Assembly (NCBI RefSeq): GCF_011516755.1
Contig: NZ_WOSY01000005.1
Location: forward strand, 124,001-188,000
Reading direction: 5' to 3'
DNA length: 64,000 nt
Origin: Acetobacter conturbans
Lineage (GTDB): Bacteria; Pseudomonadota; Alphaproteobacteria; Acetobacterales; Acetobacteraceae
Part shown: one piece after another, positions 1-64,000 of the stretch
Numbering within the stretch: the first letter of the stretch is position 1
How the letters are laid out: every line of letters starts with the position of its first letter
Program-made: the position numbers and the translations under genes
Notes under the pieces: model-generated
Database searches by the model: none
Told to the model about the DNA's origin: nothing
What the model saw: the letters and a program-made list of their open reading frames with translations, nothing else

Positions 1-1545
1 GGCACGGCAGTCGATCTTGGGGTCGGTCTGCGGAGCAAGACGTCCTGGCATCTGAACTGGCAGTGGATGCACAGTGACAATGTCCCGGACTACGGGGTGC
101 CGATGCTGAAAATGGCGGACGGTATTTATCGTCCGATCACCAGCCACGGCCTGAATCGTAACACCAGCTACGTCCGTTCCTTTGACCGTGACAACTCGGA
201 TATTCATAATCTGACGTCTCAGCTGAAGTCTGAAATCACGCCGTGGTTTACACTGACAAATGACACGCGTCTTACCAAATATGAGCGTGAATACACCGCC
301 ACGACCCCGAATGCATGCTCCACGGCAGCCTGTGTTTCGCAATTCATGTCAGGCGGTAATCCTGCTCTCAGCTATGGTGCCGGCGGTGGTGCAGCCTATG
401 ACCAGAAAGGCTGGGGTGCGCAAAATATCCTGATGGGTAACTTCCACTTTCATACAGGCAGCATAAAACACGAAATCAAGGCTGGCGTTGACGTAAATTA
501 CGAGGACGACAATCGCTACTATGGCACGTGGTACAATCGCGTTGCCAACCAGACAATTCGTAATCCGACCCATTCCAGTGGCGGCGGGTATGTCACGTTT
601 CCCAAGTCCGGTTACAGAAATGTCGATGCCACGAATGTCGGTCTTTTCTTTTCAGATCGCATCCAGCTGACCAAGCAGCTCAACCTGTTCGGCACGGCGC
701 GATGGGATCATTTCGTGAGTAGCTATGCCGCCGCGGATGGGGCTACGCGCCAGTCACAGGCGGCTGACCGCTGGAGTCCATCGGGAAGTCTCGTTTACTC
801 ACCTTTTGAGATGGCGTCGTTCTATTTTACCTTCTCGCGTTCCTACAAGCCTGTGGGAACGGATGTCTCCTCCATGGTCACGCTCTCCGGGTCGACCGGC
901 GAAGTTCCGGCTAACGGAAAAGATTTCAAGCCACAGCGCAGCGATCTCTTCGAATTCGGTAGCAAGGCCGACTTCTTCCACAAACGTCTGGGTGCGACGC
1001 TGGCGTTCTTCCAGATCAATGAAAACAACTCGTTCTATTATGATGCAAATGGCGACATGGTCTCGGGATTTGCTGATCAGGGAAGCGGACGCCGGGTGCG
1101 AGGGGTTGAAGTCAGCCTGACCGGGAAAATAACGAAAAACTGGAATATATACGGCACTTATTCCTACATGGATGGCAAGGTCACGAACAGCACCACGGCC
1201 AAAGGGAACGACGCGCCTCAGGTTTCGCACAATAATTTCTCTGTATGGAGCTCCTTCGATCTTCAGGATTATGTGCTCAATCCTGGCTGGGGACAGCTGA
1301 AGATCGCTGGTGGTGCTCAGTATGCATCCGGTTACTGGGCTGGACCCGACATCACCAACACAGCCCGTATTCCCTATACGTTTTCGCTGAATGGAATGGT
1401 TTCGTGGGAGGTCAGGCATTACCGGGTCTCGTTCAATGCCAATAATCTCACAGATCACCTGAACTACGCTTCTGCCTTCTCGTCCAGCCGCGTTGTCCCC
1501 GCTCCGGGGCGGAGTTTTATCGGCAATGTCGGCCTTACGTTCTGA
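1..1545 (+). CDS. TonB-dependent siderophore receptor, C-terminal part (5' end outside window)
   Basis: The reading frame is open from base 1, so the gene begins upstream and the ATG at 67 is internal. About 514 residues remain, covering most of an outer-membrane beta-barrel. The start of this piece resembles the barrel entry of Fiu/catecholate-type receptors (HSDNVPDYGVP). Later come the barrel repeat signature RRVRGVEVSLTGKIT and the C-terminal block FNANNLTD followed by a final Phe (GNVGLTF), as expected for BAM-dependent insertion. In the family, such receptors import ferric siderophores using energy from ExbBD-TonB, which is encoded directly downstream. The plug domain is not in the window, so ligand specificity is inferred. 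The next gene starts inside its 3' end. Confidence 0.9.
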   Translation, partial: GTAVDLGVGLRSKTSWHLNWQWMHSDNVPDYGVPMLKMADGIYRPITSHGLNRNTSYVRSFDRDNSDIHNLTSQLKSEITPWFTLTNDTRLTKYEREYTATTPNACSTAACVSQFMSGGNPALSYGAGGGAAYDQKGWGAQNILMGNFHFHTGSIKHEIKAGVDVNYEDDNRYYGTWYNRVANQTIRNPTHSSGGGYVTFPKSGYRNVDATNVGLFFSDRIQLTKQLNLFGTARWDHFVSSYAAADGATRQSQAADRWSPSGSLVYSPFEMASFYFTFSRSYKPVGTDVSSMVTLSGSTGEVPANGKDFKPQRSDLFEFGSKADFFHKRLGATLAFFQINENNSFYYDANGDMVSGFADQGSGRRVRGVEVSLTGKITKNWNIYGTYSYMDGKVTNSTTAKGNDAPQVSHNNFSVWSSFDLQDYVLNPGWGQLKIAGGAQYASGYWAGPDITNTARIPYTFSLNGMVSWEVRHYRVSFNANNLTDHLNYASAFSSSRVVPAPGRSFIGNVGLTF

Positions 1546-2215
1546 TTGCGGTTCCATGTCAGACGCAGTGCGATCTACCTCGGCACTTCTGGCGCTGGGG
1601 CAGATCTGCCTGAATCATGGCGATGGCGAACGGGCATTCAGCCTGTTCGAAGCGGCGGCCCGCAGTGGTTCACCGCAAGCGCTGAACATGGTGGGACGCT
1701 CGTTCGAACAGGGCTGGGGGGTGAAGCGTGATCCTGTGTCAGCCGCCTCCTGTTTCCGGCAGGCGGCGGAAGACGGCGATGGCTGGGCCGTGTTCAATCT
1801 TGCCGACCTCTATATTCGGGGGGAAGGTGTCGTGAAAGACCCTGTTCTGGCCTACGGACTGTACGTCGAAGCCGCGAGGCGTGGTGTTGGGAAGGCCCTG
1901 AATATGCTGGGTGTGCTGCATGAGGATGGCTGCGTCGGGGAGCCGGATATTCCAGGTGCCCGGCTGTTTTTTCTGGCGGCGTCCGATGCTGGTGACTGCT
2001 GGGGGGCGTTGAATGTCGGGCGGCTCTGGCTTGCCGAGGGCGAGGCAGGGCAGGCCGCCTCATGGTTCGAACGCGCGCTGTCGCTCGGTTTTTCCGATGT
2101 GTTTCAGGCTGTGATCACGTTGCTGGAAAAACTGCCCGCAGACCCGAAGCTTCTTTCTGTCCTCGCCAGAGCACGAACGTTGTTGCGCCCACCACCCGGA
2201 AACGGAGCGTCATGA
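1526..2215 (+). CDS. Sel1/TPR-like repeat protein in TonB operon
   Basis: This is a 229-residue alpha-solenoid of Sel1-like repeats. The repeat hallmarks [33 protein letters not shown] and [12 protein letters not shown] are spaced about 36 residues apart. No signal peptide or membrane segment is visible, so it is probably cytoplasmic. The start at 1526 is preceded by GGAG and overlaps the receptor's 3' end by 20 bases. ATG 1556 and TTG 1493 are alternatives. It lies between the receptor and exbB on the same strand, so it is probably cotranscribed. Sel1 proteins are scaffolds. What this one does for TonB transport is unknown, and no catalytic motif is present. Confidence 0.8.
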
Positions 2216-2250
2216 TGAGCACGCTGCCCGGCATTCATTTCGTTGTTTTC

Positions 2251-2260
2251 TTTTTTTTTT
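2251..2260 (+). repeat. T10 homopolymer next to exbB ribosome binding site
   Basis: Ten consecutive T residues lie one base before the strong AGGAGG site (2262-2267) of exbB, in an otherwise GC-rich operon. Such a tract could slip during replication or transcription, or act as a U-rich spacer between the Sel1 gene and exbB. No effect is shown by the sequence itself. Confidence 0.6.
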
Positions 2261-2273
2261 CAGGAGGTCCTCC

Positions 2274-2993
2274 ATGACCGGTGTGCCTTTTTCTCCATGG
2301 GACATGTTTCTGGGCGCCGGGCTGGTGGTCCGCAGTGTGATGATCCTGCTCGCGATCGGGTGTGTGCTGACATGGACGGTGGCCTTCGCCAAGAGTCTTG
2401 AATTCGCACTTGTTCGCCGCAGGCTGGCCGCCGCGAAAACCGCATTGCAGGATGCCCCCGCACTGAACCTCTGTGACGGTATGGAAGGCAGCGGCGTCGC
2501 GCTTTCAATGGTGATGGCGGCGCAGGATGAACAGGAGGCGTCCGGCGATATCGAAAATGACAGTGAAGGTATCAAGGAACGCATCGCCCTGATGCTCGAA
2601 CGGCTGGAGGCGCAGGAGGGCCGACGGCTGATGCGCGGCACCGGTCTGCTGGCCACCATTGGAGCCATCGCGCCGTTCGTGGGACTGTTCGGCACGGTGT
2701 GGGGGATCATGACGTCTTTCACCGGCATTGCCGCCACGAAGGCCACCAGTCTGGCCGTTGTCGCGCCGGGTATTGCCGAGGCGCTTCTGGCGACGGCCAT
2801 CGGTCTGGTGACAGCCATTCCCGCCGTGGTGATCTACAATGCTCTTTCCCGACAGACGATGTCATGCCGCGCGCAGGTCGCGGATGTGGCCGCGCTGGTC
2901 ATGCGGCTGGTCTCGCGGGATCTGGGACGTATGAGTCAGTTGCTGGACAGCGGACAACTCGTCCGTCTCGGCGTGCGTGCGGCGGCGGAGTGA
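2274..2993 (+). CDS. exbB: ExbB/MotA/TolQ-family proton channel
   Basis: The product has 239 residues and three membrane segments, at about 18-38, 122-150 and 162-190. The conserved MotA/TolQ/ExbB core is [24 protein letters not shown] followed by the last helix [23 protein letters not shown]. With ExbD it forms the inner-membrane proton channel that energises TonB. The start has an excellent ribosome site (AGGAGG, 6-base spacing). ExbD and TonB follow immediately, which favours ExbB over TolQ or MotA, since no tolR, tolA or tolB genes are present. Confidence 0.93.
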
Positions 2994-2999
2994 CGGGAC

Positions 3000-3431
3000 A
3001 TGATTCGCATCCGTCATGCCGATGAGACGCCTCACGAGGCGCACGAGATCAACGTCACGCCCTTCATCGACGTGATGCTGGTGCTGCTGGTCATCTTCAT
3101 GGTCACTGCGCCCCTCACCACGGTGAACGTGCCGGTGGATCTGCCGTCCTCAACGGAGAAACCTGCGCCGAGGCCGGATAATCCGGTGTTTCTTACCGTC
3201 AAGGCCGATCACGGTCTGACGGTCGGGGAGGACGATATTACGGCGGAGACGATGGCCTCGGTGCTGGAAGCCGCCACGAAGGGCAACAAGGACGAGCGCA
3301 TCTTCCTGCGGGCCGACAAGACTGTGGATTACGGCACGCTGATGGCCGTGATGGATAAACTGCGTGCGGCGGGATACCTCAAGGTCGCGCTCGTCAATCT
3401 GCAGGGGCAGGAGGAAGGAAGCGAGCCGTGA
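3000..3431 (+). CDS. exbD: ExbD biopolymer transport protein
   Basis: The product has 143 residues: a short cytoplasmic N-terminus, one membrane helix at about 22-42 (PFIDVMLVLLVIFMVTAP) and a periplasmic domain. The conserved helix Asp (D24 in PFID) is present; in the family it carries protons in the ExbB-ExbD motor. It starts 6 bases after exbB and its stop overlaps the tonB start (GTGA), so the three genes are translationally linked. Confidence 0.93.
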   Translation: MIRIRHADETPHEAHEINVTPFIDVMLVLLVIFMVTAPLTTVNVPVDLPSSTEKPAPRPDNPVFLTVKADHGLTVGEDDITAETMASVLEAATKGNKDERIFLRADKTVDYGTLMAVMDKLRAAGYLKVALVNLQGQEEGSEP

Positions 3432-4273
3432 GTGGAGCAGCGACATCACGTGACGGTTCCGTGCGTTTTTCCGACTGGCAGCGTGGCAGGCTGCAACGCG
3501 AACGACGTGGCGATGCCATGCGGTGGAGCATGTCCTTTCTGGCCGTGATGGCGATGGCAGGTGGTACTGTCTGGAGTTTCACGCTTTTGCCTCATCCGGA
3601 AGTGAAGCTGGAGGAGCCGCCGCCTGCAGCCATCGCCATTGATCTTGCGCCGGAACCGACTGCGGCAGCCACACCGACCGATGCTCCCCCTGGTCCGCAG
3701 CAGACTGTCTCGCAGACGGTTCCCGACCTGACGCCACCGCCGGAAGTGGCCGCTCCGCCATCACCCGCGCCCAACCCGCCGGTGCCGCTTCCCAAACCGG
3801 AAAAGCCCAAAGTTCTCAAGAAGAAGATCAAGGCGCTCCCGACCCCTCAAAAACCGGTGCCGGACAGGCTGCCTCCCGCGACTGAAACTACGGCTCCTCC
3901 TTCTTCTTCCGCACCACCTTCACTTTCGGCAGCGACACCCGTATCCGGGGCATCGTCTGCGCGTGCTTCCCATGAGAAAGCGACATGGCAGGGAGAATTG
4001 CTGGCACGTCTGGAGCATTTCAAACGTTATCCCGCCGAAGCGCAGGCTCGTCGGCAGGAAGGCACCACGATGCTGCATTTCTCGATGGACAGAAAAGGGC
4101 ATGTCCTGTCGGCAAGTATCGGGAAAAGTTCAGGCCAGGTTGCGCTAGATGCGGAAACGCTGGCCCTGGTCCGCCGTGCGGAGCCCCTGCCGGTGCCGCC
4201 CGACAGCATTCCGGGCGATCCTCTTACGCTCACCGTGCCGGTTGCGTTCTATCTGCATGAAAACGGGGGATAA
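3428..4273 (+). CDS. tonB: TonB energy transducer
   Basis: The product has 281 residues. A basic N-terminus precedes one membrane anchor at about 33-53. A long Pro/Lys-rich periplasmic spacer follows (about 60-180, rich in PP and KP, including KPEKPKVLKKKIKALP). The C-terminal TonB domain spans about 185-281 (LARLEHFKRYPAEAQARRQEGT, then VALDAETLALVRRAEPLP). It touches TonB boxes of outer-membrane receptors and passes on energy from ExbBD. GTG start with a 4-base overlap with exbD. It may serve all three TonB receptors in the window, since it is the only tonB here. Confidence 0.92.
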   Translation: MSGAATSRDGSVRFSDWQRGRLQRERRGDAMRWSMSFLAVMAMAGGTVWSFTLLPHPEVKLEEPPPAAIAIDLAPEPTAAATPTDAPPGPQQTVSQTVPDLTPPPEVAAPPSPAPNPPVPLPKPEKPKVLKKKIKALPTPQKPVPDRLPPATETTAPPSSSAPPSLSAATPVSGASSARASHEKATWQGELLARLEHFKRYPAEAQARRQEGTTMLHFSMDRKGHVLSASIGKSSGQVALDAETLALVRRAEPLPVPPDSIPGDPLTLTVPVAFYLHENGG

Positions 4274-4279
4274 ACGGGT

Positions 4280-5161
4280 TCACGGAACTGTTTTCCGGCT
4301 GGTAAGGGTCGTGCCGAGCGAGGACGCGACAATGGCGGCGATACCGAGCCAGTCGGCGAACGGCAAACTCTCGTCGAGCATGAGAGTGCCCATGATGGCG
4401 CCCACGGCTGGTTCCGCGCTGGTCAGAACGCTGAAACTTTTGGTCGGGATTTTCCTGAGCGCATACATTTCCAGCGAATAGGGGATGGCACCGGACAAGG
4501 CGGCCAGAGCCAGTGCGGCGAAGATGGTTGCTGGCCGCAGAAGGTCGGTGCTGACATGAGTGAGCCCGAAAGGCAGGACGGTCAGCGTGCCTATGATCAT
4601 GCCGAGCGCCGGGGCATAGGAGCCGAACACGGCGCCGGCGCGCTTTCCCATCAGGATATAGATCGCCCAGAACCCCCCGGCGCCGAGCGACCACAGAAGA
4701 CCGTAGGGGTCTATCGGATGACTGTCGTGTCGCAGGGGAAGCAGGAGAAACAACCCGATTACGGTGAGGCCGACCCACAGAAAGTCGCTTCGGTTGCGCG
4801 AGAAGAACACAGCGAGTGAGAGCGGACCGATGAATTCGACGGCCATTGCGACGCCGAGGGGAATTCTCTCGATGGCGAAATAGAACATCATGTTCATGCA
4901 GCCGAGGGCGATGCCATAGGGAAGGGCGGCCCCGACAGATCGCCAGTCGGTGCGGAGGCGCCAGATCCGCATAATCAACGCCAGCATGAAAGCGGCGAGA
5001 GCCAGCCGCAGGGTGGTCGTGGCCGCCGGACCGATGATCGGAAACAGGCTCCGGGCAAAGGACACGCCGCTCGTGATCGAGATCATGGAGAGCAGCAGGG
5101 CGGCGAGAGGGATAAGCTCTGAGCGGACGGAACGGAATGCAGGCGGCAGATTCATGACCAT
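4280..5161 (-). CDS. rhtA: RhtA-like EamA-family exporter
   Basis: The product has 293 residues, ten predicted membrane helices and two EamA halves. The sequence parallels E. coli RhtA, the threonine/homoserine exporter: SFARSLFPIIGP, TTLRLALAA, ERIPLGVAMAVEFIGPL, GLLWSLGAGGFWAIYILMG, GAIPYSLEMYALRKIP and the ending SLGTTLTSRK. It is a drug/metabolite-type inner-membrane exporter, and amino-acid efflux is inferred from that resemblance. It is convergent with tonB, with only six bases between the stops. No partner genes point to a specific substrate. Confidence 0.85.
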   Translation of the reverse strand: MVMNLPPAFRSVRSELIPLAALLLSMISITSGVSFARSLFPIIGPAATTTLRLALAAFMLALIMRIWRLRTDWRSVGAALPYGIALGCMNMMFYFAIERIPLGVAMAVEFIGPLSLAVFFSRNRSDFLWVGLTVIGLFLLLPLRHDSHPIDPYGLLWSLGAGGFWAIYILMGKRAGAVFGSYAPALGMIIGTLTVLPFGLTHVSTDLLRPATIFAALALAALSGAIPYSLEMYALRKIPTKSFSVLTSAEPAVGAIMGTLMLDESLPFADWLGIAAIVASSLGTTLTSRKTVP

Positions 5162-5560
5162 TGTCTTGTGTCGCTGATAGGCGACGAACCTATTGCAATG
5201 GCGCGAGAAGGAAAGTCGGAAACCCCCGCGTCCCGTGATTATTAGCCGTACCGGCCGATAAAACCTGCGTCACCTTTGGCGCGACAGTCGATGGGTCATC
5301 TGCTGGACGTGGGTCACGCCCCGCAGGAAGCGGCATGCGTGAAAAGAGGATGGTAAACCCTCGCGGCTGGTTGCGTTGCAGACAACCTAATTGTTTCACG
5401 TCAGAAAAAACTGGGAAAACAAAGTGATACGAGATATCGGTTTTTCCGATTTCGTGCATTGGTATTATCTATTGGTTTGATACCGTAACATATGTCAGCG
5501 TTGCGACATTGGGTCATGCAGCCCGGTCTCTCGGGCGGAAATCAAGGATTGAGCCACAGA
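5162..5560. other. Intergenic region between rhtA and patD
   Basis: About 400 bases separate the divergent rhtA and patD genes. The patD-proximal part is AT-rich and holds small inverted repeats: ATCGG at 5436-5440 with CCGAT at 5446-5450, and GGTAT with ATACC around 5462-5485. Promoters for both genes should lie here, but no convincing -35/-10 pair is visible. A minus-strand frame at 5190-5459 has no recognisable product and is not called. Confidence 0.5.
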
Positions 5561-6988
5561 ATGTTCACCAGGATGCTGATCGGTTCGGGTTTCATGGACG
5601 GAGCGGGAGAGCGGGAAATCATCCATGCGCCAGCCTCTGGCGAGGTGATCATGGAACTGGCGGAAGCGTCTGCCGATCAGGTCAACGCAGCAGTCGCCGC
5701 CGCGAGGGACGCTTTTCCGGCATGGGCCGCGACAACACCTGCCGAGCGGTCCGCCTGTCTCCTGAAAGCGGCGGACGCGATTGAGCGTGAAGCGGAGGCT
5801 CTGGCGCGCATCGAGTCCCTGAACACGGGCAAGCCGTATCATCTCGTCATGAGAGACGAGATTCCAGCCGTGGCTGACTGCTTCCGCTTCTTTGCGGCGG
5901 CAGCGCGCACCTTGCAGGGACCGGTGGCAGGGGAATATCTGGCGGGGCATACGTCGATGCTGCGGCGCGACCCGATCGGCGTGGTCGCGAGCATCGCGCC
6001 GTGGAACTATCCTCTCATGATGGGGGCATGGAAGCTGTGCCCGGCCCTTGCTGGCGGCAATACCAGCGTGATCAAGCCTTCCGAGAACACGCCACTCAGT
6101 CTGCTCCACCTTGGACATCTGCTGGCCGACATCTTTCCTCCCGGCGTGGTCAATATCGTGCTAGGACGGGGAGCATCCGTGGGACAGCAGCTTCTCGATC
6201 ACCCGGATATCGCCATGGTGTCGCTGACGGGCGATATCGCCACGGGCCGGAAAGTCATCGCGGCGGCGGCACGCTCCGTTAAGCGCACGCATCTTGAACT
6301 GGGCGGCAAAGCTCCGGTCATCATTTACGATGACGCCGATCTCGAAGCGGTTGTTCAGGGTCTCCGCACCTTTGGTTACTACAATGCGGGACAGGACTGC
6401 ACGGCCGCATGCCGGGTGTACGCGCATGAAAAAATCTATGACCGTCTGGTTGCAGACCTGAGTGCAGCTGTTTCTACGCTTGGTTTTGGCAACAGCGAGG
6501 ACGCCCTGAACGAGATGCCTCCTCTTATTTCGGCACGCCAGCGTTCACGGGTAGCAGCCTTCGTCGAACGTGCGGCAGAACTGCCGCATGTCGAAATCAC
6601 GACGGGCGGCCGGATGGGAGAGGGAAGCGGTTATTTTTACGAACCGACGGTCGTTGCCAATGCCCTGCCGACGGACGAGATCGTGCAGCGGGAGGTCTTC
6701 GGACCGGTGGTGTCGGTCACGCGCTGTTCCGACATGGACGCGGTTATCCGGGATGTGAACAGTTCCGCCTATGGCCTCGCATCTTCCGTCTGGACGGGCA
6801 GCGTCAGTCGGGGCATGGAAACAGCGGCACGGCTTCGCTATGGCTGCACATGGGTCAACACCCATTTCATGCTGGTCAACGAAATGCCGCATGGCGGTTT
6901 CCGTCATTCCGGCTACGGCAAGGATCTGAGTCTTGGCGCTGTGGAGGATTATACGGTGGCCCGGCATGTCATGGTGAAATGGAACTGA
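5561..6988 (+). CDS. patD: Gamma-aminobutyraldehyde dehydrogenase (PatD-like)
   Basis: The product has 475 residues and is an NAD-dependent aldehyde dehydrogenase. Catalytic Glu is E246 (LELGGKAP) and catalytic Cys is C280 (NAGQDCTAACR). It follows E. coli PatD/YdcW closely (SMLRRDPIGVVASIAPWNYP, GYYNAGQDCTAACR, RYGCTWVNTHFMLV), so oxidation of 4-aminobutanal to GABA is the best call. Betaine-aldehyde dehydrogenase activity cannot be excluded. AAGGA at 5544-5548 supports the ATG at 5561; the frame is open from ATG 5492. It heads a polyamine-type ABC transporter operon, as ydcW accompanies ydcSTUV in E. coli but in a different order. The next gene overlaps its end. Confidence 0.88.
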   Translation: MFTRMLIGSGFMDGAGEREIIHAPASGEVIMELAEASADQVNAAVAAARDAFPAWAATTPAERSACLLKAADAIEREAEALARIESLNTGKPYHLVMRDEIPAVADCFRFFAAAARTLQGPVAGEYLAGHTSMLRRDPIGVVASIAPWNYPLMMGAWKLCPALAGGNTSVIKPSENTPLSLLHLGHLLADIFPPGVVNIVLGRGASVGQQLLDHPDIAMVSLTGDIATGRKVIAAAARSVKRTHLELGGKAPVIIYDDADLEAVVQGLRTFGYYNAGQDCTAACRVYAHEKIYDRLVADLSAAVSTLGFGNSEDALNEMPPLISARQRSRVAAFVERAAELPHVEITTGGRMGEGSGYFYEPTVVANALPTDEIVQREVFGPVVSVTRCSDMDAVIRDVNSSAYGLASSVWTGSVSRGMETAARLRYGCTWVNTHFMLVNEMPHGGFRHSGYGKDLSLGAVEDYTVARHVMVKWN

Positions 6989-8013
6989 CGAAGACGATGA
7001 CGGTATCCTCATCCCAGACCGGTCCGGCGGTCTTTCTGACTGGCCTGACAAAATCCTATGGCCATGGAAAGCCTGTTCTGAAAGGGATCGATCTCGAAAT
7101 CCGGCGGAGTGAGTTTTTTACCCTGCTCGGGCCTTCCGGATCGGGCAAGACCACCACGCTGCGTCTGATCGGTGGTTTTGAGCTGCCGGATGCCGGTGAA
7201 GTGTTTCTGAATGGAAAAAAAGTCACGCCTCTTCCGCCGTACAGGCGTGATGTCAACACCATGTTTCAGGACTATGCTCTGTTTCCGCACATGAGCCTGC
7301 AGGACAATGTCGCCTATGGCATGAAGATCAGGGGCGTTTCAGCCGCAGAACGTCACGAGCGGGCACAGCAGGCGCTCGCCATGGTGCATCTGGAAGCCGT
7401 CGGGGATCGTCGCCCGGCACAGCTTTCCGGTGGCCAGAGGCAGCGGGTGGCGCTGGCGCGTGCACTGGTCAACGAACCGTCCCTGATCCTGCTGGACGAA
7501 CCGCTCGGCGCGCTGGACCTCAAGCTCCGGCGGGAAATGCAGGTGGAACTGAAGCGCATTCAGAAGCAGACCGGCATAACCTTTGTCTATGTCACGCATG
7601 ATCAGGAAGAGGCCCTCAGCATGAGCGACCGGATCGCCGTGTTCTCGGAAGGGGTCATCGAGCAGGTCGGTACGCCACAGGCACTCTACGAACACCCGGC
7701 CAGCGCCTTCGTCGCCCGCTTCATCGGATCGTCTAATATCTTTCCGGATGGTGACGGTGACATCCTGTTGCGTCCGGAAGATGTGCGGCTGGAAGCGGAA
7801 GGATACGTGCCTGCCGCCGAAGAGCAGGTTTTCCCCGGCTTCATTCAGGAGGTTTCCTATCTCGGTCCGGTCACCCGCTGCGTCGTAGGGGGTCCGGAGA
7901 CGGAACACACCCTGACGGTGGTGGTGCCGTCACGCGGCGTGCGCGGGATCGGGGAAGGGATGGCCGTCTCGGCCGTCTGGTCGTCCAGTTCCGTTTACCC
8001 CCTGCCACGCTAA
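6979..8013 (+). CDS. Polyamine-type ABC transporter ATP-binding protein
   Basis: The product has 344 residues in the PotA/YdcT family. Walker A is GPSGSGKTT, the signature is [15 protein letters not shown], Walker B is [12 protein letters not shown], and the switch His lies in [14 protein letters not shown]-type C-terminal domain follows ([15 protein letters not shown]). It powers import through the two permeases encoded downstream. The ATG at 6979 overlaps the patD stop by 10 bases; ATG 6997 is an alternative and neither has a strong ribosome site. The longer open frame from 6850 lies inside patD and is rejected. Confidence 0.9.
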
Positions 8014-8056
8014 GGGTGTTTCCGGTTTGTTGTATCGTTTCGGAAGGATGAGGACC

Positions 8057-9187
8057 ATGAAGGGTTTCAGTGCACTGTTTCTGGCAACCTGTTGCACCGC
8101 GCTGGTGACGCAGGCCCGCGCGGCAGATCTGCCTGCATCCATCGGTAAAGGCGAAGGCGATCTCAGCGTCGTGGCATGGGAAGGTTATGCCGACGATGCG
8201 TGGGTCAAGCCGTTCGAGCAGCAGACCGGTTGCAAGGTTCATCGCAAATATGTCGGTTCATCCGACGAAATGGTGGCCCTGACCCGCATGGGTGGCGGCA
8301 AAGGTTTTGACGTGGTCTCGGCTTCTGGCGATGCTGCGCTTCGGATGATCTTCGGCAAGAATGTGCAGCCCGTGAATATCAGTCTGATCCCGGCCTATGC
8401 CGATATCATGCCGGAATTGCAGGAGCCTTCCTTCAACACCGTGAAGGGCGTGCATTATGGCGTGTCCTATGAGTGGGGGCCGAATGTTCTCATGTGGAAC
8501 ACGAAGGCGATCAAGGATGCGCCGACAAGCTGGTCGGTGATCTACGACAAGGCCCATGCCGGTGTCATCACGGTGCCGGACAATCCGATCCAGATCGCGG
8601 ACGCGGCGCTATATCTGTCTCATACCAAACCTGAACTTGGCATTTCCGATCCGTATGAACTGACTCAGCCGCAGATGGACGCTGTCGTAGCGCTTCTGAA
8701 GGAACAGCGGCCACTGGTGAAGAAATACTGGGCGCTGGCTTCCGACGAGGTCGATCTGTTCAAGAGTGGCGATGCGCAGGTCGGTGCGGCATGGCCCTAT
8801 CAGGCCAACACACTGCGTGCGGCAGGTGTTCCCGTGCAGGACACCATTCCTTCTGAAGGGGCGACCGGCTGGGCTGATACATGGATGATCAGCACACATG
8901 CCGCGCATCCCAACTGCGCCTATATGTGGATCAACCATGTGATGACGCCGAAGGTGCAGGCCCAGCAGGCGCTCTCCTTTGGTGAAACACCGGCAAACAC
9001 CAAGGCTTGTGCCGAGATGGATGCGACGCAGCCCGGATCGTGCAAGCAGTATCACGCGGATGCTTCGGCAGCTTATTTTTCGACAATCAAATTCTGGAAA
9101 ACACCCGTCAAGCAGTGCGGTAATGGCCAGAACAACTGCCTCGATTATTCCGCCTGGCAGCGCGCATGGCAGCAGGTCAAGCAGTAA
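8057..9187 (+). CDS. Polyamine-type ABC transporter substrate-binding protein
   Basis: The product has 376 residues: a Sec signal peptide (about 1-26, ending TQARAAD) and a PotD/PotF/YdcS-type periplasmic binding fold (LSVVAWEGYADDAWVKPFEQ, TGCKVHRKYVGSSDEM, YGVSYEWGPNVLMWN). It captures a polyamine-like ligand and delivers it to the permeases. GGAAGG at 8042-8047, nine bases upstream, fixes the start at 8057; in-frame ATG 8048 lies right against it. The stop overlaps the next start (TAATG). Ligand choice, putrescine or another amine, is inferred from the PatD/GabT neighbours. Confidence 0.9.
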   Translation: MKGFSALFLATCCTALVTQARAADLPASIGKGEGDLSVVAWEGYADDAWVKPFEQQTGCKVHRKYVGSSDEMVALTRMGGGKGFDVVSASGDAALRMIFGKNVQPVNISLIPAYADIMPELQEPSFNTVKGVHYGVSYEWGPNVLMWNTKAIKDAPTSWSVIYDKAHAGVITVPDNPIQIADAALYLSHTKPELGISDPYELTQPQMDAVVALLKEQRPLVKKYWALASDEVDLFKSGDAQVGAAWPYQANTLRAAGVPVQDTIPSEGATGWADTWMISTHAAHPNCAYMWINHVMTPKVQAQQALSFGETPANTKACAEMDATQPGSCKQYHADASAAYFSTIKFWKTPVKQCGNGQNNCLDYSAWQRAWQQVKQ

Positions 9188-10038
9188 TGACGGGTGGCCG
9201 GAAGCTTCTGGGGCATGTGGCTCTGCTGTTGCCGCCTTTCGGGTGGCTGACGGTCTTCTATCTCGGGAGCCTGTTTATCCTGCTGCTTTCGGCCTTCTGG
9301 CAGGTGGACTCAATGTCCGGCGAGATGATCCACGAGTGGACGCTGGACAATTTCCGTGTTCTTGTCACGGATGAAACGTATCGCATCATCGCGGAACGGA
9401 CGATCGGGATCGCAGCGCTGGTCACGGTGACGGACATCATCCTTGCGTGGCCGTTGGCGTATGTCATTGCCCGCAAGGTCGGCCCGCGCATGAAACTGTT
9501 CCTGCTCGTACTGGTGGCACTACCGCTCTGGTCGAGCATGCTGGCCCGCATTTATGCATGGCGGCTGATTCTCGGTCATGACGGCGTGCTCAACTGGTTC
9601 CTCCGCTCGGCGGGATTGCCGGAACAGTCATTCGCTTTCACCAATGTCGCGCTGTGGATCGTGTTTACCTATCTGTGGCTGCCTTTCATGCTGATGCCCC
9701 TGATTTCCGCCATAGAACGTATTCCGGCGTCTCTTCTGGATGCGGCTGGCGACATGGGCGCGACGCCATTTCAGACGTTCCGCACGGTGATCTTCCCACT
9801 GGCCATTCCCGGTATGGCGGCAGGTTCTGTCTTCACCTTCGCCGTGACGCTGGGCGAGTATGTGACGCCGATGCTGGTGGGCGGCGCGGGCTCCGAGTTC
9901 ATCGGCAACGTGGTGTATTCGAATGTCGGTGTTTCGGGAAACATCCCCTTTGCAGCGGCATTTTCCATGATTCTTCTCGTGGTGATCGGTGCCTACATGC
10001 TGGTCGCTCGCCGGTTCGGAGCGTTTGACGGAGCATGA
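9187..10038 (+). CDS. ABC transporter permease, PotB/YdcU type
   Basis: The product has 283 residues and six predicted membrane helices. The coupling (EAA) loop reads DAAGDMGATPFQTFRTVIFPLAIPG, where the ATP-binding subunit docks. It is one of two inner-membrane permeases of the importer. The ATG overlaps the previous stop by one base, so the longer open frame from 9166 is rejected. Confidence 0.9.
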   Translation: MTGGRKLLGHVALLLPPFGWLTVFYLGSLFILLLSAFWQVDSMSGEMIHEWTLDNFRVLVTDETYRIIAERTIGIAALVTVTDIILAWPLAYVIARKVGPRMKLFLLVLVALPLWSSMLARIYAWRLILGHDGVLNWFLRSAGLPEQSFAFTNVALWIVFTYLWLPFMLMPLISAIERIPASLLDAAGDMGATPFQTFRTVIFPLAIPGMAAGSVFTFAVTLGEYVTPMLVGGAGSEFIGNVVYSNVGVSGNIPFAAAFSMILLVVIGAYMLVARRFGAFDGA

Positions 10039-10826
10039 ACGGTTCGATGCGTAATCTCGCGCTTTGGGGTGCCGCCTCGGCAGTGCTGGCGTTCCTCCTT
10101 CTGCCACTGTTGATCGTGCTGGTGTTCGCGTTCGATGCCTCATCCGTGCAGATCTGGCCCATCCACTCCTTTTCGCTGAAATGGTTTGCCGCCACCTGGG
10201 CCGATGAGGAAGTGCGGGGTGCGCTCCTCGTCTCGCTGGAGGTCGCGGGGCTGGCGACGCTGTTGGCATCCGTGCTGGGCACTCTGGCAGCGGTCGGCAT
10301 GAACGGTCTCTCGTCGCGCGCTGTGCAGGTCGGAGCCTTTTTCCTGACGCTGCCCATCGCGCTGCCCGGTGTGCTGACCGGCATTGCGATGAACAGCTTT
10401 TTCACCGCTCTGGAGATTCCCTTCACGATGGTGACTCTGGTGATTGCGCATACAACGTTCTGCACGGTCATCATCTACAGCAATGTCATGGCGCGGCTTC
10501 GTCGCCTCCCTCCCTCCCTGACCGAAGCGGCGCAGGATATGGGCGCTACGCCGTTGCGTAGTTTCACCAGCATCACCCTGCCGCTTCTTGGGGGTGCCAT
10601 CGTCTCCGGCATGCTGCTGGCTTTCGCGCTTTCCTTTGATGAGGTAATCGTTTCAACCTTTACGGCAGGGAGCGAGACGACGCTTCCATTGTGGATTTTT
10701 GGCGCTATCCGGCTGGGTCAGCATATGCCGGAAGTGAATGTCGTGGTGTTCGTGGTGGTGGCCGTGACTCTGCTGCCCATCATTCTGGGCCAGAAACTGG
10801 CGGCCTCCGTATCGCGGGAGCGGTAA
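10035..10826 (+). CDS. ABC transporter permease, PotC/YdcV type
   Basis: The product has 263 residues and six predicted membrane helices, with the EAA loop EAAQDMGATPLRSFTSITLP. The conserved segment ALSFDEVIVSTFTAG is typical of the PotC/YdcV branch. It forms the permease pair with the upstream gene and overlaps it by four bases (ATGA). It is the last transport gene before the LysR regulator. Confidence 0.9.
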   Translation: MNGSMRNLALWGAASAVLAFLLLPLLIVLVFAFDASSVQIWPIHSFSLKWFAATWADEEVRGALLVSLEVAGLATLLASVLGTLAAVGMNGLSSRAVQVGAFFLTLPIALPGVLTGIAMNSFFTALEIPFTMVTLVIAHTTFCTVIIYSNVMARLRRLPPSLTEAAQDMGATPLRSFTSITLPLLGGAIVSGMLLAFALSFDEVIVSTFTAGSETTLPLWIFGAIRLGQHMPEVNVVVFVVVAVTLLPIILGQKLAASVSRER

Positions 10827-10879
10827 CGGAGGCTGACTTCGTAACTGTTTCCGGAAAAGGCAGGAGAACAGCACGCATC

Positions 10880-11842
10880 ATGGCCCTTACCCTGCGTCAG
10901 CTCCGTTATTTCACGTCCGTCGCGGAAGTCGGGTCGATTTCCGGCGCGGCGATGGTGCTGCTTGTGTCCCAGTCCACCGTTACGGAAGCGATGCGTGATC
11001 TGGAGGCCGAAATGGGCTTCCGGCTTTTCGAACGTCATGCGCGGGGCATCATCCTGACACGACGTGGGCAGCAGTTTCTTCTGCGTGTACAACGGATTCT
11101 CGATGATGTCGCGGATGCGCAGCGGATGAAGGACGAGGATGAAGACGCCCTCGTCGGTACGCTGGTGCTGGGCGTTACGCCCGTGGTGGCGGGCTATGTG
11201 CTGCCCGATCTGCTCACCCGTTTCCGGCGGGCTTTTCCGCGTGTCGAGATCACGCTGGTTGAAGATCAGGCCGAGTATCTGGACCACATGCTGATCGGCG
11301 GCGAACTCGATCTGGCGATCATGCTGCGGCTTGGCGATACGGTGCCGAGCGCCTGTGGCGTGCGGGTGATGGGGGTGTCGCCGCATTATGTCTGGCTGTC
11401 TCATGGCCACCCGCTGACGGCAGAGAAACAGGTCAGCCTGAAACAGCTCGGATCGGAGCCTTATATTGCTTTGGCCACGGATGTTCTGGAAAGCCGGATG
11501 GGCGCGGTATGGGAGCGGTTTTCCTTTCAGCCACCCATCTGTTTTCGTTCCACGTCCATAGAAGCCGTGCGTAGCCTCGTCGGCGGAGGGCATGGAATCG
11601 CGCTGTTGCCACAGCTCATTTATCGGCCGTGGTCTCTGGAGGGGGAAAAGATCGAATGCCGACCGGTGCACGAGGAATTGCCGATGGCGGATCTTCTGGT
11701 CATGTGGCGGCGCGGGCTCTCGCTTGGCGTCCCCGCGCAGTATTTCATGGACATGGCTTTGCAGAGAACCAGCCGTTCGTCCGGGGGCGGGGAAGCAACG
11801 GCCATTTTGGGGAAAGTTGATATGGGGGCAGGTTCTTCCTGA
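10880..11842 (+). CDS. LysR-family transcriptional regulator
   Basis: The product has 320 residues. The N-terminal winged helix-turn-helix is at about 3-60 (LRQLRYFTSVAEVGSISGAA, VSQSTVTEAMRDLEAEMG, LFERHARGIILTRRG). A periplasmic-binding-like effector domain spans about 90-300. AGGAG at 10862-10866 supports this start; the open frame from 10691 lies inside the permease gene. It sits between the polyamine importer and GABA aminotransferase on the same strand, so it probably controls that module in response to an amine or GABA intermediate. That role is inferred. LysR genes are more often divergent from their targets. Confidence 0.88.
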   Translation: MALTLRQLRYFTSVAEVGSISGAAMVLLVSQSTVTEAMRDLEAEMGFRLFERHARGIILTRRGQQFLLRVQRILDDVADAQRMKDEDEDALVGTLVLGVTPVVAGYVLPDLLTRFRRAFPRVEITLVEDQAEYLDHMLIGGELDLAIMLRLGDTVPSACGVRVMGVSPHYVWLSHGHPLTAEKQVSLKQLGSEPYIALATDVLESRMGAVWERFSFQPPICFRSTSIEAVRSLVGGGHGIALLPQLIYRPWSLEGEKIECRPVHEELPMADLLVMWRRGLSLGVPAQYFMDMALQRTSRSSGGGEATAILGKVDMGAGSS

Positions 11843-12013
11843 AGGAGAACGTGCTGTTTATATCGACATCTGGATAGACGTGACAGAAAAGCGTATGGGG
11901 CTGGCAAGCTGTGAAAGGCACTTCATCTGTGACGGGGTGCAGTTTCCGCCGAAGTCCTTCCCTGTCATCAGGCGGTGGAGCGGACTGAACAGTTTTGAGA
12001 TGGGAATAAGAAC

Positions 12014-13294
12014 GTGAATACAGGCAAGAGCAACAAGGATCTGGCTGCACGTCGTGCGGCAGCGGTTCCCGTTGGCGTTGGGTCGGCAACAGCGATTTAT
12101 GCGGATCGCGCACTGGGTGCCGAGATGTGGGATGTCGAAGGACGCCGCTATGTCGATTTTGCCGCCGGTATTGCGGTGGTGAATGTCGGGCATCGTCACC
12201 CGCGCATCATCGAGGCCGTGCAGGAGCAGTTGGGTCGCTTCAGCCACACCAGCTTTCAGGTCGCGCCCTATGAGAACTATGTTGCTCTCGCCGAGCGTCT
12301 GAACGCCCTCGCGCCTTTCGATGGTCCGGCGAAGAGCATCTTCTTCACCACCGGCGCGGAAGCGACCGAGAACGCGGTGAAGATCGCCCGCGCCGCCACG
12401 GGCCGTTCCGGCGTGATCGCCTTTACGGGCGGTTTCCATGGCCGCACGCTGCTGGCCTCTGCCATGACCGGCAAGACCAATCCCTACAAGACGCAGTTTG
12501 GCACAATGCCGGGCGACATCTTCCATGCCCCGTTCCCGGCGCGTGGCGTGTCTGTGGCCGACAGTCTCCGTGCGATCGACCTCATGTTCGCCGCCGATGT
12601 CGATCCGTCACGTGTGGCCGCCATCATCATCGAGCCCATTCAGGGTGAAGGCGGCTTCCGCGTTGCACCGAAGGAGCTGCTTGAAGGTCTGCGGGAGCGG
12701 TGCACGAGGCACGGCATTCTGCTGATCGCCGATGAGGTACAGACGGGATTTGCGCGCACGGGCAAGCTGTTCGGCATTCACCATTCGGGCGTGAAGCCGG
12801 ATCTGGTCTCTGTGGCGAAGGCCCTTGGCGGTGGTTTCCCGCTGTCTGGTGTGGTCGGGCGTGCGGACATCATGGACGCAGTGCGGCCGGGCGGTCTTGG
12901 GGGCACCTATGGTGGAACGCCGATGGCCTGCGCCGCCGGTCTTGCTGTTCTGGATGTCATCGAATCCGAAAAGCTGTGTGAACGCGCCCAGCATATCGGG
13001 GCCACGATCAGCAAGCGCATCGAAGGCTGGACAACGCGCAGCGATCTGATTTCGGTGGGCAAGCCGCATGGTCTGGGCGCAATGGTCGGTTTCGACATTC
13101 TGAAGGCCCGGGGTTCAGAGGATATCGAGGCTGGGGCTGCCGGTCGCGTTTGCGCCATGGCTGCGGATGCGGGTGTGATCGTTCTGTCCTGTGGCGTGTT
13201 CGGCGAGACGGTGCGTCTGTTGCCGCCGCTGACGATCAGCGATGAAGTGCTGAACGAGGGTCTGGACCTGCTGGAGCAGGCGCTCAGAGCCTGA
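12014..13294 (+). CDS. gabT: 4-aminobutyrate aminotransferase
   Basis: The product has 426 residues and is a class-III PLP aminotransferase. It transfers the GABA amino group to 2-oxoglutarate, giving succinate semialdehyde. The PLP lysine is K269 (SVAKALGGGFPLSG). Family landmarks shared with E. coli GabT include FAAGIAVVNVGHRHP, TTGAEATENAVKIARAAT, EPIQGEGGF, LIADEVQTGFARTG and GGLGGTYGG. GTG start with a weak ribosome site. It continues the pathway after PatD. No succinate-semialdehyde dehydrogenase is nearby, so that step must be encoded elsewhere. Confidence 0.9.
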   Translation: MNTGKSNKDLAARRAAAVPVGVGSATAIYADRALGAEMWDVEGRRYVDFAAGIAVVNVGHRHPRIIEAVQEQLGRFSHTSFQVAPYENYVALAERLNALAPFDGPAKSIFFTTGAEATENAVKIARAATGRSGVIAFTGGFHGRTLLASAMTGKTNPYKTQFGTMPGDIFHAPFPARGVSVADSLRAIDLMFAADVDPSRVAAIIIEPIQGEGGFRVAPKELLEGLRERCTRHGILLIADEVQTGFARTGKLFGIHHSGVKPDLVSVAKALGGGFPLSGVVGRADIMDAVRPGGLGGTYGGTPMACAAGLAVLDVIESEKLCERAQHIGATISKRIEGWTTRSDLISVGKPHGLGAMVGFDILKARGSEDIEAGAAGRVCAMAADAGVIVLSCGVFGETVRLLPPLTISDEVLNEGLDLLEQALRA

Positions 13295-13313
13295 ATCTGA
13301 CGCACTCTTGGGT

Positions 13314-13344
13314 AAAGGGGTTCCTGTAAAAGGGAGCCCTTTTT
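13314..13344 (+). terminator. Intrinsic terminator after gabT
   Basis: An 11-base-pair stem with one mismatch (13314-13324 with 13332-13342) encloses a 7-base loop and is followed by a T5 run ending at 13344. It lies 20 bases after the gabT stop. Confidence 0.8.
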
Positions 13345-13346
13345 AT

Positions 13347-15428
13347 TCAATAATACAGGTAGGTGCGGGTGGTCTGCGTGGTCATGCTGCCCAGCATGAG
13401 AGTTGCCACAGTGGCGGCGAAGATCGCATGGCCCGGTTCCAGTAGCTGGTGTCCGTCTGTCGAAGTGTACCAGCCGCGATTGGATTCCAGCAAAACGGAC
13501 AGGCGTGTGCCGACATCGATGACAACGAACTGGTCATCGTCAGGGTTGGCGGATTTATAGGCTGACACGGCATTGTTGAAGATCTGGGGCCATGTCGCGC
13601 TGTAGGTCGTGGCATAGTGGAAACCGAAGGGCATGACGGCGAAAAGCCACGCATCGGGTGCCGCTTCCCGGTGGGCGAGAAGGCTCTGCGTCATGGCGGC
13701 CTGTGCGTCGGACTGACTGGCGTAAGCGAGGGCATCCTGTGCGAGGAGATTGAAGGCAATCCAAGCTGGTTGCGTGCTCCCGTCACCATACGCACTGAGC
13801 ATGCTGTCGCTATCGAGGGCCGAAATGCCGGAATCGATGAGATTCCACCGGCTCTTCGTGTCGTCATAGAGACCGCCCGCACCATTGCTTGAACCGCTGA
13901 CCGAATAGAAGGCCGGCACATCCTGCGTGGTGTCGCCGGGGGTAATGTAGCCCGACCCGGCGCAGGCGGAGACGCCAGTGGCATATCCAGCCACCTCCAT
14001 CGCCCGAAGAAGAAGATAGGAATAGGACGACAGCACATTGTCCGTGCCATTATCGGCCATTGTGCCTTCCGTCGTGTCGTCGCCGACGAGTTTGCCCCAT
14101 GGACGCGCTGTGACGACGTATCCGGCGGAGGAAGCGGCATCCACCGTCATGCCGCTGACGGTGAGACAGTTCGTCCCCTTGTTCCAGCGACTGGTGGTCG
14201 GGGTTCTGGTCAGGAACACTTCGAGCGTGTTGATCTGGCCCGGCACGATGTCGGACAGGGTCAGGTCAGTCTGGGCGGAAAGAGTGCTGGTGACAACATT
14301 GTTAAGAAAATACGTGATGTAGGCACCCGTATTTTCGGGTCCAAGATGGAGGGTGGCCGTCGGCGTGCTGGATGCCAGCCAGGCAACCTGAAACCAGGCC
14401 CCCACATTCCATGTGCTGCGCCACGCCGAGCCGTCACGCCCTTCATCACCGGACCAGTTGCCGGGCGAGAAGAGAAAGGCCGCGGAATCCACAGCAAGAG
14501 TATAGGGTGTTGTCACCGTCAGCGCGGTGATCGTGAAGCTGGGTGGATTGGTGAGCGTGCCGGTATTGACGACGCTGAGTGTCCCTGTGCCGGTGAGGGC
14601 CGGGGTGAAGGTGAACGTCAGAGGCTGCGTCGATCCTGCGGGAAACGTGCTTGTCTGGGGGAAGAACGTTCCCGAAAGTGTGCAGGACGGTGTGACGGTG
14701 ATGGCGCTGCTGTTGCCCGCGCCTGTTCCCGGTGTGAGGGTGTAGGTCGCGGCCGTTCCGGCGATCAGGGATCGTGGTCCGGTCAGGGCATATTCTGAAA
14801 AAGGATTTTCGGATGCAGAGGCTGTGATGAACAGATCGGCGGGATTCGTCAGCGCACCACCGCTGCTTATGCTGAGAGTGCCGACCCCGCCCCCACTCAC
14901 TGTGAAGGTGAATGTCACGGCGGTTGTACTGCCTGCCGGAATGGTGACGCTGGCAGGGGAGAATGTCCCCCCAAGCGTGCAGGCTGGTGTCAGGGTGACA
15001 TCCGTGGAAAGGGCCGTGCCGGATCCCGGGGTGAGGGTGTAAGTCGCGGGGACGCCGGCGATAAGAGTGGTCGAGCCGGCGATGGTATAAGTGGTGAATG
15101 TCGTCGGAATAGCGATGGCGACGACTGACAGGGACGCCGGATCGGTAAGGCTGGCCGAGTTTGTGGTGCTGATCGTTCCTGATCCCGCAACGGACGGAAC
15201 GAAAATGAAGGTAACCGCAGTCGTGGCGCCAGCCGCAAGCGTTACGGACGCGGGCGTGAAAGTGCCGGCCAGCGTGCTGGTGGGTGTGATGGTGAGCGCT
15301 GCGGTAAGGATCGTGTCCGAAGCAGGCGCGATGGTGTAGGTCGCTTTGGAGCCGACGGAGAGGGAAACGGGGCCTGTCAGCGTATAGGCTGGCATGGAGG
15401 CAGATGTGGCCGTGGAAGAATCAGTCAT
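13347..15428 (-). CDS. Ig-like repeat protein with degenerate SGNH-like C-terminal domain
   Basis: The product has 693 residues. Three Ser/Thr-rich Ig-like repeats of about 100 residues lie at 15-104, 113-203 and 212-302 (Y-T-L-T-x-G, GTFxPxSVT, PAGSTTAVTFTF). A jelly-roll-like segment spans about 315-410 (SPGNWSGDEGRDGSAW) and an SGNH-hydrolase-like domain about 440-680. Block I reads GDDTTEG (449-455), where active members have GDSxTEG, so the nucleophile Ser is Asp. The third block, usually GxND, looks like NLLAQD (about 560-565). The block-V His-containing motif DGHQLLEPGH (658-667) is kept. No signal peptide is seen. It may be a binding protein rather than an esterase; function unknown. 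Confidence 0.75.
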   Translation of the reverse strand: MTDSSTATSASMPAYTLTGPVSLSVGSKATYTIAPASDTILTAALTITPTSTLAGTFTPASVTLAAGATTAVTFIFVPSVAGSGTISTTNSASLTDPASLSVVAIAIPTTFTTYTIAGSTTLIAGVPATYTLTPGSGTALSTDVTLTPACTLGGTFSPASVTIPAGSTTAVTFTFTVSGGGVGTLSISSGGALTNPADLFITASASENPFSEYALTGPRSLIAGTAATYTLTPGTGAGNSSAITVTPSCTLSGTFFPQTSTFPAGSTQPLTFTFTPALTGTGTLSVVNTGTLTNPPSFTITALTVTTPYTLAVDSAAFLFSPGNWSGDEGRDGSAWRSTWNVGAWFQVAWLASSTPTATLHLGPENTGAYITYFLNNVVTSTLSAQTDLTLSDIVPGQINTLEVFLTRTPTTSRWNKGTNCLTVSGMTVDAASSAGYVVTARPWGKLVGDDTTEGTMADNGTDNVLSSYSYLLLRAMEVAGYATGVSACAGSGYITPGDTTQDVPAFYSVSGSSNGAGGLYDDTKSRWNLIDSGISALDSDSMLSAYGDGSTQPAWIAFNLLAQDALAYASQSDAQAAMTQSLLAHREAAPDAWLFAVMPFGFHYATTYSATWPQIFNNAVSAYKSANPDDDQFVVIDVGTRLSVLLESNRGWYTSTDGHQLLEPGHAIFAATVATLMLGSMTTQTTRTYLYY

Positions 15429-15768
15429 ATATGTCGTTCTTTAATGGTGATCGTTCAAATTCTGCTTCGAATGCAGCACGCAGCCGAAGCATTCTGGCTA
15501 AGGAAATATAATGATTTGAAATAAAGGTAGATATTTTTCTAAATACTGACTTTGCAGGTAATGTTTATATTTCCCGATATTTATAACATCTGCCGCTCAC
15601 AGTCATGGCTGGACGCTTTGTCCTCTCCGTCCGTTCATGCTCCCTGTGTCACATAGCTGTCCTTACCAGGAACCGCATCTGTTCATGGTTTTTTCCGGCA
15701 CGAGTAGAGGCATCGGGACTGGATGCCGCAATCAGAGATATCAGGCTGAAGGGGCCGTGAGACCGATA
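15429..15768. other. AT-rich intergenic region with imperfect inverted repeat
   Basis: These 340 bases lie upstream of the Ig-repeat gene and downstream of the outer-membrane protein gene, both on -. The half at 15480-15600 is clearly AT-rich. It contains ATGTTTATAT (15561-15570) facing ATATTTATAACAT (15577-15589). This is a likely promoter/operator zone for the Ig-repeat gene. No coding frame is convincing. Confidence 0.5.
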
Positions 15769-16884
15769 TCAAAAAGCGTACGCGAGACCGGTGTGCATGG
15801 TGACGCCATTCGTCCAGCTGCTGGGCTCGTAAAGGCTGTAAGGAAAAGGACCGTCATGCTGCAGCTGAGACTGGCTGCGGCCAAAGGAATAATAAGCGTA
15901 TCGAACGCCTGCAATCAGGTGAATCGAGTGGGAGATCCGGTAATCGAAATCCAGCGCGGCACTCCATTCCGGACGCGGGCGCAGGTGAAAGGTTCCGTTT
16001 GTACCGGCTGCATCCATGCGCGAGCCAAGCAGTTCGGTCCACCCCAACTGCCCGCGCAGAACGAAGGCATCTGTAATGGCATAATCGAGATGCACCATGA
16101 TGCCCGCCAGAAAGCCACCATAGGCTTCGCTGGAGGAGGCAACGCCCTCTCCGCCTTTGATATCCCGGTTCCATGACCAGTAACCGCCCACAATAGTGGG
16201 TGTGATCATGAAACTGTTATTGACCATAAAGCCTTTGCCGATCTCGATCCGGCTATCGGTCGTCAGGCGGTGGGACGATGTTTTGTAAGGCGCGATTCCG
16301 CCCGCCAGATTCCATATAGAGCCATTATAGCCGACATTCCCGTCTCCGAGCGCGAAATGAAGCGCGAGAAACACATGGTCGATTTCATACATGTCGAACA
16401 TGTCCGAAGCATCGAACTGGAAGCCCGGCACCCAGCCCGTTTCCCGGTCATATCCTGTCGACGGTCCCGCCCAGAGAGGCTTTTCCTTGTAGTTGCTCCA
16501 CGCCCCCGTCATCGACAGCCCGATTTCCCGATTGACCTGCACGACAGCGGGAATACGCCGTGGCGCTTCATAGCTCCCGGCAGGATTGTAATGCGGAAGG
16601 TTTGGAAGTGGTCGATGAGGTTTGCGGGGCGGAGTCTCCTCCCGGGCAAAGGGGCGCGTCGGCATCTGGTAGGCGGACGGCGTTACGGTATCCAGCGGCG
16701 GCGCCTCGTCAGGATTCATGCCGATCGTCATCAGCATGCGGGCGAGTGTCTGGTGGTGAAGCTCGGAATCCCGCCGGGAATCAAGATAGGTGTCGCTGTG
16801 CGCGGGCGCGAACTGGGCATGCGCTTTCTGGCTTGCCGTCAGGGCCGTCACGGAAAGTCCCAAACACAGGAATATCTTGCGCAA
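15769..16884 (-). CDS. Exported outer-membrane beta-barrel protein, unknown function
   Basis: The product has 371 residues with a Sec signal peptide at about 1-23 (ending KAHAQ). A Pro/Arg-rich linker (about 70-110) precedes a C-terminal region of alternating aromatic strands that ends in Phe (MHTGLAYAF), typical of barrel proteins inserted by BAM. Segments such as HLIAGVRYAYYSFGRSQSQ look like barrel strands and loops. No TonB plug or enzyme motif is visible. TTG start, with GAGG a few bases upstream. It could be a porin-like or autotransporter-type barrel; no neighbour gives its role. Confidence 0.75.
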   Translation of the reverse strand: MRKIFLCLGLSVTALTASQKAHAQFAPAHSDTYLDSRRDSELHHQTLARMLMTIGMNPDEAPPLDTVTPSAYQMPTRPFAREETPPRKPHRPLPNLPHYNPAGSYEAPRRIPAVVQVNREIGLSMTGAWSNYKEKPLWAGPSTGYDRETGWVPGFQFDASDMFDMYEIDHVFLALHFALGDGNVGYNGSIWNLAGGIAPYKTSSHRLTTDSRIEIGKGFMVNNSFMITPTIVGGYWSWNRDIKGGEGVASSSEAYGGFLAGIMVHLDYAITDAFVLRGQLGWTELLGSRMDAAGTNGTFHLRPRPEWSAALDFDYRISHSIHLIAGVRYAYYSFGRSQSQLQHDGPFPYSLYEPSSWTNGVTMHTGLAYAF

Positions 16885-16961
16885 GAGCGCCTCGCTTATG
16901 AGAGAAACAATGGACTTCCTCTCCTAGAGCGAGGCGATTAACGCTCTCTTACCGACGCCTG

Positions 16962-18314
16962 TTACGAAGCGTTCCATCCGTCTTTTTTCAATACAACTCC
17001 CGCCAGATAAAGACTGCCGCAGATCAGCACGCGGGCAGGCGCACCGTTTCTGTCCGGCAGGGCGGCAAGTGCGGAGGCAATGTCGGGACCGGGATGCGCC
17101 CGCCCTTTGCTCGCACTTACGATGTCCCCGACCGCCAGCGCCAGATGCTGGTCCGGTTCCGCCACGGCCCACACCGTCGTCGCATGGTCGAGAAGGGGTG
17201 CAAGAAATCCGGAAGCGTCCTTCGTCTGCTTCATGCCGACAAGGATATGCAGCGGTCGGTCAGCCCAGCGTTCCAGCACAGGAACCAGTGCTTCTCCCGC
17301 GCCCGGATTGTGCCCCCCGTCCAGCCAGAGTTCCCAACCCGCTGGAAGCTGCGTGGCCAGATCGCCATGAAGTTGCTGAAGCCGTGCAGGCCAGCTTGCC
17401 CGGGCAATGCCCGACCATGCCGATTCGGGCACCGGTAGCCCGCTCGCGCGCAGGGTGGCGATGGCCAGCCCGGCATTGTCGTCCTGATGAGCCCCTACCA
17501 GCGCCGGTTCCGGGAGCGTCAGTGTGCCCCGCGAATCCTCATAGATCAGCGAAAGCCCGTCTTCCCCACGTCGAAGATGCCACTCCCGGTCCCGGAGCCA
17601 GAGTGGCGCGCCACGGCTTGCGGCTTCATGCTCCAGCACCGCACGCACCGCCGCAGGCTGGCGACCCGAGACGGCCGGGACACCCGGCTTGATGATCCCG
17701 GCTTTCTCACCCGCGATGGCGGTAAGCGTGCTGCCCAGAAAGGCCTCGTGATCCATCGAGATAGCGGTGATGGCACAGGCCGCGACCTTCGGCAGCACGT
17801 TGGTCGCGTCAAAGCGACCGCCCAGCCCGACTTCGATGATCGCCAGTTCGGCGGGATGGCGCGAAAACAGCTGGAAACCGGCGGCGGTCAGAACTTCGAA
17901 TACGGTGATCGGCTGCCCGGCATTCACTTGCTCGATCTCCTCCAGAGTCGCGACCAGCTCATTCTCGCTGACCAGCTTTCCGGCGACCCGAAACCGTTCC
18001 GTCACATCCACCAGATGCGGGGAGGTCATGACATGCACGCGCCAGCCCGCCGCCTCGCCAATGGCGCGGAGGTTGGCGCAGGTGCTGCCCTTGCCGTTGG
18101 TGCCGGCGACATGAATGACGGGAGGCAGGTGGCGCTCGGGGTGGCCGAGCTTTGCCAGCAGGGCTTCCAGACGTCCGAGCGAAAGGTCGATCAGGGCCGG
18201 ATAGAGCCGGTTGAGCCGTTCCAGCACGGTGCCGGTCCGTCCGGTGAATTCGGCCCCCAGGGCAGGTTTCCCCGGCGCGGTTGCTTTTGAGGTGGCGGCC
18301 GTCGGATCGGTCAT
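16962..18314 (-). CDS. folC: Folylpolyglutamate synthase / dihydrofolate synthase
   Basis: The product has 450 residues in the Mur-ligase superfamily. The P-loop is GTNGKGST (71-78), followed by HVMTSPHLVDVTERFRV, EVGLGGRFDATN and SMDHEAFLGSTLTAIAGEKAGIIK. The C-terminal domain carries LDGGHNPGAGEAL. It adds glutamate to dihydropteroate and folates. accD lies directly upstream on the same strand, as in many proteobacteria, so the two are probably cotranscribed. Confidence 0.92.
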   Translation of the reverse strand: MTDPTAATSKATAPGKPALGAEFTGRTGTVLERLNRLYPALIDLSLGRLEALLAKLGHPERHLPPVIHVAGTNGKGSTCANLRAIGEAAGWRVHVMTSPHLVDVTERFRVAGKLVSENELVATLEEIEQVNAGQPITVFEVLTAAGFQLFSRHPAELAIIEVGLGGRFDATNVLPKVAACAITAISMDHEAFLGSTLTAIAGEKAGIIKPGVPAVSGRQPAAVRAVLEHEAASRGAPLWLRDREWHLRRGEDGLSLIYEDSRGTLTLPEPALVGAHQDDNAGLAIATLRASGLPVPESAWSGIARASWPARLQQLHGDLATQLPAGWELWLDGGHNPGAGEALVPVLERWADRPLHILVGMKQTKDASGFLAPLLDHATTVWAVAEPDQHLALAVGDIVSASKGRAHPGPDIASALAALPDRNGAPARVLICGSLYLAGVVLKKDGWNAS

Positions 18315-18377
18315 GAGGTCATTCCCATGCAGTCACTGGGGACGTCCTCCCGTGAAAGCGACGCCCGCCATGTCAGG

Positions 18378-19301
18378 TCAGTCCGTGGGGAGTGGGTTTT
18401 CTTCCGAGCCGGGTTCTTCCGGATCCGGCAGTGTGCTGGTGAAAACCTCTCCCGGAGGGGCATCGGTCAGCAGGCCGATCACGCGACCCAGAGTTTCCCG
18501 CAGGTTCTTGCGCTCGACCACCATGTCCAGCATGCCGTGCTCAAGTAGGTATTCCGACCGCTGGAAGCCTTCGGGCAGCTTTTCGCGTACCGTGTCCTCG
18601 ATCACACGCGGACCAGCAAAGCCGATCAGCGCCTTCGGCTCCGCGATCTGCACATCGCCAAGCATGGCGAAGGAGGCGGAGACGCCGCCGGTCGTCGGAT
18701 CGGTGAGCACCACGATGTAGGGCAGTCCGGCGTCTTTAAGCATTTCGACAGCGACCGTCGTGCGTGGCATCTGCATCAGGCTGAGAATGCCTTCCTGCAT
18801 GCGCGCGCCGCCGGACGCGGTAAAGATGACAAGCGGCGCGCGCTGGAGAATCGCCAGCCGGGCTGCGGCCACGAAGGCCTCACCGAGCGCCGTTCCCATG
18901 GTGCCCGCCATGAATTCATAGGCCATGACGGCCACGACCGCCGGATGGCCACTGATCTTGCCGTGCGCGACAGGAAGCGCATCCTCCAGACCCGATTTGA
19001 CGCGGGCGTCCTTCAGGCGGTCCGAGTAGCGTTTCTGGTCGCGGAAACCGAGCGGATCAGCGGGGACTTTCGGCAGTTCGATGCAGGTGTAGCTGCCGGG
19101 ATCGAACGTCCACTCGAAACGGTCGGCCGCGGGCACCTTCATGTGGAAGCCGCAATGCGGGCAGACATTCAGTGTGCGACGCAGTTCCTTCACCAGCACC
19201 ATCTGGTGACAGGACGGGCAGTTGGTCCACAGATTGTCCGGAACGTCGCGCTTGAGCAGTCCCCGGATCTTGGGCCGGACATATTCGGTCAGCCAGCTCA
19301 T
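18378..19301 (-). CDS. accD: Acetyl-CoA carboxylase carboxyltransferase beta subunit
   Basis: The product has 307 residues. An N-terminal Cys4 zinc ribbon (C28, C31, C47, C50; NCPSCH and NVCPHCG) precedes the crotonase-fold carboxyltransferase domain (FTASGGARMQEGILSLMQMP, TDPTTGGVSASFAMLGD, IGFAGPRVIEDTV). With AccA it moves the carboxyl group from biotin to acetyl-CoA, making malonyl-CoA. The start MSWLTEYVRPKIRG matches the family and has CGGAG upstream; the frame stays open to 19514 but that extension is not family-like. folC follows after 63 bases. Confidence 0.93.
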   Translation of the reverse strand: MSWLTEYVRPKIRGLLKRDVPDNLWTNCPSCHQMVLVKELRRTLNVCPHCGFHMKVPAADRFEWTFDPGSYTCIELPKVPADPLGFRDQKRYSDRLKDARVKSGLEDALPVAHGKISGHPAVVAVMAYEFMAGTMGTALGEAFVAAARLAILQRAPLVIFTASGGARMQEGILSLMQMPRTTVAVEMLKDAGLPYIVVLTDPTTGGVSASFAMLGDVQIAEPKALIGFAGPRVIEDTVREKLPEGFQRSEYLLEHGMLDMVVERKNLRETLGRVIGLLTDAPPGEVFTSTLPDPEEPGSEENPLPTD

Positions 19302-19612
19302 GCCTGAACTCCGCGCAAGGAAAAAGAAAACGGTCAGCCCCGCACGCCGTAAGGCCGCGGGCTGCTCAAGGGGGCTCTGCATAGCTTTCCTGCGCCCTGA
19401 TGCCAAGTATGCGGCATCAGGAGGATATTTCCCCACGGAAACCGGGGCACCCGCCCAGCTTCCGCAGGCAGCTCTTCCAGGAGACCATGAGGAGGCGCTT
19501 TCGGGGACGCGCATCGGGAAACACCAGAGCCTGATGGAACCTGTTTGGCCTGCCCGCGCCGCATCGGTATAGGGTAGACTTGCAATCTGTCCACGACTGC
19601 GCGGGGTATGTC
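19302..19612. other. Divergent intergenic region accD / nadE
   Basis: These 311 bases separate accD (-) from nadE (+) and should hold both promoters. I see no confident -35/-10 pair, hairpin or RNA gene. Long minus-strand frames crossing this region are shadows of nadE. Confidence 0.5.
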
Positions 19613-21658
19613 ATGCGGGATTTTCACTCCCTTTACCGTCACGGCTTTGCCCGTGTGGCGGCCTGCACGCTCCCCGTCGGACTTGCCGATCCTCGCCTGA
19701 ACGCGGCGCGGACCATCGAATGCGCCACGGCCTGCTCCCGGCAGGGTGCGATTCTGGCAGTGTTTCCGGAACTGGGTGTGTCGGGCTACGCGATCGACGA
19801 TTTGCGCCAGCAGGATGTGCTGCTGGACGCCGTCGAGGAGGCGCTGACCGAGATTGCCGTCGCCACCAAAACCCTCCTGCCGCTGGTCCTCGTCGGTGCA
19901 CCGCTGCGCCATCGCAACGCACTCTATAACTGCGCCGTCGCCATCCACAGGGGCGAGATCCTTGGCGTCGTGCCGAAATCCTATCTGCCGAATTACCGTG
20001 AGTTCTATGAAGGCCGCCAGTTCACACCCGGCGCCGGCATCACGGGCGAGGCGATTCATGTGGCGGGCACGGACGTGCCATTCGGGACGGATCTGCTGTT
20101 CGAGGCGCGTGACATTCCCGGCTTCTGTCTTGGCATCGAGATCTGCGAGGATGTTTGGGTGCCGCTCCCCCCGAGCACGCGGGCGGCTCTGGCGGGTGCG
20201 ACCGTGCTGGCCAACCTGTCGGCCAGTGACATCACCGTGGGCAAGGCCGACGAGCGCGACATGCTGTGCCGCTCCCAGTCCGCACGCTGTCATGCAGCCT
20301 ATCTCTATGCAGCGGCGGGCGAAGGGGAATCGACCACCGACGTGGCATGGGACGGTCAGGTTTCCATCTTCGAAAACGGAAGCCTCCTGAAAGCCAGCGA
20401 CCGCTTTCCCGGCGGCCCCCGGCACGTTCTGGCGGATATCGATCTCGACCTGCTGCGGCAGGATCGCATGCGGATGACCTCCTTCGAGACGAACGCCACC
20501 ATGGAGGAAGACACCAGCGGCTGGCGACGGATCACGCGGACCTTCGCGCCTCCGGTCGAGGATATCGGCCTGATGCGGACGGTGCCCCGCTTCCCCTTCG
20601 TGCCCGCCGATCCCGACCGGTTGCAGCAGGACTGTTACGAAGCCTGCACCATTCAGGTTTCCGCCCTGCGTCAGCGCATGGCCGCCACCGGCGCGCAGAA
20701 GATGGTGATCGGCGTGTCTGGGGGACTCGATTCGACACAGGCGCTCCTCATCGCCGTGCGCGCCGCCGACGATCTCGGTCTCAACCGCGATTCGGTCCTC
20801 GCCTTCACCATGCCCGGCTTCGGCACCAGCACGGAGACCAGAACCAACGCCCATGCCCTGATGAACGCCCTTGGCGTCACGGCAGAGGAACTCGACATCC
20901 GTCCGGCGGCGGAACTGATGCTGAAGCAGATCGGGCACCCCTATGCGCAGGGGCATCCGGTGTATGACATCACCTTCGAGAATGTGCAGGCCGGTCTGCG
21001 GACGGACTTCCTTTTCCGGCTCGCCAACCAGCGGGGCGGCATCGTGCTCGGCACCGGCGATCTGTCGGAACTGGCGCTCGGCTGGTGCACCTACGGCGTG
21101 GGCGACCAGATGGCGCATTACAACGTCAATGCGGGGCTGCCCAAGACGCTGATCCAGCATCTCATCCGGTGGTTCATGTCATCGGGCCAGTTCAGCCCGG
21201 AGACCGTGGCGATCCTCAGGGCGATTCTGGCGACGGAGATTTCACCCGAACTCGTGCCGCCGGACGCGGACGGTATTGTGCAGAGCACGCAGGCGACCAT
21301 CGGGCCGTACGCGCTGCACGATTTCTCGCTGTTCCATGTGCTGCGTTACGGTTTTCGCCCGTCGAAAATCGCCTTTCTGGCCGAGCACGCATGGCGGGAG
21401 GCCGATATCGGCGCATGGCCCCCCGGTTTTCCGGACGAGGACCGCGTTGCCTACGACCTGCCGACCATTCGGCACTGGCTGGGCGTCTTCCTTCAGCGCT
21501 TCTTCACCACCAGCCAGTTCAAGCGGTCGGCAATGCCCAACGGACCGAAGATCGTGGCGGGTGGGGCACTCTCCCCGCGTGGCGACTGGCGCGCCCCTTC
21601 GGACGGCAACGCGCTGGTCTGGCTGGAGGAGCTTGAGCGGAACGTGCCGTCGACCTAA
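19613..21658 (+). CDS. nadE: Glutamine-dependent NAD+ synthetase
   Basis: The product has 681 residues in two domains. The N-terminal nitrilase-like glutaminase has the triad E53 (FPELGVSGY), K122 ([16 protein letters not shown]) and C178 (GIEICEDVW). The C-terminal ATP-dependent synthetase has the P-loop GVSGGLDST (about 367-375). The last step of NAD synthesis uses ammonia tunnelled from glutamine. It matches the long Mycobacterium-type NadE throughout, including the ending [23 protein letters not shown] 19613 is chosen because its N-terminus ([16 protein letters not shown]) fits the family; the frame also allows TTG 19580. Confidence 0.93.
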
Positions 21659-21668
21659 TGGGCGTTCG

Positions 21669-22637
21669 TTACGCGCCTGTCTGGAGGAGGCGCGACAGGC
21701 CAAGCCGTTCGCACATTTCATGCGCTACCAGCGGCGTGTCATCCAGCGGTGTGACCGGCCAGTTTTCCACGTCGCCCTCGAACATCCTGATGCGCCCGGC
21801 ATCTTCCAGTGTCGCGAGAAACAGGCCGATCCGGCGGGACTTTCCGGGGAGGCGCTGCACATAGACCGGCACGCTGCTCGCCACCGCTTCCGATATCATC
21901 GACACGCTGTCCGCCGTCACCACCAGCCAGTCGGCACAGGCGATAAGGCCGCGATAGGGATTGTCTTCGCCGTCGCTCCACAGCGTTCCGTGCACGCTCT
22001 CCACCGCATCCCGCAGCACGGCCGTTGCTTCCGGGCCGGTACGACGGGATGTGGTGATGAACAGCTTCGCGCCCGTCTGTCGCGCGGCGCTCGCCAGACG
22101 ATCGGCCAGAGACTCCGCTTCCTCGCGTCCGAACCGGAAGCGTCCGTTCGCGCCTCCCACCAGCGCGGCCAGAAGGGGACGATCCGGAACGCGCAGCGTG
22201 TCCAGCCAGTGTGCGCGGGCAGCCGCCAGTTTCGCCGTGGTCAGGCCATGCAGTGCGGTCCGGCTGAGCAGCACGTTCGGCCCTTCCATCTCGTCGTGAT
22301 GGTTGGCGATCACCAGATCGAACCGGTCCGGGCGGATGCGGGGATTCTGGATCTGCACGACAGCGCGGCCTTCATGACGCAGGGCGGCACCGACCGCTCC
22401 GCCTTTTCCCGCCACGCTGAACACCAGATCGTCCCGTGCCGGTACGGGTTTTTCCGACAGCGCCAGCAGCGGGCGCGGCCAGAGTGAGGAGGGCAGGCGG
22501 CGATGCAGGAGGCCCGACGCCCGGACGGCGCAGAACCGCGACGGAAGGTTGATATAGTCCGCCAGACCGAACGCCTGCGATCGCATGCCCGCCAGATCCT
22601 CGGCCACAACGGCAATTCGGCTTGGAGATGGGAACAT
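21669..22637 (-). CDS. ELM1-family (DUF1022) nucleotide-sugar-binding-like protein
   Basis: The product has 322 residues and resembles the bacterial relatives of plant mitochondrial-fission ELM1. Family segments are LVIANHHDEMEGPNVL, ALVGGANGRFRFGREEAESL, LFITTSRRTGPEA and VVTADSVSMISEAVASSVPVYV, the last resembling the donor-binding part of GT-B glycosyltransferases. It is probably cytoplasmic and its biochemical role is unknown. ATG 22637 (MFPSPSRIAVV) fits the family; the frame stays open to 22841. Convergent with nadE, 10 bases apart. Confidence 0.82.
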   Translation of the reverse strand: MFPSPSRIAVVAEDLAGMRSQAFGLADYINLPSRFCAVRASGLLHRRLPSSLWPRPLLALSEKPVPARDDLVFSVAGKGGAVGAALRHEGRAVVQIQNPRIRPDRFDLVIANHHDEMEGPNVLLSRTALHGLTTAKLAAARAHWLDTLRVPDRPLLAALVGGANGRFRFGREEAESLADRLASAARQTGAKLFITTSRRTGPEATAVLRDAVESVHGTLWSDGEDNPYRGLIACADWLVVTADSVSMISEAVASSVPVYVQRLPGKSRRIGLFLATLEDAGRIRMFEGDVENWPVTPLDDTPLVAHEMCERLGLSRLLQTGA

Positions 22638-22797
22638 TGCGGAGAGCGCCTTAATCTGGGGAAAGGAACGAGGCGCTGCCTCGTGTTTCGGAAGGAGACG
22701 GGTCCCCTTCGCACTCTTTGTATGGTGTTTTTGGCTGTTCGCGAAATCAAAGAAACTGGTCACGGATTGCTTCCCGGAGAAAGTGGCCAGCCACCTC

Positions 22798-23700
22798 TCA
22801 CGGTGGACAGGCTTCCGGCGGCAGTCCCAGAGCGGCGTCATGGAGGAACTGTTCGTCTGTCAGGGTCAGCAAAAAGGCCTCCACGGCCTTTTCATCGTTC
22901 TCCGACAAAGACCGGGTTCCCCGATGCGCCGCCAGCGCTTCATGGAGAGTCTTCGCCGAGCCATCATGCCAGTAAGGGGCTGTCACGCCGACGTTCCGCA
23001 AGGAAGGGGTGCGGATACGCACGTTGGCCGCCGGATCGAAGGCGTAAAACTTTTGATCCGTGAACAGAGGGGCGGCATGACATCCCGAGCAGCCGCCGCG
23101 TCCTAAAAACTGGGCTTCACCTCGTTTCGCTTCCGCACTCAGAACGGCTTTACCGCGCCGCGCTTCGTCCCACTGGCTGTTCCGGGAGACCAGAGTCCTC
23201 TCAAAGGCCGCCACGGCCATTGCAATCGTTTCGGCGTCGATCGGTCTTTCCGCGTGGGGGAAACTGCGTGCGAACAGGCGTCGATAACAGGCATCGCCTT
23301 CGATACGGTTCGTCATTGTCTTCCGGTCCGTCATGCCCATCTCAACCGGATGATGTCCCATGACCGGAACAAAAAACTGCTTTTCAAGACGGGATATATG
23401 CTGATCCACCCAGGTCAGGGTGACGAAATCACCGACATTCCCGAGTGAAGGCACGTTGCGCACGCCAGCCTCGTCCGTGACGCCCGGATGGGTCGCGTTT
23501 CCATCTGCGAACGCATGGCGCTGCTCATGACAGGTCGCGCAGGACATGCTGCCATCTGCGGAGAGGTCGGCGTCATAAAACAGCCGCCTCCCAAGCTGTT
23601 CACGGGCATACTGTGGCGAAAGATCGCCTGCTCCGCAAAGCAGGCTGACACTGAGTAAACAAAACGCGGATGCAAAAAGACGTTTGAAAGACAAAAGCAT
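22798..23700 (-). CDS. MauG/MbnH-like di-heme cytochrome c peroxidase family protein
   Basis: The product has 300 residues with a signal peptide at about 1-24. Two haem c sites are visible: CATCH (54-58) and CSGCH (204-208). The central stretch LTWVDQHISRLEKQFFVPVMGHHPVEMG (split here by helix breaks) resembles the MbnH branch of the MauG superfamily rather than classical cytochrome c peroxidase. Later motifs include VAAFERTLVS and RTPSLRNVGVTAPYWHDGS. MauG-type enzymes use bis-Fe(IV) chemistry to oxidise residues of a partner protein. The ATG overlaps the stop of the upstream small exported protein (TAATG), which suggests translational coupling and a functional pair. Confidence 0.85.
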   Translation of the reverse strand: MLLSFKRLFASAFCLLSVSLLCGAGDLSPQYAREQLGRRLFYDADLSADGSMSCATCHEQRHAFADGNATHPGVTDEAGVRNVPSLGNVGDFVTLTWVDQHISRLEKQFFVPVMGHHPVEMGMTDRKTMTNRIEGDACYRRLFARSFPHAERPIDAETIAMAVAAFERTLVSRNSQWDEARRGKAVLSAEAKRGEAQFLGRGGCSGCHAAPLFTDQKFYAFDPAANVRIRTPSLRNVGVTAPYWHDGSAKTLHEALAAHRGTRSLSENDEKAVEAFLLTLTDEQFLHDAALGLPPEACPP

Positions 23701-24257
23701 TACGGAACAGGCACCACCATGACTTCAGAGACGGGCTTGCCGCTTCCACTTAACTGGATCACGGACCGTCCTGCCGGCAGAGGGAAATCCACCATCTTTC
23801 CAATGGTGCTGCATGCGGGACCATGCTGATGATGAACAGCGTCGAGTGCCTTTCCGTCATGCACAACGTCGAGCCATGCCCGTACGTTCAGCATGACCCG
23901 ATATGTTCCGGCTACCGGTGCATCAAAGGCTATCATGCCCCCCGAACTGACCTTTCCGCCCGGTTCTGCCGGACGCAGGGCATAGGTTATCTCGGCCGTC
24001 CGCCGTAACGTGACGCGCGCCGCCTTGCCAGGTGTCAAAACCGCGCTTTCCAGTCCCGAAACTTCGGTTGCCGCCCTCATTTCCACGGGCGATGACCAGC
24101 CACGCAGTCCCTCTGGAAGGACAACCTGTCCGGGGAGGCAGGCTTCATGTCCCGGCATGCTGTCCATTCCGGTCGCGAAACACTGTGTCACAGAGGCAAT
24201 CGCAACACCCAAGGTAAATATTGCCATCCCTGCTGGCCATTTCATGCTTGCAATCAC
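23700..24257 (-). CDS. Small exported partner of di-heme peroxidase, unknown function
   Basis: The product has 185 residues with a signal peptide at about 1-28. The mature part is beta-rich and includes W54, W128, a His-rich patch (H142, H143, H145, with H133 nearby) and two cysteines (C40, C149). Similar proteins, as I recall, are often mislabelled homogentisate 1,2-dioxygenase; no dioxygenase motif is visible here. It is coupled by a TAATG overlap to the MauG/MbnH-like peroxidase and is divergent from a TonB receptor. A metal-binding substrate protein of the peroxidase, analogous to MbnP, is my inference. It lacks the four-cysteine pattern of classical MbnP. Confidence 0.78.
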   Translation of the reverse strand: MIASMKWPAGMAIFTLGVAIASVTQCFATGMDSMPGHEACLPGQVVLPEGLRGWSSPVEMRAATEVSGLESAVLTPGKAARVTLRRTAEITYALRPAEPGGKVSSGGMIAFDAPVAGTYRVMLNVRAWLDVVHDGKALDAVHHQHGPACSTIGKMVDFPLPAGRSVIQLSGSGKPVSEVMVVPVP

Positions 24258-24325
24258 CCGACTTCACTCCTTATACCGCAGTCGAAACTATATTCCTGTA
24301 TATATAAACCACGGATCGTCACTGA
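24258..24325. promoter_or_regulatory. Divergent promoter region of peroxidase pair and TonB receptor
   Basis: Only 68 AT-rich bases separate the two divergent units. They contain TATATTCCTGTATATATA around 24288-24305, partly self-complementary. Such a short shared region implies coordinated control of receptor and peroxidase pair. No known operator is recognised. Confidence 0.45.
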
Positions 24326-26560
24326 GTGAAACATCGTCTTCCGCTTACGGCCCTCTCCACACTGTTCTGCGCCACTGTCGCTCAGGCCCAGATGCCAGTT
24401 GTGGCGAGTGACAAAAAAATTGCTGCCAGCAAAGGCGGTTTGACAATACACGCCCCCATGCCGACAAAATCTGTGGTTCCAGCGGTAAGCCGCCCCGTGC
24501 TGACTCCGGCGAATGCTGCCGTGACCGCCGAGGCTCCGCGTGAGGACAGCGCCTACGATGCCCTCACGCCCGGAAAATCCCGCTACAGCAGCACGCAGGC
24601 CGATCCAGCCAGTCCCGACATTTACGGTCCGGGTGAAATCACGGTTTACGGCACCCACCGTCAGCACAGCCTTGTCGGAAGCAACTCTCTTTCGGCTGAA
24701 TCAATCTATACTTTTAACAAAACGACTCTCGATCAGGCTGCGAACCTCATCCCAGGTGTCAATGCGGCCAGCACCGGTGGTCCGCGTAATGAATCCACCA
24801 TTATGGTGCGCGGATTTAACCGTTTTCAGGTCCCTCTGCTCGTCGATGGCATCCGTATTTATCTTCCCGCCGATAATCGCCTCGATTATGGGCGCTTCCT
24901 GACGCCTGATATTGCCGAACTTCAGGTCGCCAAAGGCTATGCTTCCGTTCTTGATGGGCCGGATGCCATGGGCGGCATGGTCAATCTCGTCACCCGCAAG
25001 CCCCATAAAGCCATCGAAGGAGAACTGCGGGGTGGCAGCATGCTCGGCCATGACGGCGGTTATGGTGGCTATAATGTTTTCGGTCGGGTCGGCACGAAGC
25101 AGGATAAATGGTACGCTCAGGTGAGCTTCGCGGTGAACAACGTCGATCATACCGATCTTTCTTCGAATTACACACCAACGGCGACGCAGGGAAAAGGCAA
25201 GCGGCTTCTGTCTGATTCCGAAGACTGGCGCGTCAACGTCAAGGCCGGATACACCCCTAACACCACTGATGAATACACCGTCAATTACACGCGGCAGGAA
25301 GGCCAGAAACGAGCGCCTTTCGATGTCCACGATTCCGTCAGCACTCAGAAAGACTGGACATGGCCCGCATGGGATCTGGACAGTCTGTCGCTGACCAGCC
25401 GGACACGTCTTGCCGATCGCCTGACCCTGCGCTCGCGGCTCTACCGCAATACCTTTTACAATCTGCTCAGCAGCTACGATAACGCCAGCCTGAATACGCA
25501 GACAAAACCTAAAGCCTTCAACAGCTTTTACAACGACTCGGCCTGGGGCGGAAACGTCCGTCTCGATGCGGAAATCTCCAGTAAGGATACGCTCGGCATC
25601 GCTTTCTACGGGCGGCGCGATGAACATCAGGAACAGGAGCAGGTCTATCCCGGCGGTGGCTGGCAGCCTCAGGTGTCCTCCGTGGAGGAAAGCTACAGTA
25701 TCGCTGGTGAAAACGTCTTTCGTATCCTGCCCAATCTCGATCTGACCACTGGTGTCAGCTATGAGTGGCGCGTTCTTGACCGTGCGCAGGGCTATTCCTC
25801 GGGCGTCATCAACTATGCCACCCGCAACCGTGGTGCACCCAATGGGCAGGCGCGTCTCAGCTGGCGTCCCGACACAGTCTCCGAGCTGCATATCAGTGTG
25901 TCCGACCGTGTCCGTTTCCCGACACTCTTCGAACGCTTCAGCACCCGTTTCGGCGGGGCGACCTCCAATCCCGGCCTTCGTCCCGAACGCGCCCAGAACT
26001 ATGAACTTGGCGGCTCACACACTTTCGGAAGCATCGATGTTGCCGGGGCGCTGTTTTACTCGCATCTCACCGATCTCATCGCGGATTTCCCGACCATCTA
26101 TAATGGCGTGGCCGTGAGTCAGAGTCGCAATATCAGCAGCGGTAACTATGCCGGGGCCGAAATCTCCATTTCGATGCCTGTCAGGAAAAACCTTCTCATT
26201 GGCGGCAACTATACCTACATCCATCAGAGCGTGAATGATCCTGTCACACGCATCTATAAAGCGACGGACGTTCCCAGTCACAAAGCCTTCGTTTATGTGC
26301 AGTGGGAGCCGATCAAAGGACTGCGTTTCGTTCCCAATGTTTCTATCAATTCCAACCGCTGGACGACGAACACAGCCGGAACAGCCTATTTCCGTACCGG
26401 ACATAACGTCGATGTCGCCGCCCGCGTCGATTACCAGATCACCCCCAATCTGCAGGTGGGCGTTAACGCTTCCAATCTTCTCGACCAGAATTATCAGCTC
26501 GTGGACGGATTTCCTTCGCAAGGTCGTAATTTCTTCGTCAATCTTCGTATCTCGGGCTGA
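24326..26560 (+). CDS. TonB-dependent receptor linked to peroxidase pair
   Basis: The product has 744 residues with a signal peptide at about 1-21. A low-complexity N-terminal region (about 25-100) is followed by a plug domain at about 110-220 (GEITVYGTHRQ, TLDQAANLIPGV, STIMVRGFNRFQVPLLVDGIRI, AKGYASVLDGPDAMGG). A 22-strand barrel with the usual end NASNLLDQNYQL completes it. It ends NLRISG rather than in an aromatic residue. GTG start with a weak ribosome site. It is divergent from the peroxidase/partner pair, so the ligand may be a metal or metal chelate handled by them. B12 or siderophore import remain possible. Confidence 0.88.
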   Translation: MKHRLPLTALSTLFCATVAQAQMPVVASDKKIAASKGGLTIHAPMPTKSVVPAVSRPVLTPANAAVTAEAPREDSAYDALTPGKSRYSSTQADPASPDIYGPGEITVYGTHRQHSLVGSNSLSAESIYTFNKTTLDQAANLIPGVNAASTGGPRNESTIMVRGFNRFQVPLLVDGIRIYLPADNRLDYGRFLTPDIAELQVAKGYASVLDGPDAMGGMVNLVTRKPHKAIEGELRGGSMLGHDGGYGGYNVFGRVGTKQDKWYAQVSFAVNNVDHTDLSSNYTPTATQGKGKRLLSDSEDWRVNVKAGYTPNTTDEYTVNYTRQEGQKRAPFDVHDSVSTQKDWTWPAWDLDSLSLTSRTRLADRLTLRSRLYRNTFYNLLSSYDNASLNTQTKPKAFNSFYNDSAWGGNVRLDAEISSKDTLGIAFYGRRDEHQEQEQVYPGGGWQPQVSSVEESYSIAGENVFRILPNLDLTTGVSYEWRVLDRAQGYSSGVINYATRNRGAPNGQARLSWRPDTVSELHISVSDRVRFPTLFERFSTRFGGATSNPGLRPERAQNYELGGSHTFGSIDVAGALFYSHLTDLIADFPTIYNGVAVSQSRNISSGNYAGAEISISMPVRKNLLIGGNYTYIHQSVNDPVTRIYKATDVPSHKAFVYVQWEPIKGLRFVPNVSINSNRWTTNTAGTAYFRTGHNVDVAARVDYQITPNLQVGVNASNLLDQNYQLVDGFPSQGRNFFVNLRISG

Positions 26561-26644
26561 CGCAGGCAGGGCGCTGAGATCATGGGAATTCCAGCAATCT
26601 CAATAATCATTGAAGTGATCGTCAGTGATCCGAAGATATGATTC

Positions 26645-26673
26645 CCGATGAGGGGCTACGTTGCCCTCATCGG
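26645..26673. terminator. Hairpin between convergent receptor and hydrolase genes
   Basis: A perfect 10-base-pair inverted repeat (26645-26654 with 26664-26673) with a 9-base loop lies at the 3' ends of both genes and overlaps the hydrolase stop codon. There is no T-run, so it may act as a 3'-end stabiliser or a weak bidirectional terminator. Confidence 0.5.
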
Positions 26674-27680
26674 AGCGCATCCATAAGCTTCTCGTGAAAG
26701 GCCGCAGGGTCCTGCAACTGTGGTGTATGGCCAAGGGCTGGAAATTCGATCAGCCTCGCGTGCGGTATGACGGAAGTCGCCGCGCGTCCGAGTTCCGGAT
26801 AATGACCGAGTGTGGCACGAACTTCTGGTGATGCTGCATCCCCGCCGATGGCCGTGATGTCTTTGTCGCCGATCATCAGCACGGTTGGGACTGTCAGTTT
26901 CGGAAATTCATGCACGACCGGCTGCGTGAAGATCATGTCGTAAAGGCGCGCTGAGTTCCACGCGACCGCATCGCGCCCCGGCCCGCGATACATTCCTGCA
27001 AGCATCTGCACCCAGGGCTCGAAGGACGGTTGCCAGTGACCGTCATAATAAACCTTTTTCTCATAAGCGCGGATCTGATCGGCCGTCTTGCCACGTTCGC
27101 TGGCATACCACGCATCGACGCTGCGATAGGGCACCCCTTTCTCCTGCCAGTCCTCAAGACCGACCGGGTCCACCAATACAAGCTGGTGAACGGCGGCAGG
27201 AAACATCAGGGCATAGCGTATCGCCAGCATGCCGCCGGTCGAATGACCGATCAGCGTGGTCTCGTGAATGCTGAGCGATTCCAGAAGCGCGTGGGTGTTC
27301 AGGGCGAGCTGGCCGAAAGAGAACTGGTAATTCTCAGGCTTGTCGGACTTGCAGAACCCGATCTGGTCCGTCGCGATGACCCGCCAGCCAGCGTTGCTGA
27401 GAACATGGATCGTCTGTTCCCAGGTTGCAGCACAGAAGTTCTTTCCATGCAGCAGCACCGCCACCCTGCCGTTCGGATGATCGGGCTGCACGTCCATATA
27501 GGCCATGTGTAGTGTCTGACGCTGAGAGGGAAAAGCGAATATCTTCACGGGCCACGGATAGCTGAATCCTTCGAGATTCGGTCCATAGGCAGGGCCGTCC
27601 TCTGCATGGGCGCCACCTGATAGCACCAGCCCCGCTGTCAGCGCGCTCACCATGATCGTGCGCCGCAACATTGTCCGCAT
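26667..27680 (-). CDS. Exported alpha/beta hydrolase
   Basis: The product has 337 residues with a signal peptide at about 1-26 (ending GGAHAED). The alpha/beta-hydrolase fold shows the HG motif LLHGKNFCAATW, the nucleophile elbow GHSTGG (S147), acid D272 or D274 in GDKD, and H318 in LGHTPQ. It is periplasmic or secreted; substrate unknown. The family covers esterases, epoxide hydrolases and dehalogenases, and a Ser nucleophile argues against a dehalogenase. ATG 27680 gives a clean signal peptide with GGAAG upstream; the frame stays open to 27839 but that extension would bury the signal. Confidence 0.85.
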   Translation of the reverse strand: MRTMLRRTIMVSALTAGLVLSGGAHAEDGPAYGPNLEGFSYPWPVKIFAFPSQRQTLHMAYMDVQPDHPNGRVAVLLHGKNFCAATWEQTIHVLSNAGWRVIATDQIGFCKSDKPENYQFSFGQLALNTHALLESLSIHETTLIGHSTGGMLAIRYALMFPAAVHQLVLVDPVGLEDWQEKGVPYRSVDAWYASERGKTADQIRAYEKKVYYDGHWQPSFEPWVQMLAGMYRGPGRDAVAWNSARLYDMIFTQPVVHEFPKLTVPTVLMIGDKDITAIGGDAASPEVRATLGHYPELGRAATSVIPHARLIEFPALGHTPQLQDPAAFHEKLMDALR

Positions 27681-27861
27681 TCTTCCACCACCCTTCCGAG
27701 CCAGCGTAGGGGTGGCGGTTGCCCGTTTTTCTGGTTGCAGACCGTCTTTCACGCTGCTCTCCTTTCCGTGATCTGGGGCGTGTGCTGAAGGGGCAGCCAG
27801 CCCATCCCGTACAACCTTTGCGGAAGGATAAAAGTTCACATCGGAGAGACGGATTTGACGG

Positions 27862-27892
27862 TTGACAACTGTGGCTGAAGCGGTCCTCTAAC
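27862..27892 (+). promoter_or_regulatory. Candidate eno promoter
   Basis: A perfect TTGACA (27862-27867) is followed after 19 bases by TCTAAC (27887-27892), about 65 bases before the eno start. The -10 box is weak and the spacing long, so this is a candidate only. Confidence 0.4.
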
Positions 27893-27932
27893 AGTCCGGC
27901 GCCTGCCCGGCATTGGTGAGCGCCTGCAATAA

Positions 27933-29234
<1,302 letters not shown>

Positions 29235-29243
29235 GGTGAAGCC

Positions 29244-29270
29244 GCCCCCGTTCGTTTGTCGAACGGGGGC
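29244..29270 (+). terminator. Hairpin after eno
   Basis: A perfect 11-base-pair GC-rich stem (29244-29254 with 29260-29270) with a TTTGT loop begins 10 bases after the eno stop. No T-run follows, so termination may be partial and ftsB could be reached by readthrough. Confidence 0.65.
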
Positions 29271-29412
29271 GCTCCCCGCTGTTGCCGAAAGGCCGCATCT
29301 GCCGGAATTTTAATAATTCGGCCATTTCGCCTTTTTTAAACCATATCTTGCGATACTTTATGGGACAGGCTTCAAACGCCCTTATTCTGACTGTTCGGAG
29401 GTCCCGATTCGT

Positions 29413-29742
29413 ATGCAGCTTGGCCGGATGATGCGACGTGCCGCCAACGCGGTCCTCCCCCCCTCAGTCTTTCTCGCTCTCACTGGGTATTTCTGCTGGC
29501 AGGCCACTCAGGGCGCGCATGGCATGAAATCCTATCATGAGCAGCTTCAGCTGCTTGATCAGGCCCATGAGTCACAGACCAATGCCGTGACGGAGCAGGC
29601 CGCGTGGCGTCGTCGCGTTTCGGGTCTGAGCGAAGGTGCGCTCAATCCGGATATTCTGGACGAGCGGGCGCGGGCGATGCTCAACCTTGCGAATCCGAAC
29701 GACATCGTCGTTCCCTACGACAAGCACGACCAGCTTTACTGA
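29413..29742 (+). CDS. ftsB: FtsB/DivIC-family septum formation initiator
   Basis: The product has 109 residues. A short basic N-terminus precedes one membrane helix at about 16-31 and a periplasmic coiled coil (YHEQLQLLDQAHESQTNAV). The family's C-terminal block follows, ALNPDILDERARAMLNLANPNDIVVPY. FtsB works with FtsL and FtsQ in the divisome. Its position after eno fits. In many alphaproteobacteria pdhA comes next, but here it does not. Confidence 0.82.
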   Translation: MQLGRMMRRAANAVLPPSVFLALTGYFCWQATQGAHGMKSYHEQLQLLDQAHESQTNAVTEQAAWRRRVSGLSEGALNPDILDERARAMLNLANPNDIVVPYDKHDQLY

Positions 29743-30128
29743 TAAGCGTTTCTCACGGGGTTCTGCGCCTCGAGAGAGGACAGGCGTGAGTCGCGGGCTG
29801 TGTGTTCAGGGCTGGGTGCTGTCGGGTTACAGTGGCCGGAGAGCAGAGTTTCCCAGAAAAATGTCTTCCACCCGGCCATGCGTAGCGCGGGCGAAGATGT
29901 TCTCTCCGTATCAGAGCGGGACGAATCTCTGCCGTGCCCTCGTAAAGAAGACCGCCCAGTTTCCCTTGAGATCTTCATGCACAGACTCACACGGCAACAG
30001 GCTTTGTGTGTGATCTGGCGCTAAAGCCCCACGGCCCGCAAAGGCGTACGTTGCTCATCCCTCAAAGAAAAAGCGCCGTTCCAGCTAAGGACGGCGCTTT
30101 TCACAGGCTCTGCGTATGAACGCAGGCC
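29743..30128. other. Intergenic region between ftsB and rpmG
   Basis: These 386 bases hold the rpmG terminator at the right and otherwise no supported gene. Short frames at 29800-30024 (+) and 29736-29990 (-) have no recognisable product and no good ribosome site. It may be the scar of a rearrangement, since pdhA commonly follows ftsB in this class. Confidence 0.5.
30069..30101 (-). terminator. Intrinsic terminator of rpmG
   Basis: A perfect 11-base-pair stem (30069-30079 with 30091-30101) with an 11-base loop is followed on the minus strand by TTTTTCTTT. It lies 28 bases past the rpmG stop. Confidence 0.88.
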
Positions 30129-30296
30129 TTATTTAATTTTCGCTTCACGGAAGACGACGTGCTTGCGTGCAACCGGGTCGTACTTCTTCAGTTCCAGCTT
30201 GCCGGTCTGTGACCGTGCGTTCTTTTTCGTGACGTAGAAATATCCGGTGTCCGCAGAAGAGACGAGCCGGATCTGGATGACGTTGCTCTTTGCCAT
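30129..30296 (-). CDS. rpmG: 50S ribosomal protein L33
   Basis: The product has 55 residues, the full length for L33. It reads [18 protein letters not shown], then [20 protein letters not shown] and [16 protein letters not shown] at the end. It is a large-subunit ribosomal protein near the E site. No zinc-binding CxxC pairs are present, so this is the zinc-free form. It is transcribed alone, with its own terminator. Confidence 0.95.
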
Positions 30297-30452
30297 GAGA
30301 TCCTCAGAATCGTGCCTGACCGCAGGTCCGGATTTGCACCCCTGATCGCGGTCGTGTTCAAGTTCGCCGCAAATTGCGCATCCGTGGGCCTCCGGTCAAG
30401 CTTTCATGCACTTCAGATGGCTCTGGAGCCCCAAAAAATTCGGAATCAGTCC

Positions 30453-31658
30453 ATGATCGAGGTCTCAGAAGCTCTTCAACGAATCGTTTCCGCCCTGCCG
30501 GTCCTCGGTACGGAGACCGTATCGCTGCTTGAAGCCTGCGGTCGGATCAGCGCGGCACCGGTTGTGGCACGGCTTTCCAATCCTCCCGCAGACGTCTCCT
30601 CCATGGATGGATATGCCGTGCAGGCTGCCGATACGACGCGTGGCGCGCAACTCGATATTATCGGCGAGATACCGGCCGGGCATCCCAGCGACAGGAGCGT
30701 TACGCCCGGAACGTGCCTGCGTATCTTCACCGGCAGTGTCATGCCGGAGGGGGCCGATGCCGTCCTCATTCAGGAAAACACCACGCGGGAGAGCGACCGG
30801 ATCACTGTCACCGAGCCTGTCTCCCAGGGACGGTTCATTCGTCCCAAGGGGCTGGATTTTGCCAGCGGTCAGGTCGTGGTGCCGGTTGGGAAACGCCTGT
30901 CGGCCCGCGATGTCGGGGTGGCGGCCAGCGCCAACTGTCCGTGGATCACGGTCCGGCGACGTCCACGTGTCGCGATCCTCAGCACGGGAGACGAAATCGT
31001 GCTGCCGGGCGATGCGGTACCTGCGGGCGCCATCGTCGGTTCCGCCGCTTTCATGCTGGCTGCTCTTCTGCGCAAGGCGGGGGCAGAGCCGGTTATCCTG
31101 CCTGTGGCACGCGATACCATGGACTCCCTGACCACCAGCACGAGCCAGCTTGATACGGTCGATCTGCTGCTCACCATCGGCGGCGCAAGTGTCGGTGACT
31201 ATGATCTGGTGAAAAAGGCATTGGGGGAAAGCGGTCTGGTCACCGATTTCTGGAAGATCGCCATGCGGCCGGGTAAACCGCTGATGTTCGGCAGGATGGG
31301 CAGAACGCCGGTCATTGGCCTGCCGGGCAATCCGGTGGCGGTCTTCGTGTGTAGCACGGTCTTCGTGCTGCCTGCCCTGAGAGCGATGTGTGCCGAGGTC
31401 GTGACGGGTGACGGCACGGAACCCGCGCGGCTTGCCAGCGATGTGTCCGCCAATGACCAGCGTTTCGATTATCTCCGCGCCACGCTGAGCCGGGATGAAG
31501 ACGGCACGTTGTGGGCGACGCCGTTTTCGAGACAGGATTCGTCGATGATGGCGCCTCTTTCCGCCTGCGATGCGCTGCTTCTGCGCGAGCGTTTCGCGCC
31601 GGAAGCAAAGCGCGGCGAGATGTGCCGGATTGTGCGTTTCGGTGGCGGGATCGACTGA
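30453..31658 (+). CDS. moeA: Molybdopterin molybdenumtransferase
   Basis: The product has 401 residues. It inserts molybdate into adenylylated molybdopterin. Family landmarks are NPPADVSSMDGYAV, GTCLRIFTGSVMPEGADAV, RPKGLDFASGQVVVPVG, ILSTGDEIV, GGASVGDYDLV and MRPGKPLMFGRMG with VIGLPGNPVAVFV. ATG 30453 (MIEVSEALQRIV) fits the family start; the frame is open from 30312. No other molybdenum-cofactor genes are in the window, but molybdoenzymes are plausible in oxidative acetic acid bacteria. Confidence 0.93.
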   Translation: MIEVSEALQRIVSALPVLGTETVSLLEACGRISAAPVVARLSNPPADVSSMDGYAVQAADTTRGAQLDIIGEIPAGHPSDRSVTPGTCLRIFTGSVMPEGADAVLIQENTTRESDRITVTEPVSQGRFIRPKGLDFASGQVVVPVGKRLSARDVGVAASANCPWITVRRRPRVAILSTGDEIVLPGDAVPAGAIVGSAAFMLAALLRKAGAEPVILPVARDTMDSLTTSTSQLDTVDLLLTIGGASVGDYDLVKKALGESGLVTDFWKIAMRPGKPLMFGRMGRTPVIGLPGNPVAVFVCSTVFVLPALRAMCAEVVTGDGTEPARLASDVSANDQRFDYLRATLSRDEDGTLWATPFSRQDSSMMAPLSACDALLLRERFAPEAKRGEMCRIVRFGGGID

Positions 31659-31674
31659 CGAGGGTAAATGCAAA

Positions 31675-31702
31675 CAGGGCGCTCCGTTTCCGGACTGCCC
31701 TG
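31675..31702. terminator. Hairpin between moeA and convergent TonB receptor
   Basis: CAGGGC (31675-31680) pairs with GCCCTG (31697-31702), and inner TCCG (31683-31686) with CGGA (31691-31694), separated by a small internal loop. It lies between the two convergent stops. It lacks a T-run. Confidence 0.45.
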
Positions 31703-31716
31703 CTGCGGAAAGACGG

Positions 31717-33975
31717 TCAGAACCGCTGCGAAATACCGGTCAGAATGGTCCGGCGCAGGCCATATTGGGGCGCACCCACGCCGATACCGGAACCGCTGCG
31801 CAGTTCGTAGCGCCGGTCGAACAGGTTGGTGACGTCCAGACGCAGTTCCGTGCCCTTCAGATAACGGGTGTGGAACAGATTGTTGAAAGTCTGGACGACC
31901 GCGAGATTGAACGTGACATATTGCGGTACGGAGCCACCATTTGGAACGGCGGCATCCTCGCGCAGACCGCTGCCATACACCATGGTCGTGGAGAGGCGCA
32001 GCGGATGGCCGGTGTGGCGAAACGCCGTGTAGCTGCCGCCGGCGGAGGCCGTCCAGCGCTGGTCATGATCGAGATGGATCCAGTTCCGACTGATATAGGC
32101 CAGATCAGTCGGATCGAAATTCCACTGAGCAGACACGATGTCCTTACCCATGGCGCGGGACCACGAGAAATTGCCATAGATGCTGAACGGACCATAAGAA
32201 TAGTCCGTCGTGAACTCGTAACCATGCACCTTTCCGCGGCGATAATTGAAGGCCGACAGAATGACGGGTGAACCGAACTGGCCTTCGTCGATCATGTTTT
32301 TGGCCAGCTTCAGGTAAGCGTCGAAGGACGCATGCCAGTGCGGCAGAATTTCCTGTGAGAACCCTGCATCGAAATAGTGGTCCCGTTCCGACTTGACCAT
32401 CGAGTCCTGAAGCGTTGCCGGTGCGGCGGACGTGTTGGCGAACTTTCCAAGCTGCGTGCCGCCGACAAGCTCGAACGGCGGCGGTGTGAAGTAGCGGGAA
32501 TAGCCGATATGGAATGTACCGCCCTTCCACGGCGTCCAGACGATGTTCAGACGTGGGCTGACCTGTTTCGAATGGGTGTATTCATCCACGCCATCGAACC
32601 GCAGGCCGTAATTGATCGTCAGGTTTTTCAGCAGCTGCCATTCGTCCTGAGCGTAAAGACCATACACCCAGCCTGTCCGTCCGGTCCCGTCATGGATGGA
32701 CTGGGTGAGGCCGCTATAGGAGGGGTTGCGGTCTTCATCCGTGCCGGTCTGGCTGTAGACGGTCGAATCCGTCTTGGAGACCGTGCGTTCCACATAGGCC
32801 TGATAACCGAAACGCAGTGTGTGACGGGGTGCGACCCGCCATGTCAGATCGGACTGCGAGCCGGACGAGAACACCGATCGCTGCGCATGCTGGGAAATGC
32901 CGTTATAGACCAGATCCCCGAGCGGATCAGGCGAATAGCCGAGCGAGCTGTAACGCACGATAGCCGATGATTGCAGGCTGATATTTCCGATTTCCTTCTG
33001 GAGTGACAGGATTCCGAAATCGGTGATCTCTTTTTGCTCTTCATTGAGGGCGGCGCTGTCGACGCTGCCGTAAAGCTGGTGTGACAAGGCGCTGTTCAGG
33101 AAGAACGGATTGGCAAACTGCCTCTGTTGTCCGGGGTTGTTCGGAAGCTGATACTGAGCGTTGGACACGCCTGCGGTGAAGCTGATCCGGGTGTTGTCGT
33201 CAGCCGTATAGCGCAGATGGCCGAGCACATGGTACTGGTTGCTCAGATCGTGCAGGGCCGTGAAACTCGGTGTCGGGTTCTCGATCCCGACGCGGTTGTG
33301 CACGAAATCGGCGGTGGCGAAATAGTCCCATTTTCCGTTATGTCCGCCATATTGCAGCGACGGCAGGAAATAATCGCGCGCACCGCCATAGACGGAGGCA
33401 TTGCCGCCTGCGTCTGATGTACCGTTTTTCGTCGTGATGTCGATGACGCCAGCCTGCAGAAGCCCATATTCACTGGGCAGTGCGCCGGTGGTCATGGACA
33501 GGGAATGGGCGAACCGGGTCATCAGTGCCTGACCGAACACGCTCAGCCCTTCCGGCAGCATCACACCATCCAGTCGGAACTGCACTTCATTGTGGTCGCC
33601 GCGAATATGGAGCTGTCCATAGCTGTCCTGTGCCACGCCGGGGGCCTGAAGCAAAACGCTGTTCAGGGGGGCATTCTCGCCGCCCGGAATCTTTTCGATA
33701 TCCTTGCGGGAGAAGCGATAGACGGTCGCGCCGGTGGACGGCTGGAGACTGCTCCGCTGGCGATCGAGATGCGCCGTGACGATGATGTGTTCGTCCGTCG
33801 TGCTCACTACGCTGCGGGCAGGTTTTTTCGTGATTGTTGAAGCCGCCGGTTTCTTCGCTTCTGTGTCCGTGCTCGAGGGGATCGTCTGCGCATGCACAGG
33901 CGCGATCAGCTCCCGGCAGGCAATGAGTGAGCTGAAAAGGAAGAAAGGGGCGCGGTGACGGACGATGCGTCTCAT
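31717..33975 (-). CDS. TonB-dependent receptor with Zur-like upstream site
   Basis: The product has 752 residues with a signal peptide at about 1-29. The plug domain spans about 60-180 (HIIVTAHLDRQR, SVLLQAPGVAQDSYGQLHIRGDHNEVQFRLDG, STEYG-like SEYGLLQAGVIDITTKNG). The barrel ends with LRLDVTNLFDRRYELRSG and a terminal Phe. The plug resembles receptors for substrates other than typical siderophores. The promoter region carries a palindrome resembling Zur operators, which makes zinc uptake (ZnuD-like role) the leading hypothesis; this is inference. Convergent with moeA. Confidence 0.88.
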   Translation of the reverse strand: MRRIVRHRAPFFLFSSLIACRELIAPVHAQTIPSSTDTEAKKPAASTITKKPARSVVSTTDEHIIVTAHLDRQRSSLQPSTGATVYRFSRKDIEKIPGGENAPLNSVLLQAPGVAQDSYGQLHIRGDHNEVQFRLDGVMLPEGLSVFGQALMTRFAHSLSMTTGALPSEYGLLQAGVIDITTKNGTSDAGGNASVYGGARDYFLPSLQYGGHNGKWDYFATADFVHNRVGIENPTPSFTALHDLSNQYHVLGHLRYTADDNTRISFTAGVSNAQYQLPNNPGQQRQFANPFFLNSALSHQLYGSVDSAALNEEQKEITDFGILSLQKEIGNISLQSSAIVRYSSLGYSPDPLGDLVYNGISQHAQRSVFSSGSQSDLTWRVAPRHTLRFGYQAYVERTVSKTDSTVYSQTGTDEDRNPSYSGLTQSIHDGTGRTGWVYGLYAQDEWQLLKNLTINYGLRFDGVDEYTHSKQVSPRLNIVWTPWKGGTFHIGYSRYFTPPPFELVGGTQLGKFANTSAAPATLQDSMVKSERDHYFDAGFSQEILPHWHASFDAYLKLAKNMIDEGQFGSPVILSAFNYRRGKVHGYEFTTDYSYGPFSIYGNFSWSRAMGKDIVSAQWNFDPTDLAYISRNWIHLDHDQRWTASAGGSYTAFRHTGHPLRLSTTMVYGSGLREDAAVPNGGSVPQYVTFNLAVVQTFNNLFHTRYLKGTELRLDVTNLFDRRYELRSGSGIGVGAPQYGLRRTILTGISQRF

Positions 33976-34013
33976 GGAACATCCGATAGTGTCAGGGTCT
34001 TTCGCCTCCTTAC

Positions 34014-34037
34014 ATTGTAATGTTATAACATAACAAT
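34014..34037. promoter_or_regulatory. Zur-like palindromic operator
   Basis: A perfect 12-base palindrome ATGTTATAACAT (34020-34031) extends to 24 bases with one mismatched pair. It is centred about 50 bases upstream of the TonB receptor start at 33975. Zur sites of proteobacteria share an ATGTTATA-type core, from general knowledge. It could instead be another Fur-family operator. Confidence 0.55.
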
Positions 34038-34102
34038 CCTAAAAATAATGGAGAGCGAAAGGAAAGCGCCACGGGGCGCCCCACTACCGGCGCCTCAAAC
34101 AA

Positions 34103-34135
34103 AAACGCTGCCCCCGAAGATCGGGGACAGCGTTT
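34103..34135 (-). terminator. Intrinsic terminator of MFS transporter gene
   Basis: AAACGCTG (34103-34110) pairs with CAGCGTTT (34128-34135), and inner CCCCG with CGGGG, with one mismatch between. A T-rich stretch follows on the minus strand. It begins 28 bases after the transporter stop. Confidence 0.85.
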
Positions 34136-34162
34136 CGCCGGTTTCTCAGAACGAAGGGTCGT

Positions 34163-35620
34163 TCAGATATTGTCGAGGATGCGCGGGCTCTGGCCGATAT
34201 GAGGACGGAAAGTGCCTCGGCGGAGAGCGGTCTCGATATTTTCGAGAGAAGCCCCGGCCGTTTCCGGCACCAGAAACCAGACGAAGATGACACTCGCGAG
34301 ATTGATGGCTGCGTAAAACCACATGGTGCCGCCCAGCGTCAGGAACTGCACCAGTTGCAGTGTGGTGGCGGTCACTACGAGATTACTGCCCCACAGAACA
34401 GCGGCATGTGCGCTGGTGGCGGCTCCCCGCATCGGCAGGGGGAACATTTCCGCGCCGGTCAGCCAGCCCACCACCTGAATGCCACCGGAGTTGAACAGCA
34501 TGAACAGGAGCAGGAAGGCGAGCACGGCGTAGCTGCCGACACTGCCCGCCGTCGGGTGCAGTGCGAAGCAGATGCCAAGGCCGATCAGACTCACGACAGC
34601 GCCCGGTCCCATGATCAGCATGAGGCGACGACGGCCTATGCGATCAACGAACAGACAGCCCAGCAGGGTCATGATGCAATAGACGATCGCCACACCAAGA
34701 CTTGCCCACAGGGACCACTCCGGTCCGAAACCGGCGTCGGTCAGAAACGTGGGGGTATAGTAGATCATCATTTCGAGGCCACCGGCCTGCGTGAAAAACG
34801 CCACGCCCAGCGCTGCGATCACGGCAGGGCGTACCCATGGGAGGGTAAGGCCTTTCCAGCCTTTTTCCTTCGTGTCGATCCTCTGCATGTTCGAGTGGAT
34901 TTCACGAACTTCCCTGCGAATGACCTCCCGCGATGAGCGGATGCGCCCAAGCTGTTCCGCAGCCTCGCCGAGCCCTTCGTTGCGGGCGGTCCAGCGTGGG
35001 CTTTTGGGCAGAAAGAACATTGTGATGCACACGAACGCCGCTGGCAGCGCCGCAGCGGCGACCATCGGACGCCAGCCCCACTGGTCGCGCATCAGCAATC
35101 CGGCAATGTTGGCAAGCAGGATGCCTACGCCGATGGCGACATTGAACATCGTCACCAGGTTGCCGCGTCTGTGATGTGGGGCCAGTTCGGAGATGTAGGT
35201 GGGCACAACCTGCGTTGATCCGCCAACTGCGAGGCCGAGGAAGAACCGCGCGGAGATCAGCGCGGTGACGTCAGGGGCGAACGCACAGGCCAGAGAGCCG
35301 ATCACGAAGACCATTGTCACGAAAATGACGGTTGCCCGGCGACCGAACTTTTCCGACGACCAGCCGAAACCGATGGCACCTACGGCTGCACCGGCCAGAA
35401 TCGCGGAAGCGACCCATTCCTGCTGTGTGATGGAAAGATGAAAGTCCCGTGTGATGAGCAGCAGTGCACCGGAGATGATGCCTGTATCGTATCCATAGAG
35501 GCCACCGCAGATGGCGGCCACGATGGTTGCGATCCAGAGGGTTCTGTCTGCATTCGGGGAGATGTCGACTGAGTTTACAGCTGAAGGCAGACTGGCTGCT
35601 GGGCTGTTTGGGGTGGTCAA
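34163..35620 (-). CDS. MFS sugar transporter, sugar:H+ symporter family
   Basis: The product has 485 residues and twelve predicted helices. It carries the sugar-porter signatures GYDTGIISGALL, GRRATVIF, PTYISELAPHHRRG, DRIGRRRL and VPETAGASLENIE. It probably imports hexose or pentose with protons. The TTG at 35620 is preferred because GGAGGA lies nine bases upstream; the ATG at 35665 would put the ribosome site inside the gene. It is monocistronic with its own terminator. Sugar specificity cannot be read from the sequence. Confidence 0.88.
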   Translation of the reverse strand: MTTPNSPAASLPSAVNSVDISPNADRTLWIATIVAAICGGLYGYDTGIISGALLLITRDFHLSITQQEWVASAILAGAAVGAIGFGWSSEKFGRRATVIFVTMVFVIGSLACAFAPDVTALISARFFLGLAVGGSTQVVPTYISELAPHHRRGNLVTMFNVAIGVGILLANIAGLLMRDQWGWRPMVAAAALPAAFVCITMFFLPKSPRWTARNEGLGEAAEQLGRIRSSREVIRREVREIHSNMQRIDTKEKGWKGLTLPWVRPAVIAALGVAFFTQAGGLEMMIYYTPTFLTDAGFGPEWSLWASLGVAIVYCIMTLLGCLFVDRIGRRRLMLIMGPGAVVSLIGLGICFALHPTAGSVGSYAVLAFLLLFMLFNSGGIQVVGWLTGAEMFPLPMRGAATSAHAAVLWGSNLVVTATTLQLVQFLTLGGTMWFYAAINLASVIFVWFLVPETAGASLENIETALRRGTFRPHIGQSPRILDNI

Positions 35621-36101
35621 GGTTTGTATTCCTCCATGTTGTGGCAGGGGTGGTGAGAGGCCCATCTTGTAAAATCAGGAAAAGGCGTCCGGCGTTTCCG
35701 GAATGCCAGCGCTGCTCCTGATTTGCATGCCCGAACGCATGTGAGCGTGTTTAGTTCAAAAATCCGCTGTACTCAGCGCAAAGGGACTGTTTGTTTCACT
35801 CTTCTTTATTGCGTCCGACGGGGAAACCGTATCATACAATGACGTTTTTGTGAATAATAAGTTGAGTAACAATATGGTATTTCAAAAGTTTCCTTTTATT
35901 TTTTGTATCTTTTCGAATTTGTTTCTAATTTTATTGTGACGTAAGGAATCGTTATTGAATCCAAAACAGTTTTTATGATGAGGATACTTCAGCGCACCGA
36001 TGATCCATCATGGGGCGAACTGTTGCAGATATGAAAAACGGCCCGGGCTGAAAAGCCTCGGGCCGTGAAAATGCAGCGGACAGTGCGTAAAGTTAAGGTG
36101 A
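35621..36101. other. AT-rich intergenic region
   Basis: These 481 bases lie upstream of the sugar transporter and downstream of the Gly/Pro-rich protein gene. Roughly 35740-35990 is strikingly AT-rich with long T tracts. It includes the terminator at 36038-36066. A long upstream region suggests complex control of the transporter. No gene is supported. Confidence 0.5.
36038..36066 (-). terminator. Intrinsic terminator of Gly/Pro-rich protein gene
   Basis: ACGGCCCG (36038-36045) pairs with CGGGCCGT (36059-36066), extended by GGCT/AGCC around a GAAA loop with one bulge. A TTTTT run follows on the minus strand. Confidence 0.88.
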
Positions 36102-36485
36102 TTACCAGCCCGAGTAGCCGCCATACCCGCCATAAGCCGGGGCTGGTGCGCCATAAGGCATGGGCGCCACATAAACCTGCGGCGGCGGGGGAGCAGCATA
36201 CACCATCTGCGGGGGCGGCGGAGGAGGCGGGCTTGCCATCACCATGCCAGCTACTGCGCCGACGGCCAGACCGCCCAGCACGCCACCGACGACGGCACCA
36301 TTTCCCCATCCACGCGGATGATGCCAGCGCGGACCCGGTCCGCCAAAACCGCCGCCATAATAGCCTCCGCGATGCGGACCGCCGCCCCATGGTTGCGCAT
36401 GAGCGACCGAAGGAAGCGCGGCGCTACCCGCGACGAGGCCCATAAGGGCAGGAATGGCGATGAGTGAGCGAAGTGTCTTGTTCAT
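36102..36485 (-). CDS. Exported Gly/Pro-rich small protein with glycine-zipper segment
   Basis: The product has 127 residues with a signal peptide at about 1-30 (ending VAHAQ). It has a Gly/His/Arg-rich stretch (about 32-60), a hydrophobic glycine-zipper segment at about 63-85 (GAVVGGVLGGLAVGAVAGMVM), then poly-Pro and Tyr/Gly-rich repeats. It resembles small envelope proteins of unknown role. Its strong terminator shows a discrete unit. No enzymatic motif; function unknown. Confidence 0.75.
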   Translation of the reverse strand: MNKTLRSLIAIPALMGLVAGSAALPSVAHAQPWGGGPHRGGYYGGGFGGPGPRWHHPRGWGNGAVVGGVLGGLAVGAVAGMVMASPPPPPPPQMVYAAPPPPQVYVAPMPYGAPAPAYGGYGGYSGW

Positions 36486-36623
36486 ATCATTTATCCCGGA
36501 CCTGTGGCGCAGAAGCGCGTGCTGTGTCCTGATCCAGAATCAATGAAGCACCTGTTTCGTGGCGAATTATGGGCATTTTCATTGCCGTTTGGGAAAGGCG
36601 GAATGAAAAACCCGTAATGCGGC

Positions 36624-37097
36624 TTACAGTTCGGCGGCTGCTTTTTCGACGAGAGCGACATGCTCGGCGGGTTTGACCTTTAGCCAGATCGCCTTGATCC
36701 GTCCGTCGGCTCCCACAAGGAAGGAACTGCGCTCCATACCGAAATAGGTCCGGCCATACATGGATTTCTCGACCCATGTTCCATAGCTGTCAGCCAGCAT
36801 ATGTTCCGGATCGCTGGCGAGCGGAAACTCCAGCCCGTATTTGTCGGCGAATTTGTCGATCATGGGCACAGGATCGGGACTGACGCCGATGACAGTGAGA
36901 TGCAGCTTGCCGAGGGCGGGCAGTGCTTCCTGAATGCCGCAGGCCTGCGTCGTGCAGCCGGGCGTATCCGCTTTCGGATAGAAATAGAGCAGGTAAGGCT
37001 TACCTGTGAGAGCCGCGCTGGAGACCGTTCGGCCTCGGCTGGCTTCGAGGGAGAAATCCGGGGCCTGATCGCCCACCTTGATGGGAGTGTTACTCAT
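36624..37097 (-). CDS. bcp: Thioredoxin-dependent peroxiredoxin, Bcp type
   Basis: The product has 157 residues. Peroxidatic Cys is C48 in TPGCTTQAC, with C53 five residues later as the Bcp-type resolving Cys. Other family segments are VGDQAPDFSL, LLYFYPKADTPGCT, VIGVSPDPV and TYFGMERSSFLVG. It reduces hydroperoxides in the cytoplasm. ATG 37097 fits the family; the frame stays open to 37133. It lies downstream of glnE on the same strand with about 75 bases between. Confidence 0.92.
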   Translation of the reverse strand: MSNTPIKVGDQAPDFSLEASRGRTVSSAALTGKPYLLYFYPKADTPGCTTQACGIQEALPALGKLHLTVIGVSPDPVPMIDKFADKYGLEFPLASDPEHMLADSYGTWVEKSMYGRTYFGMERSSFLVGADGRIKAIWLKVKPAEHVALVEKAAAEL

Positions 37098-37172
37098 ATC
37101 CACAACCTGCCTCAGCCGCCCCCCTGCCCGCAACCGGTTTGTGCATGACCGCTTGGGCAGGGCGGTACGGAC

Positions 37173-40100
37173 TTACGTCTCTACCGGTCCGATCAGGCGG
37201 ATAAAAAGAACCCGCACGGTGGCCGCCAGCGTTTCGATCTCCTCGCGGAGGGCTGAAACGCCGGGCACGTCCATACTGCGACAGAGCACGTCGAGCGTGG
37301 CTGCAGGGAGCTGCTGGGCCGGATCTTCAGGGGGTTTCGGACCGCACAGCAGTCGCAGCAGGCTTTGCAGACTGCGCCACCGCTCGTCCGCGTCGATCAG
37401 CAGGCGTGCATCCGCAGGCGAGAGGAGGCGGGCTCTGGCGAGCAGTTCAAAGGCGCGTGAGGTGACAGGTGAACGCGCTTTCGCCGTCCCTGCGATGAGT
37501 TGAAGCGTCTGGGCGATGAACTCCACTTCCATCAGGCCGCCCGCCCGTCGCTTGACATCCCAGGGGCTGGACGGGGGCAGGTCACGGGCGAGCCGGGCGC
37601 GCATGGCGGCGGCATCGGCGCGGATGGTGTCAGGGTCGCGCCTCGGACCGGAACCGAGTGCTGCATCCAGATCGGCAAGCAGGACTTTCTTCAGCCGGGA
37701 CCGGACGCCGCTTTCTCCCACCTGCGTCACAATCCGGGCGCGGGTAAGCGCCATGCGCTCCCACGTCCACGATTCCTCCGCCTGATACCGGCGGAATGCC
37801 GAAAGGGAGACCGCCACCGGACCGGCCGCGCCGGAAGGCCGCAGGCGCATGTCCACCGGATAGAGTGGGCCCTCCGAATCCGGAGCGGTCAGGGCGGCGA
37901 TGAAGCTGTGAGCAAGGCGGAGGTAATACTGGGAGACCGGCAAGGGCCTGCCCGTTCCCATCGCGAGCGGAGTGCTTTCGGTCACGTCCTCGGGATGGTC
38001 GAAGATCATCATCAGATCGAGGTCGGACCCGGCCATCATCTCACGTGAACCGGCCTTGCCGAGCGCCATGACGGCGATGCCGCCGCCTTCCACCTGTCCA
38101 TGACGTGTGCGGTGCGCCCGGAACACATTCTCCAGCAACGCCCCCATCACGGCGTCCGCGACGGCCGTGCGGTCCCCGGCGGCGGTGTCTTCATCCAGCC
38201 GCCCCTCAAGACGGGCGACCGACAGCCGGAACTCCTCGGCGCGCACGACCGGCCGCAGGCGTGTCACCAGCATTTCGAGATCGGGTTTTTCAGCAGCCAG
38301 AAGCCGTACCTGCTCGGGTGCGAGACTGGTCGCGGGGGGAAGATTCTCTTCTTCCTGAAGTTCGAGCAATCCTTCCAGGGCCGAAGGCGTGTCGGCCAGA
38401 TGATTGGCCAGAAACGGAGAGGCGTCGAAAATCGCCGCGATGCGATCGATGAGCGCCAGATTACGCTCAAGAAGCGACAGCAGTTGCACGCCCGCCCGCT
38501 GGCGCGACAGCAGCGTGTCGAAATGGCGCAGGCAGGCCAGCGGATCGCGGCGCGCAATGAAGCTTGCCAGCAGGTCAGGCATCAGGCGGCGCAGCAGGGC
38601 ATGAGCCCGCTCCGAACGGAGCGCTCTCCGGCTGTTGCCCGACCAGTGGCTGAGGATGGTCGCCGCGGCATCGCAATCGGACTGAGGGAACCCAAGGCCA
38701 CCCAGACGGGCAGGCAGTTCATCGATTTCCAGATCGAGCAGCGCTTCCTCGGGCCGGATCTGGCGCGTTGGGGTGCTGAAATGTTTCTCGAAGATACGTC
38801 GGGCCGCCCGCATCTGGGGCAGCAGGTCGAGCGCGAAGTCTCCCCCGCTCGCATATCCGAGGAAGGTGGCGAGTTCGCTGAATCGTTCTTCCGTTTCGGG
38901 CAGCCGGTGCGTCTGCCGGTCGTCGCGCATCTGCACGCGGTGTTCCACTTCCCGCAGCAGACGATAGGCGCGCGCCAGCATCTCTGCTTCCTCGCGGGGC
39001 ATGTGCCCGGAGCGTGTCAGGATGCGCAGCGCCCCCAGCGTGGTGGGGTCACGCAGGCTGGGGGTACGGCCGCCCCAGACGAGCTGCATGGCCTGCGCCA
39101 CGAATTCGATCTCCCGGATGCCACCTTCACCGAGCTTGACGTTATGGCCGAGCAGCCAGTGTGCGCCCGCCTCCGGATCGGTGAGGCTGCTGTCCGCCAT
39201 TCTGGCGAGTCCGCTGCGGCCGGGTTTGCGATGCTGGTCGATCTTCGCCTTCATCACATGGATGTCATCAATGAGCGCGAAATCGAGGTGTCGCCGCCAG
39301 ACGAAGGGATGAATGGCCTTCAGGAACGAGCGGCCCAGCCGGATATTCCCCGCCACTGGCCGCGCCTTGGTCATGGCCGCACGTTCCCACGTCTGGCCGA
39401 GACTCTCGTAATAGGCGATGGCGGCGGGGAGTGACACGGCCAGCGGCGTCGCGGCGGGATCGGGGCGCAGGCGCAGGTCCGTACGGAAAACGTAGCCATT
39501 CGCGTCACGCGCTTCCATGAGGCGGACAAGGTCGCTAGTCATGCGGATGAAAATCTGCCGAGCCGAATCAGGGTCGGCGTGGAGGCTGGCGTCGAACAGC
39601 ACCACAAGGTCGATGTCCGAGGAGAAATTCAGTTCCCGCGCCCCGAGTTTCCCCATCGCCAGCACGACATAGCCACTTCCGCGTGTGGGGCGCCCCGGAT
39701 CTTTCAGTGAAAGACGGCCGCCGTCATACGCGGACCGCAGCAGATGTCTGACGGCGGCGTCCAGCGTGCTTTCCGCCAGGCGGGACAATGTCTGCGTGAC
39801 GGTTTCCAGCGGCCAGCAGCCCCCGATATCGGCCAGTGCGCAGGTGAGGGCGATGCGGTTCTTGGCGCGACGCATGGCGGCGGCCAGCGTGTCGCGCGGC
39901 CCATCCGGCGGCAGGTCGTCGATCTCGGAAAGCGTGGTCTCGGCGAAGGAATCCGGCCCGTTCGCCAGCAACTCGGCGAAATCCGGCGGACTCCGGAGAA
40001 CGAGGTCGGCCAGATAGGGGCTGTTGCCGCCGATGCAGTCCAGCAGCGCCGTCACACCGGGCGCCTCCCGCATCGCCGCCAGCAGTGCCGGAGCCAGTCC

Positions 40101-40304
40101 GTTCTCCTCCCACCGCGCGGCGAAATCCTCACGGAACCGCCCAAGGGCTTCGTCATCAGCGGGGGGCGGCCATGCGATATCCGGCCATCTGAGGGCGCGC
40201 CTGCGGCCCCGCCAGCCTGCGGGCGCACTTCTGGAGGCCTCGGAAGCAGCAACTTCGGACGGCATGCCATCGTTTGGACGCATTACCTCTTTTTTTGGGA
40301 GCAT
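37173..40304 (-). CDS. glnE: Bifunctional glutamine-synthetase adenylyltransferase/deadenylase
   Basis: The product has about 1043 residues. Two nucleotidyltransferase domains each carry the G-S-D-x-D signature: GKLGARELNFSSDIDLVVLF in the N-terminal half and GKAGSREMMAGSDLDLMMIF in the C-terminal half. Each is followed by a GlnD-UR-like helical domain. It adds or removes AMP on glutamine synthetase under PII control. The start is uncertain: ATG 40304 with AGGA upstream is chosen; ATG 40283 and 40265 are possible, and the frame stays open to 40538. Divergent from the AsmA-like gene, whose 5' region faces it. Confidence 0.92.
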   Translation of the reverse strand: MLPKKEVMRPNDGMPSEVAASEASRSAPAGWRGRRRALRWPDIAWPPPADDEALGRFREDFAARWEENGLAPALLAAMREAPGVTALLDCIGGNSPYLADLVLRSPPDFAELLANGPDSFAETTLSEIDDLPPDGPRDTLAAAMRRAKNRIALTCALADIGGCWPLETVTQTLSRLAESTLDAAVRHLLRSAYDGGRLSLKDPGRPTRGSGYVVLAMGKLGARELNFSSDIDLVVLFDASLHADPDSARQIFIRMTSDLVRLMEARDANGYVFRTDLRLRPDPAATPLAVSLPAAIAYYESLGQTWERAAMTKARPVAGNIRLGRSFLKAIHPFVWRRHLDFALIDDIHVMKAKIDQHRKPGRSGLARMADSSLTDPEAGAHWLLGHNVKLGEGGIREIEFVAQAMQLVWGGRTPSLRDPTTLGALRILTRSGHMPREEAEMLARAYRLLREVEHRVQMRDDRQTHRLPETEERFSELATFLGYASGGDFALDLLPQMRAARRIFEKHFSTPTRQIRPEEALLDLEIDELPARLGGLGFPQSDCDAAATILSHWSGNSRRALRSERAHALLRRLMPDLLASFIARRDPLACLRHFDTLLSRQRAGVQLLSLLERNLALIDRIAAIFDASPFLANHLADTPSALEGLLELQEEENLPPATSLAPEQVRLLAAEKPDLEMLVTRLRPVVRAEEFRLSVARLEGRLDEDTAAGDRTAVADAVMGALLENVFRAHRTRHGQVEGGGIAVMALGKAGSREMMAGSDLDLMMIFDHPEDVTESTPLAMGTGRPLPVSQYYLRLAHSFIAALTAPDSEGPLYPVDMRLRPSGAAGPVAVSLSAFRRYQAEESWTWERMALTRARIVTQVGESGVRSRLKKVLLADLDAALGSGPRRDPDTIRADAAAMRARLARDLPPSSPWDVKRRAGGLMEVEFIAQTLQLIAGTAKARSPVTSRAFELLARARLLSPADARLLIDADERWRSLQSLLRLLCGPKPPEDPAQQLPAATLDVLCRSMDVPGVSALREEIETLAATVRVLFIRLIGPVET

Positions 40305-40390
40305 GCGGTCCTGCCGGGAGCGGGATGGGGAAGAAGAGGTGCGGCGCGACATGGGCTTTACGGAATGATCGGGCGGACAGGGTGGCGGTG

Positions 40391-43300
40391 ATGGACGGGT
40401 CCGGTCAAGATGCAGCACGGCCCACGACGGGAGAAACGGGGACGGGCGACGGTGGTCACGGGCCGCGAAAGCCTGTGGGCGGACGACGCTTCGTGAAGAT
40501 GGCTGCACTGGCGGCGACCGCGCTCGTCGGCGTGCCACTTGTCGCGGGCGGTGGGTTGCTGCTGGCCATGATGGTCGGCCCGGTCAATGTTTCCCCCCTT
40601 CTGCGCTTTGCCCTGCCGGTAACGATTGTCGGTGGGGCGAAAGGCCAGCCCCCACGCGGACGGCTGGATGTCGGGCAGGCCTTCCTGCGCTGGACAGGCC
40701 TGCGTGACGGCCTCGGTTCGCCGGTGCTGCTCGAACTCCACGACGTGACCATTCTCGATTCGAACGGAAAAGTGGCGGATCGCATCGCGTCCGGAGCCAT
40801 TGCGCTGGATGCGTTCCCTTTGCTGCGTGGTCGTATCGCCGTCACGGATTTGCAGGTGAAAGATGCAACGGTGGCTCTGCGCCGGGATGCGCAGGGGGAC
40901 GTCGATCTCGATCTCCCCGGTGAGCCATCCGGCAGGAATAGCGGTTTTCCGGATATCGACGTAAGGCGTCTGCGGCGTCTGACTCTCGCGCAGACCCATG
41001 TGACGCTTACCGATGACGGCGACCATCGTGTATGGACCGTCGATCCGCTGAACGCCGATCTGCAACCCGTCACCGTGAAGCACCGGCATGGTTTGACGGG
41101 CTCCCTGACGGTGGGTGCGAAAGGGGAGAGCGCAGCCGGGTCTTTCGGGGCACATCTTGCCGCCCATGGCGCGCTGGGACCGGACGGATTGCTGCGCTGG
41201 CATGTCGGTCTCGACCCGGTGACGCCTGCGGCGCTGTCCAGTCTGGTTCCGGCCCTGGCAGCGATTCGGACCCCCGTAGGACTGGTGGCGGATGTCACGC
41301 TCAACGCCACCGGACGCGCCTGGTACATGACGCCGCAGGATGCCCTGATGAAGGTGAGTGCGGGAACGGGCGAGATCGATGCTGCCGGTTCCACGCTTTA
41401 TCCCGCAGAGGCAGGCACGACACTGCACATGACGTTCGGCACGCAGACGCGAACGGGCTGGCCCGCGCATCTGGATGTGCAGGATCTCGGCGTGCAGTTA
41501 AGGCGACCTCCCGCTGCTCTTCTCGTATCGGCCCCATCCGCGCCTTCGGGCGTGAAGGCGATTGCTGGCAAGAAGGAAACCGGCACCGAAGCGGCAATGC
41601 CTCCGCGTCTTACGGGATCTGGCGCATTCGACTGGGCCAGCGTGCAGAAGCCGGCAATCATGACAGGCAGTGTCAGTCTGGCGTTCACAGAGCTTCCGTT
41701 CACGGAGTTCGGCCAGTACTGGCCGGCAAAGGCGGCCAAGGGTGCGCGTAAATGGATCACGCGCAACATCACGGACGGCACGGCGAAGAACGGTCAGGTC
41801 ACCCTGAAGATCGGACCGGATAAAACCGGTACAGCCCCCGATATCGTTGGTATTTCAGGCGGCATCGATGCCGAGGGGGTGGAGCTTCACTGGCTTCGTC
41901 CAATCGCCCCGATCCACGGACTGGACGCCCATCTTGATTTCACCAGTCTCAGCACCTTCAACATCACTTTCGAGCATGGCTGGCAGCCGACCACCCGCGT
42001 GATCCGTAGCGGCAAGATACGCAGCAGTGGACGTCTGATGGTGCAGCCCGGCGGCATGGTCATCACCGACCTCGACAAGAAGGACCAGATGGGCACCGTC
42101 ACGGTCGGACTGGCTGGTGATCTGCGGGACCATATCGCCCTGCTTGCCGAGCCTCGCCTCCATGTGCTGTCCCGCCATCCGTTGCCCTTCACGCAGCCAC
42201 AGGGTTACTCCACTGTCCACTTCACACTCAGTCTGCCGCTGATTTCCAAGGTGACGACGGACGACATGGTGCTGGATGGCCATGCCCACGTAACCCGGGT
42301 GCATCTGGGCAACGTGGCGATGGGCAGGAGCGTCGATGGCGGCACCGTCGATATGGACGTCACGATGCATGGCATGAAGCTGACCGGGAAGGGGCTGTTC
42401 AGCCATATCCCCGCCGATGTGCAGGGCGATATCCTGTTCGACAAGGCGGAAAAAGGACAGGTTCTCGAGCATGTGGTCACGAACCTGCATTTGACGCCGG
42501 AAAATGTTGTCGCGGCGGGTGTTCCGGTCGGTCCGTATGTTGCGGGACGGAGTGAACTGAAAGTCGATTACTCCGCCATCAGCGACGCCAATGACCAGTT
42601 GGTGCTGGATCTCGATCTGGCGAAGACGACAGTTCATATTCCGCTGTGGAGCAAGGCGGAGGGCAATCCTGCGACGGTTCATGCTGACCTACGGCTCAAT
42701 GGCGGCAAAATTGTTTCCGCCACGGGAATCCGGGCTGCCGGTCCGGATCTCAATGTGAACGGGGAAGCGCGTTTCCCCGCAGGTCAGCCGCCTCAGCTGG
42801 TCATTCCCGCGTTCCGCATCGGGCGCTCGACGGGGGCTGCCACGCTGGTCATCCCGCAAAATACCGCCAAGCCGATCTCGGTGCAGATGCGCGCCCAGAC
42901 GCTGGATATCAGTCCGCTGGTGGAAGGTTCTTCCAGTCAGCCCGACCCGAAGACGGCCACGACGCTGCATGTGCCGCAGGCGGCGAGCGGACGGGTGAAA
43001 GGGCCACCAAGCCGCCCATGGCTGATCGATCTGACGGCTGACCAGCTCTATTACAAGCCTGACCGCGCGCTGGGCGGCGTCCAGGCTTTCATCGATCATA
43101 ACGGCGTGCGCGTGGACCGCATGCGCCTGTCCATGACATCGCCCACGGCTGCGAAGGCGGAGATCGAGCCGATTGCAGGGGGGCGGCGCGTGACGATCGA
43201 CGTGCCGGATTTCGGCGCATTGCTGAGTCGGCTCGCCGTGACCGATATGCTGGTCGGCGGCCATGCCCGGTTTGAAGGGCATTTTGACGACACCAAGGAA

Positions 43301-43759
43301 ACCGCTCCTTTCAGCGGCGACCTGAAGCTGTCGCCGTTCGTCATCCAGCATGCGCCCGGCGCCGTGATCGTCGCGCGAAGCCTCTCGATCTATGGCTGGC
43401 TGAACGCGAAAGACCCTACCAGCTTCGGCGTCACGCGCTTCGAAATGCCGGTGACGTTCGCCGACGGCGTGATGCATATTCACGACGGGCGCGCCGGGAA
43501 TGCAGCGCTGGGCGCCACGCTTGAGGGGCCGGTCAATCTCGATAGCGGCACGCTCGCCCTGTCGGGCACCGTGGTGCCGGTTTTTGCGATCAACGAAATT
43601 CCCGGGCGGATTCCGGGCCTTGGTAAACTTTTCTCGCCGGAGAAAGGGGGCGGCCTGCTCGCGGTGAAATTCAGGCTGGACGGCAAGATCGACGCCCCTG
43701 ACTTCTCGATCAGCCCGCTGACGATCTTCCTTCCGGGCGTGCTGCGCAACATGTTCTGA
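40391..43759 (+). CDS. Large AsmA/YhdP-like (DUF3971) envelope protein
   Basis: The product has 1122 residues. A short cytoplasmic N-terminus precedes one membrane helix at about 36-60 (MAALAATALVGVPLVAGGGLLL) and a very long periplasmic beta-rich region of repeated AsmA-type strands. The C-terminal block (FAINEIPGRIPGLGKLF, then GLLAVKFRLDGKIDAPD, SPLTIFLPGVLRNMF) is typical of YhdP/TamB-related proteins, thought to bridge the periplasm and carry phospholipids. ATG 40391 has GGTGG just upstream. Lipid transport here is inferred from the family. Confidence 0.82.
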   Translation: MDGSGQDAARPTTGETGTGDGGHGPRKPVGGRRFVKMAALAATALVGVPLVAGGGLLLAMMVGPVNVSPLLRFALPVTIVGGAKGQPPRGRLDVGQAFLRWTGLRDGLGSPVLLELHDVTILDSNGKVADRIASGAIALDAFPLLRGRIAVTDLQVKDATVALRRDAQGDVDLDLPGEPSGRNSGFPDIDVRRLRRLTLAQTHVTLTDDGDHRVWTVDPLNADLQPVTVKHRHGLTGSLTVGAKGESAAGSFGAHLAAHGALGPDGLLRWHVGLDPVTPAALSSLVPALAAIRTPVGLVADVTLNATGRAWYMTPQDALMKVSAGTGEIDAAGSTLYPAEAGTTLHMTFGTQTRTGWPAHLDVQDLGVQLRRPPAALLVSAPSAPSGVKAIAGKKETGTEAAMPPRLTGSGAFDWASVQKPAIMTGSVSLAFTELPFTEFGQYWPAKAAKGARKWITRNITDGTAKNGQVTLKIGPDKTGTAPDIVGISGGIDAEGVELHWLRPIAPIHGLDAHLDFTSLSTFNITFEHGWQPTTRVIRSGKIRSSGRLMVQPGGMVITDLDKKDQMGTVTVGLAGDLRDHIALLAEPRLHVLSRHPLPFTQPQGYSTVHFTLSLPLISKVTTDDMVLDGHAHVTRVHLGNVAMGRSVDGGTVDMDVTMHGMKLTGKGLFSHIPADVQGDILFDKAEKGQVLEHVVTNLHLTPENVVAAGVPVGPYVAGRSELKVDYSAISDANDQLVLDLDLAKTTVHIPLWSKAEGNPATVHADLRLNGGKIVSATGIRAAGPDLNVNGEARFPAGQPPQLVIPAFRIGRSTGAATLVIPQNTAKPISVQMRAQTLDISPLVEGSSSQPDPKTATTLHVPQAASGRVKGPPSRPWLIDLTADQLYYKPDRALGGVQAFIDHNGVRVDRMRLSMTSPTAAKAEIEPIAGGRRVTIDVPDFGALLSRLAVTDMLVGGHARFEGHFDDTKETAPFSGDLKLSPFVIQHAPGAVIVARSLSIYGWLNAKDPTSFGVTRFEMPVTFADGVMHIHDGRAGNAALGATLEGPVNLDSGTLALSGTVVPVFAINEIPGRIPGLGKLFSPEKGGGLLAVKFRLDGKIDAPDFSISPLTIFLPGVLRNMF

Positions 43760-43860
43760 GGGGCTCCTCTTTGCCCCGCGTGGACAGCGTGCCTATATGT
43801 CCGACCTGAATGAAGGACATGGCGGGCTGTGCGGTCCGCCCGCAGGAAGAGGAGAGTGGC

Positions 43861-44844
43861 ATGTCAGAGACACAGGGCGCGGCAGCGAAGGATCTGGTGC
43901 CGGTGACGGTGCTGACGGGTTTTCTCGGGGCAGGCAAGACTACCCTGCTCAACCACATCCTGACGGCGGAGCACGGTCGGAAATACGCCGTGGTGATCAA
44001 CGAGTTCGGGGAACTCGGTGTGGATAACGACCTCGTGGTGGATGCCGACGAGGAAGTGTTCGAGATGAATAACGGCTGCATCTGCTGCACCGTGCGCGGC
44101 GACCTGATCCGCATCCTTGGCAGCCTGATGAAGCGCCGGACGAAGTTCGACGGTATCATCGTCGAAACCACCGGCCTGGCCGATCCCGCCCCTGTCGCGC
44201 AGACCTTCTTCGTGGACGAGGAGGTGCGCGGCAAGACGCGGCTGGATGCGGTTGTGACGGTGGTGGATGCCTACAATGTGCTCGAGACGCTTGAGGAAAG
44301 CCCGGAAGCCGTTCACCAGATCGCTTTCGCTGACGTGATCATCCTCAACAAGACCGATCTGGTCGATGAGGCGAAACTGGTCGAAATCGAGACGAAAATC
44401 CGCCAGATCAACGCATTTGTCCGGCTTCATAAAGCTGTACGCGGCAATGTTCCGCTGACCGATGTTCTGGATCAGGGCGGGTTCGACCTCCAGCGGGCGC
44501 TGGAATACGAGCCTGACTTCCTTGAAAATACCGAGCACTCCCATGAGGAAGGCGTGACAAGCATGTCTTTTTCCGTCGAGGAACCGCTCGACGAGGCCCG
44601 CTTCCACGCATGGATCGGGGCGCTGCTACAGGAACAGGGTGGCGATATCCTCCGTTCCAAGGGAATTCTGAATTTTGCTGGCCGGAATGAGCGTTTTGCG
44701 TTTCAGGCCGTGCATATGATGGCGGATGGCGATTTCATCGGTCCGTGGAAAGACGGCGAGAAGCCGGAATCCCGGCTGGTGTTCATCGGTCGTAACCTCA
44801 ATCGTCCACGCCTGCGTCGTGGTTTTGAAAGCTGCCGGGCCTGA
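43861..44844 (+). CDS. CobW-family GTPase (COG0523 metallochaperone)
   Basis: The product has 327 residues. Walker A is GFLGAGKT (20-27), the metal-binding CxCC motif is C73-I-C75-C76 in NNGCICCTVRGDL, then ETTGLADPAP, and the guanine-specificity motif NKTD in VIILNKTDLVDE. A CobW C-terminal domain completes it. Such GTPases deliver zinc or other metals. AGGAG six bases before ATG 43861 fixes the start. A WD40 protein follows in the same direction. No Zur-like site is seen upstream, so I cannot say which metal is served. Confidence 0.9.
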   Translation: MSETQGAAAKDLVPVTVLTGFLGAGKTTLLNHILTAEHGRKYAVVINEFGELGVDNDLVVDADEEVFEMNNGCICCTVRGDLIRILGSLMKRRTKFDGIIVETTGLADPAPVAQTFFVDEEVRGKTRLDAVVTVVDAYNVLETLEESPEAVHQIAFADVIILNKTDLVDEAKLVEIETKIRQINAFVRLHKAVRGNVPLTDVLDQGGFDLQRALEYEPDFLENTEHSHEEGVTSMSFSVEEPLDEARFHAWIGALLQEQGGDILRSKGILNFAGRNERFAFQAVHMMADGDFIGPWKDGEKPESRLVFIGRNLNRPRLRRGFESCRA

Positions 44845-44882
44845 CTGGTCTTTTCAGTGAACAGTAAAGGAAAGAAGCTGGC

Positions 44883-45935
44883 ATGAGCGGGACAGACGGG
44901 TTTTCCGGCATCGTTGAGAACCGGGGGGTGGAACAGACGATTGACGGGCACATCATCGCCTGCTGCGCTTCACGCGACAATCGGGCCTTTGCTTTCGCAA
45001 CCGGGGAGGGCGATGTGCTCATCGCACCCCGCGAGACGCTGCGCGACACGGTGACCTGGAAAACGGTGCAGGCGCATGACGGGCCGGTTCTGGCGCTTTC
45101 CGCGGATGTGTCGGGGGCCGGTTTCCTGACGGGTGGTGAGGACGGGCGTCTGAATCGCGTGTCGCTGGAAGCCGTCGAGGAACTGGGTAAAGGTCGCCGC
45201 TGGATCGAGCATGTCGCCTGCTGGAGCGATGGACGCAAGGGTGTGATCGCGTGCGCGTCCGGTAAGGAAGTGCAGTTGCGTGATGCAGCGGGCACGACGG
45301 TGATGCGCACCCTCGAACATCCGTCCACAGTGTCGGGCATCGTATTCGACGCGAAGGGCAAGCGCATTGCCGCGTCGCATTATAATGGCGCTTCGATGTG
45401 GTTTGTGCAGTCGAAGGACGGCTCGCCCAAACTGTATGAGTGGAAGGGCAGCCATATCGGCATTGCCATTCATCCCGCCGGTGACGCGCTGATCACCGCG
45501 ATGCAGGAAAATGAGTTGCATGGCTGGCGTATTGCGGATGGCCACAACATGCGCATGAGCGGCTATCCGACCAAGGTGGCCTCTCTTGCATTCACCAGAA
45601 ACGGCAAATGGCTTGCCACAAGCGGGGCGGACGGCGTGGTCATGTGGCCGTTTTTCGGAGGGGGTCCGATGGGCAAGCCACCTGCCGAACTTCCTGGGAT
45701 TCCGGGTGTGCTGTGTACCCGTGTCAGCACGCATCCGCAGCAGGATATCGTGGTGGCTGGCTTTGCCGATGGTCGCATTCTAATGATCGATTATACGACA
45801 GAACGGGTTCTGCCAGTCTGCGGGGAAGGGGGCGGCATGGTCACGGCGCTCGCTTTCAGCGCGGACGGTTGTACTCTGGGATATGGCACTGAAGAGGGTC
45901 GCATCGGCGTGGTTGATCTGGCTGGTCCCGCCTGA
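44883..45935 (+). CDS. WD40-repeat protein, CobW partner
   Basis: The product has 350 residues and forms about seven beta-propeller blades (AHDGPVLALSADVSGAGFLTGGEDG, EHPSTVSGIVFDAKGKRIAAS, and similar repeats of about 40 residues). No signal peptide is seen. It starts 38 bases after the CobW gene with GGA-rich bases upstream, so the two are probably cotranscribed. The pairing suggests the propeller assists or regulates the metallochaperone; this is inference. Confidence 0.85.
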   Translation: MSGTDGFSGIVENRGVEQTIDGHIIACCASRDNRAFAFATGEGDVLIAPRETLRDTVTWKTVQAHDGPVLALSADVSGAGFLTGGEDGRLNRVSLEAVEELGKGRRWIEHVACWSDGRKGVIACASGKEVQLRDAAGTTVMRTLEHPSTVSGIVFDAKGKRIAASHYNGASMWFVQSKDGSPKLYEWKGSHIGIAIHPAGDALITAMQENELHGWRIADGHNMRMSGYPTKVASLAFTRNGKWLATSGADGVVMWPFFGGGPMGKPPAELPGIPGVLCTRVSTHPQQDIVVAGFADGRILMIDYTTERVLPVCGEGGGMVTALAFSADGCTLGYGTEEGRIGVVDLAGPA

Positions 45936-46023
45936 TCCATGGGCCGGAAAGGATGGGAAGTCTGGCGCTGAGCGTCAGATTTCCGACCAGAACATTATTT
46001 TGCCTGTGAGCATGAACCCACGT

Positions 46024-47394
46024 TCAGACACTCTGCAAAACACGTGACCGTGGCTTGGCTGGTTTCGAAGCTGTCTGTTTTGTGACTGCTTTTGATCTGC
46101 TCGCTGTGCGCGCCGGAGCGTCTGAAGTCTTCTTTCGGACAGCTTTTGTTTTCGGAGCCGGGATGTGAGACGGCGCAACGCCGCTGACCTGTTCGATCAG
46201 GTCCTCATACCGGGCAAGATAGTCATCGAGACAGAGCGTGCGTTCAGCCTCCGCGCGGGCTGCTTCCCGAAGCAGCTGAGCCTGCTTGCGATTTTCCAGT
46301 AACGTGAGAACCGCATCCGCTATTTTGGCGGGTTCGGTAAATGGCACGAGCAGACCCGTGTGCCCATCCTCGACGAACTCCCGCACCGGATCGGTGTTGC
46401 TGCCGACAATGGCGCAGCCCATGGCCATCGCTTCACGCAAGGACCAGGAGGCCACAAACGGGTAGGTCAGATAGACATGCGCGTCCGAGCGTTTCAGGAG
46501 CGCACGGAAATTGTCATAGGAAACCTTGCCGACAAAATGGATGCGCTCAAGATCGAGCTGGCCTTCCAGTTCATTGAGCATGTGCTGACGCCAGGTCATA
46601 TGAGCCAGCCGCGCGCCATAGCTGACGCCGTCGCCACCGACCATCACCACGCGGGCTTGCGGACACTCTTTCAGAATGCGGGGGAGTGAGCGCATGAAGA
46701 CGTGAAAACCGCGATATGGCTCCAGATCACGTGCGACATATGTGATCAGCCGTTCCTTGGGCGAAATCGTGACACCATTGACCGTCAGGGAGCGGCGGTT
46801 CGCCGTCTTGTCCGGGGCGCACAGTTCGAGATTGACCCCTTCCCGCAGCACGGAAATCCTGTCCAGCGCCCAACTGGGATAGGTACTGCGCTGGAAGAGT
46901 GTCGGGGTCTGGCCCCAGCCCGGATTGTTCAGCGCCTGCAGATTGATGGCGTTCTTGGCGCGGATACGCGGCAGCATTTCGGGCAGAGTGGGAAATTCGG
47001 GGTCGAACCCGACGTCGAATCCGTTGGAATGATAAAAGAATTCGAAATAACCCAGAATGGGAGAGGACGGGAAAATATCCTGAAGATTCAGGAGTTCACC
47101 CCATCCGTGGTGCCCGATGATGATATCGGGTGCGAAGCCGAGATTTTTGAGCGTCAGTGCTGCCTGTGCGACGGCATCGGCACGGCTGAGAGCCAGCGCG
47201 AATTCCCGCGCTCCCGCGTGCGTGGCTTCAGGCGGCAGCGTGGGGGTGCGGTAAATAACCCGCCTTACGCCAGCAATCGCGTTCTCGTTGCTTTCACTGA
47301 TGAAAACGACTTCGTGCCTGCCCGCGCGTGCGAGGTGGCGGACGATATGCAGAAATTGTCCGGGGAAATTCTGATGGACAAAGAGAAATTTCAA
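46024..47394 (-). CDS. Glycosyltransferase family 4 with basic C-terminal tail
   Basis: The product has 456 residues with a GT-B fold. The N-terminal domain starts FLFVHQNFPGQFLHIVRHLA. The C-terminal donor domain has YVARDLEPYRGFHVF, VVMVGGDGVSYG, and the EX7E-like region SWSLREAMAMGCAIVGSNTDPVREFV. Residues about 410-456 form a Lys/Ala/Ser/Thr-rich basic tail unlike typical GT4 enzymes. No signal peptide or membrane helix is seen. It belongs to the glycosylation/secretion block but is separated from the upstream gene by a strong hairpin, so it may have its own promoter. Acceptor unknown. Confidence 0.88.
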   Translation of the reverse strand: MKFLFVHQNFPGQFLHIVRHLARAGRHEVVFISESNENAIAGVRRVIYRTPTLPPEATHAGAREFALALSRADAVAQAALTLKNLGFAPDIIIGHHGWGELLNLQDIFPSSPILGYFEFFYHSNGFDVGFDPEFPTLPEMLPRIRAKNAINLQALNNPGWGQTPTLFQRSTYPSWALDRISVLREGVNLELCAPDKTANRRSLTVNGVTISPKERLITYVARDLEPYRGFHVFMRSLPRILKECPQARVVMVGGDGVSYGARLAHMTWRQHMLNELEGQLDLERIHFVGKVSYDNFRALLKRSDAHVYLTYPFVASWSLREAMAMGCAIVGSNTDPVREFVEDGHTGLLVPFTEPAKIADAVLTLLENRKQAQLLREAARAEAERTLCLDDYLARYEDLIEQVSGVAPSHIPAPKTKAVRKKTSDAPARTASRSKAVTKQTASKPAKPRSRVLQSV

Positions 47395-47499
47395 AGTCGC
47401 TATCCGTTGTCGAAATGCTTGAACTCAGATCGGGCGGGTGTCGACCGTTGTTGAGGAGAGGCTGACAGCGGGCGACAGGAATCTACAATGGCAAAGGGC

Positions 47500-47534
47500 G
47501 CCATGAGGAGGGAATGTCCGCCCCTCCTCATGGC
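47500..47534 (-). terminator. Hairpin ending the secretion/glycosylation operon
   Basis: A perfect 13-base-pair inverted repeat (47500-47512 with 47522-47534) with a 9-base loop lies 12 bases past the stop of the ChW-like protein gene. The minus-strand continuation is only weakly T-rich. Confidence 0.7.
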
Positions 47535-47545
47535 TGGCAGGCTGT

Positions 47546-48697
47546 TCAGCGACGGCCGGTTTTGCGTGCCGGAGCTTTCGGGGCTTTGACCGGCGATTTC
47601 GGTGTCTTCGGCAGAGTGGCTTTTTTGGCGGGGGAAGGTGCCGCCTTCTTCGCGATCACCGGCTTCTTGGGACTGGTTTTGACGACAGGGACCGGTTTCG
47701 CCGTTCTGGTGGCAGCCCGACGTTTCACGGGTGCCTTTCTGGCGGGAACAATCTCTTCTTCCTCTTCCAGAAGAGCAAGATCGTCTTCCAGAACGTCTTC
47801 GATTTCTTCGATTTCCCGAACAGCTGCGGCTCGGGCGGCATCGCGCGGCATGATCGTCAGGCGGAACGCTTCCAGCGGCGCCAGGCTTTCAGCTTCAGCT
47901 GTCTCGTCTTCGCTGATCGGGCCGCTTTCGGTGCCATCCGTGAACGTTGCTTCAAGCTCACAGAGATACTCATCCGCCGCTTCACCCTTCAGGCGCACGC
48001 GCAGGCCCAGAATGGGGAGCGCCATGCCACGGCTGCCGCAATATTTGCCGCCTTCCGTCCAAGGGGAAAGCCATCCTTTACCCAGAACCGCCTGATATTC
48101 GATGTCTTCAGGCGTGATGAGATGGGACGGCGCGATCCCGAAGCCTTCGATCCATGCGCGGCTGCCGGGATTGCCCATCCATTCTCCGAGCATGGTGCCG
48201 ACGTCGCCGCGACGCTGGATATGAGCGCCAATCTCGAACTTCTGGTCCGGCGCACCTGCCGATGTCGTGCCGGATGATGGTGCGGCTGCTGTCGGCGCGG
48301 GCGCTGCGGTCACCTGCGGCGTGGCAGCTGGGGCATAGCCCTGCGTCACGGTGGCGTCGCTCAGACGGACGACCTGAAGTCGAGGCGCGTCATGCTGGCT
48401 GTTGGGTTCCTGATAGACCGAAACCAGAACCTGAGCCGGACCCCGGACAACGCGGATCAGAGCGGCGTTGTTCTGACCACCAAGCCAGCCCGTTTCGTCG
48501 AAGGTGGAAATCGTGACGGCAGCGTTTGTCACCGGCGGCTGCGTGATCCGCACACCCGGCAGGCCGCGAGGGCTGGGAGGCTCCTGGGAAGGCGTGTGAA
48601 AAACGCAGAATAACCCCTGATCAAGTGTCATCAGGTGACCTGACACCTTCAGGTCGATGACACGATTCTGATTTGGGGACTGGCCACTCTGGGACAT
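47546..48697 (-). CDS. Unknown protein with ChW-like domain and Lys/Ala/Pro tail
   Basis: The product has 383 residues. The N-terminal part (about 1-125) is beta-rich, then comes an Ala/Pro linker. A central domain at about 150-270 shows two tandem units resembling clostridial hydrophobic-Trp (ChW) repeats: GAHIQRRGDVGTMLGEW...IEGFGI and YQAVLGKGWLSPWTEGGKYCGSRGMALPILGLRVRL (shown in pieces). An acidic stretch (about 310-325) and a long histone-like Lys/Ala/Pro tail follow. No signal peptide. ATG 48697 is preferred; the frame stays open to 48772. ChW homology is tentative. It sits downstream of a glycosyltransferase in the secretion block; role unknown. Confidence 0.72.
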   Translation of the reverse strand: MSQSGQSPNQNRVIDLKVSGHLMTLDQGLFCVFHTPSQEPPSPRGLPGVRITQPPVTNAAVTISTFDETGWLGGQNNAALIRVVRGPAQVLVSVYQEPNSQHDAPRLQVVRLSDATVTQGYAPAATPQVTAAPAPTAAAPSSGTTSAGAPDQKFEIGAHIQRRGDVGTMLGEWMGNPGSRAWIEGFGIAPSHLITPEDIEYQAVLGKGWLSPWTEGGKYCGSRGMALPILGLRVRLKGEAADEYLCELEATFTDGTESGPISEDETAEAESLAPLEAFRLTIMPRDAARAAAVREIEEIEDVLEDDLALLEEEEEIVPARKAPVKRRAATRTAKPVPVVKTSPKKPVIAKKAAPSPAKKATLPKTPKSPVKAPKAPARKTGRR

Positions 48698-48830
48698 TAA
48701 ATTCGTTCCGTCGGTTGTGCTCAATAGTGTCTTGGGTATTCCGGCAGATGTTCTGCCGGACGGGGCAGACAACCGGAACGGCAGAGGTTTCTTTCCCTCG
48801 GTTGCTGTTTCTCAGGATAGCCTTCCGCCG

Positions 48831-51608
48831 TTACTGCTGACACAGGGAGGTCAATATCACGTTAAGCCGGTCTGCCGATACACCGGGCGGTACGATATGG
48901 CCTCTTCCTGTCGTGCGTATCCTGTCGGCCACAGCACCGAGGTCAAAAGCCGCGACATTCAGCCCCGCGCGCCATGCGACGCCCAGTGTAAAACACCATG
49001 TTTCCGGCCAGACCGAGGGAATCAGGGCATAATCCGCCTTCTGCGCCCGCACGAGAGCAACGGCTTCTTCTTCCTTGTAAAACCCCGTCACATGCACGCG
49101 GCCGGTCTCCATCAGGGCGGCATCGTCAGGGGTATGGCCAATTATGACAAATTCAAGTGGCCTGTCCTGTTCGCGGGCCTCGCGGGCGGCGGCGAGCAGG
49201 ATGTCATAGCCTTTTTCCTTCCCGATCGCCCCGACGACGCAGATGCGGAAACGTCCCGGCACACGCGGCAGTCCCGTAACCGGCTGCTGCCGGAAGGCTC
49301 CCTCAGATGAGAATGCGCAAAAACGGTCGAGTGGCAGATCGGGACGGTCCTCTTCCAGCGGTTCGACAACAGGGGCAAGCGCCGGAAAATGCCGTCGCAT
49401 CCGCGTCGCGGTATCGCCGGACGGCACGATCACCGTCCGGGCATCTCCCAGTTCCACGGCAGAGCGGGCAACATAATCCGCGATCGGCGTATCGTCATCG
49501 ACCTTGCGCCCCAGTGTAGTCAGGCAATTTTCACAACCTGCTTCATCCGGCTCGCCACAATATCGTCCGGCAACACCCATGAGGGAGATGCGCGGGCAGA
49601 ACCAGATATAGTCATGCACATAGACATCGTAAGGCACGTCGAGAACCGAAGCGAGTTCCCGCATGGCCATGTGATGCCCGCTGGCGTGATGCCATTCGAT
49701 ATGATCCACCGGATCAGCCGTGAGCAGCCGCAGTAGTCGCGACCATTCCTGTGGCAGGCTGAAGCGCAGATTGGGGAAGGTCGTTTCCCCTGCGTCCTTG
49801 TGAGTATCCTCCTCATCGGACCACTCATCCAGTCGGCAGCCGCCCTGAACGGGCCGGATCAGCACGGTGCGTGTTCCGGCGTCAGCCAGTTCCCGCGCAC
49901 GGCGTCTGACCACCCGCTCGACGCCGCCGCCATAATCATGCGTCACCATCAGCACCACGTCGTTCTCCGACCGCCGCGCATGACGGCGGGCGTTTTGCCG
50001 CCAGCGCAGAATATCCAGTCGGCGACGCGCCTCGAACAGCGGATCGGCTTTCATGTGGTCTGCAATGAGCGCGTCATAACCGGGATGCAGCCGGTTGAGC
50101 AGCGCGAGATTCCGTCGGAGCAACCCGTCACGTGTTGCACCAAACGAGACCGAACCGACATGCGCTACATAGGCACCCGGCGCCGCGACATTGCGCCACC
50201 CGGCCAGACGGGCGCGGAGGCAGAAATCATTTTCCTCGCCATAGCCCTGCGCGAACAGTTCGGCACGGAGCAGCCCGGTCTGTGTGAGGCAGTCATGCCG
50301 GATGTAAAGACAGAAACCATGTCCCGTCGGGACGTCGATGGCGGTCCCTTCATTCGCGGTCCGCGCCAGCTTCATCATGGCTGCGGTCCGGGCGAGGGAA
50401 GGTACGGGATTGCCGGTCAGGGCGGGGTAGGAGAAGATCGTCGCATCGTTCGACAGCGGCGTCACCGTGCCGATATCGTGCGCGCTGTGGGCAACCGTCC
50501 GCAACTCGTCCAGCCAGGCCCCGGCCACGAGTGTGTCGCTGTTCAGCAGCACGACATCCCGGACTCGCGCAGCGCCGGACAGGGCGGCCACCAGTCCGAT
50601 ATTAGCGGACACCACGAAACCGCGATTGGTGGGGCTGGTCTTCACCGTGACACGTGGATCTTTTGCGATCGACCGTAACAGCGCCGCCATCTCCGGTTCC
50701 GGAGATGCATCGTTGACGATCAGCAGGCGCGGGCTGTCGCGAGTCATGTCCGGCAGGGAGGCCACTACACTCTCAAGACAGGCGCGTGTGCGGCTCACGT
50801 CCCGATAGACCGGCACCACGATCAGCACCGGCACGTCCGTATGTCCGGACGCGGCGGGGGGCGCAGCCGGAGGGACTGTGACGGCGACCGGCAGGAACGG
50901 GGGGGCGACTGATGGTTTGAACCTGCCGCCGAGACTGATCTGACGTGCCTGCTCCAGCGCCCATCGGGCCGCGCGTCGTTCAAGCCCGGGATCGAGCGGG
51001 CTGCCGGTAAGATCCTTGCCTGCGTTGTCCACAACCCGCACGGGGCCGTCCGGCAACGCGCTCCACGGGACTGAAATCCGACGAAAGCGGGCCAGAGGAA
51101 TATGAGCGCTTACCTCTTCCGACGGTGATTCAGCCGTGAAGGCCAGCAGTTCCCGCGCATCACCCGCATCCAGAATCCGAAGCGTGGGGGCACAGTCCGG
51201 GTTGGCCGGATGCCACACCCACCCATCGAGTCCGTCGTCCGATGACCGGACGAGTCCCTCTGTGCGCATCGCTGTCGAGGGGAGCAGCGGGCTGCCCGGC
51301 AGCGACTCGTCGTCCAGAAGCACTTCCACGCGTGCCATCTGCCAGAGCGTTTGGGGGCCTTCTGGCTGGAGAAGATGGTCGCCATCCCACCGAAAGGCTT
51401 GCTCTTTCCCGTTCACGCGAATGGAGAGACGATCACCTTTCACCGTTTTCCGGCGGCCCCGTGAGGTCGCCTTAGGCAACATCTTCCGGACAGACTCGCC
51501 GATTCGGATCGCACCACTTGCGTCGAGACCACACCAGCCGGAAAGATTCAGGATTTGGGTGATCTGGTCGGCGCGCCGGATCGTGTCATCGGTGCAGACC
51601 GTGGCCAT
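48831..51608 (-). CDS. Two-domain glycosyltransferase (GT2 + GT4), cut off from its TPR start
   Basis: The visible piece has 925 residues. A GT2 domain spans about 260-480 (VLIVVPVYRDVSRTRACLES, LLIVNDASPEPEM, VVLLNSDTLVAGAWL, AQGYGEENDFCLRARLAGW). A GT-B domain spans about 560-925 (VTHDYGGGVERVVRRRA, RFRICVVGAIGKEKGYDIL, ADYALIPSVWPETWCF). Upstream, the same frame stays open to 51680, where a single TGA separates it from the 134-residue TPR protein. ATG 51608 is therefore probably not the original start; the two pieces look like one 1084-residue gene with a nonsense codon. The acceptor is probably a surface glycan or protein; inference. Confidence 0.85.
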   Translation of the reverse strand: MATVCTDDTIRRADQITQILNLSGWCGLDASGAIRIGESVRKMLPKATSRGRRKTVKGDRLSIRVNGKEQAFRWDGDHLLQPEGPQTLWQMARVEVLLDDESLPGSPLLPSTAMRTEGLVRSSDDGLDGWVWHPANPDCAPTLRILDAGDARELLAFTAESPSEEVSAHIPLARFRRISVPWSALPDGPVRVVDNAGKDLTGSPLDPGLERRAARWALEQARQISLGGRFKPSVAPPFLPVAVTVPPAAPPAASGHTDVPVLIVVPVYRDVSRTRACLESVVASLPDMTRDSPRLLIVNDASPEPEMAALLRSIAKDPRVTVKTSPTNRGFVVSANIGLVAALSGAARVRDVVLLNSDTLVAGAWLDELRTVAHSAHDIGTVTPLSNDATIFSYPALTGNPVPSLARTAAMMKLARTANEGTAIDVPTGHGFCLYIRHDCLTQTGLLRAELFAQGYGEENDFCLRARLAGWRNVAAPGAYVAHVGSVSFGATRDGLLRRNLALLNRLHPGYDALIADHMKADPLFEARRRLDILRWRQNARRHARRSENDVVLMVTHDYGGGVERVVRRRARELADAGTRTVLIRPVQGGCRLDEWSDEEDTHKDAGETTFPNLRFSLPQEWSRLLRLLTADPVDHIEWHHASGHHMAMRELASVLDVPYDVYVHDYIWFCPRISLMGVAGRYCGEPDEAGCENCLTTLGRKVDDDTPIADYVARSAVELGDARTVIVPSGDTATRMRRHFPALAPVVEPLEEDRPDLPLDRFCAFSSEGAFRQQPVTGLPRVPGRFRICVVGAIGKEKGYDILLAAAREAREQDRPLEFVIIGHTPDDAALMETGRVHVTGFYKEEEAVALVRAQKADYALIPSVWPETWCFTLGVAWRAGLNVAAFDLGAVADRIRTTGRGHIVPPGVSADRLNVILTSLCQQ

Positions 51609-51680
51609 CAGGACCCGGTCGAGGTCTCGCTTTGCGGCCGGATCTTCGCCCGCAGCCAGCCGGGCGCTCGCCAGAAGGAG

Positions 51681-52085
51681 TCAGATCTGGCCTGAATCGT
51701 AGGTTGCGGCGAGGTTTTTCAGGAGAGCAATGGCTTCGGTCCGGTAACCACAGGCCTGCCGGGCGATGGCGAGCAGCAGGGCCACGTTTGGACTGTCAGC
51801 CGCCATTCTGTAGGCACGTTCCAGCCAGCCCAGCGCCTCAGCCGCGTCTCCTGCGGACAGACATGCCTCCCCGCGTCGGAAAGCATCCTGCGCCTGTTCA
51901 GATGCCCATTTCTTCCAGTTTTCCCGGTCTTCCGGCGTGATCAGTCCGGCGGGTCGCGGGGTGACACCCTCTTTCCTGATTTCCGCAGTGAGAGCCTCTG
52001 CGGCATCCGGAGCAGGCACCTTGCGGGAGCGGGATGGGGAGACGCGCTTTCTAGCCAATGGCAGGGTGGGCAGTCTCTGCGACAC
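51681..52085 (-). CDS. TPR-like N-terminal part of glycosyltransferase (ends at in-frame TGA)
   Basis: The product has 134 residues. A basic, Ser/Pro-rich N-terminus precedes TPR-like helices (RRGEACLSAGDAAEALGWLERAY and VALLLAIARQACGYRTEAIALLKNLA). It stops at TGA 51681-51683. The codons after it continue the next TPR helix in frame (LLLASARLAAGEDPAAK) into the glycosyltransferase, so this is best read as the N-terminus of that protein. GTG start overlapping the Sel1 gene's 3' end by 35 bases, which suggests coupling. The fragment alone may or may not be translated. Confidence 0.7.
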   Translation of the reverse strand: MSQRLPTLPLARKRVSPSRSRKVPAPDAAEALTAEIRKEGVTPRPAGLITPEDRENWKKWASEQAQDAFRRGEACLSAGDAAEALGWLERAYRMAADSPNVALLLAIARQACGYRTEAIALLKNLAATYDSGQI

Positions 52086-53862
52086 CCTGAGACGCAGGCG
52101 CGGCCGCCTCGGGGGATACGGGCGCGGATGGCCTGAGTGTCTGTGCCAGTTCGATGGTGGCCTGACTCAACCCTTGCGCCTCGGCTTTCCTGTACCAGCG
52201 ACACCCTTCCTCGATGTCAGGTTCACCGCCGAGCCCGCGGGTCAGGTAGCGTCCCATCATGAGCTGGGCAGCAGGGTGTCCCTGATCTGCCGCCTTGCGG
52301 AACCAGAAAAGCGCTTTTTCTCGATCTTCCGGCAGGTCGTGACCGCCGCCGAGCATGGCGCCCATCGCGAACATGCTGCCGACATTGCCCTGCACCGCCG
52401 AGCGTTCGAACATTTCAGCCGCTTCCGCATGATCGACCGGGCCGCCTTCGCCCTTCACGAGCAGCTGGCCATAAGAATGTTCGGCGTCAGCCATGCCCTC
52501 TAGGGCCGCTTTGCGCATCCATTCCCGGCCTTCCTGCGGATCGACCGGAACGCCCCGGCCCTCGATCAGCATGCGCCCATACCAGTACTGGGCGTTGACG
52601 ATTCCTTCAGCCGCCTTGCGCATCCATATGGCGGCCTGCTCCTCGTCCCGTTCCGCACCCACGCCTTCCGCGAGGCAGACGCCGAAGTTGAAGGCGGCGA
52701 TCAGATCACCTGACTGGGCGGCTTGTTCATACAGGCTGCGGGTGGCAAGCCGATCCTCGCTGGTGCCGCCGCCGACCAGAAGCAGGTTGCCCAGATCGGC
52801 CGAGCTGGCGGAATCGCCATTCTGCGTTGCGAGGCGGAACCATTTGGCGGCCTCTTCCTCGTTCCGGGTGACGCCCGCACCCGTGACGAAGAGCAGCCCA
52901 AGAGCGCGCGCGGCTGCGGCATGACCGCCCTCTGCGGCCGCCCGATACCAGTTCGCGGCTTCGAGATAGTTCGGCGCAAGATCGCCGCCGCGTGCATAGA
53001 TGTCGCCGAGCAGCGCCGCCGCTTCAAAATCGCCTGCAAGGGCGGCCTTGCGCAGCCATGTCTCGCCACGCGAGATGTTGCGTTCGATGCCGCGCCCTTC
53101 GATGAGCGCCAGACCGTAACGGGCCTGCGCCGAACGGACATTGTGTTCTGCCGCCTTGCCATACGACGCGGTGGCCGCCACGACATCCTGAGAAATGCCC
53201 GCGCCGCGCTCGTAGGCAATGCCCATGAGATAGAGCGCCGAACCGACATTCCCATCGGCGGCGATTTTCAGATGATGGACCGCCTGCGCGAGTTCCTCGT
53301 CCGATTGCGCCGAATGCAGCCCGGCCAGACCCAGACCGAGGTGACCCTGCGCGCAGTTGGCTTCCGCCGCTTTCCGATACCAGACAAGGGCCTCATCCGG
53401 ATTGCGGATATCCTCCGGGCCAGCGCTGAGCACATAGCCGTAGAGAGCCTGAGCGTCGGGCGACCCGCCTCCGGCACCCAGTTTCGCCCAGTGTGCCGCG
53501 CGCGGATAATTCGGTGTGCCGGTGATGTTCTGGGCAACATCCGAAAGCTCGAATGTATCGCTTTCGACGGCGTCCGGCAGACCAAGCAGATACAGCGTGG
53601 CGAGAACGAACTGCGCTTCGGTCCAGCCTGCCTGTGCTGCGCGACGGAGCCAGCGACCACCTTCGACGAGGTCACGCGGAATGCCGATTCCGTCCAGATA
53701 GAGCCGCCCCACCCGAAACTGGGCTTCTGGCATGCCCGTCTGGGCAGCGGCACTGATCTCGGCGAAACCGCCGGTGAAATCTTCTTCCTCAATCAGCTTG
53801 AGGCCGTGTTCCAGCCGTTTCTCGGGGGTCCGGCGGGTAAAGAGGCGCGACATCAGACTCAA
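52051..53862 (-). CDS. Sel1-repeat scaffold protein of secretion operon
   Basis: The product has 603 residues, almost entirely Sel1 repeats of about 36 residues (AQFRVGRLYLDGIGIPRD, AQYWYGRMLIEGRGVPVD, AQLMMGRYLTRGLGGEPD, and others; roughly 13-14 repeats). No signal peptide or membrane helix. TTG 53862 is preferred because GGAGGA lies about seven bases upstream; ATG 53853 is the alternative. It lies between the HlyD adaptor and the TPR-glycosyltransferase on the same strand. Sel1 arrays usually assemble complexes; here it may link secretion with glycosylation, which is inference. Confidence 0.85.
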   Translation of the reverse strand: MSLMSRLFTRRTPEKRLEHGLKLIEEEDFTGGFAEISAAAQTGMPEAQFRVGRLYLDGIGIPRDLVEGGRWLRRAAQAGWTEAQFVLATLYLLGLPDAVESDTFELSDVAQNITGTPNYPRAAHWAKLGAGGGSPDAQALYGYVLSAGPEDIRNPDEALVWYRKAAEANCAQGHLGLGLAGLHSAQSDEELAQAVHHLKIAADGNVGSALYLMGIAYERGAGISQDVVAATASYGKAAEHNVRSAQARYGLALIEGRGIERNISRGETWLRKAALAGDFEAAALLGDIYARGGDLAPNYLEAANWYRAAAEGGHAAAARALGLLFVTGAGVTRNEEEAAKWFRLATQNGDSASSADLGNLLLVGGGTSEDRLATRSLYEQAAQSGDLIAAFNFGVCLAEGVGAERDEEQAAIWMRKAAEGIVNAQYWYGRMLIEGRGVPVDPQEGREWMRKAALEGMADAEHSYGQLLVKGEGGPVDHAEAAEMFERSAVQGNVGSMFAMGAMLGGGHDLPEDREKALFWFRKAADQGHPAAQLMMGRYLTRGLGGEPDIEEGCRWYRKAEAQGLSQATIELAQTLRPSAPVSPEAAAPASQGVAETAHPAIG

Positions 53863-54047
53863 GAGCAGTCCTCCTCGGGCACGGCGAAATCTTCACTGGA
53901 ACAGCGAAGGCCCGCCTCGTGCTCCATGACAGGATTTATGTGAAGAGCGGGTTGCCTGCCACCCCTGTGCTCATCGTCTCAGACATTCCCCCACCCCGAC
54001 CCCTGCATTGCCCGCAGGAATCGGGGGGCGGAAAAAGAAGTTGAAAC

Positions 54048-55514
54048 TTACGGCTCCCTCATGCCGTCTGTGACCAGCGGCATGACGCTGTTCAGCAGGA
54101 ACTGCATCACGGTCCGCTTGCCCACCTGGATATCGGCTGTCACCGGCATGCCGGGATGCGGATGGAAGAAGGACGGCACGCCATGCAGCGTGTAGCGGTC
54201 GATCCGCAGGCGAACACGATAGTAGGACTGCGACGCCGCAGCCGGATCATCCGACTGCGAGGCCGAAGACCCTGCACTCGTGGAGGAGCGGCCACCACTT
54301 TGCGAGGTGAACGCATCGGCCGAGATTTCCCGCACCGTGGCATCCGCGCCGCCATATTGCGAGAACGGGAAAGTCGCGAACTTGAGCAGTGCTTTGTTGC
54401 CGACCTGCACGAAGCCTGCTTCTCCGCCACTGAGGCGCGCTTCCACTTCCAGACCGTTTCCGACCGGGACGAGGGTCATCAGTTCGTTGCCAGTGCTGAT
54501 AACCGATCCGATGGACAGTTTGGCGATGGTCAGGACGATGGCGTCCTCACCCGATTTCAGCGTGGTCATGCTCTTGCGGAGCTTGGCCTTCTGATAGTTG
54601 CTCTGCGCTTCGGAGAGGTGACGCTCGGCATCGCTCAGATCGTGATAGATCTGGGCCTTCCACGTTTCGATATAACCCTGACGATCAGCGCTCAGGGCGC
54701 GGATCTTGCTGCTGGCGCTGATCGCCTGCTGCCGGGCCGAGATCTGGGAACGCTCATTCTCCATCAGTTCGCTCTGGGCGCCAAGCGTCGAAAGACGGCT
54801 GCCGACCTGATCCTGCTGGAGACGCAGGCGCATGCTGTGGACATCCCGGGCCACCTTGGCTTTCGCGCCATACATGGCGGCGTTGGCCTGATAACCCTCA
54901 AGATCGCTGGTCTGCGCGGCGATCTGCTCCTGATAATTGCTCACCTTGGCGTCGAACTCGGCCTTGCGGCGCAGGAAGTTCGCCGCCTGCTGAGTGGAGG
55001 CCGGATTGGTCGGGTCAGGCATATAGTCCCGTCCCTGCGCTTCGGCGGTCAGACGATCCACCTCGGCCGAGTAGCTGTCACTGAGCGCCTTCATGTTGTT
55101 GATGTCGGCGTCACTGATGGTCGGATCGAGATGCGCCAGCACCTGTCCCTTATGGACGAAGTCGCCTTCATGCACGTCGAGGGTGCGGATGATCGAGGTT
55201 TCCAGCGGCTGCACCACGAGGGTTTCCTGCGTGGAGACGATCTTGCCCGGCGTCGAGACCACCCGGTTCAGCGGGAACACGGACATGACGATGACGCTCG
55301 TCATTGTCAGACCACCGACAAGCCACGTGATGTACTGGGCCGCAGGCGTGGGCGGCATGTTGACGAGTGCCGCGCTCGGCGAGTGGAATTCAAGAAGAGC
55401 CGGCGGCAGATCGTTCCCCGAGAAGGGGTCGTTCGTCTGAGGAAGGAAGTCCTTAGACTTGTTTTCGTTGTTTTCATCGCCGGAGGAGGCGGGAACGACG
55501 TCCTGTGTGGTCAC
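54048..55514 (-). CDS. HlyD-family type I secretion adaptor
   Basis: The product has 488 residues. A cytoplasmic N-terminus (about 1-80) precedes one membrane helix at about 80-101 (YITWLVGGLTMTSVIVMSVFP). A lipoyl half-motif follows (VVSTPGKIVSTQETLVVQPLETSIIRTLDVHEGDFVHKGQVLAHLDPTI, given in pieces), then a long periplasmic coiled coil (about 160-340) and a beta-barrel C-terminus (GNGLEVEARLSGGEAGFVQVG). It bridges the ABC transporter to a TolC-type channel. It starts three bases after the ABC gene ends, so they form one unit. No tolC homologue is in the window. Confidence 0.9.
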   Translation of the reverse strand: MTTQDVVPASSGDENNENKSKDFLPQTNDPFSGNDLPPALLEFHSPSAALVNMPPTPAAQYITWLVGGLTMTSVIVMSVFPLNRVVSTPGKIVSTQETLVVQPLETSIIRTLDVHEGDFVHKGQVLAHLDPTISDADINNMKALSDSYSAEVDRLTAEAQGRDYMPDPTNPASTQQAANFLRRKAEFDAKVSNYQEQIAAQTSDLEGYQANAAMYGAKAKVARDVHSMRLRLQQDQVGSRLSTLGAQSELMENERSQISARQQAISASSKIRALSADRQGYIETWKAQIYHDLSDAERHLSEAQSNYQKAKLRKSMTTLKSGEDAIVLTIAKLSIGSVISTGNELMTLVPVGNGLEVEARLSGGEAGFVQVGNKALLKFATFPFSQYGGADATVREISADAFTSQSGGRSSTSAGSSASQSDDPAAASQSYYRVRLRIDRYTLHGVPSFFHPHPGMPVTADIQVGKRTVMQFLLNSVMPLVTDGMREP

Positions 55515-55517
55515 TGG

Positions 55518-57812
55518 TCAGTCTCCTTCCGCGATCAGCGGAGCGTCGTCGACATTCGCACCGCCCCGGTTTGCCGTGTGGCGGTTCTGCTGCATCCACA
55601 GCGTTCGGTAAATCGCACAGCGTTCGAGCAGAACCTCATGCGGGCCGATATCGGCCACGGCGCCACGTTCCATGACGAGAATCTGGTCACAGTTCACAAG
55701 AGACGACAGCCGGTGAGAGACGATAACCATCGTGCGGCCCTTGCCGATGCGCTCCAGATTGGCGTTGACGAGCGCCTCGCTTTCCGGATCGAGCGCCGAG
55801 GTCGCCTCATCGAGAATCATCAGTTTCGGATCGCAGATCACGGCACGCGCAATGGCGAGGCGCTGACGCTGACCACCAGAAATATTGGTGGACCCTTCTT
55901 CAATGAAGGTTTCATAGCCTGCGGGCATGCGTTCGATGAACTCTTCCGCGCCGGCAAGACGGGCGGCACGCACCACGTCGTCAATGGTCAGGCCCGGTCG
56001 TCCTGCCGTGATGTTGTCGCGAATCGTACCACGGAACAGGAAGTTGTCCTGAGGCACGACACCGAACGAACGACGGAGATGGTTGAGGTTGATTTCACGC
56101 AGATCGACGCCGTCGAGCTTCAGATAGCCCGTATAGGAGCGGCTGACGCCCTGAAGCAGACGGGTAATGGTCGATTTGCCGGAGCCTGAGCGTCCGACCA
56201 GACCCAGCATCGTGCCTGCGGGCACCTCGAAGGTGACGTCGTCCAGCGCCTTGCTGCTAGCGCCGGGATAGCTGAAGTTCACGTCGATGAAGGACAGAGC
56301 GCCCTTGATCTTCGGGCGCATGCCGGTCGTAAGCGCCTTCGTTTCGGTCGGCTGGTTGAGAACCGTGCCCGCTTCGCCCAGCGACGTGGTGACTTCGTTC
56401 AGATCGTCAAGCAGCTTGGCCAGACCGGTCAGCGGTGTCGCGACACGACTGCCGAGCATCATGAAGGCCACCAGCGCACCCGCGCCCACCGAAGAGCTTC
56501 CGGCCAGCACAAGATAAGCGCCGACGAGGATGATGCCACGGTTGATGAACAGTTCCAGCGGCATGCTCAGCGTCGCGGGCCAGTTCGACATGCGGCCGAC
56601 ATCCAGCTTCGCCTGCACGACGGCGGCGGTGCATTCGTCCCATTCCTGCTTGCGGGAATTTTCGAGCGCCAGCGTCTTGATGGTGCGGATACCGGCGATC
56701 GTCTCGTACATGACGCCCGACCGCTTCATGTCGGCATCAATGAGCTTGCCGAACTGGCGTCCGACCGGACCCATGAAGATCACGACGAGCAGGCCGATCA
56801 GGCCCGAGGCGGCGACGGTCATCCATGCCAGCGTCGAGCTGAGGAAGAAGAGGAACGGCAGGATCACGACAAGGGTGAACAGATCAAGGAAGGTCGACAT
56901 GAGCCGACCGGTCATGAAGTCACGGACCTTGTAGATCGCCATCACGCGCCCGATGACGTTACCGGCCTGCTGACGCTCGAAGAATTCGAGGGGAAGGGAC
57001 AGAAGGCGCGAAAAGATGTGCAGCGAGATGCGTGTGTCGATACGCGTGGTGAGCACGAGCGTCAGTTCGCGACGACCGTAAGAGAGCAGCACTTCATAGA
57101 AAGACAGCACCAGCACGATGGCGGTGATCGAGACGAGCGTCGCCATCGAGCGGTTGTTCACCACGCGGTCGATGACCTGCATGACGATCAGTGGCGGGAA
57201 GATCTGGAGGATACTGAGCGTCATCGAGGCAATGGCGATGTCGCGCAGGGACCGTTTCTCGCGCAGAACCATCTTGGCGAGCCACGCTGCATTGATCGGC
57301 GCATCGGCTTCCGTCTGGTCCTTGCGGCGCTTGATCAGCAGGACATCGCCTGTCCAGACCTGTCCGAGACGCATCTCGTCCACGGGAACCGGTGGGACGG
57401 CCTCGTCGGCCATCGGATCGCGCAGCCAGACGATTCCGCGGCCAGCATCGGCATTCACCATCAGCGCGGCGGAGCCATCGCGGAACATCAGGACGATGGG
57501 CGGAGAATTGCCCATCTTGACGAGGTAGCGCCATTTGATGCGCATGCCTTTCGCCACCGCGCCCTGCTCGTTCAGCCAGCGGGAGAGGGTGGCGGGAGAG
57601 GGACTGCTTTCACCGGGTTCCCCGATGAAATCCTGTACGTCCAGTTCGAGACCGTGGAAATGAGCCGCCGCGATGACGGCATGCAGCCGGATCAGGGCAG
57701 GTGCTGGTCTCTCTTCCTGTCGGCCGGGTGTACCGACGGCGTTTCCCTGCGGATTCTTCGGGGTATCCCCTTCAGAGCCGGGAGCGTCGTTCGCGTTGTC
57801 GACTGGAGCCAC
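55518..57812 (-). CDS. Type I secretion ABC transporter with C39-like domain lacking catalytic Cys
   Basis: The product has 764 residues. An N-terminal C39-peptidase-like domain (about 38-165) lacks the catalytic Cys; the sequence there reads LIRLHAVIAAAHFHGLELD. Six membrane helices follow (about 195-470), then an ATPase domain with Walker A GLVGRSGSGKST, signature NISGGQRQRLAIARA and Walker B LMILDEATSALD. This is the HlyB/CLD class, which exports unprocessed substrates carrying a C-terminal signal, rather than the Gly-Gly-leader bacteriocin class. It heads the minus-strand secretion/glycosylation block. Confidence 0.9.
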   Translation of the reverse strand: MAPVDNANDAPGSEGDTPKNPQGNAVGTPGRQEERPAPALIRLHAVIAAAHFHGLELDVQDFIGEPGESSPSPATLSRWLNEQGAVAKGMRIKWRYLVKMGNSPPIVLMFRDGSAALMVNADAGRGIVWLRDPMADEAVPPVPVDEMRLGQVWTGDVLLIKRRKDQTEADAPINAAWLAKMVLREKRSLRDIAIASMTLSILQIFPPLIVMQVIDRVVNNRSMATLVSITAIVLVLSFYEVLLSYGRRELTLVLTTRIDTRISLHIFSRLLSLPLEFFERQQAGNVIGRVMAIYKVRDFMTGRLMSTFLDLFTLVVILPFLFFLSSTLAWMTVAASGLIGLLVVIFMGPVGRQFGKLIDADMKRSGVMYETIAGIRTIKTLALENSRKQEWDECTAAVVQAKLDVGRMSNWPATLSMPLELFINRGIILVGAYLVLAGSSSVGAGALVAFMMLGSRVATPLTGLAKLLDDLNEVTTSLGEAGTVLNQPTETKALTTGMRPKIKGALSFIDVNFSYPGASSKALDDVTFEVPAGTMLGLVGRSGSGKSTITRLLQGVSRSYTGYLKLDGVDLREINLNHLRRSFGVVPQDNFLFRGTIRDNITAGRPGLTIDDVVRAARLAGAEEFIERMPAGYETFIEEGSTNISGGQRQRLAIARAVICDPKLMILDEATSALDPESEALVNANLERIGKGRTMVIVSHRLSSLVNCDQILVMERGAVADIGPHEVLLERCAIYRTLWMQQNRHTANRGGANVDDAPLIAEGD

Positions 57813-57993
57813 AGATCGTCCTCTATAAAACTAGTCCGCGTTTCACCCCGCGGGAAAACGCTGAACGGCCTCTACCACACAAACCGCGTGACGGCTGCCC
57901 ACGATATGACGGGTTTGTGATTTCCGCCTCGAAAACAGACAGTCACGCCCGGTATTCCGGTGCTGTAGTTACCGCATGAAAAATGATTTTTGG

Positions 57994-58404
57994 TTACTCT
58001 TCCGTCTCCGGACTGAACAGGCTGCAAATAATGGCATCCGTCCGGAGCCCGGCGGCAACGGAAGCCTGTTGATCGGCCGAAACAACGAGAGCAATGTGGC
58101 GAAAGAATGAGCGGTTCCCGCGCGCACGGTCCTGATAAAGCAGGAGAAGCTGACTGACCAGAGCCGGTCTGGGGGTGCAGCAGGCGCAGGCAGGTCCATG
58201 CCAGGGGCTTGATTCGCTGGCAGATCCCCGGAAGGCCGTGGAAGACGCACCGGAGCGCGCGGCATCGGGAGCAAGGCTCGCCGTTTGCTGCCAGCCGTCG
58301 CTAGCCGGGACATCGCCCGTCGCACCGAGAAGAAGAGTCTCGGCGCGACGGGCGGCACTCCAGCCCGACAGCATTGCAGGCGTGGTAATAATCAGGGGAA
58401 TCAA
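57994..58404 (-). CDS. CobW-like mini-protein without GTPase motifs
   Basis: The product has 136 residues from a TTG start; GGAG lies about ten bases upstream. Its start MIPLIITTPAMLSGWSAA parallels a CobW start, but no P-loop is present. C73, C75 and C76 in ACACCTPRPAL match the CobW CxCC motif (GCICCTVRGDL in the CobW gene of this window), with the following DRARG...FRHIALVV like the next CobW strand. No NKxD motif. It may keep only metal binding. The competing frame 57969-58358 on the same strand has no such similarity. It sits between the secretion block and metH. Confidence 0.55.
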   Translation of the reverse strand: MIPLIITTPAMLSGWSAARRAETLLLGATGDVPASDGWQQTASLAPDAARSGASSTAFRGSASESSPWHGPACACCTPRPALVSQLLLLYQDRARGNRSFFRHIALVVSADQQASVAAGLRTDAIICSLFSPETEE

Positions 58405-58610
58405 CGGTCTGACTCTCCGTCGGAGCAGGGAATACTGGTCATCAGAGGTTCGCGGCGACCACCATAGAGGCTTTCGTCGAAGGCGGGGAGTGGAGGAGAT
58501 GCCAGCGGCTTTGTCTCTCTTTTCTGGACAGAAACCGTTCCCTTTGTGATAACCGCCGTCCTTTCCCGTCCCGAACGGGTTGCATTCCCCGAATACCCGG
58601 TAGTCCCTGC

Positions 58611-61600
58611 ATGACCTCCTCCAGTTCTTCCCGTCCCCCTTTGCTCGAAGCCCTTCAGGAACAGGTGTTGCTGTGCGATGGCGGCATGGGATCGCGCGTG
58701 CAGGCGCTCGATCTTGAAACCGAGCGCGATTACTGGGGACAGGAGAACTGCACCGAGATCCTCAACCTCTCGCGCCCGGAGCTGGTGCGTGAAATCCACC
58801 GTGGCTACTTCGAGGCCGGGGCGGACATGGTGGAGACCAACAGTTTCGGTGGGTCGCCGATCACGCTGTCGGAGTTCGATCTTCAGGACCGCTCCCGCGA
58901 GATCAACCGTATTGCCGGCACACTGGCCCGCGAGGCGGCCGACCAGTTCGATGATGGTCGCCATCGCTATGTGCTGGGTTCCATCGGGCCGGGCACCAAG
59001 CTGCCTTCACTCGGCAACATTGATTATGACACGCTCGAAGCCGGTCTCGCCGAGCAGGGGCGCGGACTGATCGAGGGCGGCGTCGATGCTTTCCTGATCG
59101 AGACCTGCCAGGACACGCTTCAGATCAAGGCCGCCGTCAACGGCATGAAAATCGCTCGCGCCGAGATGGGCGTGAACACACCGATTTTCGTGCAGGTCAC
59201 GGTCGAGACCACCGGCACGCTGCTGGTCGGCCCGGATATCGCCGCCGCCGCGACGGTGGTGGAGAGCCTCGGCGTGGACCTGATCGGCCTGAACTGCGCC
59301 ACCGGTCCGCAGGAAATGGCCGAGCACGTTCGCTGGCTGGCCGAAAACTGGCCGCGCCTGATCTCCGTGCTGCCGAACGCCGGTCTGCCGGAACTGGTCG
59401 ATGGCCAGACGCACTATCCACTCAGCCCTGAAGAAATGGCGCTGTGGATGGAGCGCTTCATCATTGAAGATGGCCTGAACATGATCGGCGGCTGCTGTGG
59501 CACCTCCACGCCGCATATCGCAGCGCTCGACGCGATGCTGCGCAGCCGTGCGCCGTCCGGGAAGCATCGTCCGGCTCCGACCAAGCGCAACCCGACGTGG
59601 GTGCCGTCCGTCGCCAGCCTCTATAGCCAGACGCCGCTGCGGCAGGAAAACGCCTATTTCTCCATCGGCGAGCGCTGCAACGCCAACGGTTCGAAGAAGT
59701 GGCGCGAGCTTCAGGAAGCGCACGACTGGGACGGTTGCGTCGCCATCGGGCGTGAGCAGGTCGTTGAAGGCTCGAACTCGCTGGATGTCTGCACGGCCTT
59801 TGTCGGGCGCAACGAGAAGGCCGAGATGGATGAGGTCATCCGTCGCTTCACCTCCTCGGTGAACGCGCCGCTGGTGATCGACTCCACGGAAACGCCGGTC
59901 ATCGAATCGGCACTGAAGCTGCATGGCGGCAAGCCGATCATCAACTCGATCAATTTCGAGGACGGCGAAGAGATCGCCCACGAACGGATGAAGCTGGCCC
60001 GCAAGTTCGGCGCGGCTGTCGTGGCGCTGACCATCGACGAAGTCGGTATGGCGAAGACGGCGGAAGACAAGCTCCGCATCGCCTCCCGGCTGGTCGAGTT
60101 CGCCTGCGACCAGTACGGCATGCCGCAGTCGGACCTGCTGATCGACCCTCTGACCTTCACCATCGCCACCGGCGTGGAAGATGACCGCAAGCTCGGCCAG
60201 TGGACGCTGGAAGGCATCCGCCTGATCCGTGAACACTTCCCGGACATCCAGATCATCCTCGGTCTGTCGAACATCTCCTTCGGCCTGAATCCGGCGGCGC
60301 GCGCCGTGCTGAACTCGGTGTTCCTCGACCATGCCGTGAAAGCAGGCATGACGGGCGCGATCGTGCATGTGTCCAAAATCCGACCGCTGCATCTGATCCC
60401 CGCCGAGGAAGTGAAGATTGCAGAGGATCTGATCTTCGACCGTCGTGGCGAGGACTACGATCCGCTCCAGAAATTTCTGTCACTCTTTGAAGGACGGAAA
60501 GCCGCTGACGTCGCCAAGAAGGCGAAAGCCGAGACCGCTCCGGAGCGTCTGAAGGACCGGATCGTCGATGGTGACCGCAAGGGGCTTGAGGCCGACCTTG
60601 AGGAAGCGATGCAGGAGATGCCTGCGCTCGACATCATCAACAACGTGCTGCTCGACGGCATGAAGGTGGTGGGCGAGCTGTTCGGTTCCGGCAAGATGCA
60701 GCTTCCGTTCGTGCTCCAGTCCGCCGAGACGATGAAGGCCGCCGTTGCCTGGCTTGAGCCGCACATGGAGCGTGCCGACGGGCAGGCGCGTGGCACCATC
60801 GTCCTGGCAACGGTGAAGGGCGACGTGCACGATATCGGCAAGAATCTCGTCGATATCATCCTGACCAACAACGGCTACCGGGTGGTCAATCTCGGCATCA
60901 AGGTGCCGGTCGCCGACATGATCGAATCCGCCCGTGCCGAGAAGGCTGATGCGATCGGCATGTCCGGTCTGCTGGTGAAATCCACGGTCATCATGCGCGA
61001 GAATCTTCATGAGATTGACCGGCAGGGACTTGAACTTCCGGTCATCCTCGGAGGGGCTGCGCTGACCCGCAACTATGTCGAGGACGATTGCGCCGCAGCG
61101 TATGGCACGCATGGTCGTGTGGCCTATGCCCGCGATGCGTTCGACGGTCTCTCGCTGATGGATGTGGTCGCGAAGGGCAAGTTCGATGATTACGCCGCCG
61201 CTATCGCCAAGCGTCGTGAAGGCAAGGCCAAGCGTGCCACGCCGCGCACGCCGGAAGTCGCCGAGGAACGTGGCTTCGGGCCAGCGGATGTGGCCGCTGC
61301 GCAGGTGCGTCGTCGTCGGATCACGCAGGCCGAGCCTGTCATCACGCCGCCTTTCTGGGGACCGCGCGTGGTCGAAACCGAGACGAACGCGGTGTTGCCG
61401 TTCCTCAATGAACGCTCGCTGTATCAGTTCCAGTGGGGCTTCAAGAAGCAGGGGCGTTCGCTGGAGGATTTCCTGATCTGGGCCCGTCAGGAACTGCGCC
61501 CCGTGCTGCGCCGGATGCTGACGCTGTGCGAGGCGGAGAACATTCTCAAGCCGCGTGCCGCCTATGGCTACTGGAAGGCTGCCGGGCAGGGGAACGATCT

Positions 61601-62126
61601 GATCCTGTTCGCAGAAGACGGCCAGACGGAAGTGACGCGCTTCACCATGCCGCGTCAGCCGCGTGAGGATGGCGAGTGCATCGCCGACTTCGTGCGTGAT
61701 GTGGATGACGCCGAGCGTGATGTGATCGGTCTTCAGGTCGTCACGGTCGGGCAGAAGGCGTCCGACATCGCCCGCGAGTGGTTCGAGGAAAACCGCTATC
61801 AGGACTACCTCTATCTCCACGGCCTGTCGGTGGAAGTCGCCGAGGCGATGGCGGAATACACCCACAAGCGCATCCGTGCCGAACTGGGCTTCGCCGGTGA
61901 GGATGACCGTGACATGGATAAACTCCTGTCACAGGGCTATCGCGGGTCGCGTTATTCGTTTGGTTATCCTGCCTGCCCGCGTCTGGAAGATCAGGAACCG
62001 ATCCTCAAACTGCTGAATGCGGAAAAGATCGGTGTGTCGCTGTCGGACGGTTACCAGCTTCACCCCGAGCAATCGACCTCGGCGCTGGTGGTTCTGAACC
62101 CGAAGGCGAAATACTTCACGGTGTGA
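58611..62126 (+). CDS. metH: Cobalamin-dependent methionine synthase
   Basis: The product has 1171 residues, the complete four-module enzyme. The homocysteine domain with zinc cysteines (GLNCATGP, GGCCGTSTPH) spans about 1-310, and the folate domain about 340-620 (FSIGERCNANGSKKW, VIDSTETPVIESALKL). The B12 cap and Rossmann domain span about 640-880, with the cobalt ligand in D738-V-H740-D-I-G743. The AdoMet-reactivation domain runs from about 910 to the end. It methylates homocysteine using methyl-tetrahydrofolate. The 200 bases upstream show no B12 or SAH riboswitch that I recognise. Confidence 0.96.
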   Translation: MTSSSSSRPPLLEALQEQVLLCDGGMGSRVQALDLETERDYWGQENCTEILNLSRPELVREIHRGYFEAGADMVETNSFGGSPITLSEFDLQDRSREINRIAGTLAREAADQFDDGRHRYVLGSIGPGTKLPSLGNIDYDTLEAGLAEQGRGLIEGGVDAFLIETCQDTLQIKAAVNGMKIARAEMGVNTPIFVQVTVETTGTLLVGPDIAAAATVVESLGVDLIGLNCATGPQEMAEHVRWLAENWPRLISVLPNAGLPELVDGQTHYPLSPEEMALWMERFIIEDGLNMIGGCCGTSTPHIAALDAMLRSRAPSGKHRPAPTKRNPTWVPSVASLYSQTPLRQENAYFSIGERCNANGSKKWRELQEAHDWDGCVAIGREQVVEGSNSLDVCTAFVGRNEKAEMDEVIRRFTSSVNAPLVIDSTETPVIESALKLHGGKPIINSINFEDGEEIAHERMKLARKFGAAVVALTIDEVGMAKTAEDKLRIASRLVEFACDQYGMPQSDLLIDPLTFTIATGVEDDRKLGQWTLEGIRLIREHFPDIQIILGLSNISFGLNPAARAVLNSVFLDHAVKAGMTGAIVHVSKIRPLHLIPAEEVKIAEDLIFDRRGEDYDPLQKFLSLFEGRKAADVAKKAKAETAPERLKDRIVDGDRKGLEADLEEAMQEMPALDIINNVLLDGMKVVGELFGSGKMQLPFVLQSAETMKAAVAWLEPHMERADGQARGTIVLATVKGDVHDIGKNLVDIILTNNGYRVVNLGIKVPVADMIESARAEKADAIGMSGLLVKSTVIMRENLHEIDRQGLELPVILGGAALTRNYVEDDCAAAYGTHGRVAYARDAFDGLSLMDVVAKGKFDDYAAAIAKRREGKAKRATPRTPEVAEERGFGPADVAAAQVRRRRITQAEPVITPPFWGPRVVETETNAVLPFLNERSLYQFQWGFKKQGRSLEDFLIWARQELRPVLRRMLTLCEAENILKPRAAYGYWKAAGQGNDLILFAEDGQTEVTRFTMPRQPREDGECIADFVRDVDDAERDVIGLQVVTVGQKASDIAREWFEENRYQDYLYLHGLSVEVAEAMAEYTHKRIRAELGFAGEDDRDMDKLLSQGYRGSRYSFGYPACPRLEDQEPILKLLNAEKIGVSLSDGYQLHPEQSTSALVVLNPKAKYFTV

Positions 62127-62137
62127 GAGTTGTTTTC

Positions 62138-62182
62138 GGACGTCGTTTCTCTCTCCGTGAACGGGAGACGACGTCCATTTTT
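62138..62182 (+). terminator. Intrinsic terminator of metH
   Basis: GGACGTCGT (62138-62146) pairs with ACGACGTCC (62168-62176), with a partly paired interior, followed by ATTTTT. It begins 12 bases after the metH stop. Confidence 0.88.
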
Positions 62183-62335
62183 GAAAATATGACTGTCTGA
62201 CAGGGTGGTTTGGTGAAGTCCGTCACAGGAGTATCATCGAACTGTCACCCTGCGTTGCAAATGACACCCCTAACACTGACGACCGGAAATCACCTCTGAA
62301 AAGCAGAGTGATACGGGTGTTTTTGTGGATCTTCG

Positions 62336-64000
62336 ATGTCGTTGCGAACATTTTTGCTGACAGTTCCGCTTCTGGGAACTGCGCTTCTGGTTTCTCCATT
62401 CGCATCTGCGCATGCAGGTGTTCTGTCCGAAGAGACAGACAGGGATAACCCCTCGGCCCGTCACAGGTTCAGGGAACCGGCACGTCCCGCCTTCTGGCTG
62501 TCCCATCTGCAGGAGGCGGAGTCCGGTTGTGGGGCGGGGACTGTCCGGCGGTCCGGGACGAATGTCACAGCCGATCTGAGGCTTGCCTATTCGCGTAACC
62601 GCATCTGGAACCCGGCAGAAAACAGGGACGATCCGGTAAGGCTGCGCTCTTACAACAGTTGCCTCGCGGCCCCCACGATTGTCGTCTCGCCCGGAGATGA
62701 TCTCCGGATCAACCTGCGCAATGATCTTCCGATCGACCCGTCCGCCGACTGCCCGAAAACCATCAATACACCTGCCTGCTTCAATAAGCAGAACCTGCAT
62801 CTTCACGGAATGCATGTCTCGCCGGAAGGGCATGCGGACAATGTGATGAACACGGTCCTGCCGAACGGGGGCGTATGGCATTACCGTTACGCCATTCCCT
62901 CCGGTCATGCCGCCGGAACATTCTGGTATCACGCGCATCAGCACGGCGCGACGGCCATCGGCGTGGCCAGCGGCGAGGCAGGCGCCCTGATCGTGCGTGG
63001 CACCCGGCGCTATGCTGACCGGAAACGCAACAATGGCATCGTCGATATCGATACGGTGCTGCATGACAGGTCCGGCCAGCCGATCGTTGAGCGCATCATG
63101 CTGTTCGAGCAGATTCCATATGGCTGTTTCAGCGATTCCACCCACAACACGCTGTTGCAGGACAGCACCACGGGCGTGTGGCAGTGCCAGCAGGGCGCGG
63201 TTGGCGAGGTGGAGAATTTCCGCAGTCAGTTCATCAGCAGTCATACGACAGAAGATGGAACGGTGCGCGATGCGTGGGATCTGTCCCGACGCTATACGCT
63301 GATCAACGGGCAGACTCAGCCTGTGATGTCTTTCCGCGCGGGCGACGTGGAACGGTGGCGCATGATCGCGGGCGGCGTGCATGACACGCTGAATGTGCAG
63401 ATCGTGCGGGCGCGGACAGGGCAGGGCACCGCCAGACTGCGTGCGCCGGGCTATGCCGATCAGACGAACGCGGGCATGACCTGCGATGGTGAAACCGTGG
63501 CGCAATACGAGATCGCGGCAGACGGCCTCACCCGCCCCAGCATCTCGCGCAAGGACGTCAATTACCTCTATCCCGGTCAGCGCAGCGACGCGCTCGTCAC
63601 TTTCCGGCATCCGGGCCTGTATTGCGTGATCGATCAGGGTGGCGACACGCTCAACACGATCATTCCCTATAAATCACGCCCGCAGGGGAAATCCCCCTCT
63701 GTGATCGCCGTGGTGTCGGTGAGCGGGCGGGAAGACCCATCCCCTGTCAGCCGCAGTGACGATAGCCGCATCAGCCGTTTTCTGCGTGAGGGGTCGGAAG
63801 GACTGCCATCCTTTGTCCGGGCGCGTCTGACGCAGTTCGATCTCACCGATTTCGCCTATTTTCCTTCCGGAGGAGAGCCGGGCAGCGATTTGTCGAACCT
63901 GTCCGTGTCACATCGTCCGACAGCCTACTTCGCCGCTCTGACCATGCCTCTGGCTTCGGGTGCGGTGTTGCCCCCCGATCAGCCCATGCCGGATACAAGC
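62336..64000 (+). CDS. Exported multicopper oxidase (3' end outside window)
   Basis: The frame is open to the window end (555 codons). A signal peptide at about 1-28 (ending SAHAG) is followed by cupredoxin-like domains. Copper-binding motifs are visible: HLHGMH (H155, H157, H160) and HAHQHG (H199, H201, H203), which supply type-2/type-3 copper ligands; the C-terminal HCHxxxH motif would lie beyond the window. It is periplasmic. Such enzymes oxidise Cu(I), Fe(II) or phenolics, and copper tolerance is plausible. GTGGA lies about six bases before the ATG. A long antisense frame at 62270-63610 is a shadow. Confidence 0.88.
   Translation, partial: MSLRTFLLTVPLLGTALLVSPFASAHAGVLSEETDRDNPSARHRFREPARPAFWLSHLQEAESGCGAGTVRRSGTNVTADLRLAYSRNRIWNPAENRDDPVRLRSYNSCLAAPTIVVSPGDDLRINLRNDLPIDPSADCPKTINTPACFNKQNLHLHGMHVSPEGHADNVMNTVLPNGGVWHYRYAIPSGHAAGTFWYHAHQHGATAIGVASGEAGALIVRGTRRYADRKRNNGIVDIDTVLHDRSGQPIVERIMLFEQIPYGCFSDSTHNTLLQDSTTGVWQCQQGAVGEVENFRSQFISSHTTEDGTVRDAWDLSRRYTLINGQTQPVMSFRAGDVERWRMIAGGVHDTLNVQIVRARTGQGTARLRAPGYADQTNAGMTCDGETVAQYEIAADGLTRPSISRKDVNYLYPGQRSDALVTFRHPGLYCVIDQGGDTLNTIIPYKSRPQGKSPSVIAVVSVSGREDPSPVSRSDDSRISRFLREGSEGLPSFVRARLTQFDLTDFAYFPSGGEPGSDLSNLSVSHRPTAYFAALTMPLASGAVLPPDQPMPDTS

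Follow-up and report, generated by a model that had tools for sequence, protein, structure and literature searches.

A putative molybdate-repressed module for outer-membrane molybdenum or tungsten acquisition, with an MbnH-type di-heme enzyme, in Alphaproteobacteria

The window analysed here, a 64,000-nucleotide stretch of an Acetobacter conturbans contig (NZ_WOSY01000005.1), holds three closely spaced genes. On the minus strand lie a di-heme c-type enzyme of the MbnH clade (P0001, 300 residues, 22798..23700) and a small exported protein (P0002, 181 residues from its ATG, 23700..24245; an alternative GTG start is found at 24257); a TonB-dependent receptor (P0003, 744 residues, 24326..26560) diverges from them on the plus strand. 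The di-heme frame starts at the ATG of the TAATG that closes the small gene, and the receptor start is 68 bp from the GTG of the small gene and 80 bp from its ATG. The intergenic region contains an exact match to the ModE-type operator pattern TATAT-N6-ATATA (24289..24304, given without strand). The first-pass annotation of this DNA had described a di-heme protein with CxxCH at residues 54-58 and 204-208, the TAATG overlap and a receptor 68 bases away, all of which we confirm, the last when counted from the GTG. Its residue numbers for the small protein (W54, W128, H142/143/145 and C40/C149) are likewise right from the GTG; we use the ATG numbering, in which these are W50, W124, H138/139/141 and C36/C145. 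A MoeA gene is located at 30312-31658 of the window and was left out of the evidence.

The three-gene set recurs in many Alphaproteobacteria, including cultivated strains, and the recurrence of its arrangement is far above chance. Among 84 loci with the small gene (flanks compared as genes called by a simple gene caller, not as raw open reading frames), 48 have both the receptor and the di-heme gene, 10 the di-heme gene only, 4 the receptor only and 22 neither; several loci are on short contigs, so absent neighbours may lie beyond the contig end. The di-heme frame is 3' of the small gene and on the same strand in all 58 of the 84 loci that hold both, which bears out the recurrence that neighbourhood counts had been proposed to test. 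A receptor relative adjoins the small gene at 52 of the 84; in the 48 complete loci it diverges in 44 and lies upstream in the same orientation in 4. L006 and L007, with E about 4e-4 to the small protein, were taken as chance matches and excluded. Three loci (L066, L067 and L081) keep the receptor, the small gene and the operator box with no enzyme match in the genome at E 1e-20, so the exported protein and the receptor are evidently able to function without the enzyme.

The enzyme carries its first CxxCH, that of the peroxidatic heme, at residues 54-58 (23527..23541, minus strand; C54, C57 and H58 in 59/59 rows) and its second at residues 204-208 (23077..23091, minus strand; 57/59 rows, two gaps). 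His259 (22924..22926, minus strand) stands where the second heme has its axial ligand in related enzymes and is His in 57/59 rows; L016 and L042 have no residue here because their open frames are cut or broken. His259 aligns with Tyr of 6e1c, Met of 3o5c and 3hq8, and Tyr of the MbnH and MauG references (Tyr in 5/5 MbnH references), and by analogy with these known structures it would be the heme ligand. W244, in the PYxHDG motif, was considered for this role and rejected, since alignments with CcpA, MbnH and MauG place the ligand 15 residues later. Residues of a peroxidase-like distal pocket (Q108, P112 and E120, by alignment) are kept in at least 58/59 rows, the inter-heme Trp W97 in 44/59 only, and there is an extra Cys pair, C138/C298.

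Profile searches score the enzyme at 236.2 bits for TIGR04039 (MbnH; NCBI cut-off 362.85), 131.4 bits for TIGR03791 (MauG; cut-off 443.85) and 147.9 bits for PF03150, and its best solved chain is 6e1c, 'Di-heme enzyme' (E 6.7e-47). In a midpoint-rooted tree it joins the MbnH references at 100/100, apart from MauG rows and from the remaining di-heme rows of the sample. By motif, some of the latter resemble CcpA, none being a CcpA fetched by name. This branch consists of 22 module rows, the five MbnH references and two other rows (L143 and L144), and the module rows form a separate branch inside it (97/98). In this sampling the enzyme thus sides with MbnH and not with the CcpA-like rows, in line with the earlier proposal; the expected match to the MbnH model holds for the tree grouping and fails for the profile score, which is under the cut-off, and for the axial residue, which is His instead of Tyr. 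We set aside an AlphaFold2 model of the enzyme, whose confidence was only partial (mean pLDDT 77).

The small protein has no match in Pfam or NCBIfam, and its 38 relatives are likewise without a consistent match. Its AlphaFold2 model is a beta sandwich with a core pLDDT of 90-99, for which fold comparison gives a PPC/collagen-binding domain as nearest (5iku, Z 10.0, rmsd 3.0, 106 aligned; non-PPC folds begin at Z 7.2) and Foldseek gives 1nqd (E 1.6e-4). We therefore predict a PPC-like fold (that of PF04151), a family whose profile weakly matches 2 of the 39 members (best E 0.044). TIGR04052, the MbnP model (cut-off 140 bits), is absent from the matches of all 39 members and is matched by 4/4 reference MbnP at 149-230 bits; hhalign against an alignment of these four MbnP rows only gives a probability of 0.3 (E 0.19). 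The fold list is without an MbnP-like entry, and such a list is no evidence of absence. A copper reading with an MbnP partner was rejected on the profile and alignment results, which uphold the earlier view that the partner is not a classical MbnP.

W50, W124, H139, C36, C145 and K150 are equally conserved in 20 unpaired relatives and in 58 that are paired with the enzyme. Because both tryptophans are conserved to the same degree without an adjacent enzyme gene, the comparison lends no support to Trp as the modified residue; the Trp oxidation suggested in the first-pass annotation, for which the enzyme also lacks the axial Tyr, may still occur but gains nothing from these data. What does follow the enzyme is the loop PGGxV (95-99), which is invariant where the enzyme gene is adjacent and missing from most of the unpaired rows (G97 and V99 are each found in 58/58 versus 6/20); it is kept without an adjacent enzyme gene in five Gluconacetobacter rows and in L067. 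The mislabelling of relatives as homogentisate 1,2-dioxygenase, reported earlier for many homologues, was seen on two of four plasmid records with a relative, while of the other two one reads 'hypothetical protein' and one is without annotation at that place; some public labels of this kind thus belong to module proteins. The receptor has the expected plug (PF07715, 60.3 bits) and beta-barrel (PF00593, 95.4 bits), both above cut-off, and its best NCBIfam match is the heme/haemoglobin receptor model TIGR01785 (109.1 bits; cut-off 316.85).

The box between the divergent genes is, as judged from its sequence, a ModE-type operator, and it is conserved in the divergent promoter. Its arms agree with the E. 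coli ModE consensus, given as ATCGNTATATA-N6-TATATANCGAT in an excerpt of PMC545781 and in near-identical form in one of PMC2700814. Of 44 sites, 25 have the E. coli spacing of N8 between TATAT and ATATA, and 19 have N6. With one mismatch allowed, 0.03 matches are expected in the window. In 43/48 three-gene loci a box scoring 9-10 of 10 arm bases is present within 430 bp ahead of the small gene. Segments of equal size from other parts of these 43 loci attain the score of their own locus in 6 of 1,654 cases, and the upstream regions of other genes, at the same length, score 9-10 in 16 of 527. With 250-bp regions upstream of other genes the count is 12/538, and at least 5 of these 12 are beside ModE or Mop genes. 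In L010 and L088, two of the loci with a co-directional receptor, a score-10 box precedes the receptor, and L058 has a CGTTATGT...ACATAACG palindrome upstream of it. The three-gene locus L041 has a box of score 8 and L046, with all three genes, has none; 17/22 small-gene-only loci are without a box and 1/10 enzyme-only loci scores 9. A similar site is found upstream of a GTPase gene at three Gluconobacter loci; in the one scanned (L028) that gene encodes the zinc chaperone ZigA.

ModE-type genes occur in the fetched flanks of 21/84 loci, in 9 of them directly 3' of the enzyme gene; all 21 match TIGR00637 at E 0.001 or better, the best at 94.0 bits, below the cut-off of 98.5. The window's own genome encodes a ModE-type wHTH protein of 119 residues, also below this cut-off (72.9 bits, E 6.1e-20). 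A Mop-like gene is present at 6 loci, and the one scanned (L009) is above the TIGR00638 cut-off. Boxes also occur upstream at ModA-type places, with a score of at least 9 at 6/26 and at least 8 at 12/26 (0 and 1, respectively, on the opposite side of the gene), and in a Caulobacter genome (G213) the site at modA and the one at the module have the left arm CTCGTTATGTA in common. In the window's own genome the exact pattern is matched 13 times, at 12 places (reversed control, 5), including the module and an operon of [2Fe-2S] and molybdopterin-binding subunits; a looser pattern shows no excess (24 versus 27 in the reversed control). Another box-bearing gene there, L200, encodes an Aldedh-family aldehyde dehydrogenase, an enzyme that does not need Mo. 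ModA was not found over the cut-off in this genome (45.9 vs 62.5 bits), and a search in 10 acetic acid bacteria gave no match in 7.

We conclude, with a probability of roughly 0.6, that the locus is a molybdate-repressed module for acquiring Mo or W at the outer membrane under ModE control. The ModE-type box, the ModE and Mop genes, and the further boxes that precede modA and a molybdoenzyme operon point to molybdate, not copper, as the metal signal. Of the metal-acquisition module suggested in the first-pass annotation by analogy with methanobactin systems, the acquisition role fits, and the regulatory evidence indicates molybdate rather than copper. Set against our conclusion are the ModE matches under the family cut-off, the lack of a strong box at most small-gene-only and enzyme-only loci and of any box at L046, the absence of an excess for the looser pattern, the strong boxes at only 6/26 ModA-type places, and the ModA results in the acetic acid bacteria. 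We envisage that ModE, with a Mop-type domain or protein as its molybdate sensor, would occupy the operator through its wHTH when molybdate is plentiful and shut off both directions. Under Mo shortage the receptor would import a scarce complex of Mo or W, such as a catecholate 'molybdophore', and in the periplasm the exported protein may bind or present the metal species. With peroxide or O2, the di-heme enzyme could then oxidise either this protein or the organic ligand, which would free molybdate for an inner-membrane transporter. This oxidative version, in which an MbnH-type enzyme with a predicted bis-His electron-transfer heme contacts its PPC-fold, metal-binding partner via PGGxV and oxidises the imported chelate or the partner itself so that the metal is passed on, is tentative and, to our minds, rather doubtful.

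A closer parallel to MbnH and MbnP, in which the enzyme oxidises a Trp or other residue of the small protein to build a site for copper or another metal and the receptor imports the metal complex, has a real if minority chance of being right. The enzyme does fall within the MbnH clade, it is adjacent to the small gene on one strand at 58/84 loci, and the PGGxV loop, constant in paired rows and absent from most unpaired ones, behaves as an enzyme contact should. However, the loop is also present in six rows without an adjacent enzyme, the candidate residues of the small protein are conserved regardless of that gene, the partner is not MbnP-like, the axial Tyr is replaced by His, W97 is not constant, and regulation points to molybdate. 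Alternatively, ModE control could serve a Mo-independent substitute function: the proteins would take over or protect when Mo enzymes are idle, for instance by detoxifying peroxide, with a receptor for some unrelated ligand, heme or a siderophore among the candidates. The box at the aldehyde dehydrogenase gene, the near-invariant peroxidase pocket and the heme model as top match of the receptor all suit such a role, but the receptor is below the cut-off of that model, TonB receptors are typical of uptake of scarce nutrients, and the loci that retain receptor, small gene and box without the enzyme speak against it; we regard it as unlikely. It seems very improbable that the AT-rich palindrome serves another metal regulator (Zur or Fur) or is just a common feature of promoters, its link to molybdate being incidental: the sites before GTPase genes in Gluconobacter and the lack of enrichment of the looser pattern are outweighed by the contrast between module loci (43/48) and other genes (16/527), the boxes at some modA genes and a molybdoenzyme operon, the ModE and Mop neighbours and the Caulobacter arm variant shared with modA.

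How molybdate or tungstate enters through the outer membrane under scarcity is poorly known, and passive passage through porins is usually assumed. A Mo/W acquisition module would give this step named genes, together with a regulator and an operator that can be tested. We know of no earlier MauG/MbnH-type chemistry for acquiring a metal other than copper, nor of a TonB-dependent route devoted to Mo or W; if our proposal is true, both would be firsts. The arrangement of a small exported protein with a di-heme enzyme, to our knowledge known only from copper systems, would be carried into molybdenum biology.

TonB receptors for another scarce non-iron metal, zinc, are described in excerpts on the Neisseria receptor (PMC2895646) and the Caulobacter Zur regulon (PMC4176598). 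The operator and regulator type are those of the ModE regulon (modABC and molybdoenzymes), in the literature of which, among the matches listed, no TonB receptor, MbnH-type enzyme or PPC-fold protein is a target. The bacterial cytochrome c peroxidase CcpA resembles our enzyme in its two CxxCH motifs and along the chain; the module enzyme differs by its His for the axial Met, its fixed small-exported-protein neighbour and its grouping with MbnH. MauG is also a di-heme enzyme with a Gln/Glu distal pocket, but the module enzyme scores below its profile cut-off, lies outside the MauG rows and has no axial Tyr. CorA/CorB and MopE are copper-repressible surface proteins with MauG-like partners. By description (for CorA, an excerpt of PMC3912023) they share with the module a metal-repressed small exported protein beside a MauG-like enzyme. 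The metal is copper in those systems, whereas control is of molybdate type here. MbnH/MbnP with MbnT (TIGR04039/TIGR04052) make up the methanobactin copper system. The module resembles it in placing an MbnH-clade di-heme enzyme by a small exported protein and a TonB receptor, and departs from it in a partner unrelated to MbnP, His for the axial Tyr, the C138/C298 pair and the ModE-type operator.

The minus strand encodes a small exported protein of 181 aa and, after it, a di-heme protein; the two genes overlap by TAATG, and the gene of a TonB receptor diverges from them. The first-pass annotation had placed this module at 22798-26560; its coordinates and residues are correct, its Trp, His and Cys numbers lying four above our ATG numbering with the GTG start taken there. 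The small protein has no match in Pfam or NCBIfam. A gene for a MoeA-type molybdopterin biosynthesis protein is found at 30312-31658, 3.8 kb past the receptor end, which may be coincidence.

The module recurs. Searching genome contigs with a profile built from nine rows yielded 165 confirmed small-protein relatives, and we sampled the best 80 of these, with up to 10 kb fetched per side, together with four plasmid records. With thresholds of >150 bits for the receptor and >100 bits for the enzyme, 48 of the 84 loci have both neighbours, 10 the enzyme only, four the receptor only and 22 neither; these are lower bounds, as some contigs are short. Judged by their record titles, the loci come from acetic acid bacteria, Sphingomonadales, Caulobacterales, Hyphomonadaceae, Methylorubrum and Nitrobacter; a single record labelled Bacillus is probably a contaminated assembly. 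The nearest relatives found in named genomes are from Gluconacetobacter (53-70% identity), which makes an acetic acid bacterium the probable source of the window. Within the window's own family, a single-sequence search matched 7 of 200 genomes, its own counted, and two of the seven were taken for chance. For 22 of the 26 loci with no adjoining enzyme gene we searched the whole genome, with three further genomes as positive controls, and 11 have an enzyme match elsewhere at E 1e-20 or better. Those in the genomes of loci L017, L025, L063 and L087 are close; the remainder look like distant paralogues. In the L017 genome the small gene and an enzyme gene are about 13 kb apart, provided that contig C1 is the same contig. 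The enzyme frame at L016:10459-11127 (Gluconacetobacter tumulicola) stops ahead of the second heme motif.

Reading the divergent promoters revealed an AT palindrome, which we scored as TATAT-N5-9-ATATA out of 10 arm bases. In the window it occupies 24289-24304, where 0.03 chance matches are expected with one mismatch allowed; a second box-like site, with one mismatch, is seen at 15566-15581. The ModE consensus published for E. coli reads ATCGNTATATA-N6-TATATANCGAT in the excerpt of PMC545781 and ATCGCTATATA-N6-TATATAACGAT in that of PMC2700814. The 44 module sites scoring at least 8 have the E. coli spacing in 25 cases and a spacing two bases shorter in 19. Scores of 9-10 are reached in 43/48 three-gene loci, 4/4 receptor-only, 1/10 enzyme-only and 5/22 solo loci, and among equal-sized windows elsewhere in those 43 loci 6 of 1,654 reach the score of their own locus. 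Of the regions upstream of other called genes, 16/527 reach 9-10 at equal size (430 bp) and 12/538 at 250 bp, at least five of these twelve adjoining ModE or Mop genes. Among loci with a co-directional receptor, L010 and L088 have the box ahead of the receptor gene (score 10 each), L058 has a CGTTATGT-type palindrome in this place, and L046 has no box. L041 scores 8.

The same box occurs at some modA genes. ModA was found in 23 of 30 genomes searched, and we scored 600 bp ahead of each of 26 ModA-type places, including two under the cut-off, using the other side of each gene as control. The box reaches at least 9 in six and at least 8 in 12, compared with none and one on the other side. In a Caulobacter genome the variant CTCGTTATGTA is common to modA and the module. 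The genome of the window encodes a ModE-type winged-helix (wHTH) gene; its sole ModA-like match is under the cut-off, and 7 of 10 acetic acid bacteria searched gave no ModA match. The pattern TATAT-N6-8-ATATA has 13 matches there at 12 places (reversed control, five); a looser one-mismatch pattern shows no excess (24 versus 27 in the control). One exact box belongs to this module, and another lies about 108 bp upstream of a molybdenum-hydroxylase-type operon that encodes a [2Fe-2S] subunit and then a molybdopterin-binding subunit (L205:2-1516). Others adjoin a second TonB receptor (L203, contig 5:205052), a divergent NMT1-type ABC transporter (L104, contig 13:82749), an aldehyde dehydrogenase (L200, contig 3:221048), an MFS transporter (L092, contig 3:286917) and a phosphoesterase (L201, contig 4:62866), and these five are candidate members of the ModE regulon. 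At the remaining exact sites there is a transposase-like frame, unassigned frames or nothing that is clearly a gene. In the Gluconobacter loci L028 (12111-13307), L030 and L035, a similar palindrome lies upstream of a GTPase gene beyond the enzyme pair; the GTPase in L028 is the zinc chaperone ZigA, and the palindrome is possibly a Zur site.

When the called neighbour genes were clustered, 21 of the 84 loci were seen to carry a gene for a ModE-type wHTH protein. Each of the 21 matches TIGR00637 with an E-value of 0.001 or lower, the best at 94.0 bits (cut-off 98.5). Nine sit immediately 3' of the enzyme gene, with gaps of -33 to 15 bp, and two come straight after a small gene that has no enzyme gene. 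A Mop-like TOBE gene is nearby in six loci; that of L009, the sole one scanned, exceeds the TIGR00638 cut-off. In L009, L051, L066, L068 and L078 the Mop-like gene lies within about 200 bases upstream of a wHTH-only ModE-type gene, which suggests a split ModE whose DNA-binding and molybdate-binding parts are separate proteins.

Most likely, molybdate-bound ModE would repress both directions, and under molybdenum shortage the receptor would import a molybdenum or tungsten complex that the exported protein would bind, with the di-heme enzyme oxidising either the ligand or its partner. The operator and the gene content come from the data; the ligand, the direction of control and the chemistry we infer. 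Matches listed in the open-access literature hold no report of a ModE-controlled TonB receptor or of such a module; an earlier prediction of a molybdenum-type receptor in subscription literature or regulon databases is possible.

AlphaFold2 predicts the small protein as a confident β sandwich (pLDDT 88 on average and 90-99 in the blocks from residue 41 onward), with PPC/collagen-binding domains as the closest folds (5iku, Z 10.0, rmsd 3.0, 106 residues). MbnP was considered as its identity and rejected; it is not MbnP. The proposal that the enzyme modifies one of its Trp residues gained no support: on comparing 58 paired rows (the window counted) with 20 rows picked for lacking an enzyme gene at the locus, two of which (L025 and L087) come from genomes with an MbnH-like enzyme elsewhere, the oxidisable residues are equally conserved. 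C36, W124, C145 and K150 are present in 58/58 and 20/20, W50 and H139 in 57/58 and 20/20. No oxidisable residue therefore tracks the enzyme. The PGGxV loop (95-99) does, with exceptions, being fixed in paired rows and mostly missing in unpaired ones (P95 58/58 versus 15/20; G97 and V99 each 58/58 versus 6/20). Five of the six unpaired rows that keep it are from Gluconacetobacter, and the sixth, L067, retains receptor and box.

Against the MbnH model the enzyme reaches 236 bits and against that of MauG 131, in each case under the cut-off. In a maximum-likelihood tree (63 rows, midpoint root), the 22 module rows group as a single branch (97/98), and a 100/100 branch unites them with five MbnH references and with L143 and L144, the enzymes from the L025 and L087 genomes, which fall outside the module branch. 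The five MauG rows, of which one exceeds the cut-off for MauG, fall outside the 100/100 branch together with the remaining di-heme rows. Both CxxCH motifs (59/59 and 57/59) and the distal pocket (Q108 58/59, P112 59/59, E120 59/59) are conserved, as is an additional Cys pair (C138 58/59, C298 57/59); W97, between the hemes, is present in 44/59. His259, 15 residues past PYxHDG, is His in 57/59 rows, with gaps in the other two, and we infer a bis-His electron-transfer heme. Changing Tyr to His at this position of MauG reportedly abolished bis-Fe(IV) chemistry. Tyr294 is conserved across MauGs, as excerpted from PMC7567364, and His at this position has precedent because CCPs carry Met or His there. 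The equivalent residue is Tyr in both MbnH and MauG and Met in CcpA, whereas the module enzyme has His.
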